From Thermoplasmata archaeon (GTDB taxonomy: Archaea > Thermoplasmatota > Thermoplasmata > Thermoplasmatales > GCA-001856825), in the NCBI GenBank assembly GCA_023256475.1, contig JAGDXP010000027.1:1-64000 (forward strand): a DNA stretch of 64,000 nucleotides, written 5' to 3'. A program made the position numbers and the translations under genes. Positions 1-64,000 of the stretch are shown one piece after another. How positions within the stretch are numbered: the first letter of the stretch is position 1; each line of letters opens with the position of its first letter. Under the pieces are notes generated by a model, which did no database searches, was not told where the DNA came from, and saw only the letters and a list, made by a program, of their open reading frames with translations.

Positions 1-17
1 TATAATTAATTATTTTA

Positions 18-827
18 ATGAAGATCGCTAAGGTCCTAAAGTTGACGAAATACACATTGCTGATTATTATATTGATTTTCCTTATTTCGGTTGGAATTTC
101 CTCATTCTATGCTTCACAGGGTATATTAGCTTCGCCTGATTCAGCTATATCGGTCACCGGTTTTAATTACGAAATTTCAAATGGTTCGTTATTCTTAAAA
201 TTTGACTTGCACATTCTAAATAAGGGATTCTATTCCTTGCAGAATTCAAGGTTGCAATATTTTATAGTGAATGGTTCCTCAAACATAACAAGTGGTAAAA
301 TATATTTAGGAAATATAGTTGGTGAGTTCTATATTCCTATTAGCATTCCTGTGAGTATAATAAATCTGGTTGGCCACTTTTTAACTTATAATATCTCCCA
401 ATTGGAGAATCCTGTCAATCTTAGAGTTTATTTGAAATTCCTTTCTTATTATGCATTCAATTTCTTTACCATTTCATTATCTAGCATTGGAAAAATTAAA
501 CTGCCTCCACCCCTATTATATTTTAACTTAGGGAAGCCCCAGTACAACATAAATAATTCATACATTAATATTGAATTCCCATTAACAATTGACACTGCGT
601 TCTATCTGAAGACAACATCCATAATTAAAACGATTCTTCAATTCAACAATACAATTCTAGGCTATTATAATGCTACTTTGGAGTTGGGAACTAACTATAC
701 GCTATGGTTGAAATATAACGTTCCCATAAGCTATGAAAATTCCATGGCAAATAATTACAATAAGATCAGTATTCTTGTTTGGATCTACATTTATGACTTT
801 AAACTTTACCTGGGTGAATTTAAATGA
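18..827 (+). CDS. Membrane-anchored extracytoplasmic protein, unknown function
   Basis: 269 residues. A basic N-terminus is followed by one hydrophobic segment at about residues 12-30, either a signal anchor or an uncleaved signal peptide. The rest is beta-rich, full of Asn, Tyr and Ser, with many N-x-S/T sites (NGSS, NITS, NNS, NYT), as expected for an archaeal N-glycosylated surface protein. No enzyme motif is visible. The gene overlaps the next one by 4 bases (ATGA), so the two are probably translated together. The start lies 17 bases from the window edge, so its promoter is outside. I do not recognise the family. Confidence 0.7.
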   Translation: MKIAKVLKLTKYTLLIIILIFLISVGISSFYASQGILASPDSAISVTGFNYEISNGSLFLKFDLHILNKGFYSLQNSRLQYFIVNGSSNITSGKIYLGNIVGEFYIPISIPVSIINLVGHFLTYNISQLENPVNLRVYLKFLSYYAFNFFTISLSSIGKIKLPPPLLYFNLGKPQYNINNSYINIEFPLTIDTAFYLKTTSIIKTILQFNNTILGYYNATLELGTNYTLWLKYNVPISYENSMANNYNKISILVWIYIYDFKLYLGEFK

Positions 828-1228
828 GTAATCAGGATGTAATAAAGTCATCGATTTCTCAATCAATAAAATTTTTGATCATTCCAACTTTGATTTACTC
901 CATATTATCAGATAATATAGGCATTTTCCCTTTAGGATTAAACGGTATAGTAGTAAAATCAAGTATAGAACCTCTGATGATCTTACTCCTTGGCATACCT
1001 GTTTTAATTTCCCATATTGCTTTTTCATCTTTTGATAGAAATAAAAGTAAATTGATCGCGGCCTTTGTAGAATCAGCATTTCTAATATTATACTTTTTTT
1101 ATTTCATTCAACAAGGTTCCATATCTATCTCATCCAATAATTTTTCGCTGAGCATATATTATGGAGAAATATTCATGCTCATTATGGCGCTATCAATAGT
1201 ATCGCTCTTTTCAAAAATTGATTTTTGA
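824..1228 (+). CDS. Small integral membrane protein, unknown function
   Basis: 134 residues, almost entirely hydrophobic, with about four predicted membrane segments near residues 15-30, 42-66, 78-97 and 112-130. The start overlaps the stop of the upstream surface-protein gene (ATGA), so the pair is likely an operon and may form a membrane complex. No transporter signature or catalytic motif is visible. I do not recognise the family. Confidence 0.65.
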   Translation: MSNQDVIKSSISQSIKFLIIPTLIYSILSDNIGIFPLGLNGIVVKSSIEPLMILLLGIPVLISHIAFSSFDRNKSKLIAAFVESAFLILYFFYFIQQGSISISSNNFSLSIYYGEIFMLIMALSIVSLFSKIDF

Positions 1229-1317
1229 ATGATAATGAATAGCACTGATGCCATAGATAAATCATTTAGTGATCAGCGCTACCTAATTTTATAATTTCAG
1301 AATTTGATAAATATCCA

Positions 1318-1770
1318 ATGATTGATTATAACAAGATCATGGACGAAGTAAAGGATCTTGTAAGAAAGTACCTCAATCTTGGAAGACCCATAGGATTAGC
1401 GATCTCTAGATTTAGGATTGAGGTGGGTGCTTACTGGGTTTTAGGCTCCAATTATATCGTTTTAAATCAAAATCTTGTGGATGCCTTGAATTCGATTACA
1501 ATTGAGGAGCGGGAAATGAGAGACATAATCCTGGTAATACTCATGCACGAGTACCTTCACTCACTGGGATTTCAGGGAGAGGAGGAGACTAGGCAGAAGA
1601 CCAGAGAAATTATTGGTGCGTTCTATGGTCCTGAAAGTATGGAATACAGGATTGCAGAAGAAGGTCCCTGGGGTTTATATCCAGAAATAATGCATTATCC
1701 ATACAAGATAGAAGATTCTATAACATTTCAGAAGAACTTTGATTCAGAATCTTTCGATTATTTCAGCTAA
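1318..1770 (+). CDS. Small HExxH putative zinc metalloprotease
   Basis: 150 residues with the zinc-binding motif HEYLH at residues 77-81 followed by SLGFQGEEE. The helix before it is hydrophobic, as in small gluzincin/metzincin-like archaeal proteins. There is no signal peptide, so it should be cytoplasmic. The third zinc ligand is not obvious; Glu residues at about 86-88 or a later His are candidates. An AT-rich element (ATTTTATAATTT, about 1289-1300) lies 18-30 bases before the ATG, which suits a leaderless transcript. The substrate is unknown. Confidence 0.6.
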   Translation: MIDYNKIMDEVKDLVRKYLNLGRPIGLAISRFRIEVGAYWVLGSNYIVLNQNLVDALNSITIEEREMRDIILVILMHEYLHSLGFQGEEETRQKTREIIGAFYGPESMEYRIAEEGPWGLYPEIMHYPYKIEDSITFQKNFDSESFDYFS

Positions 1771-1811
1771 GTGATTCATCTTTATATAATAAATTCTTAA
1801 AATAAATAAAA

Positions 1812-3370
1812 TTACATTAAACCTGAGGATGCCTTGGCTTTGAGTTTATTGCTTGATGAGACTCCCCAGAAGTAGAATACCAAGGACAACAATGCAAATA
1901 TCAGGGTATCATAGGGGAATGGGACCACATTTCTGCCGCCAAATTCAGAGCTCCCTAGATATGAGAAGATAAGTGTGAAAATTAAGAAAACTAGATACCA
2001 TAAACCTGCAAAGAAATCTTGTCTGGAGAACTTTCTTTTCTTTATGAGAATGTAAATGAAAATCAAACCAACGAAAACTGATGATATAGCAATCAGAACG
2101 TTATAAAATCCGGACCAATATATCAAAAAACCCCCTACTATAAATGCCACAGGGGAGAGAATTTTGTATGCAGGCAATCTGTACGGCCTTGAAATATCCA
2201 TAAACTCCTTCCTGAAAACTGCGAGACTGACTGCGGCAGGAGCATAGGAAACTAGTATTGCATCCACAAATACCCCTAGAACCGATGAAAAGGATGGTAG
2301 TAATATTAAATACGGTATTGATATGAGAACCACAAGTATAGCAGAATTTATAGGAACTCCCTCATAGTTAAGCCCCGATAAGAACTTTGGGAAGTATTCA
2401 TCATACCTAGATAGTGCATTGGAAACTCTGGCAGCCCCTCCAAAATATATTAATCCATCACTGAACGATGCTATAACCACAGCTATGATTATAATTGTAG
2501 TAAGACTGTGACTTTAATTGCCTGTGAAGAAGAAATGAATGGATAAGGAAGATTGCCAAGCTGTCCCCAACTACCAGGAGATATGCCAAAGGATTGCCAA
2601 TTAACTGTTCCTAAGAATGCGATACTCTCCAACATATAGATAATTAGAACGAACAGTAACGAAATTATTACTGCCTTGGGTATGAACTTCCCTGGATTTT
2701 TTACTTCTTCAGAATAATCTATGGGCTGCCTAAAGCCTGCATATGCCAGTATTGTTGCTGAAACAGCCAAAAATAAACCACCCAACCCGTAGGGGGCTGG
2801 ACCACCATATGAAAAGTAGTTAGATGGATTGAAATGATATAGTAGGACTGAAATTATGATAATGATAAGAATAATCTTAACTAGTGTTAAGCCATTATTG
2901 ATATTTCCCAGAAGTTTTACTCTCTTAATATTAACGTAAAATATCATCAGCACTATTATAATTGATATAAAAATCCCTAAACTAGAGATTTTGTTATCTT
3001 GGTACAACGTTGGATAATAGAAGCTCAGATACTCTACAACTGAAGTTACCACTAGGGGCATTACCAAGGTATAACCTAGGAACGCTGCCCAACCATTTAA
3101 TAATCCTACCAGAGATCCGTGACTCTTTGCAGGATAATATGCCACCCCTCCAGCTTTGGGCCACATGGTTCCTAGTTCTATATAAACTAGGGCAATTGGT
3201 ATTATCAATAGAAATGCCAATATCCATGCAAATATCCCTATTGGCCCCCCAAATGTCAAAACTGTTACCGGAATATATGCAATTGCAGGTCCTAGTATCG
3301 CTCCAACAGTTAATAATACCACATGCCAAAATCCAAGTTCTTTCCTGTACTCGTTTCTTTCCATATTCAC
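1812..3370 (-). pseudogene. APC-family amino-acid permease split by a frameshift
   Basis: Two adjacent reading frames are the halves of one APC-superfamily transporter. 3370-2489 encodes the N-terminal 293 residues, with GAILGPAIAY in the first helix and AYAGFRQPIDYSEEVKNP. 2480-1812 encodes the C-terminal 222 residues. The frames are offset by one base within about 2489-2512, and the hydrophobic sequence runs on across the break as IKVTVLL then TIIIIAVVIASF. An intact homologue at 37436-39361 has the same order of motifs, including AFPYDTL near the C-terminus, matching PFPYDTL here. There is no heptanucleotide slippery site at the break. It may be a pseudogene, a sequencing error or, less likely, a recoded gene. 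The cyclase gene lies 10 bases upstream. Confidence 0.75.
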
Positions 3371-3380
3371 CTACCTAAAT

Positions 3381-4031
3381 TTAGAATTCAATGGCAAATA
3401 CTCTGGCTGGAGCTCCACTTCCGTTCTCTATCTTTAGTGGGGCTGCTGTTATCAAATATTTTTTTCCTTCCTGCAATTGATCCAAACCATACAAGTCTTC
3501 TATTATAATAATCCCTGCACCTAGTAATTTTTTATGAACTCTGAAATCTGAATGATCAAAAGGCTCTATTCCCAGGCTATCTATTCCTACCAATTTAACA
3601 CCTCTTTTTATTAGAAATTCAGCTGCATCCTCTGAGAGTCCTGGAAAGTCATATTGGAACTCCCTGGTAAATCCCCTCTTTTTGTACCAGCCTGTATTTA
3701 AGAGTATTGCTTTCCCATTATAATCGTCTCTCCATCTTTCTCTCAAGTGCCCTTCATTAATTTCTTTACCCTTTGGAGAAATTTTAATCATGAAGCCCTC
3801 TGAAACAAGATTTTCCAGTGGTAGTTTGTCCACAGAATCGCCATTTTCAAGCATGTGAGACGGTGCATCTATATGTGTTCCACTATGTGTAACGCCACTT
3901 ATAGACTCTACTAAATATCCGTCTCTGGGAACGGTACCTACAGGTTCTATCCTTAAGTTTGGGTTTGTAGGCCACAAGGGCATAAAGCTTCTAATAGTTA
4001 CTGAAAGATCGTATACTTTCTTGTATACCAT
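3381..4031 (-). CDS. Cyclase/kynurenine formamidase-family metal hydrolase
   Basis: 216 residues. The family's metal-binding signature HSGTHIDAPSH is at residues 49-59 (H49, H53, D55, H59), after a typical YDLSVTIRSFMPLWPTNP start. GIDSLGIEPFD and a final GSGAPARVFA segment also match. Members hydrolyse N-formylkynurenine or related amides and lactones. The specific substrate cannot be read from sequence. The gene is 10 bases upstream of the frameshifted permease on the same strand, suggesting an operon for uptake and hydrolysis of an amino-acid-like compound. Confidence 0.85.
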   Translation of the reverse strand: MVYKKVYDLSVTIRSFMPLWPTNPNLRIEPVGTVPRDGYLVESISGVTHSGTHIDAPSHMLENGDSVDKLPLENLVSEGFMIKISPKGKEINEGHLRERWRDDYNGKAILLNTGWYKKRGFTREFQYDFPGLSEDAAEFLIKRGVKLVGIDSLGIEPFDHSDFRVHKKLLGAGIIIIEDLYGLDQLQEGKKYLITAAPLKIENGSGAPARVFAIEF

Positions 4032-4136
4032 GTAAAATGAGGAATAATTTAAACTTAAGCTTTTTGTTATATTAATTAGACTTTTTTATACTGAAATTCA
4101 AAATAGTTAAAAAAAATTTAACAAAATGTTAAAATA

Positions 4137-4613
4137 CTATTGAATTAGGAAATTTAATCTATCAACTATCTTTTTGATCCTCTCTTTCTGCGTTGAATCG
4201 ATCTTGGATTTGTCCACACTTTCAACCAGATATTGAACCGAATCCTCTAAGGTTTCGATTACACTTTCAGGACTATTTTGTTTTAAATACAAGTCCCATC
4301 TGATCCTCCACCCCGGGAAGAAATAACCTGCCTGCTCAATTATGGCCTTACCTTTTTCTGAAAGCTTATAATAGATTTTATTATCCTTTTCTATTGATTC
4401 TAAGAATCCGCTTAATTTCAATTCTCTGAGATACGGATAAACCAAGCTTGGGGAAAGCCTAGTCATACCATTGCTTTCTTTCTCCACAAGCTGCATTATT
4501 TCGGACCCTGTCATTTCCTTGTCATATAGTGCGAATAGTATTAGGAGCCAACCCTTCTGTCCTATGAAACCGTGGCGTCTCCATTCATCCCAACCATGCA
4601 TATGTCCATACAT
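4137..4613 (-). CDS. PadR-family transcriptional regulator
   Basis: 158 residues from the ATG at 4613. An N-terminal winged helix (GWLLILFALYDKEMTGSEIM, then LSPSLVYPYLRELKLSGFLE and the KIYYKLSEKGK wing) is followed by a helical C-terminal domain of about 60 residues, the PadR layout. A GTG nine bases upstream is also open, but GGTGAT at 4618-4623, complementary to the 16S rRNA tail, sits four bases before the ATG and favours it. A palindromic sequence directly upstream suggests autoregulation. The cyclase-permease pair lies downstream on the same strand. The ligand is unknown. Confidence 0.85.
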   Translation of the reverse strand: MYGHMHGWDEWRRHGFIGQKGWLLILFALYDKEMTGSEIMQLVEKESNGMTRLSPSLVYPYLRELKLSGFLESIEKDNKIYYKLSEKGKAIIEQAGYFFPGWRIRWDLYLKQNSPESVIETLEDSVQYLVESVDKSKIDSTQKERIKKIVDRLNFLIQ

Positions 4614-4621
4614 ATTTATCA

Positions 4622-4642
4622 CCGATATCGGATATTCGATAT
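4622..4642. promoter_or_regulatory. Palindromic candidate operator before the PadR gene
   Basis: The perfect 10-base palindrome CCGATATCGG (4622-4631) overlaps a second inverted repeat, ATATCG-N6-CGATAT (4625-4642). ATAT...ATAT palindromes are the usual PadR operator form. The site covers the region just before the PadR start codon and touches its Shine-Dalgarno sequence, so bound protein could block transcription and perhaps translation. Confidence 0.5.
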
Positions 4643-4786
4643 TAGTACTTTAAAATTTCCTATATATTTTTGTTCACAAGCAATAGCAACAAGATGAGCC
4701 AGATCAATGCGTTATCACTCTATTAGGAGCCTTCAAATTAGTAAAATTATTTGATTTCTTTCCTGAAAATGTCTATAGGGATTTTC

Positions 4787-5665
4787 CTAGATTAGCAATC
4801 CTAGCCCTATACCCATAAGTGGTGAAATTATCCATATGCTAATTATCCTTATTATTGGTTTATAAATTAAGAATCTAATTCTATTTGAGAAAGCGACTCC
4901 TAAAATACTAAATGTTATAGCCTGTGAATTAGAAAGTGGAATAGAAAAGAGAGAAGCCAATTCCACAAGTACTGTGCTAGTGGCTATCGATATCATGGCA
5001 CTGGAATAGTTCATGGAAAATATCTCCTGCCCGATCCTCTTTAAGACTCCATCACTGAGAAATAATGAACCTAGAGCTATGGAAATAACCGATAAAATTA
5101 GAGAAAGAATGTTGAAACCATATATTGATAGAATTAATCCCATTGTATTTTCCCCTAAAGTATAAGCTGAGGCAAAGGAGAATATAAATATCAAAATACG
5201 CATGGATTCTGATTTTTTCCAGATGTTGTTAAATTTTATTCTTGAATAAATTTTTACCAATATGAAAGAAAGTGATAGGGCAAATATAGGAGCTAGGAAC
5301 CACATAAATACTATTTTTGAGAACGTACTCAGCTCATAATATCTTCCATACCTTATCATCAAACCAATGGAAATGCCAACTAGAGCCATTGTTAACGATA
5401 GTGGAACCCTAGTAGCCTGGGCTATGATGAATATTATAATTGCGCCTATAAGTAGGTAAGCAATTATTTCTGAATTATAATTGAAGATTACCCTAGCCGT
5501 TTTAAGCATTATACTTCCCGATATTATCAGTCCTGCTGAAAAACCGGCAATTCCAATTATTTTAGCTACTCTCTTATTAGCAATATTTGAACCAACTAAG
5601 GTACCAACTGCAGTGGCCATATTATTTCCCGCAACTAGGAATATGAGTATTAGAACTAGCAACAA
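4787..5665 (-). CDS. PiT-family inorganic phosphate permease
   Basis: 292 residues, about nine or ten membrane helices. Near the N-terminus the motif GNNMATAVGTLVGS resembles the GAND-type phosphate-binding signature of PiT carriers. A second half with EIFSMNYSSAMISIATSTVLVE, containing the repeated helix hairpin, fits the inverted duplication of the family. The gene lies 8 bases after a DUF47 gene on the same strand, the classic partner of PiT transporters. It probably imports phosphate with protons or sodium. It is slightly shorter than most archaeal members. Confidence 0.8.
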   Translation of the reverse strand: MLLVLILIFLVAGNNMATAVGTLVGSNIANKRVAKIIGIAGFSAGLIISGSIMLKTARVIFNYNSEIIAYLLIGAIIIFIIAQATRVPLSLTMALVGISIGLMIRYGRYYELSTFSKIVFMWFLAPIFALSLSFILVKIYSRIKFNNIWKKSESMRILIFIFSFASAYTLGENTMGLILSIYGFNILSLILSVISIALGSLFLSDGVLKRIGQEIFSMNYSSAMISIATSTVLVELASLFSIPLSNSQAITFSILGVAFSNRIRFLIYKPIIRIISIWIISPLMGIGLGLLI

Positions 5666-5673
5666 TATTGCTG

Positions 5674-6357
5674 TCAGGATGTCACCGTTATTGCTACATT
5701 TATTAAGATATCAGCAATATCCTGTGAGGTATCTAGCAGGTCATCAATTTTATGTGTAATTTCTGCTAGATGAAGGAAAGTAAGGTAGTGAAGCTTATTG
5801 GCCTCTTTATACAAAGAATCAAGTAACTCATCCTTGAGGTCATCCACTTCCTCCTCTAGGCGAGATACCCTGGACCATAAAGATACCATTTTCTCAATAG
5901 TATTCTGTTCTAACATTTCCATAATGGATTTTTGAGCGTCCAAGTTATAAATCAACATATTCCTTAATTTTGAGTAATACTGGCATGTCTTTTCCTTTAC
6001 ATTCTCATTGCTGGTCAAAAGAAAGTCTTGATATCGCAAAATTTCTCTGCTCATATAATATAATCTATCAAGTATATCATCGCACTTATCAATTAGAAGA
6101 TTAAATGAATCCATTAAATTAGGGGTGATGGCTCCGTTAGTTATTTCATTTTTCAATTCAAAAGTTAGGTGGTCACCGTCCATCTCATTCTTTCTAATTG
6201 TTTCTTTGTACTGTGATATTTCCATATTTGAACAATCCAACATCTTTATTAGATCATTTGTAGAAGTAAGAATGTAATTGGAATACTCGTTGATCCTCTT
6301 GAATATAGCTTTCTCGGTAGGATTTATAAAATTAAAGAATTTCTTCCTTAGGCTCAT
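5674..6357 (-). CDS. DUF47/PhoU-like phosphate transport regulator
   Basis: 227 residues, all helical, with the DUF47 beginning (MSLRKKFFNFINPTE) and PhoU-like three-helix repeats rich in acidic residues (about 35-75, 150-180 and 200-215). DUF47 proteins are cytoplasmic, bind metal and modulate the PiT permease usually encoded beside them; here that permease follows after 8 bases. Only 20 bases separate this start from the divergent gene at 6378, so the promoter must lie inside the neighbour's coding sequence. Confidence 0.82.
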   Translation of the reverse strand: MSLRKKFFNFINPTEKAIFKRINEYSNYILTSTNDLIKMLDCSNMEISQYKETIRKNEMDGDHLTFELKNEITNGAITPNLMDSFNLLIDKCDDILDRLYYMSREILRYQDFLLTSNENVKEKTCQYYSKLRNMLIYNLDAQKSIMEMLEQNTIEKMVSLWSRVSRLEEEVDDLKDELLDSLYKEANKLHYLTFLHLAEITHKIDDLLDTSQDIADILINVAITVTS

Positions 6358-6377
6358 CCGGTTTTCACGGTTAAGGT

Positions 6378-7124
6378 ATGCCCAATATATATTCTTTTAT
6401 ATTCAAAGAATTTAACTATCGTGTGGAATCCTGGCACCATCTTTTTCAGAAAATTGCCATACTTGACTTGTACATACGAGACTTCAAATGCAATAATATA
6501 GATTATATTGATTTAATTTACCGTGACCCTGACGGTGAGCTCGACATCCAAACTAACTTAGGTTTTGATAAGGTCACAAGTGAACCTATTAAATGGCTAC
6601 TAAATTCAAAATTAAATAAAAAAAGTTTAATTGATATCAAATGGCTTTACATATTCCCCAGATTAAAATGCATAGGCAACGTAATTCAGTTTATAATATT
6701 GATCAATAACCGGTCATTGGAAGCCTTTACCCATCTATTACTGGAAATCATTAGCCTTGATCAAAGGAATATGAATGTTTCTTTGAAGTACATGGATGAA
6801 ACCAGGGAAATACCTTTGAAATCATTGGGGGATATCCTGGGACTTAGATTAGAAAGTTTTCAATTCTCCTATGTTTCCCCCACCATTGATTTCTTCATGA
6901 TAAAGAAATTCGATAATATCGAAAATTCGCAATTCCTAATTTATACATACAGTTCTAGGGATTTTTCAATAGTAAATTTCGATTTTCTTTTTCCTACTTT
7001 CAACGATATTCCCTATTCTGTCTTAAACGATATCTTAAAAGATTTCGAAGAAAATAAGATCATCTCTCTTGTTGGTTCGTGCAACGGAAATTATTGTGAT
7101 GTAAAAATTCTCTCTAAAAGATAA
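6378..7124 (+). CDS. Hypothetical protein, unknown function
   Basis: 248 residues, soluble, rich in Ile, Asp, Asn and aromatic residues, with no membrane segment or recognised motif. A late hydrophobic stretch (LIKWLYIFPRLKCIGNVIQF region, about 85-105) looks like a buried core. It is transcribed away from the DUF47-PiT pair with 20 bases between start codons, and its 3' end overlaps the end of the convergent CDF gene by 11 bases. The codon use is like that of its neighbours. Function unknown. Confidence 0.55.
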   Translation: MPNIYSFIFKEFNYRVESWHHLFQKIAILDLYIRDFKCNNIDYIDLIYRDPDGELDIQTNLGFDKVTSEPIKWLLNSKLNKKSLIDIKWLYIFPRLKCIGNVIQFIILINNRSLEAFTHLLLEIISLDQRNMNVSLKYMDETREIPLKSLGDILGLRLESFQFSYVSPTIDFFMIKKFDNIENSQFLIYTYSSRDFSIVNFDFLFPTFNDIPYSVLNDILKDFEENKIISLVGSCNGNYCDVKILSKR

Positions 7125-8319
7125 TTTCCAATTTGCCATTTATGAATTCTTGTAAAACTTCTTCTGGTTTATTACCCTTTGTTAACCATATCCTTATGCC
7201 TAGACCCTTGAGCATCACCTTTGAATTTTCACCTATTTCATGACAGATAAGATCCGTTACTCCGAACCTTTCACATATTTCAACCAAATTTTTACCGTAC
7301 TTTGATGATGCTTTATTCTCTACTCTATCCATCAGCTTAAGGTCATTTGGATTATAGATCAGAAAATATTCTGCTCTGCTCACCTTATGGCTTATAGATT
7401 CCCCATCCATTGGTATCAAGACCTTCCTGATTCCTTTGACACTGGGCTCAATGTGGATGCTTATATTCCTTATATCCTTGAATTTTAGGTATATTGTCTT
7501 TTCCAACCTGTCTGCTATTTCATGGGCGTCAATAATGGTCAATGTTGGTTTAACCGTGATCACCACTTCACCGAAGATAACAGGGCCTGACCATCTCAAT
7601 CTTAAATCCTTTAATGATTCCACATCTTTGTCATGCAAGATTTCATCCCTAACTTGTCTCATTAAATTTTCATCTTTTGGAAGATCAAGGAGTGATATTA
7701 CGCTGCCTTTTCCTATTTCATATGCTGTAATCAATATGGCAATTACCGCAATTGCAATTGATATGTAGTAAAATAAAAGTTGTCTTGTAATTGAAAATAA
7801 TGCCAGGCCTATACCCACGCCTAGACCTTCATATACATCCGCATAAGTATGTCTGCCATCTTCCACCAATGATCCGAGGCTCAGAATCTTACCTGCCTTT
7901 ATTTTTAAAATTCCTGCAGCTGCCAATGGTATTATAGTGGCAATTTGTATTGCTGCGGGATAAATAGACAAGAGGCCTTCAGGTTTTATGGAATTTATGG
8001 CTATGTCGAAAGCAGAAAAAGCTACTATGATTGAGATTATAAATGATACCAAATCATCCAGTTTGTATAATCCATAGGAGAATTTCTTGGCATATTCGCC
8101 CTCAATAACCTTAAGTGTAATTAGAACCGTTGAGGTTATAGTTAGATCAATTAATACGTGAAATCCTTCCAGCAATAACACAGAATTGTGTAAAAATATC
8201 CCTGCAACTATTCTTGATAGCATTATAAATACCTGCAGGGCTAAAACTAATACTATGAGATTTCTTACATTTTCATTTGATTTCTCTTCCCGATTGCTTT
8301 GGGGCCTTTGGGATTCCAA
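7114..8319 (-). CDS. Cation diffusion facilitator with C-terminal NifX-like domain
   Basis: 401 residues. Residues 20-200 form a CDF transporter with six membrane helices and the two metal-site motifs: H54-x3-D58 (EGFHVLID) and H157-x3-D161 (RHTYAD). The CDF cytoplasmic domain follows at about 205-290 (IIDAHEIADRLEKTIYLKF). Residues about 295-401 (RKVLIPMDGESISHKVSRA, then LVEICERFGVTDLICHEIG and LGIRIWLTKG) look like the NifX/NifB dinitrogenase cofactor-binding fold. The family exports divalent metals; the added domain may sense or bind metal. The APC gene ends 15 bases upstream, so they are probably cotranscribed. Confidence 0.82.
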   Translation of the reverse strand: MESQRPQSNREEKSNENVRNLIVLVLALQVFIMLSRIVAGIFLHNSVLLLEGFHVLIDLTITSTVLITLKVIEGEYAKKFSYGLYKLDDLVSFIISIIVAFSAFDIAINSIKPEGLLSIYPAAIQIATIIPLAAAGILKIKAGKILSLGSLVEDGRHTYADVYEGLGVGIGLALFSITRQLLFYYISIAIAVIAILITAYEIGKGSVISLLDLPKDENLMRQVRDEILHDKDVESLKDLRLRWSGPVIFGEVVITVKPTLTIIDAHEIADRLEKTIYLKFKDIRNISIHIEPSVKGIRKVLIPMDGESISHKVSRAEYFLIYNPNDLKLMDRVENKASSKYGKNLVEICERFGVTDLICHEIGENSKVMLKGLGIRIWLTKGNKPEEVLQEFINGKLEIIF

Positions 8320-8334
8320 CGCTTGTTAGTAATT

Positions 8335-9696
8335 TCAAATAAGAATATTTTTCCCCTTTTCAGTCATGCTCATTATTTCAGTATAGATCAAGACAATAAT
8401 AAGGAAACCAAGGAAGGTATATGCTATAAAAGGTTTTGTTGACAATAATGAATAAACCAACACGGTGATGGAAAGAAGCTGGGCCATTGACCCTACAAAA
8501 ATTTCATTCAACCTTCTGATCATGGAATCTATGTTTATTTTTATAAGTGAAAAATTTGCAGATATGTGGATGAACAAATTTCCCATTCCAGCCATGGCAC
8601 CCAAAATAATAAATGCATGCAATGGCCCCAGTTCATAAATCATTGGGAGGGTAACAATCACGTAAAGGGTAATTGTCAACAATGATGCTGTTATGGGATT
8701 GCTATTTCTCAACAGTGAGAATACTTTTGGTATCAGATTTCGAAGTGACATTGCGTATATATTTCTTGAACTGGCTAGCATAAATGATAACACAGAAAGA
8801 ATTCCGTCATTAATTATGGCAAATAACATCACATAATAACCCCAAGGACCTACAATTCTTAATACCTCTAGAATAATGGGCACTCTAGATTCTGTAATAT
8901 CTGAAATTTGACCGTGCCAAAATAGGCCATTAAGCAATCCATAAATTACTATAGAATTCAATACTCCACCTACAATTATAACGCTTATTGCTGCCCTACC
9001 TATATTCCTCTCAGCTTTCTTGACTTCCCCGGAAACGGGTGCAATGCTCCCATAGCCCGTGGGAATACCTATTGCATAAAGTATACCTAAGAATATGGCA
9101 CCTGTTGAAATGTTGGCGTAGTATTTTGGAGAAATGGGATTATAAAAATGAAAGTTTGCATAGATTAAAGCATAGACGAAGACCACAATGAAGATTGCAA
9201 TTTCCAAAATAGCTGCAAAAATGGCATATCTTGAAGAAGGCCTTATTCCGACAATCAGAAAAGCAGAAGCCGGTATGATGGATATTATATAAGCATACCA
9301 AATATTAATGTGAAGAAGATAATTCACCAGAAAGGTAGCCCCCGCAACATAAGCGGAACCATATAAAGTTGAATAATAAGTATAAACCATTCCGGTTTCA
9401 AGACCTAACCTTTTACTTAACCCATAATATGCGTAATTGAAATAGCCACCTGTAGACGTAAATCTTTTAGCCAGGTAAGCCACGACAAGCCCATTTAGAA
9501 GCACTATAGAAGTTCCTATCAATACAATTACTGGTGCGAATTCTTTCGTCATTACTATAACTATAGTTGTGTAAGTTAAAAGGCTGAGGAATGGTGCCTG
9601 ACCCCCAATGGAAAGAAAGAATACTTCCCAGAATTCTATTTCCCTCTTGAGACCATCGTTCTTTGTGATTTCTTGCTTTTTAGCTACAGATGGCAT
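8335..9696 (-). CDS. APC-superfamily amino-acid permease
   Basis: 453 residues with about 12 membrane helices. The first-helix region (EIEFWEVFFLSIGGQAPFLS) and the GVLNSIVIYGLLNGLF, GYGSIAPVSGEVKKAERNIGRA segments match the APC fold, the last being the usual E-x3-P/A-x4-GRA loop. The substrate is not readable from the sequence. The CDF-NifX gene follows after 15 bases on the same strand, suggesting an operon. The start is ATG with no strong Shine-Dalgarno. Confidence 0.8.
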   Translation of the reverse strand: MPSVAKKQEITKNDGLKREIEFWEVFFLSIGGQAPFLSLLTYTTIVIVMTKEFAPVIVLIGTSIVLLNGLVVAYLAKRFTSTGGYFNYAYYGLSKRLGLETGMVYTYYSTLYGSAYVAGATFLVNYLLHINIWYAYIISIIPASAFLIVGIRPSSRYAIFAAILEIAIFIVVFVYALIYANFHFYNPISPKYYANISTGAIFLGILYAIGIPTGYGSIAPVSGEVKKAERNIGRAAISVIIVGGVLNSIVIYGLLNGLFWHGQISDITESRVPIILEVLRIVGPWGYYVMLFAIINDGILSVLSFMLASSRNIYAMSLRNLIPKVFSLLRNSNPITASLLTITLYVIVTLPMIYELGPLHAFIILGAMAGMGNLFIHISANFSLIKINIDSMIRRLNEIFVGSMAQLLSITVLVYSLLSTKPFIAYTFLGFLIIVLIYTEIMSMTEKGKNILI

Positions 9697-9767
9697 TGTA
9701 ATATCTCTCAGGCATAATTATATTCAGTAAATATACCTTATCTTAATTAGTTTTCATTACCACTCCG

Positions 9768-10349
9768 CTACTTACTTTTAATTGCTACCTTTAATATGGA
9801 TTTTTTCATATGTTCAAATTCTACCACATAAGTTTCTAGAATTTCCCTCGGGAAATCTTTCTCTGATAACCCGTGGGAGTTTTTCAATCTACCCATATCA
9901 TTATCATAATCAAAAATTAAGAAAGAACCCTTTTCCGAGGTGAATCCCATTATATATGGTATGGATTCAAATTTATTGCTCCAATGGTGAAAAGAAAATG
10001 TGGTAACAATTAGATCAAATTTTTCATTCACTGGTATATATCTACTGCTTCCCTGAAATATTCTAACTTTACTTTTTAATATTTCATTCTTTAATCTTTT
10101 ACTTGCTATGTTTATCATGAACATTGAGGGCTCTATGCCATATAACTGGGCATTGTGGATTTTGGAGATCTCCTTTAAGAGTTTTCCGGTACCTGATCCA
10201 ATATCTAGGATTTTAGTTGCCTCATACTTAGATATTTCTTCTGCTATTATCTTATAATACCCCTTTAGGAATGGTTCAGCAAAATATCTATAAATGTACG
10301 AGCTTATAGGTCCAAACTTTTCATCATTAGAATCGTAGTATTCATTCAT
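9768..10349 (-). CDS. Class I SAM-dependent methyltransferase
   Basis: 193 residues. Motif I, ILDIGSGTGKLLKEI, is at about residues 47-61, with a following acidic residue in GIEPS (motif II), then RYIPVNEKFDLIVTTFSFHHW (post-II/motif IV), a Methyltransf_11/25-type fold. It is cytoplasmic. The gene starts one base after the HxlR regulator stops, so the two are one transcript. The methyl acceptor is unknown; a small molecule such as a xenobiotic or quinone-like compound is possible because HxlR regulators often control such genes. Confidence 0.8.
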   Translation of the reverse strand: MNEYYDSNDEKFGPISSYIYRYFAEPFLKGYYKIIAEEISKYEATKILDIGSGTGKLLKEISKIHNAQLYGIEPSMFMINIASKRLKNEILKSKVRIFQGSSRYIPVNEKFDLIVTTFSFHHWSNKFESIPYIMGFTSEKGSFLIFDYDNDMGRLKNSHGLSEKDFPREILETYVVEFEHMKKSILKVAIKSK

Positions 10350-10350
10350 A

Positions 10351-10734
10351 TTAATTCATTAAATCCTCCGCTAGATTTTTTGAAACTTCCTCGCTACCTG
10401 TTTTGGACCATTTTTCTCCCCAATCTTTCATGCTGTTTACTATTAAGCCCAAATCTTTACCTTTCTCTGTTAGGACATAAGTTACCCTTATGGGCCTCGT
10501 ATTACTAACTACTCTCATTAATATATTCTCCTGCTCAAGAAACTTTAATTTTTCAGATAACATTCTTGATGATATTCCCTTAACGGATTTTTTCAGTTGA
10601 TTGAATCCTTTAGGCTCTGTGCAGAGGTCTCTCAATATCATGAATGTCCATGCATCCCTCAATATATACAACGTCCTTTCCACAGGACATGGCGAATTCT
10701 TTCTTGCATCTATATCGTAATGTCTCCTCTGCAT
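10351..10734 (-). CDS. HxlR-family winged-helix regulator
   Basis: 127 residues. The family hallmark is complete: CPVERTLYILRDAWTFMILRDL with a conserved N-terminal Cys, then GFNQLKKSVKGISSRMLSEKLKFLEQ as the recognition helix and YVLTEKGKDL as the wing. HxlR proteins bind as dimers and often sense electrophiles or redox change through the N-terminal Cys. It is the first gene of an operon with the methyltransferase. Two direct ACCTATAT repeats upstream are a candidate operator. Confidence 0.88.
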   Translation of the reverse strand: MQRRHYDIDARKNSPCPVERTLYILRDAWTFMILRDLCTEPKGFNQLKKSVKGISSRMLSEKLKFLEQENILMRVVSNTRPIRVTYVLTEKGKDLGLIVNSMKDWGEKWSKTGSEEVSKNLAEDLMN

Positions 10735-10737
10735 ATT

Positions 10738-10775
10738 ACCTATATTTGAACTAAGTTTAAAAGATTAACCTATAT
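10738..10775. promoter_or_regulatory. Direct-repeat candidate operator of the HxlR-methyltransferase operon
   Basis: ACCTATAT occurs at 10738-10745 and again at 10768-10775, a 30-base (about three-turn) spacing, and flanks an AT-rich TATA-like element (TTTTAAACTT on the minus strand, about 10754-10763) that lies 20-29 bases before the HxlR start codon. The rest of the 205-base gap to the next gene (10735-10939) holds no ORF or RNA gene that I can support. Confidence 0.45.
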
Positions 10776-10939
10776 ACTTCTTTATACTTGATAACAATAT
10801 TCGCGATACAATATATACTCCATTATATTTTGGAGAGAATGATTCCATTTTAGCTCAATGCGGAGTTTACCATGCTTGATAATCATTATTTAATATTTTT
10901 ATCAATAAAATGGTGCAAATCAAGATTGAATCTGTGTAT

Positions 10940-11236
10940 TCATAGAAAATCGCTTAATTTCATGCACTTCCCATCTCTATAGATTCCTCTATCTCCCTTT
11001 TCTTCGCTTTGAAACGTTAAATATCTATTATCCCTAGTAGGGATTATGTAATATTCTTTGATTTCGCCTGAGGAATTTTTCAGAACAATTTTTAATTTTG
11101 ATCCTTTACCTTTGTCATTCACAGCTTCATATTTATACAATAGAAATTTTCCGGAACACACATACTCTCTTCTTTCAGTTATTCCCCTCTTATTAATCGT
11201 TATGCAATCCTTTTCAGAAGAACTGTCTTCTTCCAT
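10940..11236 (-). CDS. Small hypothetical protein
   Basis: 98 residues from the ATG at 11236; an in-frame TTG at 11251 is open but weaker. It is hydrophilic, beta-rich, with regularly spaced charged residues (KLKIVLKNSSGEIKEYYIIPT) and two Cys pairs too far apart for a clear metal site. No family is recognised. It is divergent from the DMT transporter, with about 45 bases between the starts. Confidence 0.5.
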   Translation of the reverse strand: MEEDSSSEKDCITINKRGITERREYVCSGKFLLYKYEAVNDKGKGSKLKIVLKNSSGEIKEYYIIPTRDNRYLTFQSEEKGDRGIYRDGKCMKLSDFL

Positions 11237-11281
11237 AATAGAAATAAACAAATTTAATTAATTAAATGTTCATTGTGCAGG

Positions 11282-12136
11282 GTGGCTTATAAAAGAGATT
11301 ACTTGGATCCATTGATATTTATGACCATGGCATCATTCTGGGCCCTGAATTATTCAGTGCTAAAGCTAGCATTAAACTTTGAACCCCCCTTTGTAACTTT
11401 ATTCTTTAGAGTTCTTTTTGCCCTTATAACCTCATTGATATTTGCATTGCCTTATTCCTCATCCTTGAAATATATAAGCTTCTTGGACACTTTTGTATTG
11501 GGCTTTTTCAACATTTTTCTATTTATGGGGCTATGGTTCCTGGGTGAACAGGTGGAGCCTGCCTCGATCTCTTCTATTTTAGTGTACACTTATCCTATTA
11601 TTTCTGTGCTTCTCTCAATAGTATTCCTGAATGAGAAATTAAATCTTTCAAGGATTTTTGGCCTATTATTTGGATTTTCAGGTATTGTACTGATTGCGTT
11701 TAGGAATTTGAGAACAGGAGGATTGTTGGGAATTTTTCTACTGTTAGCTGCCGCATTGTCATGGTCAATAGGTACCACATATTTCAAAAAGCGATTGGAC
11801 AAGGTTAATGTTCATACTGTTAATTTTTTGCAATATGCTTTCGCCTTACCTTTAGTAGGGATAATCTCATTGACAGAAACCTTCAAGCCATTACAATGGC
11901 CATTCGTTTTTTATACCTTTTACATGGGATTTTTTGGAACTTCGATCGCTTACCTAATATATCTATATCTTGTGAGTAAACATGGAATTGTTAAGACAAA
12001 TCCTTATTTGTTTATGGTCCCAGTTCTGGGTACTATCTTTTCTTTACTGATCAATCATGAAGGATTAAGTGCATTTACAATTGGCGGATTAATATTGGTA
12101 GGTGTTGGAGTATACTTAAGCTTTTCTGACAGATGA
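11282..12136 (+). CDS. EamA/DMT-family transporter
   Basis: 284 residues with ten membrane helices arranged as two EamA repeats, typical of drug/metabolite exporters (10 TM). Signatures include FRVLFALITSLIFALP in the first repeat and the paired ends LNEKLNLSRIFGLLFGFSGI and GLILVGVGVYLS. I prefer the GTG at 11282: an AT-rich TATA-like stretch at 11251-11260 lies about 26 bases before it. A TTG at 11273 is also in frame. The substrate is unknown; homologues export amino acids, nucleosides or drugs. Confidence 0.8.
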   Translation: MAYKRDYLDPLIFMTMASFWALNYSVLKLALNFEPPFVTLFFRVLFALITSLIFALPYSSSLKYISFLDTFVLGFFNIFLFMGLWFLGEQVEPASISSILVYTYPIISVLLSIVFLNEKLNLSRIFGLLFGFSGIVLIAFRNLRTGGLLGIFLLLAAALSWSIGTTYFKKRLDKVNVHTVNFLQYAFALPLVGIISLTETFKPLQWPFVFYTFYMGFFGTSIAYLIYLYLVSKHGIVKTNPYLFMVPVLGTIFSLLINHEGLSAFTIGGLILVGVGVYLSFSDR

Positions 12137-12151
12137 AAAATTAGAAAAGGC

Positions 12152-12199
12152 AGATCTAAGATTTTTCAACAAAGGCCACTTCTTTCTGAACTTAGATCT
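12152..12199. repeat. Inverted repeat between convergent genes
   Basis: AGATCTAAG at 12152-12160 and its exact complement CTTAGATCT at 12191-12199 could form a 9-base-pair stem with a 30-base loop. It lies 15 bases after the DMT gene stop. It may terminate or stabilise that transcript, though archaeal termination normally relies on T-runs rather than hairpins. Confidence 0.45.
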
Positions 12200-12276
12200 C
12201 GATCTTAAAAGCTTTGGATTCAAAAGTTGATTATTTATTAATTAAAGAAAATATGAAAGAATAATTGTAGGAAAAT

Positions 12277-12324
12277 TCAGCACCGATCAATAAAGTTGAT
12301 TCCTAACTCAAAATTCGGTGTTGA
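12277..12324. repeat. Second inverted repeat in the DMT-cydB gap
   Basis: TCAGCACCGA at 12277-12286 pairs with TCGGTGTTGA at 12315-12324 (ten pairs, one of them G-U) around a 28-base loop. An overlapping alternative hairpin, ACTCAA (12306-12311) with TTGAGT (12321-12326), is mutually exclusive with it. The 279-base gap (12137-12415) has no ORF longer than about 22 codons. A structured 3' end, a small RNA or a remnant of a small mobile element are possible. Confidence 0.4.
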
Positions 12325-12415
12325 GTCTCTGGAATATTTTAACATCCTGAGATAATGCCTTATACCGTTTATTCCAAAATGAAAAACATAAAATTTTGAA
12401 AAAATATACGATGAA

Positions 12416-13537
12416 TTATAAGATTTCGCCTGCCTGATTCCTTTTATTGATGGGAAACATAATGAACGCTATATAAATTGTGGCTAAGAATGTAATAAGC
12501 ATCAAAATGAATGTTAAGATGGCGGCCTCAGGCAATATTGCAGGTATGTTGAATAACGGGTTTATTTCCTCGCTCGCGGGTATTCCACTATTCCCAATTA
12601 CTATTATATATGGATATCTGGATACATTCATTTGAATTTCGAAAAACATCATTAGGAAATAAGATAGAGCTGCCCCTATTATGGATAATGGATAAATTAG
12701 ATTCTTCAATAGCAAGCCTATGGAAAGTAGGACCATAATTATAGCCAGAACCTCACTTATGACAAGAGAATAATTACCCACCATTTGCGTGTAAATGTAC
12801 TGGGAATATGATTTGACTTCATATACAAGCCAAAGCATAAAGATTAGGGCCATCAATGAGGAAATTATTGTTATATTCCTAGATTGTTTCAAAATATGTT
12901 CTCCAAACTCACCTTTCTTTAACCTGTTATATGCATAAACCGTTACAATGAATGATGTTACGGCTATAGATATTAGCCATGTATATAGAACCAATGGGAG
13001 GTAAATGGGGTTCATGAAAACGTTTTGGCTATTAGGTACAAATAGAGTCAATCCACTTACTGTTTCTACCTTCACCCCATAAGGATAGTCAATTGTTGCG
13101 AAAATTGAGCTCATTCCCAATGGAACCAGTAATGCTCCTAGCGCCATGAATATTCCAACTACCATATGAACTCTTGAACTCATCTTGTCCCATGTATACC
13201 AATATATTGCCATAGAAACAATAGCTATCATTATTCCAACTATTGCCAAGCTAACTGGATAGAACAGGGTATCTGTCGCTGTGAATAGGAGAGAAGGCCA
13301 ATATCCTGCGAGGAAAACAGTTAGCCATGTTGCAAGAACACCGGCAAAAAGATCAACCCTTATAAGGTAGGATGTCAATTTCCTTGCGAATTCCACGTTT
13401 TCTTCCCTTCTTCCAAGTCTACCAGTTATTTCGAATATTGGTATAAGGACGGAAAGTCCCAATACCACTGTTACAAAGAAGTAATGGGCAAAGAATGTAA
13501 ATGCAATTCCTATTAAACCCCACTGGAGGTTATTCAC
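12416..13537 (-). CDS. cydB: Cytochrome bd oxidase subunit II
   Basis: 373 residues, about nine membrane helices. It begins NNLQWGLIGIAFTFFAHYFF and has the subunit II pattern, with the charged loop RLGRREENVEFARKLTSYLIRVDLFAGVLATWL early on. With CydA it forms a quinol:O2 oxidoreductase in the cytoplasmic membrane. Its GTG start overlaps the cydA stop codon (GTGA at 13534-13537), implying coupled translation. It is somewhat divergent from bacterial CydB, so assignment rests on both sequence pattern and linkage. Confidence 0.82.
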   Translation of the reverse strand: MNNLQWGLIGIAFTFFAHYFFVTVVLGLSVLIPIFEITGRLGRREENVEFARKLTSYLIRVDLFAGVLATWLTVFLAGYWPSLLFTATDTLFYPVSLAIVGIMIAIVSMAIYWYTWDKMSSRVHMVVGIFMALGALLVPLGMSSIFATIDYPYGVKVETVSGLTLFVPNSQNVFMNPIYLPLVLYTWLISIAVTSFIVTVYAYNRLKKGEFGEHILKQSRNITIISSLMALIFMLWLVYEVKSYSQYIYTQMVGNYSLVISEVLAIIMVLLSIGLLLKNLIYPLSIIGAALSYFLMMFFEIQMNVSRYPYIIVIGNSGIPASEEINPLFNIPAILPEAAILTFILMLITFLATIYIAFIMFPINKRNQAGEIL

Positions 13538-15060
13538 CTTACCACCCCATTATATTTTTTAAACCCTTTTAAATAAATCAAATAAAATCCCCAGAGACCT
13601 GCAAAGAGAATTGCCAATTCCATCAGCATAATCATTATTGTAAACCATATAGTGATTGGATGGGGCGTTACAACTTCTGGATAAGTGACAAGGCCATAGA
13701 TCGTCCATGGATGCCTGCCCATTTCCCTAGCTGCCCATCCTGAGATTGATGCAACAGCTCCTGAAAATGCTCCTAAGAATGATGCATATACCAAGAATTG
13801 TTCCGTATTTCTTCTGAATATTGCCCTTATGATCCTGTCAATGAATTTAACATAGAGACCAAAGTATGCCACAGCCAGTATGAATAGAACAACACCGAGT
13901 ATTACCATGGTATAATAGAAGAAATGTATCCATGGACCATAAGTGATGCTGGCCTGAATAGTCATCTGAGCATATGGATTATTTGCCCCAGGGAGGGATT
14001 CCAGATATTCATATCCTCTGAAGTAATGGTTAAAGTTTCCATATAAGAGGAAGCTCAATATTGGATCGTAGCCACCCCTTGGCCCAATTCCTTCTGATGC
14101 ATAAAATATATTTCTCTGGAACAAGTATAACAGCCTTCCCTGCTGGTCCCCTGCGATTGGTTGAAGTATGGAAGCAATTGCACCCACTCCAAAAGTAACT
14201 TTCAATGCTTTTAAGTTATAATCGTATTTTCCATACCCTTTAATTATCTTGTATGAAACATATGAAGCAGCTATGAAGGATGTATCTATTGTTGCTGCAA
14301 GTAAATTATGCACATAAGTAATGACTGCTTCAGGGTTTACTATAGCTATCCAAGGATCTGTGGTGAACGGTGATAACAATTGAAACGCATTGGGAGATGC
14401 CAGTACTATAGATCCATAATTTGATAGTGCACCAGCCAATATTCCCAGTGATTTAGAGTTTACAACATCTGGTCCCAAAGTTGGAACCCATGGCAGTATA
14501 TTTTGACCAACAAAATTACCTGTTCCCCATGGAACCTGCATCCATGCATTAACGGCAAGAATCATATATGCGGACAGGTTTGATCCAAAAAGCACTCCGA
14601 AGCCTAATAGCATATGAATTATTCTATGATTTTTGAGAATATCAAAAGTAGTGAGATAGGTACCTATAAGGACTATTTCAATTATGAATGCGTAAAGCTC
14701 AATAATTAGCGGGGCAGCAGCCATGGATGCTATTAGTGCAATGGATCCAGACCATATGACCACTAAGCCAAATTCAACTAAGGTACCGGTTACTGCACCT
14801 GCAGCGAAGCTTATTCCCCATATCTTTGATGCATTCTTCGCCAACTTGAAATAATCATTGTCCTTCTTTATGGTGCCTATAGCCTCAAAAGTTAATACCA
14901 CTATTGGAAAGCCCACCGCAAATATAAGAAATAAAGCATGAACGTAAATCCCAAGAATGGTCATGTATTCGGCCAGATTAGCATTTGCCCATGCTGAAGA
15001 TAAATCCAACGGGACTTTATTCAGGGGCAATAATTGCGGAATAACCATGGAATCTAGCAT
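13534..15060 (-). CDS. cydA: Cytochrome bd oxidase subunit I
   Basis: 508 residues from the ATG at 15060; an in-frame TTG at 15099 is open. Membrane oxidase subunit that holds the haems. Visible signatures are YVHALFLIFAVG (first-helix His), AFIIEIVLIGTYLTTFD (conserved Glu of the proton path), AVNAWMQVPWG, VHNLLAAT (haem His), IAGDQQGR followed by FQRNIFYASEG in place of the usual QPxKxAAxEG, TMVILG (haem Met) and GRHPW. The quinol loop is short, as in CIO-type enzymes. A TATA-like element at about 15076-15085 could give it a promoter of its own, though it also follows glpD by 84 bases. Confidence 0.88.
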   Translation of the reverse strand: MLDSMVIPQLLPLNKVPLDLSSAWANANLAEYMTILGIYVHALFLIFAVGFPIVVLTFEAIGTIKKDNDYFKLAKNASKIWGISFAAGAVTGTLVEFGLVVIWSGSIALIASMAAAPLIIELYAFIIEIVLIGTYLTTFDILKNHRIIHMLLGFGVLFGSNLSAYMILAVNAWMQVPWGTGNFVGQNILPWVPTLGPDVVNSKSLGILAGALSNYGSIVLASPNAFQLLSPFTTDPWIAIVNPEAVITYVHNLLAATIDTSFIAASYVSYKIIKGYGKYDYNLKALKVTFGVGAIASILQPIAGDQQGRLLYLFQRNIFYASEGIGPRGGYDPILSFLLYGNFNHYFRGYEYLESLPGANNPYAQMTIQASITYGPWIHFFYYTMVILGVVLFILAVAYFGLYVKFIDRIIRAIFRRNTEQFLVYASFLGAFSGAVASISGWAAREMGRHPWTIYGLVTYPEVVTPHPITIWFTIMIMLMELAILFAGLWGFYLIYLKGFKKYNGVVR

Positions 15061-15144
15061 GAACAATGATTCGTATCTATAAATATGAAAATTGTTCAAA
15101 TTTAGGGGAATTTAATTTTTTTAAATTTCAGGGACCCTAAATAA

Positions 15145-16497
15145 TTATTTAGATCTGTATTCCCTGAGTTTTTCGTCTATCAGGCTTTTTAAACTTTCGC
15201 CACCATCTTTTTTAAAAAAGAATAAACCGAGTCGTCTTTTTATAATATCCTCTGTATATAAAGGCATTTCATATCTTATTACTTGGTCTAGCAATGTTTC
15301 AATTGTTCCCGGGCTATTTCTCTGATATAATATCTGCGGAAGTCCTTTGGTATATATCTTTCTCCCCAATAATCTTTCGATGTATTTAGCAGAATGCCTC
15401 GCTGCATTTCTGTAATTTGTGATTTTAACTCCCATGATAGAAACCATTCTCCTATCAATTTCTATATGAAAATCTCTGGTAACTCTGCCTGGTGAATTTC
15501 CCCTTCCATAAAGAGGCCTTATACCTGCATATCCTCTTAGAATATCTTCTTCCTTTAGATCTGGTATTATCCTCTTTGCAGATCTGAAAATATAATCTCT
15601 GTCCTCGTCATCAATAGAGAATTCATTTGGAGAATCAACGAATTTATCAGTCGTACCAATTATTAGAGTTTCGTCCCTAGGTATAATGAACATTTGCCTT
15701 CCATCTATATGAGACTTAAATGCTATGGGATTTTTAATATACCCCTTGTTTTCCACTATTACATGAGATCCCTTGGATAATTTTAAATTGCTTATTTTTT
15801 TACCTGTATACATTTTAAGCGTTTCATTTACCCAAGGACCTGTGGCATTAATAACTATTTTGCAGATTGCCTTACCTGAAGTCCCAGACACCTTATCTAA
15901 TATTTTTACCTCCACTTGGTTAGCTTCCTTATCATTGATTTCTGTCACCTCTGCATAATTAATAGCTTTTGAACCATTCATTGCACCTGATACTATGTTT
16001 GAAATGGTTAGATAGGCATCATCTGATACCGCGTCGGTATACGTAAAATACCCCTTGAATCCCTTGTAACTGTATTTATCCCTATACATTTTTGGAATTC
16101 TAAGCTTTCCACCAATAATTTCATATAGGAACAAACCGAACCTTATGGTCATTGGATTCCAGGAGTAGTTATCTATGAGAATGTTGAATTCCTTCTCTTC
16201 TACGAAATTTGTATTTTTAACTAAATAGTTTCTCTCGCGCAGCAGCTCTCTTGTTAATAGTATATGCCCCTGCTGCAGATATCTGATCCCGCCATGAATG
16301 AGTTTTGATGAATAACTTGATGTTCCAGATGCAAAATCACCCTTGTCCACAAGCAATGTTGAGATGCCATTGGCTGAAAGAAGATTGAATATTCCAGCAC
16401 CTGCAATGCCACCACCTATTACGCAAGCATCAAAATATTTGCCATTTAATCCATGAACAATTATCTCTCTGGTTTTAAGTGAAAAATCTAGCTCCAT
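15145..16497 (-). CDS. glpD: FAD-dependent glycerol-3-phosphate dehydrogenase
   Basis: 450 residues. The N-terminal dinucleotide-binding motif CVIGGGIAGAGIFNLLSANG is followed by LLVDKGDFASGTSSYSSKLIHGGIRYL, the GlpA/GlpD signature. The C-terminal part has GYAGIRPLYG and NYRNAARHSAKY. It oxidises sn-glycerol-3-phosphate to dihydroxyacetone phosphate and passes electrons to membrane quinone. I choose the ATG at 16497: GGTGAT at 16501-16506 lies three bases before it and overlaps the upstream GDPD stop codon, so the two are translationally coupled. cydAB follow on the same strand. It is shorter than E. coli GlpD and lacks an obvious Cys-rich GlpA tail. Confidence 0.9.
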   Translation of the reverse strand: MELDFSLKTREIIVHGLNGKYFDACVIGGGIAGAGIFNLLSANGISTLLVDKGDFASGTSSYSSKLIHGGIRYLQQGHILLTRELLRERNYLVKNTNFVEEKEFNILIDNYSWNPMTIRFGLFLYEIIGGKLRIPKMYRDKYSYKGFKGYFTYTDAVSDDAYLTISNIVSGAMNGSKAINYAEVTEINDKEANQVEVKILDKVSGTSGKAICKIVINATGPWVNETLKMYTGKKISNLKLSKGSHVIVENKGYIKNPIAFKSHIDGRQMFIIPRDETLIIGTTDKFVDSPNEFSIDDEDRDYIFRSAKRIIPDLKEEDILRGYAGIRPLYGRGNSPGRVTRDFHIEIDRRMVSIMGVKITNYRNAARHSAKYIERLLGRKIYTKGLPQILYQRNSPGTIETLLDQVIRYEMPLYTEDIIKRRLGLFFFKKDGGESLKSLIDEKLREYRSK

Positions 16498-16500
16498 TAT

Positions 16501-16506
16501 ATCACC
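16501..16506 (-). promoter_or_regulatory. Shine-Dalgarno deciding the glpD start
   Basis: On the minus strand GGTGAT here is complementary to the 16S rRNA 3' end and stands three bases before the ATG at 16497. It covers the TGA stop of the GDPD gene (16504-16502), which points to reinitiation or coupled translation and argues against the upstream ATG at 16515. Confidence 0.6.
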
Positions 16507-17209
16507 TGTATTCATTTAGAATGTCAACCCTGTCAGAGATGACACCGGCATAAGCCTTTTCTTTTAGTAGTATGAATAAACCTGGATCATTAACAACCCA
16601 TGGTATGATTTTGCTTCTCTCATAAACATCCAATATTGACAATAAATTTACTTCTGGCAAGACTAACCCTATCTTTTGTAAGTAAAATTCAACATTTCGC
16701 ATTCCCAGCATTGCAATGGATTCCGAATCCATATCTAATCCGTACGTATATTGTGGCCATTTTTCCTTACAATATATTAGAGGTAATGGATCAAAAGAAA
16801 TTATTGTGTCCCTTCTTCCGTAAGTAAGGGATAGTGATATCACCTTATCTACCAAATCTGGATAAAACCTCCTCCCTTTTTCATCCATGGTCTTTAACTC
16901 AACATATAGTTTAACATCTATATGTCTAAACACATCTTCAAGGGTAGGAATCCCATAATCCTTTCCTGGAAATTTTAACCTCTTTATTTCCTCCCATGTA
17001 AGGTCATATATGAATTCCCCCATATGAAATAGCCTTCTGAGATCATAATCATGAAACACCAAAAGCTCACCATCTTTTGATTCATGAACATCCAGTTCTA
17101 TGGCATCAGCACCATTGGTCAAAGCGTCCTTGAAAGCTGGTATTGTATTTTCTATGTTGTTCAGTGCCAAACCACGATGTGCTATAATTTCCACATAACC
17201 GGAAGCCAT
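16502..17209 (-). CDS. Glycerophosphodiester phosphodiesterase
   Basis: 235 residues, a GDPD TIM barrel. Catalytic signatures: IIAHRGLALNNIENTIPAF (HRG and EN) near the N-terminus, GADAIELDVHESKDGELLVFHD (metal-binding E-x-D and the catalytic His), VKLYVELKT, and a late VNDPGLF. It hydrolyses glycerophosphodiesters to glycerol-3-phosphate and an alcohol. There is no signal peptide, so it should be cytoplasmic. I prefer the ATG at 17209 because a TATA-like box (TAGTATAATT, minus strand, about 17231-17242) lies 22-33 bases before it; an ATG at 17263 is also in frame. It is the first gene of the glpD-coupled unit. Confidence 0.88.
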   Translation of the reverse strand: MASGYVEIIAHRGLALNNIENTIPAFKDALTNGADAIELDVHESKDGELLVFHDYDLRRLFHMGEFIYDLTWEEIKRLKFPGKDYGIPTLEDVFRHIDVKLYVELKTMDEKGRRFYPDLVDKVISLSLTYGRRDTIISFDPLPLIYCKEKWPQYTYGLDMDSESIAMLGMRNVEFYLQKIGLVLPEVNLLSILDVYERSKIIPWVVNDPGLFILLKEKAYAGVISDRVDILNEYR

Positions 17210-17323
17210 ATTACCATATTTATTATTCGCAATTATACTACTAATCTGGAAATTCCATTTCAAATTCGGAATGTTTGTTCCTATCCTAGCAAAAATTATA
17301 AATTCCGCGCCTATACTTACAAT

Positions 17324-18049
17324 ATGACTCTGTTTAATTCCAATATAGTCGACTTATTGTTGCTCTGTATTGAACTCGTTTTACTGATCCTCACATTCAT
17401 AACCATAGTCCTCCACAGGAAAGAGGAGCAAGGGAGAGAAGAATTGATAGAAAAAATGCTGCAAACTGCCAAAATAGTGTCAAGGCAGGAATACTTCAAT
17501 CTGGTAATATCCTCTATACAGGAGTCAAACAAAGAAATAGCGGGACTGATCACTGGGTCAAAACCATCAGAGGAGGATAGGGAGCTAATAAAGAAAATAT
17601 CTTTGGAATTGAAAAAAGCCAATGAGAGAGGCGTAAGGATAAGATACCTTTTGCCGAAATCAACCGATAGATTTGAAGTGGCTTGCCTCTATTCTGATTC
17701 AGGCGCCAACATTAGATTTCATCCAGGTCTTTTGGTATCAGACGTTAGATTTACCATAATAGATGGAAAGACGTTGCTTCTTGGATTACCTTCCATAAGT
17801 GGAAGGGATAGTCCAACCAAGGAGGGATATATTCTTCCATCTGAGGGAATAAGCGGAATATTCATGAACATATTTGAACAACATTGGAACGAATCTGTAG
17901 AATGCGAGGAATATATTAAGGAAGTACTCGTGGATCTTTACAAGCATAATCAGAAACTATCAAAAGATAAGATATCACAGGAGCTAGGCATTCCCTTAAG
18001 AATGCTTGATTATGTATCTAAAAAATTAGAGGGCAATGAACACATTTAA
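17324..18049 (+). CDS. Membrane-anchored PLD/TrmB-like protein with C-terminal HTH
   Basis: 241 residues. The first 35 include one hydrophobic helix (VDLLLLCIELVLLILTFITIVL), then a charged stretch, then a domain at about 65-190 resembling the phospholipase-D-like fold found in TrmB-type sensors (KKANERGVRIRYLLPKS, IRFHPGLLVSDVRFTIIDGK). No HKD motif is present, so it is unlikely to be catalytic. The end (KLSKDKISQELGIPLRMLDYVSKKLEG) looks like a helix-turn-helix. The ATG at 17324 follows a TATA-like box (AAAATTATAAATT, about 17291-17303). The in-frame extension back to 17084 only overlaps the GDPD gene antisense and is rejected. It is divergent from the GDPD-glpD-cydAB cluster, so it may regulate or sense for it. 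Confidence 0.55.
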   Translation: MTLFNSNIVDLLLLCIELVLLILTFITIVLHRKEEQGREELIEKMLQTAKIVSRQEYFNLVISSIQESNKEIAGLITGSKPSEEDRELIKKISLELKKANERGVRIRYLLPKSTDRFEVACLYSDSGANIRFHPGLLVSDVRFTIIDGKTLLLGLPSISGRDSPTKEGYILPSEGISGIFMNIFEQHWNESVECEEYIKEVLVDLYKHNQKLSKDKISQELGIPLRMLDYVSKKLEGNEHI

Positions 18050-18092
18050 AAAAGATTAAATACCAGTATTATCATATTAAAATTTAATGATC

Positions 18093-18099
18093 GGAGGTG
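18093..18099 (+). promoter_or_regulatory. Strong Shine-Dalgarno GGAGGTG
   Basis: A full-length anti-16S match eight bases before the ATG at 18107. It fixes that start and shows that this organism uses leadered as well as leaderless messages. Confidence 0.7.
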
Positions 18100-18106
18100 C
18101 TTTCTG

Positions 18107-18577
18107 ATGAATAATATTAGTGGAGGTAATGGAGAGCAGACCTTAAGCAGGTTGCTCAAGAGCCTCATGCATATTTACAACGATATGGCACAGGAATATC
18201 TGGAATTGGCATCAAAAACAAGTAAGGGCAATATCAGGAAAGTTCTAATTGAATTTTCTGAGGAGTCAAGGCAAGACAGCAAAAAATTAGAGGAAATTAT
18301 TAAAACTGGTATATCAGATTTTAAGGTAAGCAACGATGAAATTGGTATTATTTCGCATCTGGAACCCAGAATGGAAGAACTTGATGATGAGGAAAAACTA
18401 ATATTCGATGCCATAAAAAGAAGCGAGGAATTGCAGGGACTCTATAAATTGATAATAAATGAATATAAGGATGAGAAAATCGATGAGATCTTCAACTTGC
18501 TAATTTCTCACGAAAATTATAGGAGGAAGGAACTTCAGGAACTATATGAAAATATGATAATAAAGGATGAATGGTGA
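18107..18577 (+). CDS. Ferritin-like helical protein lacking most diiron ligands
   Basis: 156 residues, a four-helix pattern with weak similarity to rubrerythrin-type proteins (IYNDMAQEYLELASKTSKG, then EFSEESRQDSKKLEEII, EELQGLYKLIINEYKDEK and LLISHENYRRKELQELYE). The usual E-x2-H metal pairs are not conserved: the second helix has E-S-R-Q-D, and the last has a His-Glu pair in the wrong register. So it is probably a structural or signalling relative rather than an oxidase. It follows the membrane PLD-like gene by 57 bases and has a strong Shine-Dalgarno. Function unknown. Confidence 0.5.
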   Translation: MNNISGGNGEQTLSRLLKSLMHIYNDMAQEYLELASKTSKGNIRKVLIEFSEESRQDSKKLEEIIKTGISDFKVSNDEIGIISHLEPRMEELDDEEKLIFDAIKRSEELQGLYKLIINEYKDEKIDEIFNLLISHENYRRKELQELYENMIIKDEW

Positions 18578-18578
18578 A

Positions 18579-18731
18579 CTAAAATTTGAAAAATTTTATA
18601 AGAAGTTTTAAGAATGATAAGAAGTATACTGCGCTTGTTCGGCCAAAGCTTTTAATCGAAAGACCTAGACCTATACCTAGACCAATCAAGGTTAAAACAA
18701 AAGCTATTAGAAAAATCGAAACTCTTTTCAT
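18579..18731 (-). CDS. Possible 50-residue membrane peptide
   Basis: In the 253-base gap between the ferritin-like gene and ppa the minus strand is open for 50 codons, from an ATG at 18731 to a TAG at 18579. The product would start MKRVSIFLIAFVLTLIGLG, with a hydrophobic helix at residues 4-27 containing a GLGIGLGLS repeat, and a second hydrophobic/basic segment at the C-terminus. It fits exactly between neighbours without overlapping them. No clear Shine-Dalgarno is seen. It could be a chance ORF. Confidence 0.3.
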   Translation of the reverse strand: MKRVSIFLIAFVLTLIGLGIGLGLSIKSFGRTSAVYFLSFLKLLIKFFKF

Positions 18732-18830
18732 TCCATTTTGACTTATTTCAATTTCCGTATTTGAAATTTTTTAATCAGATATGCGTTTACAATGCCATAA
18801 AATATTTTAGGAATCAATCTTTAAATCCCC

Positions 18831-19376
18831 ATGGAATTCAAAAGACAAACTGAAGATTTTCCCTACTCATTCTACGCCTACATAGAGATTTCCCAAGGTA
18901 GCAATGTGAAGTATGAGTATGATGAAGAACTTCAAGAAATTGTGGTTGACCGTATTCTATCCACATCCATGGTCTATCCAGCTAATTACGGATTTATACC
19001 TTTTACTAGGGGAGAAGATGGTGACCCTTTAGACGTCCTCGTATTTTCAATGACACCCATAGCTCCAAACAAAGTGATAAGGGTGAAACCCATAGCACTG
19101 GCTGAGATGGAAGATGAGGAAGGCACAGATAATAAAATAATTTCTGTTCCCTATGGTAAATCAGACCCTGCTTATAGTTACTTGGAGAACTTGAATGATA
19201 TACCTCCCCATATCAAGGATACAGTGAGGCACTTCTTTGAGCACTATAAGGAAACTGAAGAGGGAAAATTCATGAAATTCCTTGGGTACAAAGACAGGGA
19301 TGATGCTTTAAAAATAATAATAAGCGCTGCGAGGAAATATATTGCAGAAGATCTGGGATTCAGGAATATTCTTTAA
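18831..19376 (+). CDS. ppa: Inorganic pyrophosphatase (family I)
   Basis: 181 residues. It has the soluble family I signature DGDPLDVLV (three metal-binding Asp) at about residues 64-72, preceded by VYPANYGFIPFT, and later KIISVPYGKSDPAY and HFFEHYKETEEGKFMKF with catalytic Lys/Tyr. It hydrolyses PPi made by biosynthesis in the cytoplasm. A TATA-like ATAAAATATTTT at about 18798-18809 lies 22-33 bases before the ATG, consistent with a leaderless transcript. The length is normal. Confidence 0.95.
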   Translation: MEFKRQTEDFPYSFYAYIEISQGSNVKYEYDEELQEIVVDRILSTSMVYPANYGFIPFTRGEDGDPLDVLVFSMTPIAPNKVIRVKPIALAEMEDEEGTDNKIISVPYGKSDPAYSYLENLNDIPPHIKDTVRHFFEHYKETEEGKFMKFLGYKDRDDALKIIISAARKYIAEDLGFRNIL

Positions 19377-19427
19377 TTTTCAATACCATTTAAAAAACTA
19401 TAAATTTAATCCTATGATTGTAGTAAC

Positions 19428-21086
19428 ATGAGTCCTAAGCGAGAGATACATGCCCCGAGGGGAAGTAAATTAAATACAAAGGGATGGGGGCAGGAAGCAG
19501 CTTTAAGATTGTTGATGAATAATCTGGATCCAGATGTTGCCAAAGATCCAGATAATCTCATTGTCTATGGTGGTAAAGGGAAGGCAGCCAGAAATTGGGA
19601 GGCCTTCGATAAAATTGTCCAGTCACTCAAAGAATTGGAAAATGATGAAACATTGTTGATCCAGAGTGGAAAACCTGTCGGTGTATTCAAGACTTCAACA
19701 TATGCTCCAAGGGTTTTAATTTCAAATGCACAGATTGTCCCAAGATGGGCAACGGATGATGTATTCTGGGAACTTGAAAGGAAAGGTTTAACAATGTTCG
19801 GACAGATGACTGCAGGTTCTTGGATTTATATTGGTACACAGGGAGTTTTACAAGGTACATATGAAACTTTATCTGCTCTGGCAAGAAAAGAGTTCAAGAG
19901 CGATTCTTTAAAAGGGAAATGGGTCCTGTCGTCAGGCTTGGGTGAAATGGGAGGAGCTCAACCACTAGCAATTACTATGAATGAAGGTGTGGCACTTGTT
20001 GTAGAAGTGGATGAAAGCAAGATAGACAGGAGAATTAAGGGAAAATACTTGGATTACAAGAGCAAGGACCTTGACGAGGCACTAAGAATGAAAGATGAAT
20101 TTCTGGAAGAAGGGAAAGCGTATTCCATTGGTTTATTGGGAAATGCAGCCACAGTTTACACAAAACTTGTGGAGATGAATATAGTTCCTGATGTTGTTAC
20201 TGATCAAACCGCAGCCCACGACCTAAACATTGGATATATTCCAGAAGGGTATACTATAGAACAGGCCATGGAGGAAACTCAGAAAAATCATGAGAAATAC
20301 ATAAGAGACGTATATCAATCTATAGTAAAGGAAGTAAAGGCAATTATATGGTTTAAAGAGCACGGTGCCAAAGTTTTTGATTATGGAAACAACTTGAGAA
20401 CAAGAGCCAAGGAATGGGGGTATCAAAGGGCATTTGAAATTCCGGGATATGTACCCGCTTATCTAAGAGATTTATTCGCCATTGGATCAGGACCTTTTAG
20501 ATGGGTGGCCTTATCTGGAGAGCCTTCTGATATTTATAAGATTGATGATGCCATAATTAAGAATTTTTCACAGGATGAACACTTAGTGAAATGGATAAGG
20601 CTAGCTAAAGAAAGGGTAAAGTTCCAGGGTCTGCCCGCAAGAATATGCTATGCCTCATATGGTCAGAGAGAGGCAATTGGACTCCTCATCAATGATATGG
20701 TCAGAGATGGTGAGTTATCTGCACCTGTGGCAATTGGGAGAGACCACCACGATACCGGGAGTGTTGCTTCGCCTTTTAGAGAGACGGAGGCGATGAAAGA
20801 TGGGAGCGATGCCATTGCAGATTGGCCGATTTTAAATGTACTGCTTAACGCATCATCTGGCGCAACTTGGGTTTCACTTCATCACGGTGGAGGAACAGGA
20901 ATAGGGAATTCAATACACGCTGGATTTGTACTTGTGGTTGACGGTACCAAAGAAGCTGAGGAAAAGGCAAAGAGAGTCCTAAATGCTGATCCTGGAATCG
21001 GGGTCATAAGGCATGCTGATGCCGGATATGAGGATTCCATAAAATTGATAAAGAAAGGAGTTAAATTTAAAACACCGTACTTTTGA
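19428..21086 (+). CDS. hutU: Urocanate hydratase
   Basis: 552 residues, the full usual length. Typical segments: [18 protein letters not shown] near the N-terminus, [42 protein letters not shown] (NAD-binding loop), [26 protein letters not shown] and [16 protein letters not shown]. It converts urocanate to imidazolonepropionate in histidine breakdown, using NAD+ as electrophile. A TATA-like box (CTATAAATTTAA, about 19398-19409) is 19-30 bases upstream. The histidine ammonia-lyase gene is 15 kb away. The next gene, a zinc ribbon, starts on its stop codon. Confidence 0.96.
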
Positions 21087-21265
21087 TGGAGCTATCAATG
21101 ATACATAGAGTATGCCCGCAGTGTGGATCAGAAAATATAGATTTCGAAATAGGGTTCATAACGGGAAAATATAAATGCAATGATTGCGGCTACGTTGGAT
21201 CAGTAATTTTCGAATTGGATGACAAAAATCTTGAGAAATTCAGGGAAGATTTAAAGAAAAAATAG
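21086..21265 (+). CDS. Small zinc-ribbon protein
   Basis: 59 residues. The CPQCGSEN near residue 9 and KCNDCGYVG near residue 30 form a C4 zinc ribbon, followed by a charged tail. Such archaeal one-ribbon proteins resemble transcription-factor or translation-related ribbons; the exact role is unknown. The ATG overlaps the hutU stop (TGATG at 21084-21088), so it is translated from the same message. A later in-frame ATG at 21098 is an alternative start. Confidence 0.75.
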   Translation: MELSMIHRVCPQCGSENIDFEIGFITGKYKCNDCGYVGSVIFELDDKNLEKFREDLKKK

Positions 21266-21300
21266 CATAAAATTAAATAATTGATTTTCGTTAATATTAT

Positions 21301-22221
21301 ATGAATTTTTTTCAAGAAATAATGTTGCAGGCTGGAGGATTGAGTATAGGAGAGGAGGTTCTAATATTCATAGTAGCTATCATCATCCTGGCTTTTCTAT
21401 TCTATTCCATTAAAATCGTGAAAGAATATCAAAGGATAGTAGTATTCAGATTCGGAAGAGCTCTTGCTGAGAAAGGACCCGGTATAGTATTCATTTGGCC
21501 CATAATTGATTATCCTGTAAGGGTTGATCTAAGAGAGAAATTCCTTACGGTTCCTCATCAAACGTGCATCACCAAGGATAATGCACCGGTAGATGTGGAT
21601 TTTATAATTTACTTTAAGGTTGTAAATGCTTCCGATTCGGTCATCCAGGTACAGAACTTCGAAGGGGCTGCATTGGGCATTGCCACAACAACTTTGAGAG
21701 CTGTCATTGGAGACATAATGCTTGATGAAGTTCTATCCAAAAGGGAAAATATCAACGCTATTCTAAGGACGAAGTTGGATGAAGTTACCACAAGGTGGGG
21801 AGTAAAAATAACCAACGTAGAGATAAGGGAAATATTGCCTCCCAAGAATGTTCAGGATGCTATGATATTGCAGATGAGTGCGGAAAGGAGCAGGAGAGCT
21901 GTTGTTACAGAGGCAGAAGGTAAAAAGGCTGCTGCTATAACTGTGGCAGAAGGTGAAAAACAGTCTAACATTCTAAAGGCTGAAGGAGAAAGGCAGGCTG
22001 CAATATTGAGGGCAGAGGGTTATGCATTGGCTTTAACCACAATATACAACGCGGCCAAGCAGATAGATAATAAGACGCTGGCATTACAATACCTTGATGC
22101 ACTAAAGAACATAGGCTCGAGTCCATCAACGAAATACATAATACCCATGGAATTTACAGAGTTGATAAAACCATTTACAGAAACATTAAAGGGTGCGAAT
22201 GATAATAATACTAAACAATGA
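21301..22221 (+). CDS. SPFH/Band 7 (stomatin-like) membrane protein
   Basis: 306 residues. An N-terminal membrane helix at about 18-42 is followed by the Band 7 core (EYQRIVVFRFGRALAEKGPG, DLREKFLTVPHQTCITKDNAPV, VLSKRENINAILRTKLDEVT) and a coiled-coil with repeated Ala-Glu-Gly heptads (AEGKKAAAITVAEGEKQSNI) to about 245. Stomatin homologues oligomerise on membranes and are substrates or partners of NfeD-type proteases. A short NfeD protein follows 9 bases later, and a long NfeD protease is convergent beyond it, giving the usual stomatin-NfeD group. Confidence 0.92.
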   Translation: MNFFQEIMLQAGGLSIGEEVLIFIVAIIILAFLFYSIKIVKEYQRIVVFRFGRALAEKGPGIVFIWPIIDYPVRVDLREKFLTVPHQTCITKDNAPVDVDFIIYFKVVNASDSVIQVQNFEGAALGIATTTLRAVIGDIMLDEVLSKRENINAILRTKLDEVTTRWGVKITNVEIREILPPKNVQDAMILQMSAERSRRAVVTEAEGKKAAAITVAEGEKQSNILKAEGERQAAILRAEGYALALTTIYNAAKQIDNKTLALQYLDALKNIGSSPSTKYIIPMEFTELIKPFTETLKGANDNNTKQ

Positions 22222-22230
22222 TTACATGCC

Positions 22231-22641
22231 ATGTCTCATGAGCTAACATTGATTCAGAGGTATGGGTACAGGACAATAATCGTACTCATTTTATTATTTG
22301 TATTTTCAACTTTCTTGCTTTTTGAATACATAGTTACTGGCTATGTGCATACAACATTATTAATTCTTTCCATCCTATTCTATACAATAACCATAGTGCT
22401 TATAGTTGGATTCAGCCTTACGAGAGTCAAAAAGATAAATAAAAGCTATTTTACCATGGAGAGCCTGTTAGGTAAAACAGGGAAGGTAATAAAGGCCTGC
22501 AAACCAGGAGAAAAGGGTTCGGCTACCGTGGCTTCCGAGGATTGGAGCATTGAAAGCGACCAGGAACTTTTTGAAGGGGATACCATCGAGGTAATTGGCA
22601 TTATGGAGGATAAGGTTACACTGAAAGTTAAGAAAATATAA
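22231..22641 (+). CDS. Short NfeD-type membrane protein
   Basis: 136 residues. Two membrane helices at about 12-35 and 42-63 are followed by a C-terminal OB-fold domain (LLGKTGKVIKACKPGEKGSATV and GDTIEVIGIMEDKVTLKVKK), the NfeD soluble domain. It is the protease-less, short NfeD form that partners with the preceding SPFH protein in the membrane. The gene starts 9 bases after the SPFH stop and is co-transcribed. Confidence 0.85.
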   Translation: MSHELTLIQRYGYRTIIVLILLFVFSTFLLFEYIVTGYVHTTLLILSILFYTITIVLIVGFSLTRVKKINKSYFTMESLLGKTGKVIKACKPGEKGSATVASEDWSIESDQELFEGDTIEVIGIMEDKVTLKVKKI

Positions 22642-22643
22642 TT

Positions 22644-23900
22644 TCAAATAATTTTTTTCACTCTTATCTTCCCTTCTGAATACTCTAAGACAGTAATCTT
22701 CTCTCCCGCTTTAATTATTTCATCCGAGATTGCTGTCCAATCCTCTGATAAAACGTTCGCAACTCCTTCCTTTCCAGGAATGATATCAGTTTTTGCTACC
22801 CCATTTTTCCCCACAATCCTCTCTGGTCCAACCTTAGCTGGAGCCCTCATGGCTGCCTTTCTTAGTGCAATTATGTATATGGCACCTATGGGTAGAAGAG
22901 TTGCTTCTATAGCTATGAGTGCGTAATTACCGAATGAAAGGTAGGGAACATTGGATGAGTATGGAATGTCGACAGTCATCAGTAGACTACCTGCCACGGC
23001 CAAGAACACGCCTGAAAGCATAGCCAGACCGTGTCCTAATTTTATTTCCAAGAATATGAGAGCCATTCCGATGAAAATCATTAGTAGACCAACTGGCTGT
23101 GCACCTATTAATTGGGATCCCCATAGGCCTATGGCTATTGAGATTATACCCAGAACACTTAAGAGTATAGACCCATGATAAATGTCAAGGAGAATGGCTA
23201 TGGTCCCTATGAGTATAAAGAATCCGGCAACCGTAGAATTGCTAATAAATGATTCGAATTGCTGTATTGGACTTTCTGTAAAATTTATGTCACTATAACC
23301 GGAATATCCAAGAATATTCTTTACCTGTGATAGGGAATTTGCAATTCCATTGATAATTTTAACCTGTAGTGCCGATAATGCAGAATATGCTGTGTTATTT
23401 TCCACCATGGTTGCAACTGCTGATACATTCCTGCCATGATCTTGAGCAAGTGCTATCATATAAGCAAGGGAAGCATTTACCACATGCTGCTCTTCTAACG
23501 CTGTACCACCAATAATATATGGCTTTGAAGGACCAATAAAACTTCCATTGCCCATAAATATATTGTCAGATGCCATGGCAATGTACGATCCGGCTGAGGC
23601 TCCCATATCGCCCGGTGGGATGTATGTTGTGATATTAATTTCAGATTCAGCGCTTGTTATCATGGATGCAATGGAAAAAGCGTTTACAAGATAGCCACCT
23701 GGGGTATTCATGATTATTATCACGGGATAACCATTCTGTTCCGCATATGTCAGAGTACTCTGAAAATAGTCCTGAGCACCGGAATCCACAGCATAATCGA
23801 ACTCAATTATTACTACACTTTTCTGGTCGGCTGATGCCAATTGTAGCGCAAAAAACAATATTATCATAAATGAAATCAAAATGATCAGAGGAACCTTCAT
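22644..23900 (-). CDS. Long NfeD membrane serine protease (stomatin operon partner)
   Basis: 418 residues: signal peptide at 1-24, a ClpP-like protease domain at about 28-205, four or five membrane helices at about 222-345, and a C-terminal NfeD OB domain (GKNGVAKTDIIPGKEGVANV). The protease has NTPGGYLVNA and GASAGSYIAMA, with the probable catalytic Ser at residue 102. The basic partner is not obvious: where archaeal homologues have a Lys the alignment suggests a His in EEQHVVN. It is convergent with the short NfeD gene (two bases between stops). It likely processes membrane proteins. Confidence 0.88.
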   Translation of the reverse strand: MKVPLIILISFMIILFFALQLASADQKSVVIIEFDYAVDSGAQDYFQSTLTYAEQNGYPVIIIMNTPGGYLVNAFSIASMITSAESEINITTYIPPGDMGASAGSYIAMASDNIFMGNGSFIGPSKPYIIGGTALEEQHVVNASLAYMIALAQDHGRNVSAVATMVENNTAYSALSALQVKIINGIANSLSQVKNILGYSGYSDINFTESPIQQFESFISNSTVAGFFILIGTIAILLDIYHGSILLSVLGIISIAIGLWGSQLIGAQPVGLLMIFIGMALIFLEIKLGHGLAMLSGVFLAVAGSLLMTVDIPYSSNVPYLSFGNYALIAIEATLLPIGAIYIIALRKAAMRAPAKVGPERIVGKNGVAKTDIIPGKEGVANVLSEDWTAISDEIIKAGEKITVLEYSEGKIRVKKII

Positions 23901-23978
23901 AATTTTTAAACAAAATTAAATGAATAAGGATTTCTAAACTATACCGAGTTTTTAAATATCGTCATTACATAACTAATT

Positions 23979-25136
23979 ATGCCTGAAAAACCAGTTATTA
24001 ATTGGGGATTAGAAGGTATTTACGTCAATGAAAGCTCAATATGCAAAGTTGATGGACAGAATGGTAAATTATGGTATAGAGGATACAGAATTGAAGATTT
24101 GGCTAGATATTCCAATTTTGAAGAAGTTTCATATCTGTTGCTGTACGGAAAGTTGCCTACCAAAGAAAATCTTGAAAAATTTCAGCAAAAACTGAGGAGC
24201 AGAAGGGAGGTACCCGAAGAGGTTCTAAATGTAATAAAAACCATGTCAAAAAAGTCCCATCCCATGGATGTATTGAGAACTGCAGCCTCCATGCTATCTA
24301 TGTATGACAATCAAGTCATGACAAGGGATATGGCTTTAAACGAGGATAAGATCATAACTCTAATTGCCAAGCTCTCCTCCATAACTGCTGCAATAGGAAG
24401 AATTAGGAAGGGGTTAGATTACATAGAACCTGATGAAAAATTGGACCACGCACAGAACTTTCTGTATATGTTGCATGGAAAGAAGCCTAATGACTCTGAT
24501 AGAAAGATCATAGATTTGATGTTCATATTGCACGCTGAACATAGCACAAATGCATCTACCTTTGCGTCTCTTGTAACCGCATCAACATTGGCAGATATTT
24601 ATTCATCAGTAGTCACAGGAATTTCAACATTAAAAGGTCCATTGCACGGAGGTGCAGATGAAGCCGCCCTAAAGATGATGTATGCCATTGGTGAGCCTGA
24701 GAACACTGAAAAATACATATTGGAAGCCTTAGAGGGCAAGCAGAGGATTATGGGTTTTGGACACAGAGTTTATAAAGTTTATGATCCCAGGGCCAAAATT
24801 GTGAGAGAGTATCTAGAGAAGAGACTACAGGAAAAGCCCACTGAAGAGGTAAGAAAATTACTGCAGATAGCTCTGAGGGCAGAAAAACTCATGATAGAAA
24901 AACTGGGAAATACCAAAGGAATCTGGCCTAACATAGATTTCTTTGCAGGACCACTCTATAGGTCTGTTGATATTGAAGCGGAGCTGTTTACACCCATATT
25001 CGTTTCTTCAAGGGTATCAGGCTGGGGTTCGCACATCTTGGAATACTGGCAGAACAACAAATTATTCAGGCCACTTGAATGGTACATGGGAAGATTGGAT
25101 CTTGAATACATTCCCATTGATAAGAGGGAAGAATGA
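23979..25136 (+). CDS. gltA: Citrate synthase (citrate/2-methylcitrate type)
   Basis: 385 residues. Catalytic signatures: LHGGADEAALKMM (His), GFGHRVYKVYDPRA (second His, the family consensus), and NVDFFAG-like NIDFFAGPLYRSV near the end (Asp); HAEHSTNASTF is also conserved. It condenses oxaloacetate and acetyl-CoA, the first citric-acid-cycle step; 2-methylcitrate activity cannot be excluded. A TATA-like box (TTTTTAAATATC, about 23947-23958) is 21-32 bases upstream. The isocitrate dehydrogenase gene is 8 kb downstream. Confidence 0.95.
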   Translation: MPEKPVINWGLEGIYVNESSICKVDGQNGKLWYRGYRIEDLARYSNFEEVSYLLLYGKLPTKENLEKFQQKLRSRREVPEEVLNVIKTMSKKSHPMDVLRTAASMLSMYDNQVMTRDMALNEDKIITLIAKLSSITAAIGRIRKGLDYIEPDEKLDHAQNFLYMLHGKKPNDSDRKIIDLMFILHAEHSTNASTFASLVTASTLADIYSSVVTGISTLKGPLHGGADEAALKMMYAIGEPENTEKYILEALEGKQRIMGFGHRVYKVYDPRAKIVREYLEKRLQEKPTEEVRKLLQIALRAEKLMIEKLGNTKGIWPNIDFFAGPLYRSVDIEAELFTPIFVSSRVSGWGSHILEYWQNNKLFRPLEWYMGRLDLEYIPIDKREE

Positions 25137-25181
25137 TTTTGATATAAAAATTTAATATTCTATTCTAATTAAGGTGTTTGC

Positions 25182-25565
25182 ATGGCGATATATCAAGGTA
25201 GAGCTAGAGTAAAGATTTCAGGCGGAGTGCTTAGAAGATTAAGGCACAAGAGAAGGTTCGAACTCGGAAGAGAACCAACCAATACAGTAATAGGTTCAAC
25301 AAAGAGAAAGGTAATTAGAACTATGGGTGGAAACTCGAAAGTCGTTCTATTGCGTGCAGAATATGCTAACGTCACAATTCCAAATGAAAGGAAGACTGTT
25401 AAGGCAAAGATCTTGCATGTTAAAGAAAATATAGCAGATCCACACTTTGCACAAAGAGGAATTATAACCAAAGGAGCCATTATAGAAACTGATCTTGGAA
25501 TTTGCAGAGTCACATCCAGACCTGGTCAACACGGAAACGTTAATGCAATTCTATTGAATAAATGA
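25182..25565 (+). CDS. rps8e: 30S ribosomal protein S8e
   Basis: 127 residues with the archaeal/eukaryotic S8e pattern: an N-terminal GRARVKISGGVLRRLRHKRRF (basic, RNA-binding), GREPTNTVIGSTKRKVIRTMGG, then RPGQHGNVNAILL at the end. It binds 16S rRNA in the small subunit. An AAGGTG Shine-Dalgarno precedes the ATG. The stop overlaps the SRP19 start (ATGA, 25562-25565). Confidence 0.95.
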   Translation: MAIYQGRARVKISGGVLRRLRHKRRFELGREPTNTVIGSTKRKVIRTMGGNSKVVLLRAEYANVTIPNERKTVKAKILHVKENIADPHFAQRGIITKGAIIETDLGICRVTSRPGQHGNVNAILLNK

Positions 25566-25810
25566 AGAGAATAATCTGGGAAGCCTATTTTGATCCTTCA
25601 ATCTCCAGGAAATATGGAAGAAGGGTAGTGAAGGGTCTAGATTATCAAAAAATAGAAGAAGTATTAAGGTCCATGGGTCTCAATTTCAGTGTTTCAACTG
25701 CCAGATATCCAAGAGTACCCTGGAAAGAATATAAAAGATATGAGGTTGAGTGGGAAAAGCCTAAATGGGCTTTAATAAAAGAGATAGAAAAAAGATTGAA
25801 GGGTTCATAG
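25562..25810 (+). CDS. srp19: Signal recognition particle 19 kDa protein
   Basis: 82 residues, a compact SRP19. Recognisable elements are IWEAYFDPSISRKYGRRV near the start, then the SRP RNA-contact region with many basic residues, and ARYPRVPWKEYKRYEVEW. It binds SRP RNA and helps SRP54 assemble for membrane targeting of proteins. It overlaps S8e by four bases, so it is co-expressed with a ribosomal protein. The length is typical for archaeal SRP19 (80-100). Confidence 0.92.
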   Translation: MKRIIWEAYFDPSISRKYGRRVVKGLDYQKIEEVLRSMGLNFSVSTARYPRVPWKEYKRYEVEWEKPKWALIKEIEKRLKGS

Positions 25811-25852
25811 CTTCAATAGATTTTATAATATAAATTACATTTAGCAATAGAT

Positions 25853-26755
25853 ATGGAAATATTGGACTTTTATAAAGGGGAGCTGTCTGATTCATTCTTT
25901 TACAGGGAACTGGCTAAAAGGGAAAAGAATCCAAATCTTAAAGAAAAACTACTCGAGTTGAGCAAAATTGAATCCGGACATGCAAAGTTCTGGGAAAGCA
26001 TGCTTAAGAAATACAACATACCTTATGATACAAAAATAAGTACTTCTAGGCTAAGGTATCTGATATTCCTCAAAAATGTTTTCGGCATATCATTTATAAT
26101 AAATTTTCTAGAAGGAGGAGAGGCAAAGGCCATAGAAGACTATTCAAAATTCGCAGTTGAAACTAGTGATCCTGAGATAAAATCAAAGCTTCAAGATATT
26201 ATAGAGGATGAAAAGAACCATGAACAGGCATTCATTCAAATGAGCCAGGAATTTTCATCCAATGCTGAAAAGACCAAAGATTCCATTTATGGAATGTCAG
26301 ATGGTCTGATTGAGGTTCTGGCAGGTGTGGCCGGACTAACTGGAGTTCTATCCAACAACTTTTATGTGTTCATAGGGGGGCTAATTTTCGCTATTTCTGG
26401 GATGATCTCCATGACAATAGGGGCATTCATATCAACCCGGGCATCATCCCAAATTAAAGGGGGGAATGATGGTTATTCCTCACTTCATGCTGCTGCTAAC
26501 ACAGCATTTTTCTATTTCATTGGCGCTGTATTCCCACTGATCCCGTTCTTATTCTTGCCAAAGTATTTTGCACTATTGGTTGCCGTTGTGTTAGCATTAA
26601 TAATAGATGCTCTAGCGGCAAGTGTAATATCGATTTCTTCAAGGGGGAATTTGAGAAAAGATATAATGGTCTCTTTGGCATTAATTTCTCTAGGGATAGT
26701 AGCTACATTCCTCATTGGTGAAATAGTTCACCATTTCCTTGGAAATATAATTTGA
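25853..26755 (+). CDS. Ferritin-like domain fused to VIT1/CCC1 transporter
   Basis: 300 residues in two parts. Residues 1-135 form a rubrerythrin-like four-helix bundle with E-x2-H pairs (ESGHAKFWE and EDEKNHEQAF) for a diiron site. Residues about 145-300 form a VIT1/CCC1 membrane domain with five helices (YGMSDGLIEVLAGVAGLTGVL, GGLIFAISGMISMTIGAF). In the family, CCC1/VIT1 moves Fe2+ or Mn2+ across membranes; the fused domain probably binds or oxidises iron. The gene follows SRP19 after 42 bases and is convergent with the PEBP gene two bases away. Confidence 0.88.
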   Translation: MEILDFYKGELSDSFFYRELAKREKNPNLKEKLLELSKIESGHAKFWESMLKKYNIPYDTKISTSRLRYLIFLKNVFGISFIINFLEGGEAKAIEDYSKFAVETSDPEIKSKLQDIIEDEKNHEQAFIQMSQEFSSNAEKTKDSIYGMSDGLIEVLAGVAGLTGVLSNNFYVFIGGLIFAISGMISMTIGAFISTRASSQIKGGNDGYSSLHAAANTAFFYFIGAVFPLIPFLFLPKYFALLVAVVLALIIDALAASVISISSRGNLRKDIMVSLALISLGIVATFLIGEIVHHFLGNII

Positions 26756-26757
26756 CT

Positions 26758-27219
26758 TTATTCTCTTTTAAATTTTCCCATGATTTCCGTTTTACCAACG
26801 ATGTACCTTTCTATTTCTCCATAGAATTGTTCCCGCGTCAGACCTGTCTTGAATTTTTCGTCTGTGGACAGTGCAAACAGTTTAAAATAATACCTGTGAT
26901 AACCGTGGCCCCTTGGTGGGCATGGCCCGTTGTAGCCGATTTTTCCAAAGTCATTCTTTCCTTGTACTATGCCATTCATAAGATTACCCTTTTTCTCTAT
27001 TCCTTCGTTTAAACTGGTCACATTCAATGGAATGTTGTATATTATCCAATGAGTGAAAATACCCACTGGTGCATCTGGATCTTCTACTATTAAGGCAAAT
27101 GATTTTGTTCCAGCCGGATAATTTCCCCAACTTAAATCAGGTGAAACATCTTCCCCCTCGCATGTATATCTTCTAGGGATTTCACCGCCATCTTCAAAAG
27201 ACTTGGTTCTCAACTGCAT
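26758..27219 (-). CDS. PEBP-family (YbhB/YbcL, Raf-kinase-inhibitor-like) protein
   Basis: 153 residues, cytoplasmic. It has the PEBP signature YTCEGEDVSPDLSWGNYP, then SFALIVEDPDAPVGIFTHWIIYNIP and YNGPCPPRGHGYHRYYFKLFAL, which form the anion-binding pocket (Asp, His and GPCPP loop). Bacterial and archaeal members are conserved but their role is not firmly known; they bind phosphorylated or small anionic ligands. The length is normal. Confidence 0.92.
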   Translation of the reverse strand: MQLRTKSFEDGGEIPRRYTCEGEDVSPDLSWGNYPAGTKSFALIVEDPDAPVGIFTHWIIYNIPLNVTSLNEGIEKKGNLMNGIVQGKNDFGKIGYNGPCPPRGHGYHRYYFKLFALSTDEKFKTGLTREQFYGEIERYIVGKTEIMGKFKRE

Positions 27220-27297
27220 ATTCAGAATATTTACTTTCCATTATTTAACAGTTAAGAACTTATTAGAACGTACTATCTTAACTGTAGAAAAAGAATT

Positions 27298-29265
27298 TTA
27301 TTTGTTTGACAGTTTTTTCCTAAAATTAGTTGCTATTTCTATATATTCATCTAGACATGATGGGTTTGCCATGGAAGATCTGTTCAGAGCTTTCTCAGGA
27401 TTTATGCCCATAAACAATTTCTTTATGGGTACTTCCATCTTCTTTCCATTTATGGTTTTTGGTATCTCCCTGACATAAATGATTTCATCTGGTACATGTC
27501 TAGGTGATAATTCCTTCTTTATGGTCTCCGCAATCTTATTTTTTAAATTTACCGCATCGACCTCGCCCTTGGGAACCACAAATAAAGGCATGTAATATTC
27601 TCCCCCCTCCAGCTCCACACCTATTATCAAACTTTCTTTAACTTCAGGTATGTTCTCAACAACCCTATAGATCTCAGCGGTTCCTATTCTTATACCTCTC
27701 CTTTTCAAAGTAGAATCTGACCTTCCCAAAATTATAGCTGTTTCCCTTTCAGTTATTATTATCCAATCTCCGTGATTCCATATTCCAGGGTACTTACTCA
27801 GATATGTTTCAATATATCTTGAATAATCAGGATCGTTCCACAGTGAAACAGGCATAGATATGTATGGCTTTGTGATAACAAGTTCGCCTGTTTGGTTTAT
27901 CAGATCATTACCATAATCATCGTATGAATGGATGTCTGCCCCTAAATTTATGCATTGCAATTCCCCCTCATAAACCGGCCTAGTTGGGCATCCTCCAAGG
28001 AAGGCTGTACATACATCTGTTCCTCCACTGATTGATGCTAGCCATACATCACTCTTTACTCTTTCATATACGTACCTGAAAGCTTCAGGAGGCAAAGGAG
28101 AGCCTGTAGAACCAATCGCATAGAGATTCTTTAAGTCATATTTTCTTTTAACATCAATTTGCTCTTTCATACAATAAGTGAGAAAAGCTGCACTGGTTCC
28201 GAAGAATGATATCCCAATCTCATCGGCCAATTGCCATAGAGAGTCCAGATTGGGGTAAGTGGCGCTGCCATCATATGTTATTGCTGAAGCTCCACTCCCA
28301 ATGGAAGACAATAGAACATTCCACATCATCCAACCTGTTGTAGTGTACCAAAAGAATTTTTTCCCATGGCCCAGATTATAATGAATCTTTAACAATTTTA
28401 GATGTTCCAACAATATGTTTCCATGACCGTGCACAATAGCCTTTGGTGGACCAGTGGTACCTGATGAATACAAAATCCACAGAGGATCATTGAAATTCAT
28501 CCTTTCATAAGTTGGATTTTTCTTCTCTTTTATTATATCATGCATTTCCGTAAATTTTCCTGTAGAATTATTGCCATTTCCTGGTACAAGAATCACTTCC
28601 CTTATGCTCTTAATTCTTTCCGTTATCTTATCAATTACGTCTTCCCTCTTGAATAACTTTCCATTGTATTGATAGGATTCTACTGCAAACAAAATTTTCG
28701 GCTCAATTTGGGAAAATCTGTCCAGTATCCCCTGTAACCCAAAGTCCGGTGAAGAACTTGACCATACAGCACCTATGGATGATGTTGCTAGCGACGCAAT
28801 GATTGCTTCTGGGATATTAGGCAGTATAGATACCACTCTGTCTCCCGGTTTAACTCCTTTTTCACTTAGATATCTTCCTAAAGCTCCAACGTAACCTTTT
28901 AACTCATCCGAAGTGATTTTTGATTTTAGGCCATTCTCGTTATAACTATATATTGGAACGTCAGATATTTTCTCCCTTGCAAGAATATTTTCAGCATAAT
29001 TTAGCTTAACATTTGGAAACCATTTCTGATAAGGCATAGTGGTTTCTGAAATTACTGTATCAGTTGATCCTTCATGTAAAATATTGAAATACCAAAAGAG
29101 TTCTTTCCAAAACTCCTTATAATTTTTCACAGACCACCTTCTGAATTCAACATAATCTCTAAATTCCACGGAATATTTGTTCTCAATAAAATTCTGAAAT
29201 CTTGAGAATTCGGAATTTTTCGTATATTCACTAGATGGAGTCCATAGAATTTTAGGATTTGACAT
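27298..29265 (-). CDS. Acetoacetyl-CoA synthetase (acetoacetate-CoA ligase)
   Basis: 655 residues, an ANL-superfamily ligase. The AMP-binding motif ILYSSGTTGPPKAIVHGHG is at about residues 263-281, and FFWYTTTGWMMWNVLLSS is typical of acetyl/acetoacetyl-CoA synthetases. Late motifs are GIWNHGDWIIITERETAIILGRSDSTLKRRGIRI-type and REIPKTINGKKMEVPIKK, with catalytic Lys. The N-terminus (FRDYVEFRRWSVKNYKEFW) fits the acetoacetyl-CoA subgroup rather than AcsA. It converts acetoacetate, ATP and CoA to acetoacetyl-CoA. The gene follows mtnA after 8 bases. Confidence 0.88.
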   Translation of the reverse strand: MSNPKILWTPSSEYTKNSEFSRFQNFIENKYSVEFRDYVEFRRWSVKNYKEFWKELFWYFNILHEGSTDTVISETTMPYQKWFPNVKLNYAENILAREKISDVPIYSYNENGLKSKITSDELKGYVGALGRYLSEKGVKPGDRVVSILPNIPEAIIASLATSSIGAVWSSSSPDFGLQGILDRFSQIEPKILFAVESYQYNGKLFKREDVIDKITERIKSIREVILVPGNGNNSTGKFTEMHDIIKEKKNPTYERMNFNDPLWILYSSGTTGPPKAIVHGHGNILLEHLKLLKIHYNLGHGKKFFWYTTTGWMMWNVLLSSIGSGASAITYDGSATYPNLDSLWQLADEIGISFFGTSAAFLTYCMKEQIDVKRKYDLKNLYAIGSTGSPLPPEAFRYVYERVKSDVWLASISGGTDVCTAFLGGCPTRPVYEGELQCINLGADIHSYDDYGNDLINQTGELVITKPYISMPVSLWNDPDYSRYIETYLSKYPGIWNHGDWIIITERETAIILGRSDSTLKRRGIRIGTAEIYRVVENIPEVKESLIIGVELEGGEYYMPLFVVPKGEVDAVNLKNKIAETIKKELSPRHVPDEIIYVREIPKTINGKKMEVPIKKLFMGINPEKALNRSSMANPSCLDEYIEIATNFRKKLSNK

Positions 29266-29273
29266 ATTTTCTC

Positions 29274-30299
29274 CTATGGTTCTGAGGATTCATTTGAAAA
29301 TTTCTTCAAGAGGTGCAATTCATTTGGTTTAAATATTCCATACTCCGTTATGAACCCAGTTACATATTTATTGGGCGTAACATCGAAAGCCGGGTTATAT
29401 GCATTTGATTCTTCAGGTGCAATCAATTCTGAACCGATTTTCTTCACTTCATCCTCAGATCTTTCCTCAATGGGAATTTTTGAACCGTCTTCAATGCTGA
29501 AATCGAAGGTGGTAATAGGTGCTGCAACATAAAATTCCTTCCCGTGTTCATGGGCCAGGACTGCTTTTTCATAAGTGCCTATTTTATTTGCAAAATCACC
29601 ATTAGAGGCTATTCTATCTGCACCCACTATAACCAGATCAATCTGATCCCTAGAAAATAACAGCCCAGCTGCATTATCTGCAATGATTCTATGTGGGATC
29701 CCCTCTTGAAGCAATTCCCATGCGGTGAGTTTAGCACCCTGAAGTCTTGGTCTAGTTTCATCTACCCAGACAAACAGTTTCTTTGCATATTCCTTGGCAA
29801 TTCTAATGGGAGCAAGGGCAGTTCCATAGTCCACTGAAGCTAAAGCTCCTGCATTGCAATGCGTCAATATTCTCGTTTCGTTTCTAATAATTTCATTGCC
29901 ATTTAAACCAATCTTCCTGCTCTTTTCTATAATGGAATCCACATATTTCTTTGCATATTCTTCTTCTTTGCCTTTGTGTGAAAGAACATAGTCTACTGCA
30001 TAGAAAAGATCATACGCTGTTGGTCGTGATGACTTTATCAATCTGGCCGCGCTGTCTAAGTCCTCACCCAAGGCCTTTGCCTGGGCTATTCCATAGGCTG
30101 CAGCTGCACCGATGGATGGGGCACCCCTGATTGCCATGTCCTTTATTGCCCTATAGAGCTCCTGGGTATTTTTGATCTCTATTATTTTCAATTCTTTTGG
30201 GAGCAATCTTTGATCTATCATTTTAATAACTGGACTCTCATACCAGACTGCCCTTATGTTCTCAGTTTTACCATTCAAATTTACCTTCATAGTTCTCAA
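29274..30299 (-). CDS. mtnA: S-methyl-5-thioribose-1-phosphate isomerase (MtnA family)
   Basis: 341 residues with MtnA signatures: DMAIRGAPSIGAAAAYGIA, a catalytic Cys in LTHCNAGALAS, VDETRPRLQGAKLTAWEL, and a catalytic Asp in VGADRIASNGDFANKIGTY. It isomerises methylthioribose-1-phosphate to the ribulose form in methionine salvage. Archaeal homologues of the same fold can act on ribose-1,5-bisphosphate, but sequence features favour MtnA. It is upstream of the acetoacetyl-CoA synthetase gene, with 8 bases between. Confidence 0.88.
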   Translation of the reverse strand: MRTMKVNLNGKTENIRAVWYESPVIKMIDQRLLPKELKIIEIKNTQELYRAIKDMAIRGAPSIGAAAAYGIAQAKALGEDLDSAARLIKSSRPTAYDLFYAVDYVLSHKGKEEEYAKKYVDSIIEKSRKIGLNGNEIIRNETRILTHCNAGALASVDYGTALAPIRIAKEYAKKLFVWVDETRPRLQGAKLTAWELLQEGIPHRIIADNAAGLLFSRDQIDLVIVGADRIASNGDFANKIGTYEKAVLAHEHGKEFYVAAPITTFDFSIEDGSKIPIEERSEDEVKKIGSELIAPEESNAYNPAFDVTPNKYVTGFITEYGIFKPNELHLLKKFSNESSEP

Positions 30300-30378
30300 A
30301 TATGTGACATTATAAATTGTTTACTTATGAGTTCTACTTTTGAGAAAATGTTAATATTAATTTCATCATAATTGATTT

Positions 30379-31596
30379 GTGGATCTTCCCCTAGCCGAAA
30401 AATATAGACCCCAATTATTGGACCAATTGAAAAGGGATAAAGCAGTCGAAGAAATCAGGAAATGGGCTAGGGCATGGAAAGAAGGCAATCCCATAAAACC
30501 TGGCTTGCTGATATATGGTCCACCCGGAACTGGAAAAACATCCGCTGCAATGGCACTTGCCAGAGAAATGGGATGGGAATATTATGAACTAAATGCCTCA
30601 GATATTAGATCCAAAAAATTACTGGAACAGACTGCTATTCTAACATCACAATACTTCCAACTATCCGACCATCCTTCCAGGCTAAAATTGATAGTTCTGG
30701 ATGAAGTCGATTCGCTCTATGAACGAAATGAGCAGGGTTACGACACTGGAGGTAAATCTGCGATTTTGCAACTTTTGAATAATACCAAGAATCCAGTTGT
30801 GCTAATAGCCAATGATCCGTACGAGCTCAAAAGCACCATAACTGGGAGGCAGATTGCTGATAAGTGCATTGAGGTGAATTTTCAAAGGTACAGATCAACT
30901 CAAATATTTTCAACACTTAAAGAGATATGCCTAAAGGAAAATATGAGCTGCCCGGATGATGTCCTCAAGGAAATTTCGGAAAGGGCTAATGGAGACATGA
31001 GGGCTGCCATAAATGACCTTGAGGGTTTTAATTCAAATTTCAGGGGTGAATCAAGAGACCAGACTGAAAATATATATTCATTAATAAATGATGCACTCTT
31101 CGGAAAAAGGGATTTCCAAGAGATAAAGTCAGGCATAATCAATTTAGGTGAAGATCCCAATAATCTCATTCTTTTCTTCATTGAAAATTTATTCAAACTA
31201 ACTGATGATAGATTAAAGTTCCATGAAGCTATGGAAAGGTTGGCCAAAGCTGATGTATTCTTGGGCAGGGTTTTGAGCAGGCAAAATTATGCAATGTGGG
31301 GATACGCTAACGACCTCATGTCATCGATTTCCACAATGAGACTATCTCCCAGCAGAACTTATAGATTTTCCTATCCTAATTTAATTAAGAAAATGGCAGA
31401 ACTGAGAACAAGCAGGAACATAAGGAGGAATATTTCTGCCATGGGCGGCAGGTATGTGCATAAATCTTCAAATTTTGTCTCCTTAAATATATTGCCAATT
31501 ATTTCACTTATCTCCTCCAAAGACGAAAATTTTAACAAAAGGATGAAGGAAAGATTTGGAGATATATTTGAGGAATTACAGTCTATTGAACCCTAA
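30379..31596 (+). CDS. rfcL: Replication factor C large subunit
   Basis: 405 residues from a GTG. An AAA+ clamp loader: LPLAEKYRPQLLDQL at the start, Walker A LIYGPPGTGKTSAA, Walker B LIVLDEVDS, sensor region VLIANDPYELKS, and the archaeal RfcL collar with basic C-terminus. With RfcS it loads PCNA onto DNA in an ATP-dependent manner. It lacks the extra BRCT domain of eukaryotic Rfc1. Its 3' end overlaps the convergent Pop5-like gene by 21 bases. The length is somewhat short for RfcL. Confidence 0.93.
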   Translation: MDLPLAEKYRPQLLDQLKRDKAVEEIRKWARAWKEGNPIKPGLLIYGPPGTGKTSAAMALAREMGWEYYELNASDIRSKKLLEQTAILTSQYFQLSDHPSRLKLIVLDEVDSLYERNEQGYDTGGKSAILQLLNNTKNPVVLIANDPYELKSTITGRQIADKCIEVNFQRYRSTQIFSTLKEICLKENMSCPDDVLKEISERANGDMRAAINDLEGFNSNFRGESRDQTENIYSLINDALFGKRDFQEIKSGIINLGEDPNNLILFFIENLFKLTDDRLKFHEAMERLAKADVFLGRVLSRQNYAMWGYANDLMSSISTMRLSPSRTYRFSYPNLIKKMAELRTSRNIRRNISAMGGRYVHKSSNFVSLNILPIISLISSKDENFNKRMKERFGDIFEELQSIEP

Positions 31597-31827
31597 TTTC
31601 TCGTACAATGACTTTAACGTACCGCTAACCCTTATTACCTTAATCCCATTTTTGTCCAGGTCCTTTTTTAGTTTCTCCAGATTAAAATGTTTCACCGCTA
31701 AAAAGTCAACACCCTTATATTTTACAAATCTGCCATCATATTTTCCCAGAATCCCCTTTAGCACTAAAAAATTTGATGGTTGGACATATAGATATCTCCT
31801 GCGTCCAACCTTTGATTTAACAGTCAT
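31576..31827 (-). CDS. rnp2: Pop5/Rnp2-like RNase P protein (short form)
   Basis: 83 residues. The start GRRRYLYVQPSN and the end KVIRVSGTLKSLYEKLGF resemble the KRYIAF start and the GVSGTIK...KFLAQFGW end of archaeal Pop5, and DGRFVKYKGVDFLAVKHF fits the middle strand. It would bind RNase P RNA and help 5' tRNA processing. It is much shorter than Pyrococcus Pop5 (about 120 residues), so the call is provisional. Its start overlaps the TBP stop by four bases, so the two are cotranscribed. Confidence 0.55.
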   Translation of the reverse strand: MTVKSKVGRRRYLYVQPSNFLVLKGILGKYDGRFVKYKGVDFLAVKHFNLEKLKKDLDKNGIKVIRVSGTLKSLYEKLGFNRL

Positions 31828-32381
31828 TTAACTGTTGTTATCTTTTCCAAATCTTTCTTCAGTATTTTAACTGCCTGAACAATTTCTCCCTTTTCCTTTG
31901 CACCAGTGCAAACTACTTTTCCAGATCCGAAAAGCAACAAAACAACCTTAGGCTCTTCAATCCTGTAAACTAGTCCTGGAAACTGTTCGGGTTCATATTC
32001 AACGTTTTCAAGACCTAGTGACATGGCAATGTTTGTGAGATTTAATTGCATCTTTAAATCATAAACAGCAACTATATTCTGCACTACAATTTCTGGGTTA
32101 TTGTTTACATTGATACCTGCTTTTTTCAATTTATCCACTATTGTCCTAATGGTCTGATTAACCGCATCAATGGTCTTTGCCCCTGTACAGTTGACCTTTC
32201 CAGACCTAAAAATGAGAACTGCTGTCTTCGGTTCCTGGAGCCTATATATCAATCCTGGAAACTGTTCGGGTTCATATTCTGATCCTTCCAAAGCAAGAGC
32301 TATTTTGCTTAAATCAAGTTTATCTGCCAGGGATGTTGATGCCACAATATTTTCTATTGCAATTTCCTCTTCCTCTGACAT
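31824..32381 (-). CDS. tbp: TATA-box binding protein
   Basis: 185 residues: two direct repeats of about 90 residues, each with an EYEPEQFPGLxYRxxEPK and LIFRSGKVxCTGAK pattern, the saddle-shaped TBP fold. A short acidic head (MSEEEE) precedes it. It binds TATA boxes and recruits TFB and RNA polymerase. The gene overlaps the Pop5-like gene downstream. The upstream region has two TATA-like boxes, one correctly spaced for transcription and one over the start site, which could allow autoregulation. Confidence 0.97.
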   Translation of the reverse strand: MSEEEEIAIENIVASTSLADKLDLSKIALALEGSEYEPEQFPGLIYRLQEPKTAVLIFRSGKVNCTGAKTIDAVNQTIRTIVDKLKKAGINVNNNPEIVVQNIVAVYDLKMQLNLTNIAMSLGLENVEYEPEQFPGLVYRIEEPKVVLLLFGSGKVVCTGAKEKGEIVQAVKILKKDLEKITTVK

Positions 32382-32391
32382 AATTATCGAA

Positions 32392-32416
32392 CTTTATATA
32401 CCCTATATATATAAAA
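32392..32416 (-). promoter_or_regulatory. tbp promoter with two TATA-like boxes
   Basis: TATATATATAAAA (32404-32416 as written on the + strand) lies 23-35 bases before the tbp ATG, a normal TATA position for a leaderless message. A second box (CTTTATATA, 32392-32400) lies 11-19 bases before the ATG, where bound TBP would cover the start site. The rest of the 213-base gap to 32595 has no gene. Confidence 0.5.
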
Positions 32417-32594
32417 TTTTGCAACTTAAGATCAAACATGTTACTGTAGATTCAATAGAATTATCCCATACAATTGATCATGAAAAATTATTAATGATTC
32501 AGTTTCTATATAAATATAGCTGATCTAATTTAGCATTAATTTTCAGTTAATATTTTCCAAGAAAGTTTTTCAATGATTATAGTATTGAGACTCA

Positions 32595-32939
32595 GTGAGG
32601 ACCCTAATATTAAATGGTAAAATAGGTATTCAAAAATTGAAGGAAATCTTCAATGAGGTAACTGATGAATTAGAATTTGTGAAAGAATTTAAAACAAACG
32701 AGGTTGTAATAAGTATATTTGGCGGGTCTAAATTCATGTTCAGAACAGGAGATTATGTAGGCGTAGTTTTCCTGATAGAAACATATGAAAAGATGCAGAG
32801 AATCGACGTCATTTCACTGGGTGGTGGCAAGGGTATATTTAACCTAAAATATGGTGCTGGAAAGGCCATAGAGAATTCCATTATGGAAGAGATAGAAAAA
32901 GTAGCAAATAAGATGTCAGTGGAATTTAAAGAGGAATGA
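32595..32939 (+). CDS. Hypothetical protein, unknown function
   Basis: 114 residues from a GTG. A mixed alpha/beta sequence with no membrane segment: NEVVISIFGGSKFMFRTGDYVGVVFLIETYEKMQ suggests a beta-hairpin core, and DVISLGGGKGIFNLKYGAGKAIENSIMEEIEKV a Gly-rich turn followed by a helix. The Gly-rich part (GGGKGIFNLKYGAGK) is not a canonical P-loop. The gene stands alone, followed by icd after 69 bases. I do not recognise it. Confidence 0.6.
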   Translation: MRTLILNGKIGIQKLKEIFNEVTDELEFVKEFKTNEVVISIFGGSKFMFRTGDYVGVVFLIETYEKMQRIDVISLGGGKGIFNLKYGAGKAIENSIMEEIEKVANKMSVEFKEE

Positions 32940-33008
32940 CTTTAAATTTTGCTAAAGTAAAATATTGGAATATGTTTTATTTAAAAAAGTCATAATGATA
33001 AGAGGAGT

Positions 33009-34226
33009 ATGACTGAAAAAATCAAGATGAAGAATCCTGTGGTCGAAATTGATGGAGATGAAATGACAAGGGTCATGTGGAAATGGGTTAAGGATAAATT
33101 GATATTACCATTTGTTGACTTAAAAACTGAATATTATGATTTGGGCCTCCCAAACAGGGATAAAACCGAAGATAAAGTGACATTTGAAGCTGCAAATGCA
33201 ATAAAAAGATGGGGGGTCGGTGTTAAGTGCGCAACAATCACCCCTAATAAAGAAAGGATCAGGGAATACAATCTTAAGAAAGAGTGGCCGAGTCCAAACG
33301 CCACAATAAGAAAAGAGCTGGATGGTACTGTCTTCAGGGCACCCATAATAGTTAATAGCGTCAAACCTGCTGTTAGATTCTGGAAGAAACCCATTGTTGT
33401 GGCGAGACATGCATTCGGTGACATTTATGACAATACGAGCATCAGATTCAATGAAGCTGGTACCGCTGAGATAATATTCAGGTCAAAAAAAGGAGAAGAA
33501 ATCAGGGCAAAAATGCCAGAGTTTAAAGGTCCCGGAGTTTTGCAGTCCATATACAATATTGATGAATCCATTTATGGTTTTGCCAGAGCCACCTTTAACT
33601 ATGCCCTGGCTATGAAGCTTGATTTATGGTTTGCTTCCAAAGATACAATATCAAAGGTTTATGATGCCAGGTTCAAGGAGATATTCAATGAGGTTTATGA
33701 AAAGGAGTTTAAGGAATCATTTGCAAAAGCTGGAATTAACTATAGTTACTTCCTTATTGATGATGCAGTGGCTAGGATTGTAAGAAGTGAAGGTGGAGTA
33801 GTCTGGGCATGCAAAAATTATGATGGTGATGTGTTTTCAGACTTTGTTTCAACTGCATACGTGGGAAGCCTAGCCCTGATGACATCTGAGCTTATGTCAC
33901 CTCATGGATATTATCTTTCTGAGGCAGCCCACGGAACTGTCCAAAGGCACTATTATAGATATCTTAAGGGAGAAAAGGTCTCGTCAAATCCCACAGCATT
34001 GATCTTTGCCTGGACTAGAGCATTGAAGAGAAGGGGAGAATTAGATGGTACACCTGATCTTGTGGAATTTTCAAATAATTTGGAGAAGGCGGTCATTAAG
34101 ACCATAGACCAAGACGGAATTGTTACACAGGACATAGCAAGGATCATGGATCCTCCCGCTGATAAGTTCGTTTATACCGAGGAGTTCATTGATGCCATTG
34201 CTAAAAATTTGATTGAATTGTTGTAA
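33009..34226 (+). CDS. icd: NADP-dependent isocitrate dehydrogenase (eukaryote-like type)
   Basis: 405 residues. The N-terminus NPVVEIDGDEMTRVMWKWVK and the segments LGLPNRDKTEDKVT, KCATITPNKERIREYNLKK, SPNATIRKELDGTVFRAPI and IDDAVARIVRSEGGVVWACKNYDGDV match the type II (mitochondrial/bacterial homodimer) IDH rather than the short prokaryotic type. It oxidises isocitrate to 2-oxoglutarate, giving NADPH. A TATA-like stretch (GTTTTATTTAAAAAA) lies about 22-37 bases upstream, and AGAGGAG stands close to the ATG. The histidyl-tRNA synthetase gene follows. Confidence 0.94.
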   Translation: MTEKIKMKNPVVEIDGDEMTRVMWKWVKDKLILPFVDLKTEYYDLGLPNRDKTEDKVTFEAANAIKRWGVGVKCATITPNKERIREYNLKKEWPSPNATIRKELDGTVFRAPIIVNSVKPAVRFWKKPIVVARHAFGDIYDNTSIRFNEAGTAEIIFRSKKGEEIRAKMPEFKGPGVLQSIYNIDESIYGFARATFNYALAMKLDLWFASKDTISKVYDARFKEIFNEVYEKEFKESFAKAGINYSYFLIDDAVARIVRSEGGVVWACKNYDGDVFSDFVSTAYVGSLALMTSELMSPHGYYLSEAAHGTVQRHYYRYLKGEKVSSNPTALIFAWTRALKRRGELDGTPDLVEFSNNLEKAVIKTIDQDGIVTQDIARIMDPPADKFVYTEEFIDAIAKNLIELL

Positions 34227-34272
34227 ATGGTTTAATTCATTAATTTTAAATTTAATAAAATTCTATACCTTG

Positions 34273-35505
34273 ATGCCTGAAAGGTTAAGGGGCTTTAGGG
34301 ATTTCTATCCAGAAGATCAAGAGATAAGAAGGGAAATTTTTGACACCATGAGAGATGAATGCAGAAAGTTTGGATTCAGAGAGGTCGATGGCCCCTCAAT
34401 TGAAAGCGTGGATCTGTATGCACATAAATCAGGCGAAGAAATAATGGCCCAGATGTTCAATTTTATGGACAAGGGAGGAAGGGAAGTGACCCTTGTCCCA
34501 GAGTTCACACCAACCTTAGCTAGGATGGTTGCCTCTCGCAAAGATTTAATAAAGCCTCTAAAGTGGTATACGCTCGCAAAATTTTGGAGATATGAAGAAC
34601 CACAGTCTGGAAGATTTAGGGAGTTCTATCAGTTGAATGCCGACATATTGGGATCAGATAGTTTACATGCTGATGTTGAAGTTCTGAATCTTGCGGGTTC
34701 CATAATGAAAAGTCTCGGCTTAGGTAGCAAGGTAAAGCTCAAGATAAGTTCTAGGTCCTTATTGGAAGATATCATTAAATACTTGAATATTGAGAAAAAA
34801 GATACTCTATATTATCTTTTGGATAGATGGGTAAAAATAAATGAGAAGGATAAAGAAAATTTAATTGGAGAACTAGGTATTTCCAAAGAAAAATTAGAGT
34901 CAATTATAACGGGAAAGATAATAAATGAGTTGAAGTCGTCCAATTTAGATAGACTGATGAAGATTATGGACGAATTTAATGAATACGGCACCATTAAAAT
35001 TGAATTGGATTTGAAAATAGTGAGGGGTTTGGCTTATTATACCAGTACTGTCTTTGAAATTTGGGACTTAGAAGAAAAAATGAGGGCCATAATGGGTGGA
35101 GGAAGGTATGATAATATCATAAGTCAAATGAATGGTGACTATACACCAGCAGTGGGATTTGGAATGGGGGATGCAGTAGTTGAAAACTTATTGAAGAGGG
35201 AAGGTCTCTGGTATGAGAAAGATAAGAGGAGGGTGTTTATATCCATTGCGGATGATAAAGGCAGGAAGTATTCGTATTACGTTTCCAAAATGTTTAGGGA
35301 AAATGGAATAATAACTGACGTAAATGTAACAGAAAGAAATTTGGGAAAGCAGATAGAGTATGCTGCAAAAATGGGCTTCAAATACAGTATTATTTTGGGT
35401 GAAAGGGAATTTTCAAACAAGAATGTGAGCATAAGGGACCTTATTACAGGTGAGCAGTGGAGCATGAGCTTAGAGGAAGCCATTAACAAATTGAAAAATA
35501 GCTAA
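34273..35505 (+). CDS. hisS: Histidyl-tRNA synthetase
   Basis: 410 residues from the ATG at 34273 (MPERLRGFRDFYPED); the upstream in-frame extension overlaps icd and is rejected. Class II signatures: motif 1 (RDFYPEDQEIRREIFDTM region), motif 2 (FWRYEEPQSGRFREFYQLNAD), the histidine-specific GLAYYTSTVFEIWD, and motif 3 GGGRYDNIISQM followed by PAVGFGMG. The C-terminal anticodon-binding domain starts at about 330. It charges tRNA-His. Promoter signals are weak; it may be read through from icd. Confidence 0.95.
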   Translation: MPERLRGFRDFYPEDQEIRREIFDTMRDECRKFGFREVDGPSIESVDLYAHKSGEEIMAQMFNFMDKGGREVTLVPEFTPTLARMVASRKDLIKPLKWYTLAKFWRYEEPQSGRFREFYQLNADILGSDSLHADVEVLNLAGSIMKSLGLGSKVKLKISSRSLLEDIIKYLNIEKKDTLYYLLDRWVKINEKDKENLIGELGISKEKLESIITGKIINELKSSNLDRLMKIMDEFNEYGTIKIELDLKIVRGLAYYTSTVFEIWDLEEKMRAIMGGGRYDNIISQMNGDYTPAVGFGMGDAVVENLLKREGLWYEKDKRRVFISIADDKGRKYSYYVSKMFRENGIITDVNVTERNLGKQIEYAAKMGFKYSIILGEREFSNKNVSIRDLITGEQWSMSLEEAINKLKNS

Positions 35506-35539
35506 AATATAAATAATAACCTAATATTGGTATTGGAAG

Positions 35540-35716
35540 ATGGATCCCATAGAAGATAAAATAGTGCATAAGAAAATAGGTAGAAACACAAACCTGACGG
35601 TAAAGGAAATAATGGATCTTGTTGAAAAATATAAAAAAGAATATCCAGATAGGGAAGTGTTCTTTGACGGAGATGAATTTGCTATCTGTTCTAGAAAAAA
35701 GGAGATGAAATCTTAG
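35540..35716 (+). CDS. Small hypothetical protein (58 residues)
   Basis: Read directly from the DNA: an ATG at 35540 is open to a TAG at 35716. The product starts MDPIEDKIVHKKIGRN, continues with an amphipathic helix (VKEIMDLVEKYKKEYPDRE) and ends EVFFDGDEFAICSRKK. Codon use and charge look genuine, and it fits the gap between hisS and the convergent hutH, overlapping hutH by four bases. It is on the hisS strand, 34 bases downstream, and may share its transcript. Function unknown. Confidence 0.55.
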   Translation: MDPIEDKIVHKKIGRNTNLTVKEIMDLVEKYKKEYPDREVFFDGDEFAICSRKKEMKS

Positions 35717-37215
35717 GTATCAAATAAATTTCCAAATTCTTTAACTAAATCACCATTCTTGATCAATTTTGAAATTTTTTCGATGTATGGAGTCAGAGCA
35801 ACATCACCTTCTATATTTCCTAATTGAGACCTGAGTTTCTCAAAAACGTCAGTAAGATATTTTCCAGATACCCCATACATCAAAGTGGCCTTGTAATTTA
35901 CAAGAAACTCAATGGAAATTATACCTATGAGATTATCAACAATCTGATTCAATTTCCTAGTCCCAGTAGCACCCATGGATACATGGTCTTCCTGGTTTGC
36001 AGAAGTTGGAATACTGTCAATAGATGAAGGAGTTGCTAGAACTTTATTTTCATTGCAAAGAGCTGCAGCTAAGTACTGAGATATCATTAGTCCTGATTCC
36101 AGACCAGGATTGTTAGCTAGGAATGGGCTCAATCCAGATAATTTTGAATCCAATATCCTGAATATTCTCCTTTCTATTATGTTGCCTAAATCTGTCAGGG
36201 CTATGGACAAATAATCTGCTGCCAATGCTATTGGTTCTCCATGAAAATTGCATCCCGATATGGGTTCTTCAAATATCAGTGGGTTGTCCGTGGCTGCATT
36301 TAATTCCCTTTCTAATATTTCCTTAACAAAATTCATGGTTCTAAGCACTGATGCAATAACTGTTGGAGCACATCTCAAAGAATATGCATCCTGTACCTTT
36401 GTTTTTCTCCCCCAATTTACTCCCTCATTATCAGTTATGATATTGCTTATGATCTCTGAAACTTTAATCAATTCTGGAAAATTCCTTGCCTTGGCGAGTT
36501 CTAATCTCAATGCTTTGTCCGTCGCTTTCAAAGTGCTAAATGACCATGCAGTAGAAATATATGTATTCCTTATTGCTAATTCTGCATACCAATATGCTAT
36601 TGCAAGCAGAGATAGCATGTATGATGTTCCATTTATTAGAGACAAACCCTCCTTCTCCTTAAGTTCAAGAGGTTTGATACCTCTCTCTTTGAAAACCTCT
36701 GAAGTATCCCTTATTTTTCCTTTATCTATGACTTTCCATTCACCTATTAAAACCAATGCCAGATGTGCTAATGGAGACAAATCCCCCGATGCGCCCACAC
36801 TCCCTTTCTCTGGAATATAAGGAATGATGTCCTTGTTTAAAAATTCAATAAGCAATTCAATAAGTTCTGGAGAGACTCCAGAGAAACCCTTAGCCAGCGC
36901 ATTAGCCCTGGATAAAATTATTCCCCTTACAAATTCTCGTTTAAGAGGTTCCCCATAGGCGGTTGAATGTGAACGTAAGAGATTAATTTGGAGCTCCCTT
37001 TCCTTAGCCTCGTCAATCCTCACATTAACCAATTCCCCAAATCCTGTATTAATTCCATAGACAGGTTCACCATTGGAAAGCATTCTCTCGACTTTTTCTC
37101 TGCTTTCCTTAACAACCTTTCTTGCCCCTTCGCTTAATTTGACTTTCTCATCATAAATCACAACCTTAATGAAATCCTCTAAATTGAGATTATTTCCATC
37201 AATAATTATAACCAT
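35713..37215 (-). CDS. hutH: Histidine ammonia-lyase
   Basis: 500 residues. The self-forming MIO prosthetic group comes from Ala-Ser-Gly in GSVGASGDLSPLAHLAL. Other signatures are VYGINTGFGELVNVRI near the N-terminus, QINLLRSHSTAYGEPL-type LQINLLRSHS, and ISGCNFHGEPIALAADYL; the family end region is normal. It deaminates histidine to urocanate, the substrate of hutU at 19428. The divergent APC gene (37436) is a plausible histidine importer. A specific tyrosine/phenylalanine lyase is less likely from the active-site His. Confidence 0.95.
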   Translation of the reverse strand: MVIIIDGNNLNLEDFIKVVIYDEKVKLSEGARKVVKESREKVERMLSNGEPVYGINTGFGELVNVRIDEAKERELQINLLRSHSTAYGEPLKREFVRGIILSRANALAKGFSGVSPELIELLIEFLNKDIIPYIPEKGSVGASGDLSPLAHLALVLIGEWKVIDKGKIRDTSEVFKERGIKPLELKEKEGLSLINGTSYMLSLLAIAYWYAELAIRNTYISTAWSFSTLKATDKALRLELAKARNFPELIKVSEIISNIITDNEGVNWGRKTKVQDAYSLRCAPTVIASVLRTMNFVKEILERELNAATDNPLIFEEPISGCNFHGEPIALAADYLSIALTDLGNIIERRIFRILDSKLSGLSPFLANNPGLESGLMISQYLAAALCNENKVLATPSSIDSIPTSANQEDHVSMGATGTRKLNQIVDNLIGIISIEFLVNYKATLMYGVSGKYLTDVFEKLRSQLGNIEGDVALTPYIEKISKLIKNGDLVKEFGNLFDT

Positions 37216-37424
37216 GATTTTGTAGATAATACTTAAATTTATTTTTTATGTGTTATCCTCTCCTCATCTCATCTCGGATACATTTGAACATGCTACATGC
37301 ATTGAAGAAATTAACAATTTTTTTAGAAAATATAGCAAAAGATTTGTATAAGTCGGATATTTTGTTTAAATTGAAGGGGTTTTTCTCGAAAAAATTTATA
37401 TAACATGTGTACTATTATCAGCTT

Positions 37425-37430
37425 GAGGTG
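37425..37430 (+). promoter_or_regulatory. Shine-Dalgarno of the TTG-initiated permease
   Basis: GAGGTG five bases before the TTG at 37436 supports that unusual start. A TATA-like element (AAAAAATTTATATAA, about 37389-37403) lies upstream. The divergent hutH start is at 37215; the 220-base gap otherwise shows no gene. Confidence 0.55.
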
Positions 37431-37435
37431 TTCTA

Positions 37436-39361
37436 TTGACCGAAGAAAAACCTATTGAGGAAGTGGCGGAGCGTATAGCTTCTAAATCAGACAAGAAGCT
37501 AAGGAAGGCGCTCACCCTGCAAGATCTATTCTTCCTCTCTATGGGAGGGATAATAGGATCTGGATGGCTACTGGGAGTTGCAGGAGGCGCCAGCATTGCA
37601 GGACCGGCAGCCATTGTGTCTTGGATACTTGGCGGAATAATAGTGCTGTTCATTGCATTAGTATTTGCTGAAATAGCAGGAGCAATTCCAAAATCTGGTT
37701 CAATAGTTAGGTATCCACATCTTGCATACGGTTCCTATGCTGGATTCATACTTTCATGGGCATATTTGCTTTCCGCAGTAACTGTACCAACTGTTGAAGC
37801 TGAGGCTGTTTTGAGCTATGCTTCCGTGTACATACCTAATCTATTCTATACAGTAACAATAACTACCCCAACTGGTACACACTCAGTGTCTGTATTGACT
37901 GGATTTGGTATATTCCTGGGGATGATCCTACTTGTACTATTCTTCTTTCTAAATTACGCCGGAATAAGGTTCCTTGGTAAGTTCAATACTGTTGCCACAT
38001 GGTGGAAGTTCATTATTCCAACCATAACATTCATAGCCTTATTCTTTATATTTAACAAGAGTAACTTTACCATATCGGGTTTTGCACCTTATGGCTGGAA
38101 TAACGTATTCTATGCAATACCTGCGGGAGGAATAGTATTTGCTTACCTTGGTTTCAGGCAAGCTCTGGAATTTGGAGGAGAAGCTAAGAATCCACAAAGA
38201 GACATACCTAGAGCAACAATTTACTCAGTATTGGCAGCCATAGTCCTCTATACATTGCTCCAGATAGCTTTCATAGGTGCTTTAAAATGGGTTCCGAGTG
38301 AAACAGGAAATTTGGCCCCTGGTTCATGGTCATCCATAACTAGTGCGCCGGTAGGAGGGGCTCCATTCTTTACAGAATTGGAATACAGTGGGATTGCAGC
38401 TCTAGCGGCATTCAGCTACTTATTACTCATAGATGCCTGGATTTCACCATCTGGAACAGGCTGGATCTATTTAGGTAATGGTGGCCGTGTCGTCTACGGT
38501 GTTGCTGCAGATGGCTATCTCCCAAAGAAGTTCCTTGATATTTCCGAGAAGACAAGAGTACCTTGGGTTGCACTTATAGCAGCCCTATTGATAGGTTTTG
38601 TATTCTTCCTTCCATTCCCATCATGGTATTTGTTCGTAGGATATATATCAAGTGCTACTGTATTAACATATGTAATAGGACCGATTGCACTTCATGCATT
38701 TAGGAAGCATGCCCCGGAACTGAAAAGACCATTCAAGTTGCCAGCTGCATCCATAGTAGCACCCATAGGTTTCATAGGTGCAGGATTAATTGTCTATTGG
38801 GCTGGATTAGCAACATTAACTCTTGTGTTTGGTACAGTATTCATAGGGCTCTCACTATTCTATTTATTCTATGCGCCAAATAAACTAAAACTCAGTAAGG
38901 GTTACTCATATGCTATTGGAATTATAATCCTAATATCAATGCTTTTCACTACATACTGGTCCTATGCCAAGATTGATTACCCGCCAGCCGGGGAAACCTA
39001 TTCACAAAACTTGCAGGCTTTCCTACTAGTATATCTATTAGACTTAATAATCGTGATTGGGACAACTTTGCTCACATATTACAAAGTACCACAGGAGCAC
39101 AGGGTTATTTTCAAATCCTCTGCATGGCTATTAACCTTGATATTTGTAACTTTCTTGGTCTCATACTTTGGCTCATTCGGAGTAACAACTATAATACCTA
39201 ATGCCCCTCAGGTCAGCTTCCTTGCATTCCCATACGATACATTAGTAATGATTGTAATCCTTCTGATAATATATGTCTTAGGACTTAGGGCTGGATATAA
39301 GACAGAAGATCTTCAGGCAGTAATAGACGAGCAGGCATCGACAGTTGAGGAACCTCAATAA
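37436..39361 (+). CDS. APC-superfamily amino-acid permease, large form
   Basis: 641 residues, about 14 membrane helices, longer than the 450-residue norm because of an extra C-terminal set of helices after residue about 480. Motifs: FFLSMGGIIGSGWLLG (first-helix substrate-binding Gly-rich loop), AYLGFRQALEFGGEAKNPQRDIPRAT, and GRVVYGVAADGYLPK. The C-terminus is hydrophilic and acidic. The gene is divergent from hutH, so histidine or another amino acid is a likely substrate. The TTG start is supported by a GAGGTG. It is the intact relative of the frameshifted gene at 1812-3370. Confidence 0.85.
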   Translation: MTEEKPIEEVAERIASKSDKKLRKALTLQDLFFLSMGGIIGSGWLLGVAGGASIAGPAAIVSWILGGIIVLFIALVFAEIAGAIPKSGSIVRYPHLAYGSYAGFILSWAYLLSAVTVPTVEAEAVLSYASVYIPNLFYTVTITTPTGTHSVSVLTGFGIFLGMILLVLFFFLNYAGIRFLGKFNTVATWWKFIIPTITFIALFFIFNKSNFTISGFAPYGWNNVFYAIPAGGIVFAYLGFRQALEFGGEAKNPQRDIPRATIYSVLAAIVLYTLLQIAFIGALKWVPSETGNLAPGSWSSITSAPVGGAPFFTELEYSGIAALAAFSYLLLIDAWISPSGTGWIYLGNGGRVVYGVAADGYLPKKFLDISEKTRVPWVALIAALLIGFVFFLPFPSWYLFVGYISSATVLTYVIGPIALHAFRKHAPELKRPFKLPAASIVAPIGFIGAGLIVYWAGLATLTLVFGTVFIGLSLFYLFYAPNKLKLSKGYSYAIGIIILISMLFTTYWSYAKIDYPPAGETYSQNLQAFLLVYLLDLIIVIGTTLLTYYKVPQEHRVIFKSSAWLLTLIFVTFLVSYFGSFGVTTIIPNAPQVSFLAFPYDTLVMIVILLIIYVLGLRAGYKTEDLQAVIDEQASTVEEPQ

Positions 39362-39399
39362 AACCTTAATTTTTTATATCAATTTTATTTTTAATTTTT

Positions 39400-40233
39400 A
39401 TGGATTTTGAATTAAGAGGGAGAGTAACCATTGGAATAGTTTACATAGAAAATCAAGCTTTTGTTATTGATTCCGGCATAGATGAAAACGAAATTAGGAA
39501 GACTATAAATTACTTAGAATCTAATGGCAAAAAAATAGAAGGGTTGTTATTAACGCATTATCACGCAGATCATTCAGGCGGAGCTTATTTTGCCAGGAAG
39601 AGAGGTATTAATATCTATGGGGATGATGAGACTCAATTTATTTTAAGGCACCCTGAAACAGCACATTTACTTTTCACCGGTTTTTTCAATGAAGTATTTA
39701 TTCAGTCCAAATTCATAACACCAAACCCTGTGGAAATCTATAATATTAACCAATTAAACTTTAAAAATATCCCGAAAATAATAGATTTGAAGGGTCACAC
39801 GATGAACCAAATAGGTTATCAGTTTGGGGATTTATTATTTGTGGGTGATGCATTATTTTCAGAAACCAACCTTGAAAAACACCCTATACCATACTTTGTA
39901 GATTTTTCAAATTTTAAGAATACCCTGATGAAAATAAGAGATATGTCAATTAGTAAGGTTGTATGTAGTCATGGTGGGCTACTTGATAATCCATCAAAAA
40001 CTATCGAATTTAATTTGGAGAGATTGAGGGAAATAACTGAATTGATTGATGATGTTGTACGTAGAAAAAATGATTCAATGAACTATGTAATTTCTGAAAT
40101 TCTAAGACACTACAATATCCCAAGAAGCAGCATTGAATATTTCCTGGATACAGCAGCTCTTAAATCTATTATAATGTCCATTTTTAAAATTGAGTATTAT
40201 GAAGGTGAGCTTTATCTGAAAGAAAGAAAATAA
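39400..40233 (+). CDS. Metallo-beta-lactamase-fold hydrolase
   Basis: 277 residues, cytoplasmic. Zinc ligands: THYHADHSGG (HxHxDH) near residue 50, a His in DLKGHTMNQIG near 135 and an Asp in LLFVGDALFSE near 150. A late CSHGG may provide the last ligand. The C-terminal 80 residues are helical and not part of the catalytic core. The substrate is unknown; glyoxalase II-like thioesters or phosphodiesters are possible. It follows the permease after 38 bases on the same strand. Confidence 0.82.
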   Translation: MDFELRGRVTIGIVYIENQAFVIDSGIDENEIRKTINYLESNGKKIEGLLLTHYHADHSGGAYFARKRGINIYGDDETQFILRHPETAHLLFTGFFNEVFIQSKFITPNPVEIYNINQLNFKNIPKIIDLKGHTMNQIGYQFGDLLFVGDALFSETNLEKHPIPYFVDFSNFKNTLMKIRDMSISKVVCSHGGLLDNPSKTIEFNLERLREITELIDDVVRRKNDSMNYVISEILRHYNIPRSSIEYFLDTAALKSIIMSIFKIEYYEGELYLKERK

Positions 40234-40241
40234 CAGTAGAT

Positions 40242-41210
40242 TCATGTTAAACTTAAAATTTCTTTTAAAATTTTTGTTCTTACCTCCGACGGAGTACCCT
40301 TCAATGGTTCATATTTCAAATTAACAAGATATGTAGAAGACGTAACCTCCTCTATAAAAATATCCTCTAAAGATGCAAATCCTTCTTCGGCCATGAATGT
40401 GCTTATTTTCTGTCTCAATTCATCAAAATCTTTGCTTTTTGAAACTTCGAATCTTATGTTGTGAATTCTTTTTTCTGTGTGAGTCACTATAAGAGCCTGT
40501 ATCACTATACTATTAGGCATTTTAACTATTGTTTGATCATCTCTCTTGATTATTGTATAAAATATGGTGATTTCATCTACAACACCTTTAATTGAAGCTA
40601 AAAATTCGTCTCTAGAGAAGAATTTGGGTGGTATTGTTGGCATCAAGAATCCGTATTGCCATGTATTTATTTCTACGTAATCTCCTAAAATAAATGGCTT
40701 ATTCCATATTATCAATATACCCGCAAATAGATTAGAAAGAACCTGCTGAGCTGCAAGTCCTATTATTACAGATCCAAATGCGGAACCTAATATTACTGAT
40801 GATAGATCGATCCCTAACGTAGCAAGAACCGCCAGTACTATTACAAAGTAGCTTAGAACAGAAACTAGGAAAAGCAATGGCTTAGCATTTTTCTTTTCCA
40901 AATTAGTTTCTAGAACATTAGCAAAGGCTTTTAACAATATCCTAAATATAAAAAATAAAACTATTGCTATTAATGCAGCAGTGATATATTTATCATACTT
41001 AACTTGGGCAAACAAAAACACCTGAGTTATTATGAATATTATAGCCATTAGTATTGTTCCAGCTATGACTATTCTCCAGAATAATTTGCCAACTTCTTTA
41101 TAGCCCACTCCCAAGCATATCCTAATTATAAATAATACTTTCTGAGAATTAAATTGTTTGATATACCGCACGAGATTTAATTGAAGATACAAAGCTATTG
41201 TCTCAGCCAA
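40242..41210 (-). CDS. MscS-family mechanosensitive channel
   Basis: 322 residues from a TTG; the exact start is uncertain because the first 40 residues are not conserved in the family. Three or four membrane helices, the pore helix with LGSAFGSVIIGLAAQQVLSNLFAGILII (Gly/Ala rich), then the beta domain (FILGDYVEINTWQYGF) and the cytoplasmic alpha/beta cage. It releases solutes when the membrane is stretched. It is convergent with the MBL gene and stands alone. Confidence 0.87.
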   Translation of the reverse strand: MAETIALYLQLNLVRYIKQFNSQKVLFIIRICLGVGYKEVGKLFWRIVIAGTILMAIIFIITQVFLFAQVKYDKYITAALIAIVLFFIFRILLKAFANVLETNLEKKNAKPLLFLVSVLSYFVIVLAVLATLGIDLSSVILGSAFGSVIIGLAAQQVLSNLFAGILIIWNKPFILGDYVEINTWQYGFLMPTIPPKFFSRDEFLASIKGVVDEITIFYTIIKRDDQTIVKMPNSIVIQALIVTHTEKRIHNIRFEVSKSKDFDELRQKISTFMAEEGFASLEDIFIEEVTSSTYLVNLKYEPLKGTPSEVRTKILKEILSLT

Positions 41211-41274
41211 CTACCTTCGTATAAATTACTGGCATTGATCTTGTTTTTATAAGAGTATTTTATAACCCTATAGT

Positions 41275-41892
41275 ATGGCTACTTATGTTATAGAGTACAA
41301 AAGGTCCTTCTTTTCGAAAAGGGAAATACGTGATATTTTCATATCAATAGTTGCCCTTTCAATAGCATTAGAATTAGCATATAGGTTTATTCCCGTCTAT
41401 TTGGGGTTAGGAATTTCATTTCTAATGGTTATAACTGCATTTTTCCTCCACGAAATGGCCCATAAATTTACTGCAATAAGATTGGGTGCTTGGTCAGAGT
41501 TTAGGATGTGGCCATTGGGTGTGCTTTTAACCTTAATAACCTCCTTATTAGGTTTTATTTTCGCTCTACCTGGTGCTGTTTACTTTGCAAGCTATAGAAA
41601 TCCCAGAATTGAATCAAAAATAGCCCTTGCAGGTCCAACAACTAATATTGTGTTAGGGATCATAATGCTCCTGATTTTAATGTTTGTTAATTTACACGGA
41701 TTATTGTTGGTTGCAATAGGTTATCTGGCATTCATTAATATCTGGCTGGCCTTCTTCAATTTACTACCTATCCCTCCCCTCGATGGAAGCAAAATTTTCC
41801 GATTTGATAGGCTGAATTGGGGATTGGCTATTGCAATATCAGGGGTTATGCTAGTTTATTTCTGGCTTAATTTCAGTATGATATTATACTGA
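41275..41892 (+). CDS. Site-2-type membrane protease (M50)
   Basis: 205 residues with about six membrane helices. The catalytic zinc motif HEMAHK (HExxH) lies in FFLHEMAHKFTAIRLG, and the second motif NLLPIPPLDGSKIF (NxxPxxxLDG) is in the later helix, both as in S2P peptidases. It cleaves within membranes, commonly for signalling or signal-peptide removal. It is a small core form without a PDZ domain, unlike the copy at 49164. Its natural substrates are unknown. Confidence 0.9.
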   Translation: MATYVIEYKRSFFSKREIRDIFISIVALSIALELAYRFIPVYLGLGISFLMVITAFFLHEMAHKFTAIRLGAWSEFRMWPLGVLLTLITSLLGFIFALPGAVYFASYRNPRIESKIALAGPTTNIVLGIIMLLILMFVNLHGLLLVAIGYLAFINIWLAFFNLLPIPPLDGSKIFRFDRLNWGLAIAISGVMLVYFWLNFSMILY

Positions 41893-41895
41893 ATT

Positions 41896-42117
41896 TTATT
41901 TTCTATTTTCAGTAAATATGAACCATGTGAAATCCCCTATGTCCACATGTTGCTCGATCTTGTACTTCTTCTCTCTTAAAATAAGCGTATCTGAATTTTT
42001 GAGAAGCTTCCATTCCTTGGTACCCACCTGAAATCCTATACCATAATAGATTGGATTATCCGAGAATTTTATAGGTTCTGCCTTAATTCTTTCATTCCCC
42101 AGCTTTATCTCTTCCAC
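41896..42117 (-). CDS. Small hypothetical protein
   Basis: 73 residues, beta-rich and soluble, with no known motif: KAEPIKFSDNPIYYGIGFQVGTKEW and KIEQHVDIGDFTWFIFTE. Its start overlaps the end of the DedA gene by 26 bases on the same strand, so it is likely co-translated. Its 3' end is 3 bases from that of the S2P gene. It may be a partner of the DedA protein. Not recognised. Confidence 0.55.
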   Translation of the reverse strand: MEEIKLGNERIKAEPIKFSDNPIYYGIGFQVGTKEWKLLKNSDTLILREKKYKIEQHVDIGDFTWFIFTENRK

Positions 42118-42730
42118 TGGAATTCCTCCTTATGAATATATACGATATATATATTATAATGATTACTAATGCCGCCATTCCTATATAGTTAACATATGAC
42201 AATAGTTCAACATATCTATAACCCACCACGTAACCGATATAAGCTAATCCTCCAGACCAAATGAATGAACCGGATAAAGTTAATAAAGAAAATTTTAAAA
42301 TATTCATTTCAACAATTCCTGCAGGTACACTCATGAATGATCTTATGCCTACTACAAATCTCCCAGCAAAGACGGTCCATTCGCCTTTAGTATTGAACCA
42401 GATTTCAGCCCGCTCTAAATGACTCTCCTTTAGACCTAGGTATTTTCCAATCCCTAATATTACAGGCCTCCCCCCAAACATTGAAATATAGTATAATAGA
42501 AGGTTTCCAAAAAAGCCACCGACTGATCCTGCGACCATGTATTCAAAGAAGATCAATGGTTTTCCGCTAGAGTATATACCGCTTAAGGGCATAACCAATT
42601 CAGAGGGAATTGGAATCCCTAAACCTTCCAATGTCATAAGAAAAAAAACACCAATTGGACCAAATTTCCCTATAACTGTGAGTGAGTATGATATTAATGT
42701 CTGAATTATTGATGATAGAGATATAATCAC
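42092..42730 (-). CDS. DedA-family membrane protein
   Basis: 212 residues from a GTG, with about five membrane helices. DedA/SNARE-associated signatures: FFLMTLEGLGIPIPSELVMPLSG, then GGFFGNLLLYYISMFGGR and FAGRFVVGIRSFMSVPAGIVEM (the conserved Arg and Gly). DedA proteins affect membrane lipid handling, including undecaprenyl phosphate or phospholipid flipping in bacteria. In this archaeon the lipid partner is unknown. Confidence 0.87.
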   Translation of the reverse strand: MIISLSSIIQTLISYSLTVIGKFGPIGVFFLMTLEGLGIPIPSELVMPLSGIYSSGKPLIFFEYMVAGSVGGFFGNLLLYYISMFGGRPVILGIGKYLGLKESHLERAEIWFNTKGEWTVFAGRFVVGIRSFMSVPAGIVEMNILKFSLLTLSGSFIWSGGLAYIGYVVGYRYVELLSYVNYIGMAALVIIIIYISYIFIRRNSSGRDKAGE

Positions 42731-42787
42731 GATTCAATAGAATGAATGTGTATTAAATTTTTATGCCGCGCTTTCTTATCTTTTCTA

Positions 42788-43399
42788 ATGAAATTTCGAA
42801 AACTTGACCCATTTTGGCTTGAGGTTATTAATAAAAAATATTCCCAATACTCTCCAATCAATGACTTTTCCCCACTTGGTGATAATAAACCATCTAAAAT
42901 TAGTTGGGCTATGGCGAGAAAGATCGTTTTGGATAGAGATCAATATAGATGCAGAATATGCGGTAAATCCTCTTTAAATGAAGAATACCAAAATTTTTCC
43001 AAATTAAAATTAGATGTTGAGGTTCATCACATCATACCTAGGAAGCTGGGAGGTAGTGATTCATTTGAGAATTTGATTACGCTTTGCCACTCCTGCCATG
43101 TTAGCACTTTTGCAAATGAATACTCAGGTATACCGGTTCCAAGGGACGGAATTTATTTTGAATTCTTTACAGACATTAAAAATATATATGAAAAATTCCC
43201 AGATAGAGAAGAAATTCTCATCAAGGAATATTTTTTAAATGGCAGGATCCTAAGGTCCGAGGTTGGGATTAATGGTTACCTATGTATGGGAAACAACAAT
43301 ATAGAAATTGATGAAATTATATCTGTTTTCAACCCAGATCTGATAATACTTAAAAATCCTAAAAATAATAAATTTATAAGGGGTTATTTATCCCCTTAG
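42788..43399 (+). CDS. HNH endonuclease
   Basis: 203 residues from the ATG at 42788. The upstream in-frame start at 42746 is rejected because the conserved-looking sequence begins MKFRKLDPFWLEVIN. The HNH core is complete: RDQYRCRICGKS, then VEVHHIIPRKLGGSDSFENLITLCHSCH (two Cys pairs for zinc, the catalytic His pair and the Asn). The C-terminal 70 residues are not part of a known nuclease. It does not lie in an obvious mobile element. Tail-to-tail overlap with the ssDNA-binding protein gene is 4 bases. Confidence 0.85.
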   Translation: MKFRKLDPFWLEVINKKYSQYSPINDFSPLGDNKPSKISWAMARKIVLDRDQYRCRICGKSSLNEEYQNFSKLKLDVEVHHIIPRKLGGSDSFENLITLCHSCHVSTFANEYSGIPVPRDGIYFEFFTDIKNIYEKFPDREEILIKEYFLNGRILRSEVGINGYLCMGNNNIEIDEIISVFNPDLIILKNPKNNKFIRGYLSP

Positions 43400-43815
43400 A
43401 ACCTTCTTCTGAAGTTTCTTCCACCAAAATCTCTTCTTGGCCTTCTTTCTGTTTCTTCCCTTGGATACTCTTTCTCACTCATATCCAAGGATTCGTTTAT
43501 TTCCTTCAGATCGGCATCAGATTTCTTTATAGAGCCGTATTTCCCCACATTCAACCTCATGTGGCCCCTTACGAAGCTCACATATCCGTTTTCTACAACA
43601 ATTGTATCTCCGGGTGATACCAAATTCGCCTGGTCTTCCCATAGAGACATCGTCACTTTTCCAGTATCGTCTCCCAATACCGCCTCAGTTACGCTCTTTG
43701 CTTCTCCATATCTGGTCTGTATTTGTTTGGGTTCTCCAACACTCAAAACCTTTGCCAAAACATTTACTTTCTTGGATCCCTGGTTGAGATCCTTCACCTT
43801 TGTATATTCTTCCAT
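43396..43815 (-). CDS. ssb: OB-fold single-stranded DNA-binding protein
   Basis: 139 residues. The OB-fold core (KVNVLAKVLSVGEPKQIQT, SVTEAVLGDDTGKVTMSLWED, GDTIVVENGYVSFVRGHMRL) is similar to the short SSB of crenarchaeota and Thermoplasma, with an acidic linker and a basic Arg/Gly tail (RRPRRDFGGRNFRRRF) that may bind nucleic acid or partners. It is cytoplasmic. It is not RPA with several OB-folds. The gene is convergent with the HNH gene. Confidence 0.88.
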   Translation of the reverse strand: MEEYTKVKDLNQGSKKVNVLAKVLSVGEPKQIQTRYGEAKSVTEAVLGDDTGKVTMSLWEDQANLVSPGDTIVVENGYVSFVRGHMRLNVGKYGSIKKSDADLKEINESLDMSEKEYPREETERRPRRDFGGRNFRRRF

Positions 43816-44187
43816 AGTCTATCAGTCCTTTTTTCTTATTTAGGCATAAAGCCAAATGGATAGCATAACCTACGATTTAAACCTTTTCATTTTTAAAAAA
43901 TTTATGTTGGCAAACTCCGCCTAGGCATATCTATTCACTTAAATCGTATTTCGAATAATTCATGGTAAAGGTCAAAAATTCTAATATTCATAAATTTTCA
44001 GAATCATATTCAATAATGAATAACTTGAGAATTATATTCAATATTATTCTAATTTATTGAATCCATAACCTTTATTATTCTTAATGATGAATTTCACACC
44101 TTAAATCATACTAAAATTGAAAGTTATTGAAACAATTATTTCGTTAGATTTAAATATGGATAATTTCTAACACGAACCGAGGCATAA
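43816..44187. other. Longest gene-free gap: divergent promoters and an AT-rich repeat
   Basis: 372 bases between ssb and speD. On the minus strand, AAAAGGTTTAAATCG (43874-43888 region) looks like a BRE/TATA for ssb, about 60 bases before its ATG. On the plus strand, TTAGATTTAAATATGG (about 44144-44159) is a TATA for speD. A 16-base near-repeat (AGAATCATATTCAATA at 44000-44015 and AGAATTATATTCAATA at 44028-44043, one mismatch, period 28) lies between. A 32-codon ORF beginning 43962 is not convincing. Confidence 0.4.
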
Positions 44188-44574
44188 ATGTCAATCGGTA
44201 TTCATATAATAGCTGATCTTAAGGGCGTAGATAGCGAAAAAATTTCCACTATAAATGAGATGAAGAGAATAATTGAAAACTCTGTGAAAGCCGGTCATCT
44301 TACAAAGATAAGGAGTCACTATCACCAGTTCTCTCCCACAGGGGTCAGTGGAATTGTTCTCATAGCTGAGTCTCATATAAGCTTTCACACATGGCCGGAA
44401 TATGGGTTAGTAACTCTTGATGTCTTTACCTGTGGACCAACCGAAGGAGCTGAAGCAGCCTTTGAATTTATAATTAAGGAGCTTCAACCTAAAGAAACGG
44501 AATATAGGAAAATAGAACGAGGGATTGAATTTCCAAGGGGATCCGTTAAGGGAAATGTTGCCGTAGAGGTTTAG
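44188..44574 (+). CDS. speD: S-adenosylmethionine decarboxylase family (SpeD)
   Basis: 128 residues. The self-processing site is in VLIAESHISFHTWPEYGL: cleavage before the Ser of ESH makes the pyruvoyl group. The archaeal short form forms a dimer. It may decarboxylate S-adenosylmethionine, or arginine as shown for a crenarchaeal homologue; the sequence alone does not decide. It supplies the polyamine pathway with the agmatinase gene at 47403. The TATA-like box is about 30 bases before the ATG. Confidence 0.9.
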   Translation: MSIGIHIIADLKGVDSEKISTINEMKRIIENSVKAGHLTKIRSHYHQFSPTGVSGIVLIAESHISFHTWPEYGLVTLDVFTCGPTEGAEAAFEFIIKELQPKETEYRKIERGIEFPRGSVKGNVAVEV

Positions 44575-45071
44575 AAAATATATTCTATGAATTTAGTTAA
44601 GGGCATACCCTCATCCCATTTCATAGTATATTTTCCACCTCGCGTGATTTCTATTTTTGGAATAATCTCTCCTATAATTCTGTATTTGCCCTTAAACTCC
44701 AAATTAAAAGTAAATAGCCTCCATGGATCACCTTTTACACCTTTCAATCTAAATGCATATATTGGCATTATTCCCATATTTCCTAATAGCCTCACGTATT
44801 CTTCAGCCTGCCTCTGTGATCTTCCAGAAGATGTAGAAAAATTGAATAAATTTTCTTTCGCACTTTTTACTTCTATTGGAAAACTTATATCATCCCTAAG
44901 AGCTAGAAGATCAAAACCATGCGATCCTGCCGCCCTAACAACTAAAAATGGATGATTAATTATCTTACGCCTTAATGTTTCATCTAGCCATGAAATTCCA
45001 GTTGATTTATCGAATTCACCAGATAAGATTGATTTCAGTTCCCTTTCGAAAATATAGCCATTCTTTGGCAA
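44571..45071 (-). CDS. hjc: Hjc-type Holliday junction resolvase-like nuclease
   Basis: 166 residues. The nuclease core has a conserved Glu near the start (YIFERELKSIL), then VVRAAGSHGFDLLALRDDISFPIEVKSAKE, the Hjc catalytic pattern of Asp and E-x-K, and YVRLLGNMGIMPIYAFRLKG. It resolves four-way DNA junctions in recombination. It is longer than Hjc of Pyrococcus (about 125 residues), with an added insertion after the first Glu. The stop of rfcS lies two bases before its start region, so the pair is likely cotranscribed. Confidence 0.82.
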   Translation of the reverse strand: MPKNGYIFERELKSILSGEFDKSTGISWLDETLRRKIINHPFLVVRAAGSHGFDLLALRDDISFPIEVKSAKENLFNFSTSSGRSQRQAEEYVRLLGNMGIMPIYAFRLKGVKGDPWRLFTFNLEFKGKYRIIGEIIPKIEITRGGKYTMKWDEGMPLTKFIEYIF

Positions 45072-45073
45072 GC

Positions 45074-46036
45074 TTATCTTCCCTTTTCAGAGCCCTTCAT
45101 ATACAGATATCCCAAGAAACTCTCAATTTGAATAATTTCCCTTCCACCTTCGCTAATTCTAAAGTCCACTTCACCCAGTCTGTATGCCAAATCAGCTTTT
45201 ATTGAATCTGGTACATTCAAATCAAAGATTACCCTATGCATTTGCTCTACAATATCCTGACCAGATATTCCTTGCCTAATTATAGAGTCTTCCAGCAATT
45301 CCTTGGCCTTAATAATTTCCCCTCTCAATGCAAGTTGAATTACATTTTTTGCCCACTCCTTATTAACCGTTCCTGATGCTTCATACACGGCAGATGATGT
45401 AACTTTTTCTGAAAAAGCTGCTGTGACTTGCAAGATATTTATTGCCTTTCTGAGGTCACCCATAGACATTTCGGCAATTAGTTCAAGCGCATCATTATCA
45501 TATTTTATCCTTTCATTGTTTAGAATCTTACTCAGTGCCTTTATTATATCTTCTTCAGTTATCCCCTTGAATCTAAAAATAGCGGTTCTGGACTGAATAG
45601 GTTCAATAATTTTTGAAGAGTAATTGCATGAAATTATAAATCTCGTTGTTTTTGTATAATTCTCCATAGTCCTCCTCAAAGCTGCTTGTGCCTCATCTGT
45701 CATATAATCTGCCTCATCCAAGAATAGAATCTTGAATCCGAGAGGGTTATTAGGCATAATTTTGCAATACTCTTTAATAGTATCCCTAACTATCTTGATT
45801 CCCCTATCATCAGAGGCATTTAATTCGAGGAAATTCTCTCTCCAACTATCTCCGAACAATTCCTTTGCTACCACCATTGCAGTTGTAGTTTTTCCAGTCC
45901 CAGGTGGCCCTGCAAAAAGCATGTGCGGTATGTTCTTTTCCTTGATATAGCTTTTAATTCTTGATATTACATGATCCTGACCAATAATATCCTCGATCCT
46001 TGATGGCCTATATTTTTCTATCCAGAGATCTTCCAT
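45074..46036 (-). CDS. rfcS: Replication factor C small subunit
   Basis: 320 residues. AAA+ motifs: YRPSRIEDIIGQDHVISRIK, Walker A FAGPPGTGKTTTA, Walker B ILFLDEADYMTDEAQAALRRTME (DEAD box), and the sensor SCNYSSKIIEPIQSRTAIFRF with the SRC-like arginine finger region. It forms the four small subunits of the clamp loader with RfcL. The resolvase gene follows two bases downstream. Normal length. Confidence 0.95.
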   Translation of the reverse strand: MEDLWIEKYRPSRIEDIIGQDHVISRIKSYIKEKNIPHMLFAGPPGTGKTTTAMVVAKELFGDSWRENFLELNASDDRGIKIVRDTIKEYCKIMPNNPLGFKILFLDEADYMTDEAQAALRRTMENYTKTTRFIISCNYSSKIIEPIQSRTAIFRFKGITEEDIIKALSKILNNERIKYDNDALELIAEMSMGDLRKAINILQVTAAFSEKVTSSAVYEASGTVNKEWAKNVIQLALRGEIIKAKELLEDSIIRQGISGQDIVEQMHRVIFDLNVPDSIKADLAYRLGEVDFRISEGGREIIQIESFLGYLYMKGSEKGR

Positions 46037-46289
46037 TCAGACATTATATTCACACATATTAAATAATATTTTCCTCACGAAAATCCTATGCAATTTCTTT
46101 CGAGTGTCTATATTGATTTTTACCCATTTAAAAGATCCCTATTCGCGATACCTCTTTTTTAGCTTGTCCGAAAATTATAAATTTTTTTGACTTAATTGTA
46201 TATTATATAATCACTATAACTAATTTTATAAAAAATACCTTCTCATAAACATTTTATATTCACATCTGTTTCCGTGTAAGGTAATCTTC

Positions 46290-46823
46290 ATGGTTAGGAA
46301 ACCTGCAAGGATGTATAGGAGACTTGAAGGCCCCGCTTACACTAAAAGAGAATACATGGGTGGAGTACCCAATCCAAGAATCCAGCAATTCGTTATGGGT
46401 AATGTTAATGGAAATTATGATGTAGAACTAAGGCTTATTGCTGAGGAAGATTGCCAGATAAGACATACTGCATTAGAGGCTGCCAGAATATCATCAAACA
46501 GGCAACTTATGAAAGACTTTGGAGAAAAGGGATTCTTTATGAGGGTAAGACCCTACCCGCACCACGTTATTAGGGAACATAAAATGGCCACCGGTGCAGG
46601 AGCAGATCGTATTTCAAGTGGAATGAGTATGGCTTTCGGTAGGCCAGTGGGAACTGCCGCTAGGATAAAAAGAGGAGATGTGATTATTATAGTTAAAGTA
46701 CCAAAAGGGGGCGAAGCCAAAGCTAAGGAGGCATTGAGAAAGGCATCTCATAAGATTCCAACACCGTCTAGAATTGAAGTTCTTTATTTGAACCAGGCCC
46801 AGGAACAAACTGTAACAAATTAA
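46290..46823 (+). CDS. rpl10e: 50S ribosomal protein L10e (L16 family)
   Basis: 177 residues. The start VRKPARMYRRLEGPAYTKREYMGGVPNPRI is the L10e/QM consensus, with RVRPYPHHVIREHKMATGAGADRISSGM in the middle. It sits near the peptidyl-transferase and factor-binding sites of the large subunit. An AAGGTAAT Shine-Dalgarno precedes the ATG. The 250-base upstream gap has two AT-rich TATA-like stretches (about 46180-46235) but no small RNA that I recognise. Confidence 0.95.
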   Translation: MVRKPARMYRRLEGPAYTKREYMGGVPNPRIQQFVMGNVNGNYDVELRLIAEEDCQIRHTALEAARISSNRQLMKDFGEKGFFMRVRPYPHHVIREHKMATGAGADRISSGMSMAFGRPVGTAARIKRGDVIIIVKVPKGGEAKAKEALRKASHKIPTPSRIEVLYLNQAQEQTVTN

Positions 46824-46825
46824 AT

Positions 46826-47413
46826 TTATTTTATAAAATTAAGCACGTTTTTAAACTCTTTCTTGATTATAAGATAATCCTGTTCCTTAATAGTTCTATT
46901 ATCCAGAGAGATCAGTAATATCCCATTTACTCTATTTATATAATCCTTGATTGTTGAAATGAGTTTAACGATATGCTGTACTCTCTCTTGATTTTGATTG
47001 TATATATAATCAATTGAATCGATATATACCACACCCCTTTCCCGAAGATTTGTTCTGATATAATTGTCTATTCTTGACAAATCGGTAGGACTTACCGAGT
47101 TGTCCATGTTCTCATAAGTTATGTAAAATATCTTCACATTTGATGAATTCACTTTGAATTTTAATTCCCTTGTAAATACCAACACTGGCAATGTTCTAGC
47201 TGAGACCTGTTCTATTATTTTTCTTCCCATAGCATTGGATTCTTCGATTAGAAGATATGATTCTCCGAATGAAAATTTTAAAAGATTCCCTGTTTGATCA
47301 ATTTCATTCTCTAACTTTTCAATAAGTTTTGTATCTGCCCCCATGGCTTTAGCTATAGTGATGGCCCTTTCAATACCATCTCTGTAACCAGCCTGATAAT
47401 CCTTATTTTTCAT
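46826..47413 (-). CDS. Stand-alone DUF835 protein
   Basis: 195 residues from the ATG at 47413. The N-terminal 45 residues are charged and helical (YQAGYRDGIERAITIAKAMG). The rest matches archaeal DUF835: SYLLIEESNAMGRKIIEQVSA, LPVLVFTREL, VKIFYITYEN, GVVYIDSIDYI, ILLISLDNRTI. DUF835 domains usually end PAS/receiver signalling proteins; here the domain stands alone. The start overlaps the agmatinase stop by 11 bases, and it is likely on the same transcript. Ligand or partner unknown. Confidence 0.72.
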   Translation of the reverse strand: MKNKDYQAGYRDGIERAITIAKAMGADTKLIEKLENEIDQTGNLLKFSFGESYLLIEESNAMGRKIIEQVSARTLPVLVFTRELKFKVNSSNVKIFYITYENMDNSVSPTDLSRIDNYIRTNLRERGVVYIDSIDYIYNQNQERVQHIVKLISTIKDYINRVNGILLISLDNRTIKEQDYLIIKKEFKNVLNFIK

Positions 47414-48245
47414 AGCTTGATTCTCTCGATGCAATTATTTCTTGAATTAATCTAGCTGCTAAAAAAGCGGTATTCCCATTATCAAAGAGAGGTGTTATCT
47501 CTACTATATCCAAGGCTATAATTCTATTAGAAATTAAATCTATTATTTCCAGCATATCCCAAGAACTCAATCCAAACGGTTCTGGAGTACCTACACCTGG
47601 AGCATACGCTGGATCGATTCCATCAACATCGATGGAGAAATAAAGATCACTACTACTGAAATCTTTTATCTTTTTAATTGAGAGCTCTCTTTTCCACTTA
47701 AAATCATAGGAGGAAATATAATCCTGTGTTCCCACATCAATTTCCTCTTTTGACACTGACCTTATTCCTACCGATAGAATGTTATTCTTGCCAACAATGT
47801 CAGCAGCCCTCCTTGCCACAGATGCGTGAGAGTATATGTTACCCATATAAGAATTTCTAAAGTCGGTGTGTGCATCTATAAAGAGTACTTTTTTCTTTAT
47901 CCTTTTGATGGCCCCAATAGAAATGCTATGCTCTCCCCCCAATAATATCGGGAATTTACCATCTGAAACTATACCATCTACCTCGGAATAAACTGCATCT
48001 ATCATTTCCTCGCTATCGTGGGTTTCATCCAAATCTCCCATGTCATAAACAAGTGCTTCTTTTAGATTGAACTTTTTCCTTAATACTAAAGATTCCGCAT
48101 TATACGATGCCTGCCTTATGGCGTTCGGAGCTAGCTTCTCTCCTGGTCTAAAAGAAACTGTAGAATCAAAAGGGACGCCTAAAATTACATATTTGGCGTC
48201 CTCATAACTCTCAATTGTATCACAAAATTTCAGGTATGATGACAT
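47403..48245 (-). CDS. speB: Agmatinase (ureohydrolase family)
   Basis: 280 residues. Ureohydrolase metal site residues are visible: GGEHSIS, FIDAHTDFRNS (two Asp and a His), SHASVARR, and SIDVDGIDPAYAPGVGTPEP. It splits agmatine to putrescine and urea, using Mn2+ ions. Its ATG follows the aIF5A stop directly (48245/48246), and a DUF835 gene overlaps its end. In haloarchaea an agmatinase-like enzyme is used in the hypusine pathway of aIF5A, which gives the linkage here extra meaning. Confidence 0.92.
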   Translation of the reverse strand: MSSYLKFCDTIESYEDAKYVILGVPFDSTVSFRPGEKLAPNAIRQASYNAESLVLRKKFNLKEALVYDMGDLDETHDSEEMIDAVYSEVDGIVSDGKFPILLGGEHSISIGAIKRIKKKVLFIDAHTDFRNSYMGNIYSHASVARRAADIVGKNNILSVGIRSVSKEEIDVGTQDYISSYDFKWKRELSIKKIKDFSSSDLYFSIDVDGIDPAYAPGVGTPEPFGLSSWDMLEIIDLISNRIIALDIVEITPLFDNGNTAFLAARLIQEIIASRESSYEK

Positions 48246-48632
48246 TTAAGCTCTCATTATCTTTCTTTTTCCCATTGATTCCCAATATTCAATTTCTTGC
48301 CCGCTCTTAATCTTCTCCTTGAATTCATCAGGGATTACTATATTAAACTGTTCGAATGTTTCCATATCCATTACCAGTGCTTCATTTCCTTGTATAGATA
48401 GCACCTGGCCCGTTTTCTTCTCAATTATTGGAACTTTAACTTTGTGCTTTGTTGGGTATATTACACTCCTTTTCTGGTTATCAAATACCCCAATGGCTAC
48501 TATCCTTGCTTTAGCTTCACCGTGCTTCCCAGGTTTTGACGTTGTAATTTCAACGATTCTGCATGGTTCATCATCTATTAATATGTATTTGTTCTCTTTT
48601 AGTTCCCTAACTTCTTGCTCTTGCCAACTCAT
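48246..48632 (-). CDS. eif5A: Translation initiation factor 5A
   Basis: 128 residues. The hypusination loop [14 protein letters not shown] is complete; Lys36 should be the modified residue. Two beta-barrels follow (SH3-like then OB-like, [17 protein letters not shown]). It promotes peptide-bond formation at difficult sites such as poly-Pro. Its stop is directly followed by the agmatinase ATG, so polyamine synthesis and its protein target are in one transcript. No deoxyhypusine synthase gene is seen in this window. Confidence 0.95.
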
Positions 48633-48663
48633 GAGTTATCTTACCTTTAATATATGTGTTTAT

Positions 48664-49080
48664 TTAATTTCTTTGCTTAATTGTCTTAACTATGTCAATC
48701 TTTGCCCCAGCTCTCTTTAATGTTATGGAAATGTTGCAGTATTTCTCCTGTGATAGGTTTATAGCTTTCTCAAAATTATCTGAATTAACATTTCCATAAA
48801 CAATGTATTCAAGTTTTATATGCTCTAATACCTTCGGATGCTCCTTAGCCCTTTCGCCCTCCACCTTTATCTCAAATCCCTCTACAGGTTCCCTCATTTT
48901 TTGGAGAATAGAGATTACATCCATGCCTGTGCATCCTGCTAAGGCTTGAAGCAATAATTCTGTTGGGGAAGGTGCAATGGAATCTTCACCGGATGTACTG
49001 GAGTCCATGACTATGGCGTGTCCTGAATCGCCAACAGAAATAAATTTCAAACCTTCTATCCATTTTAGTTGCGCTTGCAT
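48664..49080 (-). CDS. OsmC-family protein
   Basis: 138 residues. The OsmC/Ohr core: MDSSTSGEDSIAPSPTELLLQALAGCTGMDVISIL with the first redox Cys, and SQEKYCNISITLKRAGAKI with the second. In the family these two Cys reduce organic hydroperoxides. It is cytoplasmic and stands 31 bases before the aIF5A start on the same strand, perhaps in one operon. The substrate is inferred from the family only. Confidence 0.88.
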   Translation of the reverse strand: MQAQLKWIEGLKFISVGDSGHAIVMDSSTSGEDSIAPSPTELLLQALAGCTGMDVISILQKMREPVEGFEIKVEGERAKEHPKVLEHIKLEYIVYGNVNSDNFEKAINLSQEKYCNISITLKRAGAKIDIVKTIKQRN

Positions 49081-49163
49081 GATTACCCTATAACTTGAGG
49101 TTAAAAATTATTTTGAGACTTTAATTGCCATAATGATTAATAACAGAATTCTCATAGCCCACT

Positions 49164-50696
49164 GTGCCTTTACTAGATATAATATTTATTATCATATTGG
49201 CCTGGATCATAGTCTATTATCTGGCCCTAAGGTTTGGAAAGAAGTATTTTGCACCTTACGGTCCGGCACTGTTATTGAAAACATCAGTGGGTATAAAGAC
49301 CATAGAAAGGGTATCTAGAAATAAATTCTGGGATTATTTCTTGAGCGCCTTTTATTATATTATACCACTACTTGGCTTCCTGACGATTATATTGCTCATA
49401 TGGGAGGCTGTATTGGTTCTTTCAATTCCAAAATCAGAGGCCTTGCCATTGACATATATTTTGGCCCTGCCTGGAATAAATCCAGCAATACCAATCTTAT
49501 ATGGGATTGTTGGTTTGATCGTTGCGGTTGCTTTGCACGAGGCCTCCCATGGCATAGCTGCCAGGAGGTTCAATATAAAGGTTAAGAGCACTGGACTGCT
49601 ATGGCTAATAATTCCAGTTGGAGCCTTTGTGGAACCAGATGAGGAGGAAGTTAAACAAAGGGATCCAAAGACAAGAGCGAAAATATTTGCTGCTGGTCCG
49701 GCTATGAATATTATTATAGCAATCGTCACAATAATTGCAGCTGTATCAATTGCAAATTATATAGCACCAGTTCCTGGAGCCGTGGTATATGGATCAATAA
49801 ATCCAAGCTTTCAGCCGGGAGAGATAATTCAATCCATTGACAACATACATATAACAAATTATTCCCAGATATTCTCATTGTCCTTAATTCCTGGAAATAT
49901 GGTAAATGTAACCGTTTTAAGTCATAATCCTAATGTGGAAATTAATGGAGATAGAGTGTCAGCCAACAATTCTATGAATATAAACGGAAATGAATATTAT
50001 AGGTTTGAAATTAGGACTTATTATGGACTTTATATAACAGGTTTAATAAAAGACTCCCCTGCATATAATTCAACAATAAAGGTTGGCAGTGTTCTAATTT
50101 CCTTGAATGGTCAATATATATACAATTATTCAGATTTTTTAAAAATTTTCTACAAGTATAAACCGGGGGATACAATAACACTGACGGCTCTATCTAGCGG
50201 AAAATTGGAAAATTATACTGTAACTTTGGGTTCAAGATACAATTATCTGCTGTCCCAAGGAGTAACCCCCTCTCCCGGAGATAAAAATCTTCCTTACCTT
50301 GGCGTATATTTGGATCCACTAGGATTAGAATATTTCGATCAGTATTCTTATTTAAACTTGATCAGAAATCCCTTCAGCCAAGGGATTCTTGGTCTTTTCA
50401 TTTATGTGGGCCTTCCCCTCCACTTTGAAATGCCTCTTCCAGATGTACTGATGTATTCCTATGCATCATCACCCACCGTTTGGATCTTAGAAGAAACATT
50501 CTATTGGTTATTCTGGCTCAATTTTGCACTTGGACTAACGAACGTACTTCCAATAGTACCTCTTGATGGTGGTTATGTGCTAATGAATATTCCTGTACTA
50601 AATAAGAATGAGAAACTTAGGAATTACATAGTGGCTGCTGTTTCACTTATTATACTATTTCTAATAATGTGGCAAATAATCATTCCAAGGATATAG
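49164..50696 (+). CDS. Site-2 protease (M50) with PDZ domain
   Basis: 510 residues from a GTG. About seven membrane helices. The zinc motif HEASHG (VALHEASHGIAARRF) and the second motif NVLPIVPLDGGYVL mark an S2P enzyme. A large extracytoplasmic insert at about 195-385 contains a PDZ-like fold (GLIKDSPAYNSTIKVGSVLISLNGQYI), with N-glycosylation sites. It may process membrane regulators after a first cleavage. The tail overlaps the convergent Cys-rich gene. Confidence 0.9.
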   Translation: MPLLDIIFIIILAWIIVYYLALRFGKKYFAPYGPALLLKTSVGIKTIERVSRNKFWDYFLSAFYYIIPLLGFLTIILLIWEAVLVLSIPKSEALPLTYILALPGINPAIPILYGIVGLIVAVALHEASHGIAARRFNIKVKSTGLLWLIIPVGAFVEPDEEEVKQRDPKTRAKIFAAGPAMNIIIAIVTIIAAVSIANYIAPVPGAVVYGSINPSFQPGEIIQSIDNIHITNYSQIFSLSLIPGNMVNVTVLSHNPNVEINGDRVSANNSMNINGNEYYRFEIRTYYGLYITGLIKDSPAYNSTIKVGSVLISLNGQYIYNYSDFLKIFYKYKPGDTITLTALSSGKLENYTVTLGSRYNYLLSQGVTPSPGDKNLPYLGVYLDPLGLEYFDQYSYLNLIRNPFSQGILGLFIYVGLPLHFEMPLPDVLMYSYASSPTVWILEETFYWLFWLNFALGLTNVLPIVPLDGGYVLMNIPVLNKNEKLRNYIVAAVSLIILFLIMWQIIIPRI

Positions 50697-50901
50697 GGAG
50701 CGATTTTTGGAATCCGCTCCCCTTTTCTTTGATTACTAGATCAAAGTATGTCACTGGCAATGAATCAGTACCTGAAATATCTCTAGCCTCTTTCTTGAAT
50801 GATACGAAATTTGGGCAAAGGTTGCATTTGGATATGGAGCTTAACATGAAATTGCAGTTGCCTTTTTCATAATAGAAACATAACTCTTCAATCTTTGCCA
50901 T
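50680..50901 (-). CDS. Small Cys-motif protein (CCCH-like)
   Basis: 73 residues. Four Cys at 8, 16, 26 and 29 (LCFYYEKGNCNF and SKCNLCPNF) could bind zinc or an iron-sulfur cluster; CFYYEKGNC resembles half of a CCCH-type finger. No other motif is seen. It lies just downstream of the membrane gene at 50908 on the same strand (6 bases) and overlaps the S2P 3' end by 17 bases. Function unknown. Confidence 0.6.
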   Translation of the reverse strand: MAKIEELCFYYEKGNCNFMLSSISKCNLCPNFVSFKKEARDISGTDSLPVTYFDLVIKEKGSGFQKSLPISLE

Positions 50902-50907
50902 TTCATC

Positions 50908-51624
50908 TCACCTTCTTAACCTAATTACCCAATATAGAGCAGGGATCAAGGATGTTACAGAGAGCAATATACTCAGATAATAGGGAATGTAATTTCCAGA
51001 GTATTGTACCACTAAATTTGAATTACCTTGAATTTGCTGTACAGTATAGCTTTCACCTTGGGCTAAATAAATCTCATTAGAAGGATTAACAGAGGAATCA
51101 TTTAGCACAATTCTTGAACCATCTTGAGATATTACCATTGTCGTGCCCGTACCTGAAATCCACATTCCATTAATATTGGCTGATTGAAAATTCAATTGTG
51201 GTTTGAGAGTTATGGATTGGCCTTGAGCTAAATGATAACTTAAATTTTCATAATGAGGTAGCAATAAAGAAATTGAACCCAAAACGATCAAGATTAAAAT
51301 GCCTGAAATTAGGAGATTCCTGCCTTTTTTAGCAAGCTCATCTTTCATTTCGTTTTTGACCTTGTCTGTCCTGATTTCACTAAATTTTATATGTGAAACG
51401 TAAATCTTAGTGGAAGAGATTATGAGAAACATCATGGCAATGGTGTAAAAAACAATGTATAGTGGCATATCCAATAATCTGTTAAGATAGTTAAAGATCC
51501 AAAAAACTACTATTAGCAGACCAATTAAGATAGTTAAAGTCTCCACCCAAAACGATATCCTTGATATCCTTATTATCCTCTCTGAATCTCTAACGAAGTC
51601 TATTTCAATATTGAAAATGGACAT
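50908..51624 (-). CDS. Membrane protein with extracytoplasmic beta domain, unknown
   Basis: 238 residues. Membrane helices at about 26-46, 56-74 and 98-118, a beta-rich external domain at about 120-210 with a repeated LAQGQS/LAQGES element and several N-x-S/T sites, and a last membrane helix at about 212-232. No known family. It starts 48 bases after purB ends, on the same strand, and the Cys-motif gene follows after 6 bases. Confidence 0.6.
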   Translation of the reverse strand: MSIFNIEIDFVRDSERIIRISRISFWVETLTILIGLLIVVFWIFNYLNRLLDMPLYIVFYTIAMMFLIISSTKIYVSHIKFSEIRTDKVKNEMKDELAKKGRNLLISGILILIVLGSISLLLPHYENLSYHLAQGQSITLKPQLNFQSANINGMWISGTGTTMVISQDGSRIVLNDSSVNPSNEIYLAQGESYTVQQIQGNSNLVVQYSGNYIPYYLSILLSVTSLIPALYWVIRLRR

Positions 51625-51672
51625 TCCATTTACAATAATTTCATGATAAAAATGTTTTCTTAATAGAGACCC

Positions 51673-53004
51673 TTAATGATATTTCTTCAGATGAATTTGA
51701 TATTTTTCCAGAATACTGTCGACTATCTCCATGGAATTTCCTATGTAATCCAATGGATTGGCCTCTGGAACATTCAAGTTGGTTATCTTCCTTACCTCAT
51801 CTATTAATCTGGTTTGATTTTTCCTAGCTTCCATTGAAGATTTCCTCACGATTTCATGCGCATCCTGCCTACTGTATCCTCTTGACACCAGGTACATTAT
51901 ATAAGCCTCCCCCATAATCAAGTCATTCATCATGAGGTTCTTTAGCATCTTTTCCTTGTTGACTTTCAAATTTGAGAAAACGTAATTCGTTTTCAGCATT
52001 ATGTCATCTATTAATATTGAGACATAAGGTATAATGAATCTCTCAGCAGCACTGTTGGTCAAATCCCTTTCGTGCCATAAAATTGCTGACTCATGCATAG
52101 GGGTTAAGAACCCCCTAATGATCCTTGCTAGCGAGCAAACATTTTCAGAAATAACAGGATTCATCTTTTGTGCCATGGTGCTCGATCCAACCTGTTTTTC
52201 TTGGTCAAAAGGTTCCTGAACTTCATCTATTTCTGGCCTCTGTAGATTTCTGATTTCCGTAGCAAATTTCTCTAAGGATGTAGCTATTCCTGCTATTACT
52301 GATACGTACTCTACATATCTGTCCCTATTCACAATTTGAGTTGGACCTTCCTCTATTCCAAGGCCTAAACTTTCCATTAATTTCTCCTGAACTTCCATGG
52401 TCTTCTTTCCCAATGCTGCTCCTGTCCCAACGGCACCCATAAATTTCCCAACGAGGATCCTCTTCTTGGCTTCAATCAACCTCTCGTGGTGTCTCATGAT
52501 TTCGCTTAAATACACTGAAACTTTTAAGCCAAATGTTATAGGAAGTGCATGCTGGCCATGGGTTCTTCCTATCATTGGTGTTTCTTTGTGTGATTTGGCC
52601 AGTGAATATAGTGTATTTTCCAATTTTGAAAAGTCCTCCTCCAGGTAAATTAAGAAATCCTTCAATTGCAGGGCTGTTGCAGTGTCATTTATATCGTTGC
52701 TTGTGGCACCTAAATGAACATACTTTCCTGCATCCCCAGATACGTTTGATAATTCCTTTACCATGGCCATTATATCATGATTTATCTCTGATTCTATCTC
52801 CTTCACTTTTTCTAGCTTAACATATTCTATATTGGCCTTTTTTGAAATTTCTTTAGCAGCGCTTTCCGGTATTATGGCCAGTTTCGCTTCTGTATTTGAT
52901 ATTTCGCTTTCTACCATTAATAAATATTTTAACCTGCCTTCCTCTGAGAATATCTCTTTTACTTCCTTCCTACCATACCTGTAATCTATTGGTGAAACAA
53001 TCAC
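51673..53004 (-). CDS. purB: Adenylosuccinate lyase
   Basis: 443 residues of the fumarase/ASL superfamily. Signatures: VHLGATSNDINDTATALQL, PMIGRTHGQHALPITFG (catalytic His), and QVGSSTMAQKMNPVISENV, the superfamily Ser loop GSSxMxxKxNP. It splits SAICAR and adenylosuccinate to release fumarate in purine synthesis. Normal length; the fit to PurB is better than to argininosuccinate lyase. It has a short AT-rich promoter gap upstream. Confidence 0.95.
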   Translation of the reverse strand: MIVSPIDYRYGRKEVKEIFSEEGRLKYLLMVESEISNTEAKLAIIPESAAKEISKKANIEYVKLEKVKEIESEINHDIMAMVKELSNVSGDAGKYVHLGATSNDINDTATALQLKDFLIYLEEDFSKLENTLYSLAKSHKETPMIGRTHGQHALPITFGLKVSVYLSEIMRHHERLIEAKKRILVGKFMGAVGTGAALGKKTMEVQEKLMESLGLGIEEGPTQIVNRDRYVEYVSVIAGIATSLEKFATEIRNLQRPEIDEVQEPFDQEKQVGSSTMAQKMNPVISENVCSLARIIRGFLTPMHESAILWHERDLTNSAAERFIIPYVSILIDDIMLKTNYVFSNLKVNKEKMLKNLMMNDLIMGEAYIMYLVSRGYSRQDAHEIVRKSSMEARKNQTRLIDEVRKITNLNVPEANPLDYIGNSMEIVDSILEKYQIHLKKYH

Positions 53005-53062
53005 TATTTGCCATGCAAAGAATGATTATTTACTTTTTCCATGGTTCTTAATTTTTGGAGAA

Positions 53063-54268
53063 TCAAATCAAGCTCAGGATGGATATGATACCTATGGAAA
53101 TTATAATTACACCCGTGAGTATCAGTGCATATTTTTTCTTATTGCTAATAGCATAATTCCCCATTATACTCGGATCGCTTGAAATCTTTATTATTACATA
53201 CAGAGGAAATGCCAGAACTATGGAATTTATAACCATGATGGTTAAAGCTAATTGTATCAGAAATTTGTAATAAAGAACAATGAAAGCAGCTGGAATTATC
53301 TCAACAAAGTATATTGCATAGAAAGCCAGATTTTCCTTTATTGAGGTGTTGAAGGAGCCTTTTATCTTCAATGCGTCGCTCATTGCATAGCTCATGCTCA
53401 TGGATATAACCATCAGAGCTAGAAAACTTGCTATTAAAAGTGCCACAGCAAATAAATAAACAAACCAGACTCCGACTGCGTTTATAAATACCTTTTCCAG
53501 AAGCGAAAGTCCGTCTTCAGTACCGGGATATCCATATTGACTAACTCGCCAGGAGAATATGACTATAGATATCATCAAAAGTTCTGAAATCAATGCCCCC
53601 AATATTGTGCCCTTATTCTCCCTGTCCAGATTACTTATATTTATTCCACGGTCAACATCAGCAGATTGATGATAGAAAAGCATCCAGGGCATTATCACCG
53701 CCCCTATATTTGCGGCAACAAGCATCAGAAATGAAAGGCTTGGGGAATATGGAATTAGATCCTCAGGTCTCACGGGAGCCGGATGTATGAATAAGTCAAG
53801 CACTGGGAAAATGAAAAGTATGAATGATATAAGAACCAACTTTCCTTCAATTTGAATATACCTACCTGAAAATATTATCAGAGTATGAAACAGAAGTATT
53901 AGCAGTATTGTCAATATTACTGGAATTCCTAATATCAAACTAGCAATAGATGCTCCTGTGAATTCTCCTACATAGGCAGCAAAATCTATAATTCCTGTTG
54001 AAAAAACTGTAAATACCGTGTATCCATGGCCGAACTTCTCAGATATAATCTTTCCCAAGGATTTTTGTGTCACTGCCCCTATCCTGGAGGCAGTGGACTG
54101 AATCAAATATAGAGGTACTGTTAGAATCAACAAAAGCAATATGAGCTTTCCTTGAAATTGTATGCCGGATTCAACTGCCGTTATCACTGACGGCCCATCT
54201 AAATCCGCCATCATTACGACCCAGCCTGGCCCAAGAATGGGCAATAGTTTTTTCAGCTTTGGATTCAT
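53063..54268 (-). CDS. NRAMP-family Mn2+/Fe2+ transporter
   Basis: 401 residues, 11 membrane helices. The NRAMP motif in helix 1 is seen as GWVVMMADLDGPSVITAVESG, where D-x-x-G binds the metal, and helix 6 has MVISMSMSYAM with the metal-binding Met region; GAVIMPWMLFYHQSADVDRG is also typical. It imports Mn2+ or Fe2+ with protons. Its ATG directly follows the stop of the DtxR-family regulator (TAGATG), so both are under the palindromic operator at 54894. Confidence 0.88.
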   Translation of the reverse strand: MNPKLKKLLPILGPGWVVMMADLDGPSVITAVESGIQFQGKLILLLLILTVPLYLIQSTASRIGAVTQKSLGKIISEKFGHGYTVFTVFSTGIIDFAAYVGEFTGASIASLILGIPVILTILLILLFHTLIIFSGRYIQIEGKLVLISFILFIFPVLDLFIHPAPVRPEDLIPYSPSLSFLMLVAANIGAVIMPWMLFYHQSADVDRGINISNLDRENKGTILGALISELLMISIVIFSWRVSQYGYPGTEDGLSLLEKVFINAVGVWFVYLFAVALLIASFLALMVISMSMSYAMSDALKIKGSFNTSIKENLAFYAIYFVEIIPAAFIVLYYKFLIQLALTIMVINSIVLAFPLYVIIKISSDPSIMGNYAISNKKKYALILTGVIIISIGIISILSLI

Positions 54269-54886
54269 CTAAATCAATCTAACAGAGTTCGCTAGTTTTC
54301 CATTTACCTCAGTTGTGCCATTGGGACCTAAAATTTCCCATCCTGTACTATATTTATTTACTTTTACTTCCGTACCTGGAAAGATGGAATTGCTGGCAAA
54401 TTTTTTCAGAAGTGTGTGATCTTCATAAGTGAGCCTAATTAGTCTATATTTTCCTCCAATTACATGATTGAGATTTGTCTCGTTTAACTTATCTTCCGGA
54501 TTAATAGGATTACCATGAGGACAAGTTGAAGGTCTACCCATATTCCTCCACAGCCTGTCCATAAGATTATCCTTTAAACTGTGTTCAAATTCCATTACCT
54601 CTTCGTGGGTATCCTCCCATGGAACCTCCAGCATTTTATAAACAAAGAGTTCCGCAATTCTGTGATTCATAATAACCCTCTTTGCATTTTCATAACCAAA
54701 GTCAGTAAATTTTATTCCTTCCTTTTCAAATGAAATAAAACCCATTGATTCCAATCTGTGCAATTCCTCCCAGGCTGTTGGCACTGACGTCTTTAACCTT
54801 TCACTTACATCCTTAATCAATACCTTATTATTGGTTTCCATTACCTCCCACACCGCTATAATGTAATCTTCGTAGTTCTTTCTCAC
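54269..54886 (-). CDS. DtxR/MntR-family metal-dependent regulator
   Basis: 205 residues from a GTG. An N-terminal winged helix (YEDYIIAVWEVMETNNKVLIK, VSERLKTSVPTAWEELHRLES), a dimerisation/metal domain with the conserved HRIAELFVYKMLEVPWEDTHEEV-type helix and GRPSTCPHGNPI, and a C-terminal SH3-like FeoA domain at about 140-205. It should repress when loaded with Fe2+ or Mn2+. It is the first gene of the NRAMP operon, and the palindrome 8 bases before its start is a plausible autoregulatory operator. Confidence 0.9.
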   Translation of the reverse strand: MRKNYEDYIIAVWEVMETNNKVLIKDVSERLKTSVPTAWEELHRLESMGFISFEKEGIKFTDFGYENAKRVIMNHRIAELFVYKMLEVPWEDTHEEVMEFEHSLKDNLMDRLWRNMGRPSTCPHGNPINPEDKLNETNLNHVIGGKYRLIRLTYEDHTLLKKFASNSIFPGTEVKVNKYSTGWEILGPNGTTEVNGKLANSVRLI

Positions 54887-54893
54887 TTATCTG

Positions 54894-54913
54894 TAATTAG
54901 GTTACCCTAATTA
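54894..54913. promoter_or_regulatory. DtxR-type palindromic operator
   Basis: TAATTAGG-TTAC-CCTAATTA is a perfect 8-base inverted repeat with a 4-base spacer. Its centre matches the bacterial DtxR core TTAGGTTA-CCTAA. It lies 8 to 27 bases before the GTG of the regulator, over its promoter. A weaker copy (GAAATTAGG...CTTAATTTC, 54936-54958) lies 23 bases further upstream. Confidence 0.7.
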
Positions 54914-55039
54914 AATCTTTATGATACCTGCAAATGAAATTAGGTTATTCTTAATTTCATGGAATTTTCTGTTAAATAAAAGAATGATTATTTAATGAAT
55001 GAATAAGAGTGGAAGAAAAATTGACAGATTAAATTTAGT

Positions 55040-55918
55040 TCATGATTTGTCCATTAAATTTGATAATAATCTGTATATTGCGGAAAAATCCAATTTTCCT
55101 AATCCTGCATTTACCCCCATTGTGTATATCTGTTCAGCTAGTGGGGTTAAAATTAAGGGGAATGTCATTCTTCTTGCAAGCTCAGTTGCATAGCTAATGT
55201 CCTTCCTTTCGTGCTCTAAATTGAAGAGCGGTTCAAACTCATTTTTCAATATGTTGTTTTTCTTTAGTTCAAGCACCTTAGACGAAGCTGAACCCGTGGA
55301 AAGTACCTTGATCTGTGTTTCAGGATTTATTCCTAAGAATTCTCCAAATTTTATGGCCTCAGATAATATGAGCATATTCACACCGAGAATTATGTTATTT
55401 ATCATCTTCATCTTTATTCCACTTCCAGTGGGCCCAATATAAATTATGTTTTTGCCCATGGCACTAAAAACTTTTTTAGATTTTTCGAAGGTATCGAGTT
55501 TTCCACCCACCATAATGGTTAGCTCTCCTTTTTCAGCTGCAGGTATTGATCCAGTGACAGGAGCATCCAAGAATTCAGCACCCTTACCTTCAACCATCTT
55601 TGCTATTTCTTCAGTTACTGTAGGGGAAATAGTACTCATATCGATATATATCTTGCCTGGGCCCAATCCGGAGAGAATGCCGTCAGGCCCTTGAAAAAGC
55701 GACTTAACTGCCTCTGAATCGGTCAACATTGTTATTGTAAATTTGCTATTTTCTGCAACCTCCCTTGGCGTTTTCGCTATTTTGAATTCTGTATCTCCCA
55801 GCAACTTATATTTTTCCTTTGATCTGTTGAAAACGATAACATTGTATCCGGCCTTTTGAATGTTCTTCACCATAGGAATACCCATCTTACCCAAGCCTAT
55901 AAAACCAACATTTTCCAT
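55040..55918 (-). CDS. 3-hydroxyisobutyrate-dehydrogenase-family oxidoreductase
   Basis: 292 residues. An N-terminal NAD(P) fold (VGFIGLGKMGIPMVKNIQKAG, then FNRSKEK, whose basic residues suggest NADP), the substrate signature FLDAPVTGSIPAAEKGELTIMVGG, and the catalytic Lys region IGPTGSGIKMKMINN. The family reduces or oxidises beta-hydroxy acids such as 3-hydroxyisobutyrate, tartronate semialdehyde or succinic semialdehyde. Which one is not decided by the sequence. It stands alone, divergent from the ArfC-like gene. Confidence 0.87.
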   Translation of the reverse strand: MENVGFIGLGKMGIPMVKNIQKAGYNVIVFNRSKEKYKLLGDTEFKIAKTPREVAENSKFTITMLTDSEAVKSLFQGPDGILSGLGPGKIYIDMSTISPTVTEEIAKMVEGKGAEFLDAPVTGSIPAAEKGELTIMVGGKLDTFEKSKKVFSAMGKNIIYIGPTGSGIKMKMINNIILGVNMLILSEAIKFGEFLGINPETQIKVLSTGSASSKVLELKKNNILKNEFEPLFNLEHERKDISYATELARRMTFPLILTPLAEQIYTMGVNAGLGKLDFSAIYRLLSNLMDKS

Positions 55919-55966
55919 GCTATGGTATTACAAGAACATTTAATAAATTAATGCAATAATAGCCCG

Positions 55967-56614
55967 ATGGATTTAAAATATCCTCATGTTCATATCAATT
56001 TTGCATGCTCTATGGATGGAAAGATCGCAATGCCAGATGGTAAACCCTACAAATTCTCGTCCTTTGAAGACATGGTCAGGGTTCATAAGTTGAGGGCAGA
56101 AGTAGATGGAATACTTGTAGGTAAAAATACAATAAAAAATGACGACCCAAAGCTCACAGTTAATCCAAAGTACTATAATTCAGATAGAAATCCTAGGGCC
56201 ATAATATTAGACAGCAAGTTGGAGCTGGATAGAAACTATAGGGTTTTTCAATACAACAGGGAAGTAATCATTTTTACAACGGTTAGCGGAATTAAGAATG
56301 ATTCAAGTAACATTAAATATGTTTCTTCCGAAGGTGAGCCTCTGACTGTGAATTTCATATTACAAAAATTAGGAGAGATGGGAATCGAAAGAATTTTAGT
56401 GGAAGGAGGAAAAACTGTTATTAGCAATTTCTTGAAATCAAATCTTTGGGATGTTTTGACAATATACTATTCCCCTATTCTAATAGGCGAAGACGGGATA
56501 AACTTCTATGATGAAGGTCTCCTTAAGTTAGAAGACATCAAGGTGGAGAAATTCTCTGAAGGTTTTCTTTTAACAGCTGTAAATATAAGAAAGAAGGAGC
56601 TCCTTGATCACTAA
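55967..56614 (+). CDS. arfC: Diaminohydroxyphosphoribosyl-pyrimidine reductase (RibD C-terminal/ArfC type)
   Basis: 215 residues. Reductase core: VHINFACSMDGKIAMPDGK, VDGILVGKNTIKNDDPKLTV, NPRAIILDSKLELD, and ERILVEGGKTVISNFLKSNL. It is a stand-alone archaeal RibD_C domain with no deaminase half. In archaeal riboflavin and F420-precursor synthesis it reduces the ribosyl group of 2,5-diamino-6-ribosylamino-pyrimidinone phosphate with NADPH. The adenosylhomocysteinase gene follows after 28 bases. Confidence 0.9.
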   Translation: MDLKYPHVHINFACSMDGKIAMPDGKPYKFSSFEDMVRVHKLRAEVDGILVGKNTIKNDDPKLTVNPKYYNSDRNPRAIILDSKLELDRNYRVFQYNREVIIFTTVSGIKNDSSNIKYVSSEGEPLTVNFILQKLGEMGIERILVEGGKTVISNFLKSNLWDVLTIYYSPILIGEDGINFYDEGLLKLEDIKVEKFSEGFLLTAVNIRKKELLDH

Positions 56615-56642
56615 TTAATCGTATATTGGAAAATTCTAATTA

Positions 56643-57878
56643 GTGTCACGGATTAACCATTATATGAATGATGGATTCAACAAAATTAAATGGGCAGAAG
56701 AATGGATGAAGGTTATTGCAAAGATAAGGGAGGACTTCAAAAGGGAGAAACCGTTTGAAGGTATGAAAATCAGCATGGCAATGCATCTTGAAGCCAAAAC
56801 TGCCGTACTTGCGCTCACCTTAATGGATGGGGGTGCTCAAGTTAGCGTAGCGGGCTGCAACCCTCTTTCCACTGATGATGATGTCGCCATATCCTTAAAG
56901 AATGATTTCGGAATTGATGTTCACGCCAGAAGAGGAATGACAAGCGATGAATACTATGAAAATTTGAGGAAAGTCTTGTCTATTAAACCTAACATTATTA
57001 TAGATGATGGAGGAGATTTAACCGCCCTTGCCATAAAGAATAAGGATCTCTCAGAAAACTTAATTGGTGGAAATGAAGAAACGACCACAGGAGTCATAAG
57101 ACTGAAGAGTATGGAAAAGGCGGGAGTGCTAAAATTTCCCATGTTTGATGTCAATGATGCCCTGATGAAGCACTTGTTCGATAATAGATATGGAACCGGT
57201 CAAAGCACCTTGGATGGAATAATGAACTCAACAAATCTGATCATTGCTGGAAAGAAGGTTGTGGTGGCAGGATACGGTTGGTGTGGTAAGGGAATAGCGA
57301 ACAGAATGAAAGGTATGGGAGCCATCGTTACAGTCACTGAAATTGATCCGTTTAAAGCAATTGAAGCAAAGATGGATGGATTCACCGTGATGCCCATGGA
57401 AAAGGCAATTGAAGATGCAGATTTGGTGGTTACTGCTACTGGCGTCAAGGATGTGGTTACTTTAGAACATGTAAAAAGGGCCAAGGATGGCATAATCCTA
57501 GCAAATGCCGGTCATTTCAACAATGAGGTTTCCGTAGAAGAATTTGAAAAGGTGTCAAAGGGTATTGAAGTTAGAAGAAATGTCAAAAGATTCAATCTAT
57601 TCAATAAAAAAGTGTTTGTTCTTGCAGATGGAAGACTTGTAAATCTGGCAGCAGGACAAGGACATCCAGTTGAAATAATGGATTTATCTTTCTCAATTCA
57701 GGCGCTTACTGCCAGATATCTGGCTAAGAACAGGCCAAGGGATGCTAAAGTTTACCCCGTTCCGGAGGAAGTAGATAGACAGGTTGCTGAAATTTTCCTA
57801 AAAGTAAATGGGATTCATATTGATAAACTAACGGAAGAGCAGTTGAAATATATCAATTCGTGGGAAGAGGGCACATAG
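56643..57878 (+). CDS. ahcY: S-adenosylhomocysteinase
   Basis: 411 residues from a GTG, the archaeal/short form. Signatures: SMAMHLEAKTAVLALTL, RYGTGQSTLDGIMNSTN, the NAD-binding VVVAGYGWCGKGIANRMKGMGA, and the end DRQVAEIFLKVNGIHIDKLT. It hydrolyses S-adenosylhomocysteine to adenosine and homocysteine, keeping methyltransferases active. It is downstream of the ArfC-like gene on the same strand, perhaps cotranscribed. Confidence 0.95.
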   Translation: MSRINHYMNDGFNKIKWAEEWMKVIAKIREDFKREKPFEGMKISMAMHLEAKTAVLALTLMDGGAQVSVAGCNPLSTDDDVAISLKNDFGIDVHARRGMTSDEYYENLRKVLSIKPNIIIDDGGDLTALAIKNKDLSENLIGGNEETTTGVIRLKSMEKAGVLKFPMFDVNDALMKHLFDNRYGTGQSTLDGIMNSTNLIIAGKKVVVAGYGWCGKGIANRMKGMGAIVTVTEIDPFKAIEAKMDGFTVMPMEKAIEDADLVVTATGVKDVVTLEHVKRAKDGIILANAGHFNNEVSVEEFEKVSKGIEVRRNVKRFNLFNKKVFVLADGRLVNLAAGQGHPVEIMDLSFSIQALTARYLAKNRPRDAKVYPVPEEVDRQVAEIFLKVNGIHIDKLTEEQLKYINSWEEGT

Positions 57879-57962
57879 CCCCCATGGCAATTGTGAGGAA
57901 GTTAATCACGTTCTGGGTATTTAATTGATTTCTTATATATTTTCTATAGGAATTCGCAAAAT

Positions 57963-57977
57963 CATATATATATAAAA
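57963..57977 (+). promoter_or_regulatory. egsA promoter (TATA box)
   Basis: CATATATATATAAAA lies 14 to 28 bases before the GTG at 57991. It is the only strong TATA-like element in the 112-base gap after ahcY, and the spacing fits a leaderless or nearly leaderless message. Confidence 0.45.
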
Positions 57978-57990
57978 CTCATAGAAGTCT

Positions 57991-59049
57991 GTGCCCTTCG
58001 AAAAGCTAACAGAAATGATCTTGCCACGCATTGTCATAGGTGGACATGGAGCTATTGAAAAAATAGGAGAGGTTTATGAAAAAGTAGGAGGGGCAAAAAA
58101 ATGTATAATTGTTACCGGTGAGGTAACTTCTAAATTGGCTGGAAACAAAGTATTTGAAATTTTAAATTCCATGAATGTTGATGCGAAAATAATCAACGTA
58201 GGAAAAGCCACTGATGAAAATGTTGAAACGGTTAAATCCGAAGCAAAGAAAATAGGTGCCGAAACTATTATCGGGGTAGGTGGGGGTACAAAGATAGATA
58301 TTTCTAAAAAAGCCTCGTTTGATCTTGGAATTGATTTTATTTCAGTACCCACATCAGCTAGCCATGATGGTGTTGCATCCCCAAGAGCGTCCATAATCAG
58401 AAATGGAATATCCGTGTCCGTGGAGGCAAATATGCCTGTGGCTATAGTAGCTGACACCGAAATTATGGTTAAGGCACCCTTTAGATACCTGGCGTCTGGA
58501 GCTGCCGATGTTCTTTCTAATATCACAGCAGTAAAAGACTGGGCTTTGGCCCATAGGCTTAAGGGAGAGAGGATAAGTAACTCTGCAATGATGATATCAG
58601 AATTTGCAGCGAAAGAAATAATAAATAATGCTTCACAAATTAAACCGAATCTGGAGGAAAGCGTTTGGTTCGTCATGAAACAGATAGCTTATTCAGGAAT
58701 AGCCATGAGCATTGCGGGTTCCTCCAGACCAGCTTCTGGATCAGAACATATGTTTGCACATGCCGTAGAGGCACTGGGTAAAAGCCAGGCACTTCATGGC
58801 GAACTGTGCGGTATCGGTACCATAATTTCTATGTATCTGCACGGAGGGGACTGGAAAATGATTAAAGATACATTGGAAAAGATAGGGGCCCCAACGCAAT
58901 TTTATCAAGTTGGTCTAACAGAGGATGAGGGTGTTCAGGCTCTCATGATGGCCCATAAAATAAGGCCGGACAGGTATACCATATTGGGAGAAAATGGCCT
59001 TAGCGAAGCTGCTGCTAGAGAGGCTGTAAGAATAACAGGGGTGGTATAA
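57991..59049 (+). CDS. egsA: sn-Glycerol-1-phosphate dehydrogenase
   Basis: 352 residues from a GTG. Iron/zinc-dependent dehydrogenase fold: IIGVGGGTKIDISKKASFD (NAD(P) loop), ISVPTSASHDGVASPRASI (the G1PDH signature), SRPASGSEHMFAHAVEAL (metal His) and QALHGELCGIGTIISM. It reduces dihydroxyacetone phosphate to sn-glycerol-1-phosphate, the stereochemical hallmark of archaeal lipids. It begins a run with UPF0179 and the GTPase (4 and -4 base junctions). Confidence 0.96.
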   Translation: MPFEKLTEMILPRIVIGGHGAIEKIGEVYEKVGGAKKCIIVTGEVTSKLAGNKVFEILNSMNVDAKIINVGKATDENVETVKSEAKKIGAETIIGVGGGTKIDISKKASFDLGIDFISVPTSASHDGVASPRASIIRNGISVSVEANMPVAIVADTEIMVKAPFRYLASGAADVLSNITAVKDWALAHRLKGERISNSAMMISEFAAKEIINNASQIKPNLEESVWFVMKQIAYSGIAMSIAGSSRPASGSEHMFAHAVEALGKSQALHGELCGIGTIISMYLHGGDWKMIKDTLEKIGAPTQFYQVGLTEDEGVQALMMAHKIRPDRYTILGENGLSEAAAREAVRITGVV

Positions 59050-59053
59050 TTCA

Positions 59054-59476
59054 ATGATAATAACCTTGGTTCCGCAATACCTTGCAAAGGAGGGATCAGA
59101 ATTTTTATTCATTGGACCTTTAAAAGAGTGTGGGACATGCAATTTAAAAAATGTGTGTTATAATCTTAAACCCAATAAACAATATAGAGTTGTAAAATCC
59201 AGAGAGAAGGAACATAAATGCTTCATTCATCCCAATAACAAGGTTATAACAGTGGAAGTTGAAGAGTTACCTAGAAATGTTATGGTGCCAAAGAGGTATG
59301 CGAAAGAAGGTGCAATAATTTCATATAAAAGGGTCGAATGTGAAAATATAAAATGCCCATTTTCTTCAATCTGTATATTCAATTCAGTTCCAGAGGATTC
59401 CAAGTTGAAGATTTTGGAAATAAAAAGCGGTAGATGCCCCCTAAATTTTGGGCTGGTAGAGGCAGAAGTTGAATGA
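59054..59476 (+). CDS. UPF0179 family protein
   Basis: 140 residues with eight or nine Cys in pairs: ECGTCNLKNVCYNL near residue 25, then ECENIKCPFSSICIF near 95 and GRCPLNFG near 128, suggesting two metal sites (iron-sulfur or zinc). This archaeal family is conserved but its function is not established. It is four bases after egsA and its stop overlaps the GTPase start (ATGA at 59473-59476). Confidence 0.88.
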   Translation: MIITLVPQYLAKEGSEFLFIGPLKECGTCNLKNVCYNLKPNKQYRVVKSREKEHKCFIHPNNKVITVEVEELPRNVMVPKRYAKEGAIISYKRVECENIKCPFSSICIFNSVPEDSKLKILEIKSGRCPLNFGLVEAEVE

Positions 59477-60657
59477 GCAATCAAATAGGGATTATCGGCA
59501 AACCCAATGTGGGAAAGAGTACCCTTTTTTCTGCCCTCACTGAAAATATTGTGGGTATTGGAAATTATCCATTTACAACAATTGAGTCCAATATTGGAGT
59601 TGCTTATGTCAGGGCAAAATGCCCAGATTCAGAAATTGGAAAACACTGCAACCCAAAATTTGGAAAATGTGAAAACGGCATAAGGTATGTGCCTATACAA
59701 ATCATAGATGTTGCCGGTCTTGTGCCTGATGCCCACCTCGGCAAGGGGCTTGGCAACAAGTTTCTGGATGACCTGAGGAAAGCTGAGGGATTTATACAGG
59801 TTGTGGATTCAACAGGATCTCTTGACAGACAGGGTAACTTCGTAGGATATGGAAAGTTCGATCCTCTGGATGATTATGAATTTGTTCATCGAGAAATTGT
59901 AATGTGGATAGCCGGCATAATAGGAGATAATTTACAGAAAGGTCTAAGAAAGATAGAATCAGAGGGAGGGAAAGTTGAAGAGTTAATACATTCAAAAGTA
60001 GCGGGACTTGGCATAGATGAAAAGACCACAGCCCTGGCAGTAAAAAGTGCTGGAGTACCTTCTAATTTTAAAAATTGGAGTGAAGAGGATACATTGAGAA
60101 TAGCAGAAGAATTGATAAAATATTCAAAACCCTCCATGATAGTTGGGACTAAAGCTGATCTGCTCTCTCCCGGGCAGCTGGAAGCAATAAAGGCTAGAGG
60201 TATTTTTCCAGTTTCTGGAGATTTTGAATTGGCTCTGAAGAAAGCAAGTAAAGCTGGCCTCATTAAATACAATCCTGGTGATGATGATTTTGTGATAATA
60301 GATGAATCTAAATTAAATAATCAGCAGAAGGATGCTCTTGAAAGGATAAGGAAGTTTATCAAAGCAAATGGAGGAACTGGTGTACAGCAGGCTCTTGAAC
60401 GAATGGTATACGATGTTCTAAATTATATCGTGGTATATCCGGTAGAGGATGAGACTCACTGGACTGATAAATCGGGCAATGTCCTCCCTGATGCAATACT
60501 GATGAAAAAAGGTTCTACAGCACTGGATCTAGCATATAAAATACACACTGATTTGGGCGAAAACTTCATTAGAGCAATAAATGGGAGAACTAAGAGAATA
60601 CTTGGGAAAGAGTATGTACTGAACAACGGAGATGTAATTAAAATCGTTGCACATTAA
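59473..60657 (+). CDS. YchF/Ygr210-type GTP-binding protein
   Basis: 394 residues. G1 GIIGKPNVGKSTLFSAL, G2/Switch NYPFTTIESNIGVAYV, G3 IIDVAGLVPDAHLGKGLGNKFLDDLRKAE, G4 VGTKADLLSPGQ, plus a helical insert and a C-terminal TGS domain (PDAILMKKGSTALDLAYKIHTDLG). TKAD at G4 (rather than the NxxE of bacterial YchF) suggests GTP specificity, as in the archaeal/eukaryotic Ygr210 branch. Likely ribosome- or translation-linked. Convergent with KsgA (4-base overlap). Confidence 0.9.
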   Translation: MSNQIGIIGKPNVGKSTLFSALTENIVGIGNYPFTTIESNIGVAYVRAKCPDSEIGKHCNPKFGKCENGIRYVPIQIIDVAGLVPDAHLGKGLGNKFLDDLRKAEGFIQVVDSTGSLDRQGNFVGYGKFDPLDDYEFVHREIVMWIAGIIGDNLQKGLRKIESEGGKVEELIHSKVAGLGIDEKTTALAVKSAGVPSNFKNWSEEDTLRIAEELIKYSKPSMIVGTKADLLSPGQLEAIKARGIFPVSGDFELALKKASKAGLIKYNPGDDDFVIIDESKLNNQQKDALERIRKFIKANGGTGVQQALERMVYDVLNYIVVYPVEDETHWTDKSGNVLPDAILMKKGSTALDLAYKIHTDLGENFIRAINGRTKRILGKEYVLNNGDVIKIVAH

Positions 60658-61346
60658 CTTTTGTTAATATTTAAATAAAGTTCCAGCAATTCTTCAGGTG
60701 CTAATTCCTCTGGCCTTCTATGTGGTAAATCAGGATTTTTCAATATGGTGGAAATCATTTTCCTTCTCTCTGAGAACAACTTTTTCAGGAATTCATCAAA
60801 ATCATTATTTATTGGTATATTTTTAGGCTCCAGGTGCAGTACAGTACTGTATACCTTCGGAGCCGGCTTAAAATTTGAGGGTGAAACATCAAAGCACTTT
60901 TTAATTTTAAACCTGAGTTGCATCCCCACGGACAATCGAGAATATTCACCATTCCCTGGAGTTGCCAGTATTCTGTTTGCTACTTCCTTCTGCACCATGA
61001 TCACCCCCTCCTCAAAATTTTTGTTTTGCAGTTTTTCCAAAATTGGGGTTGAAATGTTATAGGGGAGATTTGATATGAAGACTTGGAAATCAGGCCATTC
61101 CACCTTCAGTGCATTCCCTATTATTAAAGTTGAATTTGGAAATTTCCCATCTATGTACTGCCTGAATTCCTCTTGCAATTCAATCAAATACAGTTTTTTA
61201 TAACCTTCCATGAATCTTGTCAGGGAACCTGAACCAGGTCCTACCTCCAGTACAATTTTATCCTTAATTTTCGCGCAACTGACAATCCTCTTTGCAATTT
61301 CCTCATTTAACAATATATGTGTCCCTGAACTTTTTCCAAACTTCAT
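60654..61346 (-). CDS. rsmA: KsgA/Dim1 rRNA adenine dimethyltransferase
   Basis: 230 residues. SAM motif I VLEVGPGSGSLTRFM, then YLIELQEEF (motif II) and the catalytic FISNLPYNISTPIL (motif IV, NLPY). It dimethylates two adjacent adenines in the 3' helix of 16S rRNA. It starts 4 bases before the DUF655 gene ends and is shorter than bacterial KsgA, with a minimal C-terminal domain. Confidence 0.94.
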   Translation of the reverse strand: MKFGKSSGTHILLNEEIAKRIVSCAKIKDKIVLEVGPGSGSLTRFMEGYKKLYLIELQEEFRQYIDGKFPNSTLIIGNALKVEWPDFQVFISNLPYNISTPILEKLQNKNFEEGVIMVQKEVANRILATPGNGEYSRLSVGMQLRFKIKKCFDVSPSNFKPAPKVYSTVLHLEPKNIPINNDFDEFLKKLFSERRKMISTILKNPDLPHRRPEELAPEELLELYLNINKS

Positions 61347-61900
61347 CTTGCAACAAATATCTTGTATTTCTCGTCCTTATTCTTCAATTCTCTCAGTATT
61401 CTTTCGACAATCATCTTTTCAGGATCCCTTAGCCCCTTTACCCTTGCTTTTAAATCTTGGAAATCTTTAAATGGTCCTTTCTTGCGCTCATCCAATATTT
61501 CCCACATTATGTTTTTTCCCACACCGTATAAGAGGTCTAGCTGGTGTAACCTGTTCGTAATAGGTCCTGCTGTATTGAAAAAATTGATGAACCTGTCCTG
61601 ATTGTTTTCCACTATCATTCTGAGGACATATTCCAGTTCGTTTTGAGCACCCGGGGTTAATTGATTATAATTTATCCTGCCTCTTACACTTTCTATTTTA
61701 TCTCTTTTCTCCTTATCTTTTCCTATGTATACCCTATCCCCAATGGTAAGCACAGCACCCTGCTTGGGAACCAGTTCTAGCAGTTTTAGGTTTTTCTCTC
61801 CTATAGCTAGAGCTAATGGCACCCTCTTGTAAATCTTCTCCTCCAACCTTCCCTGGGGGAGAATATCTAATATATATGCATAGTCGTCAAATTCATCCAA
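61343..61900 (-). CDS. DUF655 RNA-binding-like protein
   Basis: 185 residues. An N-terminal OB-like barrel (DDYAYILDILPQGRLEEKIYKRVPLALAIG and GAVLTIGDRVYIG) is followed by a helix-hairpin-helix region (LLYGVGKNIMWEILDERKKGPF). DUF655 proteins are archaeal, usually next to KsgA and L21e as here, and probably act in RNA metabolism; no activity is proven. The genes on both sides overlap or nearly touch it. Confidence 0.9.
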   Translation of the reverse strand: MDEFDDYAYILDILPQGRLEEKIYKRVPLALAIGEKNLKLLELVPKQGAVLTIGDRVYIGKDKEKRDKIESVRGRINYNQLTPGAQNELEYVLRMIVENNQDRFINFFNTAGPITNRLHQLDLLYGVGKNIMWEILDERKKGPFKDFQDLKARVKGLRDPEKMIVERILRELKNKDEKYKIFVAR

Positions 61901-61906
61901 AAGAAA

Positions 61907-62227
61907 TCACCTATACTTTCCAACTATTTCAAGAATTTTCTGCCCCAATTCAGTATCAAGGTTGGAAAGATGAGGATATACTACTGCCCTTAATTCATCA
62001 ATATTATTGGGTAAAATATCAACAATCTTTACAGAAACAAATTCGCTTAAGCCCAAAGTCATGAGCTCATCTTTCAATTTCAACGCATCATTGGAGGACA
62101 GCTTCGATGTTTTTTGAAGATGTTTCAGAGCCTCCTTTTGCACATCATTTAACTGTGATTCCTTTGAAAGATTCTCTAAATATTCCTTAGCAACTGAAGA
62201 TGGAATATAATTTATTTTCATATTCAC
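61907..62227 (-). CDS. rpoF: RNA polymerase subunit Rpo4/RpoF
   Basis: 106 residues. Helical Rpo4 pattern: IPSSVAKEYLENLSKESQLND near the start and LGLSEFVSVKIVDILPNNIDELRAVVYPHL later. It forms the stalk of RNA polymerase with Rpo7, helping DNA melting. It overlaps the L21e gene by four bases and DUF655 follows after six. Confidence 0.92.
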   Translation of the reverse strand: MNMKINYIPSSVAKEYLENLSKESQLNDVQKEALKHLQKTSKLSSNDALKLKDELMTLGLSEFVSVKIVDILPNNIDELRAVVYPHLSNLDTELGQKILEIVGKYR

Positions 62228-62514
62228 GCCCTTTTAAGATGCACTGGGTGTGATATCACAATTTTTTCCTTTCCTCCGTCACTTATCCTTACTATATATG
62301 CGTCTCCCCTAACACCTTCCACTACGCCTGTATAGCCCTGGAATCTTTTGAACGGCATTCCATTATGATATGATGGCTCAATATCTATCGCTACCTTGTC
62401 CCCTATCTGGAAAGCCTTAACTAACCTATTAACCGGTATGGGACCTCTCTCACTTAACCTTTTTCGTATTTTGCTTCTCGTCTTGGCTCTTGGTCCGTGT
62501 GACATCTTTGCCAT
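62224..62514 (-). CDS. rpl21e: 50S ribosomal protein L21e
   Basis: 96 residues, basic. The start SHGPRAKTRSKIRKRLSERGPIPVNR is the L21e signature, and GDKVAIDIEPSYHNGMPFKRFQGYTGVVEG is its SH3-like barrel. The N-terminus may start at the inner Met (MSHGPRAKTR), three codons on. It lies between Pus10 (12 bases) and rpoF. Confidence 0.95.
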   Translation of the reverse strand: MAKMSHGPRAKTRSKIRKRLSERGPIPVNRLVKAFQIGDKVAIDIEPSYHNGMPFKRFQGYTGVVEGVRGDAYIVRISDGGKEKIVISHPVHLKRA

Positions 62515-62526
62515 AGGAATCTACCC

Positions 62527-63585
62527 CTAATTAACTTCTAATACATTAAGATAATCTATTTTAATGTTTACCCCAAGTATGGACGAAAGAGAAGGCGTCG
62601 TTCTTCCATTGTCACCATGAATGAACTCCTTTATGTAAGTCCCACTGGAAGCTTTTATCCTTATTTTAGCTTGTGTATATTTATAATCCACCACTTCTAT
62701 GGAATATACCATTTTTTTCCTTACGAGATCTGATCTTGACTTTAATACCCTATTAGGGGTCCTCTGCAGTATCTCCAGATTTTTTATGTTTTCTAATTTG
62801 GATTCCAGATTTTCTATCGGGGATTCCAATTCTATAGATACCTCATACAATTTATCATGCAATTCCTCCTTCATTTTCTCTATCTCTTCTGAATTTGCAA
62901 TATGCAATTCTCTAACTTCTATGGCACCCCCAGAAAAATTACTTATTTTATTCTCAATCTCCATTAAATCAGAACTTCTCTTGACTGGCTTTAGTACTTC
63001 CACATAAAATGGTCTACCGTTACCCAACATCAATACATCCACGTCTTCCCTTCCTGAAGCAAAGAAATTATAATCCTTACCCTTGAAACTTTTAGTTATT
63101 GGAATTCCTATATATTCAGAAACCGATAAAGATTCATTGGCACCAGGATGAATCCATGGTGACTGTGGTATTCCTCTTTTCAATTTAAGATATCTACCTG
63201 CCACATAGATTGGCTTAATTTCCAGTTCTGTTGAAAAGTCTTCCAAGTTGAATTTGAATACTAGTTCTGGAACTTTGAACTCAACAGTTTTTCCTGTCAA
63301 TTTCTCTATTCTGCTGCCAATTAAGGAATTAAAATGATGTTTCAGCCCCCTTCCTTTAGGAAACTGTTCACTTAAAATGGATGAATCCAGTTCAATCTGT
63401 TTTTTGGGGAACGAAGAGCCTATGAGAAATGTAGAGAACTCATATTCCTTTGTTTCGTTCAAGAATAGGTCTATGAGTTGGTCAACCTTTTGAAAAACTC
63501 CATTACAGATATGGCATTGGATTCCTTCTTCGAATCCTTTTGGTATCCCGCCATATCTACGAATGCATTCTTGACAGATTTGCAT
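62527..63585 (-). CDS. pus10: tRNA pseudouridine synthase Pus10
   Basis: 352 residues. An N-terminal Cys-rich domain (CQECIRRYGG and CHICNGVF) with a THUMP-like core, then the catalytic domain with FASGREDVDVLMLGNGRPF (catalytic Asp) and ASSGTYIKEFIHGDNGRTTPS. It makes pseudouridine at positions 54/55 of tRNA in archaea. It is directly downstream of rpo12: its ATG overlaps nothing but starts one base after the rpo12 stop (63585/63586). Confidence 0.92.
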   Translation of the reverse strand: MQICQECIRRYGGIPKGFEEGIQCHICNGVFQKVDQLIDLFLNETKEYEFSTFLIGSSFPKKQIELDSSILSEQFPKGRGLKHHFNSLIGSRIEKLTGKTVEFKVPELVFKFNLEDFSTELEIKPIYVAGRYLKLKRGIPQSPWIHPGANESLSVSEYIGIPITKSFKGKDYNFFASGREDVDVLMLGNGRPFYVEVLKPVKRSSDLMEIENKISNFSGGAIEVRELHIANSEEIEKMKEELHDKLYEVSIELESPIENLESKLENIKNLEILQRTPNRVLKSRSDLVRKKMVYSIEVVDYKYTQAKIRIKASSGTYIKEFIHGDNGRTTPSLSSILGVNIKIDYLNVLEVN

Positions 63586-63717
63586 TTATTTGACTTCTAT
63601 CACTTTTATAGTATTGGAAGGTATTCTTATGAATACCTTTGACCCACATTCGCACTCAAATTGTGAGGTATCGCGTTCATCCTTTAGTTCTCTTCCACAC
63701 CTCACACACTTAAACAT
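63586..63717 (-). CDS. rpoP: RNA polymerase subunit Rpo12/RpoP
   Basis: 43 residues, read directly from the DNA. It starts MFKCVRCGRELKDERD and continues with ECECGSKVFIRIPSN; the Cys pairs (C4, C7, and C22 with C24) form the small zinc-binding subunit of archaeal RNA polymerase. The second pair is C-x-C rather than C-x2-C, which is unusual. The order L37Ae-Rpo12-Pus10 is conserved in archaea. Its start overlaps the L37Ae end by 8 bases. Confidence 0.82.
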   Translation of the reverse strand: MFKCVRCGRELKDERDTSQFECECGSKVFIRIPSNTIKVIEVK

Positions 63718-63967
63718 TCTCTAAATTCACTCTCCTGAATTCCTTATTTACTTCAGGTGAATAGGCATCACCCACAAAAGTGAATCCACACTTCCTGCAA
63801 CCCCATATACCAGTACTCTCCCTCTTTACAGATACATGGTGGCATCTTGGGCAGAGGTAAGTTGATTTCCTCAATTCTTCTATTTCCAGCCATCTCTTTC
63901 TCATTGTGGATCCATATCTTGCACCGAATCTGCCTGCACTACCAACCTTCCTTGTCCTTTTGCTCAT
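63710..63967 (-). CDS. rpl37ae: 50S ribosomal protein L37Ae
   Basis: 85 residues from the ATG at 63967; the in-frame GTG at 63976 lies inside the Shine-Dalgarno sequence and is rejected. Signatures: KRTRKVGSAGRFGARYGSTMRKR, then a C4 zinc ribbon (YLCPRCHHVS, GCRKCGFTF). It binds rRNA in the large subunit. The downstream rpo12 overlaps its end. It begins the conserved operon that runs to KsgA. Confidence 0.95.
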   Translation of the reverse strand: MSKRTRKVGSAGRFGARYGSTMRKRWLEIEELRKSTYLCPRCHHVSVKRESTGIWGCRKCGFTFVGDAYSPEVNKEFRRVNLENV

Positions 63968-63970
63968 ATA

Positions 63971-63980
63971 GTTCACCTCC
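63971..63980 (-). promoter_or_regulatory. Shine-Dalgarno of rpl37ae
   Basis: GGAGGTGAAC on the minus strand, a full anti-16S match, ends three bases before the ATG at 63967 (spacer TAT) and decides the start against the GTG it covers. Confidence 0.6.
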
Positions 63981-64000
63981 CAAATAATCTCTTCCTAATA

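Follow-up and report, generated by a model that had tools for sequence, protein, structure and literature searches.

A glycerophosphodiesterase-GlpD gene pair beside a CydAA'-type oxidase operon in a Thermoplasmata archaeon

The window analyzed, a stretch of 64,000 nucleotides from a Thermoplasmata contig, contains four genes that a previous sequence-only reading had combined into a single scavenging respiratory cluster. Our data indicate that these genes probably form two neighboring units, namely, a GDPD-glpD salvage operon and a separately transcribed cydA-cydA' operon. In the route that we propose, a cytosolic glycerophosphodiester phosphodiesterase (GDPD) would hydrolyze glycerophosphodiesters or lysophospholipids to G3P, and a GlpD-type flavoprotein would convert G3P to DHAP with reduction of the membrane quinone. 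The cydA-cydA' operon would be transcribed from its own start, and its product, a CydAA'-type oxygen reductase, may tap the same quinone pool as GlpD, alongside a haem-copper oxidase encoded elsewhere. Each part of the locus is already known, and the claim of a single unit is the weakest part.

Gene order in related genomes

The host genome (G000) is an 89% complete MAG of 1.39 Mb in 28 contigs from an acid-environment archaeon. Together with a sister species (G001) it forms genus g1, and two further genomes, G002 and G004, represent other genera of the same family. The genus g1 MAGs are 89% complete, yet G000 and G001 concur on each of the absences reported below. All four genes were located on the minus strand at the positions first given for them, and each matched a protein family. 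Elsewhere in the window (7114-8319), a cation diffusion facilitator is fused to a C-terminal dinitrogenase iron-molybdenum cofactor-type domain (PF02579).

The complete order GDPD-glpD-cydA-cydA' was also found in G001 and, in another genus, in G004, where contigs C8 and C51 (L064 and L081) overlap by 55 nt inside cydA, an assembly break. A third genus (G002) has glpD-cydA-cydA' with GDPD not adjacent. In the fourth, g3, an ArsA-like ATPase gene precedes cydAA', and glpD is found elsewhere. The comparison of gene order that had been proposed as a check thus had a divided outcome, with glpD-cydAA' kept in three genera (and GDPD in two of them) and lost in g3. The genes downstream of cydAA', which include an EamA transporter, an HxlR-type regulator and a methyltransferase among others, are largely kept in g3, so that the tie between glpD and cyd has been preserved less well than these functionally unlinked neighbors. 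Where it persists, the glpD-cydA adjacency does so at 53-56% GlpD identity. The GlpD and CydA trees agree, with g1 branching first, followed by g2/g4 and g3, which leaves two possibilities for the adjacency: an early origin in the family with later loss in g3, or two separate gains. We also considered horizontal arrival of the entire four-gene block and rejected it, since the GlpD and CydA trees are concordant within the family and GlpD orthologues occur in other contexts in sister lineages.

The oxidase genes and the gap upstream of cydA

The product of cydA (13534..15060, minus strand) is a bd-type oxidase catalytic subunit that matched PF01654 with 230 bits (6.3e-68) and PDB entry 5doq with 2.2e-32. 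The His, His, Met and Glu at the haem-ligand positions are kept. The quinol-site Lys (K252 in E. coli) is Ile in every readable genome of the window's family, f1, and Lys in family f3, and the Glu that follows is kept. Within a sample of 350 genomes from the class, only f1 and f3 contained CydA of the window type, defined by strong matches that span most of the protein.

The following gene (12416..13537, minus strand) had been named cydB. Its 373-amino-acid product had no match to CydB (PF02322) and instead matched the CydA family, PF01654, with 49 bits (3.5e-13), as did its orthologues with 50 and 72 bits (2.9e-13 and 3.2e-20). The predicted structure (pLDDT 80) agrees, in that ten CydA chains from the PDB rank before the first CydB chain. 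The second subunit thus belongs to the CydA family by sequence and fold, which makes the oxidase one of the CydAA' type. We consequently refer to the gene as cydA', a correction that is relevant for annotation. The GTGA said to be shared by cydA and cydB is present as an overlap (13537-13534), although the downstream gene is a cydA paralogue. CydAA' bd-type oxygen reductases are known in Archaea (Murali, Gennis and Hemp 2021, as relayed in PMC9287336 and PMC12542729). With the archaeal enzymes as outlined there, the window shares tandem PF01654 paralogues of which the second replaces CydB, whereas the usual quinol-site Lys is Ile in f1; this placement draws on families and folds.

The interval between glpD and cydA measures 84 nt (15144-15061), as had been reported, and ranges from 84 to 111 nt in the relatives. 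It contains a BRE/TATA-like block of 19 nt, TGAAATTTAAAAAAATTAA (15130-15112, minus strand), the last 18 bases of which are unchanged in G001, though a large part of the remaining gap sequence differs. When the 84 nt were scored for TATA elements, the best match was no better than those in shuffled gaps, and for this reason only conservation was used as evidence for a promoter. In genus g3, in which cydA lacks the upstream glpD, TTAAATATAG is found approximately 27 nt before the ATG, a leaderless position. Taken together, the conserved block and the g3 box favor, but do not prove, the earlier suggestion that cydA may have its own promoter, and transcriptional read-through from glpD into cydA is possible.

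These observations bear on the alternative that all four genes form one co-transcribed respiratory unit leading from glycerophosphodiester to O2, with CydAA' as the dedicated oxidase of GlpD. The strand and order common to G000, G001 and G004, the glpD-cydAA' arrangement of G002, and the agreement of the GlpD and CydA trees, according to which the genes descended together in these lineages, are in its favor. We nevertheless consider it unlikely in view of the gap of 84-111 nt with its promoter-like block, the absence of the adjacency in g3, where the unlinked EamA/HxlR/methyltransferase block is better kept, and the separate position of GDPD in G002. Furthermore, haem-copper oxidase subunit I is encoded on contig C5 of G000, so that there are at least two possible exits for electrons from G3P. 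The electron path first proposed, from GlpD via quinone and CydAA' to O2, is chemically possible, but no specific link between the genes was found, the adjacency is lost in g3, and a second oxidase is present; GDPD-glpD and cydAA' as one scavenging respiratory machine is thus weakly supported. As to the quinone, the menaquinone marker PF02621 had no match in G000 or G001.

GDPD, GlpD and the source of G3P

In a profile search, the GDPD gene product (16502..17194, minus strand) matched PF03009 with 107.9 bits (cut-off 23.6; 1.2e-30). It aligned with PDB entry 1o1z (2.4e-19), and the catalytic motifs HRG, ENT, ELDV and FHD were present, features from which the release of G3P from glycerophosphodiesters is predicted. 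The gene had been assigned an ATG start at 17209. A GTG at 17194 is the more probable start because a TATA-like box, AATAATAAATAT (17227-17216, minus strand), is located 21 nt from it, with its center 27 nt upstream, and both sequence and spacing are identical in the two genus g1 species. The GDPD of G004, which is 34% identical to that of the window, begins with MEIIGHRG, in line with the shorter start. The HRG motif follows approximately 5 residues after the GTG start and leaves no space for a signal peptide, and GDPD is accordingly predicted to be cytosolic. A GDPD tree neither supported nor rejected a single clade of the G004 and g1 sequences (p-AU 0.28).

The glpD gene (15145..16497, minus strand) encodes a DAO flavoprotein with a shortened C-terminal domain that scored 235 bits against the PRK12266 glpD model (1.2e-69) as compared to 144 bits against the GlpA model, and that matched PDB entries 3da1 (2.9e-53) and 2qcu (6.8e-41). 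Its predicted structure (pLDDT 90) matches GlpO/GlpD folds. The active-site residues R72, H245, R327, R341 and K358 showed no variation among 17 relatives; they align with the Arg, His, Arg, Arg and Lys of the G3P site in the E. coli GlpD structure. The window protein shares fold and G3P-site residues with E. coli GlpD (2qcu) and differs from it in its shortened C-terminal DAO_C domain (PF16901), which is under the Pfam threshold. This domain gave no match in the window protein, and the relatives were 23-25 bits below cut-off; the model aligns over the GlpD fold. GlpO structures ranked equal to GlpD structures in the fold search; an assignment as a GlpO-type oxidase was rejected because the NCBIfam score for GlpD exceeded that for GlpO. 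GlpD is predicted to pass the electrons of G3P to the membrane quinone.

The GDPD-glpD coupling described in the first reading was confirmed. The GDPD stop codon (TGA, 16504-16502) is followed after 4 nt by the glpD ATG (16497), and a Shine-Dalgarno motif, AGGTGAT (16501..16507, minus strand), read directly from the sequence, overlaps the stop; the arrangement is the same in G001. Other sources of G3P were searched for in G000 and G001. Neither genome has a true glycerol kinase (a weak FGGY kinase only, with 96 bits as compared to 495-513 bits in G002 and G004), GpsA (best match 33 bits, N-terminal part only) or GlpT (62 bits, cut-off 408). In the absence of these three proteins, GDPD is the sole recognized source of G3P in genus g1, and no other finding supports the predicted GDPD-to-G3P step as strongly.

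An EgsA-like protein (Fe-ADH_2 match, 3.9e-36) is indeed encoded at 57991, and the G3P had been considered foreign on the premise that the cell makes G1P lipids, with bacterial or eukaryotic lipid debris as its origin. This proposal is unsupported, given that no GlpT-type importer was found, that GDPD is predicted to be cytosolic, and that native headgroups could supply G3P. The archaeal archaetidylglycerol synthase (Ags) is thought to use G3P, with its stereospecificity unproven (reviewed in PMC9385802), so that headgroup turnover is the native source to exclude first. Most likely, G3P would come from the turnover of the cell's own lipid headgroups or from small intracellular diesters and not from a dedicated debris-scavenging machine. 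The role of G3P in a cell that has a G1P membrane and neither glycerol kinase nor GpsA is now a testable question, for which the unproven stereospecificity of Ags is one lead. A similar sequence of reactions, in which glycerophosphodiesters yield G3P that is then oxidized by a flavoenzyme, is the GlpQ to GlpD/GlpO route of Mycoplasma pneumoniae, as outlined in PMC3178575. In comparison with that outline, the window enzyme is expected to reduce quinone and not O2 directly, and its gene is operon-coupled to GDPD, in an archaeon.

Genomic contexts of glpD and GDPD

In families f6 and f3, glpD is located between genes for an AGPS-family flavoenzyme, which matched the alkyl-DHAP synthase structure PDB 2uuu with 1.6e-69, and a DAGK/YegS kinase. 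Most g3 genomes have glpD beside SCP2 and an iron alcohol dehydrogenase (Fe-ADH) of the same cluster, whereas G002 and G004 have kept AGPS-DAGK-FeADH-SCP2 without glpD; neither genus g1 genome has AGPS or DAGK. This distribution, with glpD in the cluster elsewhere, outside it in G002 and G004, and AGPS and DAGK lost in g1, suggests a relocation of glpD from an ether-lipid cluster to the side of cydAA'.

The cluster of AGPS-family flavoenzyme, DAGK/YegS kinase, SCP2 and Fe-ADH, usually with GlpD, was observed at L088:9213-14685, L082:271-10327, L095:8135-10988, L096:6818-10780, L125:6354-10517 and L126:6914-10970. Three families of the order have conserved it, and in one g3 genome it additionally contains an ALDH, a ThDP enzyme and a 2-hydroxyacid dehydrogenase. 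The cluster is possibly an archaeal alkyl-ether lipid pathway; a literature search retrieved no paper describing an AGPS-GlpD-DAGK cluster.

An archaeal GDPD, that of Pyrococcus furiosus, acts as a lysophospholipase D (PMC4926365). Together with the position of glpD beside AGPS and DAGK in other families, and beside SCP2 and Fe-ADH in g3, this activity lends some plausibility to a reading in which the window GDPD is a lysophospholipase D that releases alkyl-G3P and GlpD converts alkyl-G3P to alkyl-DHAP, as a remnant of the AGPS-GlpD-DAGK cluster. We consider this improbable, since AGPS and DAGK are missing from genus g1 and the G3P-binding residues of GlpD are unchanged. Its extension, in which the pair handles alkylated glycerophosphates and not free G3P, as a leftover of AGPS-GlpD-DAGK ether-lipid turnover, and delivers the electrons via quinone to CydAA', is very improbable.

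The salvage function that we favor for GDPD-glpD is consistent with the neighborhoods of GDPD in 61 genomes of the order, which contain 46 GDPD loci. A G3P dehydrogenase or glycerol kinase (GK) gene adjoins GDPD at 9 of these loci. GDPD and glpD are neighbors in G000, G001 and G004 and divergently oriented in G031; GDPD-GlpA-CoxG (CoxG, PF06240) is found in G025, G033, G035 and G051, with a truncated GDPD in G033; and GDPD and GK are divergent in G020. As approximately 0.2 such loci are expected by chance (a rough figure that assumes a neighborhood of ~4 kb, two targets per genome and genomes of 1.6 Mb), the pairing of GDPD in four to five separate lineages is well beyond chance. The earlier idea that GDPD supplies GlpD with G3P is thus well supported by the coupling signals, the recurrent neighbors and the lack of another recognized G3P source.

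It could be argued that all four genes are chance neighbors, retained by the synteny of small, slowly rearranging genomes and functionally unlinked even in the case of GDPD and glpD, because unrelated flanking genes are likewise conserved across the family. This explanation is very unlikely, as the pairing of GDPD with a G3P dehydrogenase recurs in separate lineages, also with a different dehydrogenase family (GlpA-CoxG), and translational coupling signals connect GDPD and glpD.

In a survey of archaeal G3P dehydrogenases, the glpD group is reported to lack an operon-like structure (PMC11962113), and the GDPD-glpD pair thus gives these enzymes an operon context. The GlpA-CoxG system of Sulfolobus acidocaldarius (PMC11962113) likewise feeds electrons from FAD-dependent G3P oxidation by an archaeon into the quinone pool; the window protein differs in being GlpD-type and in lacking CoxG, while Thermoplasmatales relatives of the window genome carry GDPD-GlpA-CoxG operons. 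GDPD-GlpA-CoxG is an independent coupling of GDPD to a G3P dehydrogenase, with CoxG as the anchor. The operon was observed in a genus of another family at L127:5780-8174, L128:6053-8450, L129:5335-7729 and L132:4794-7025, with overlapping starts and stops in three of the genomes and a truncated GDPD in L132.
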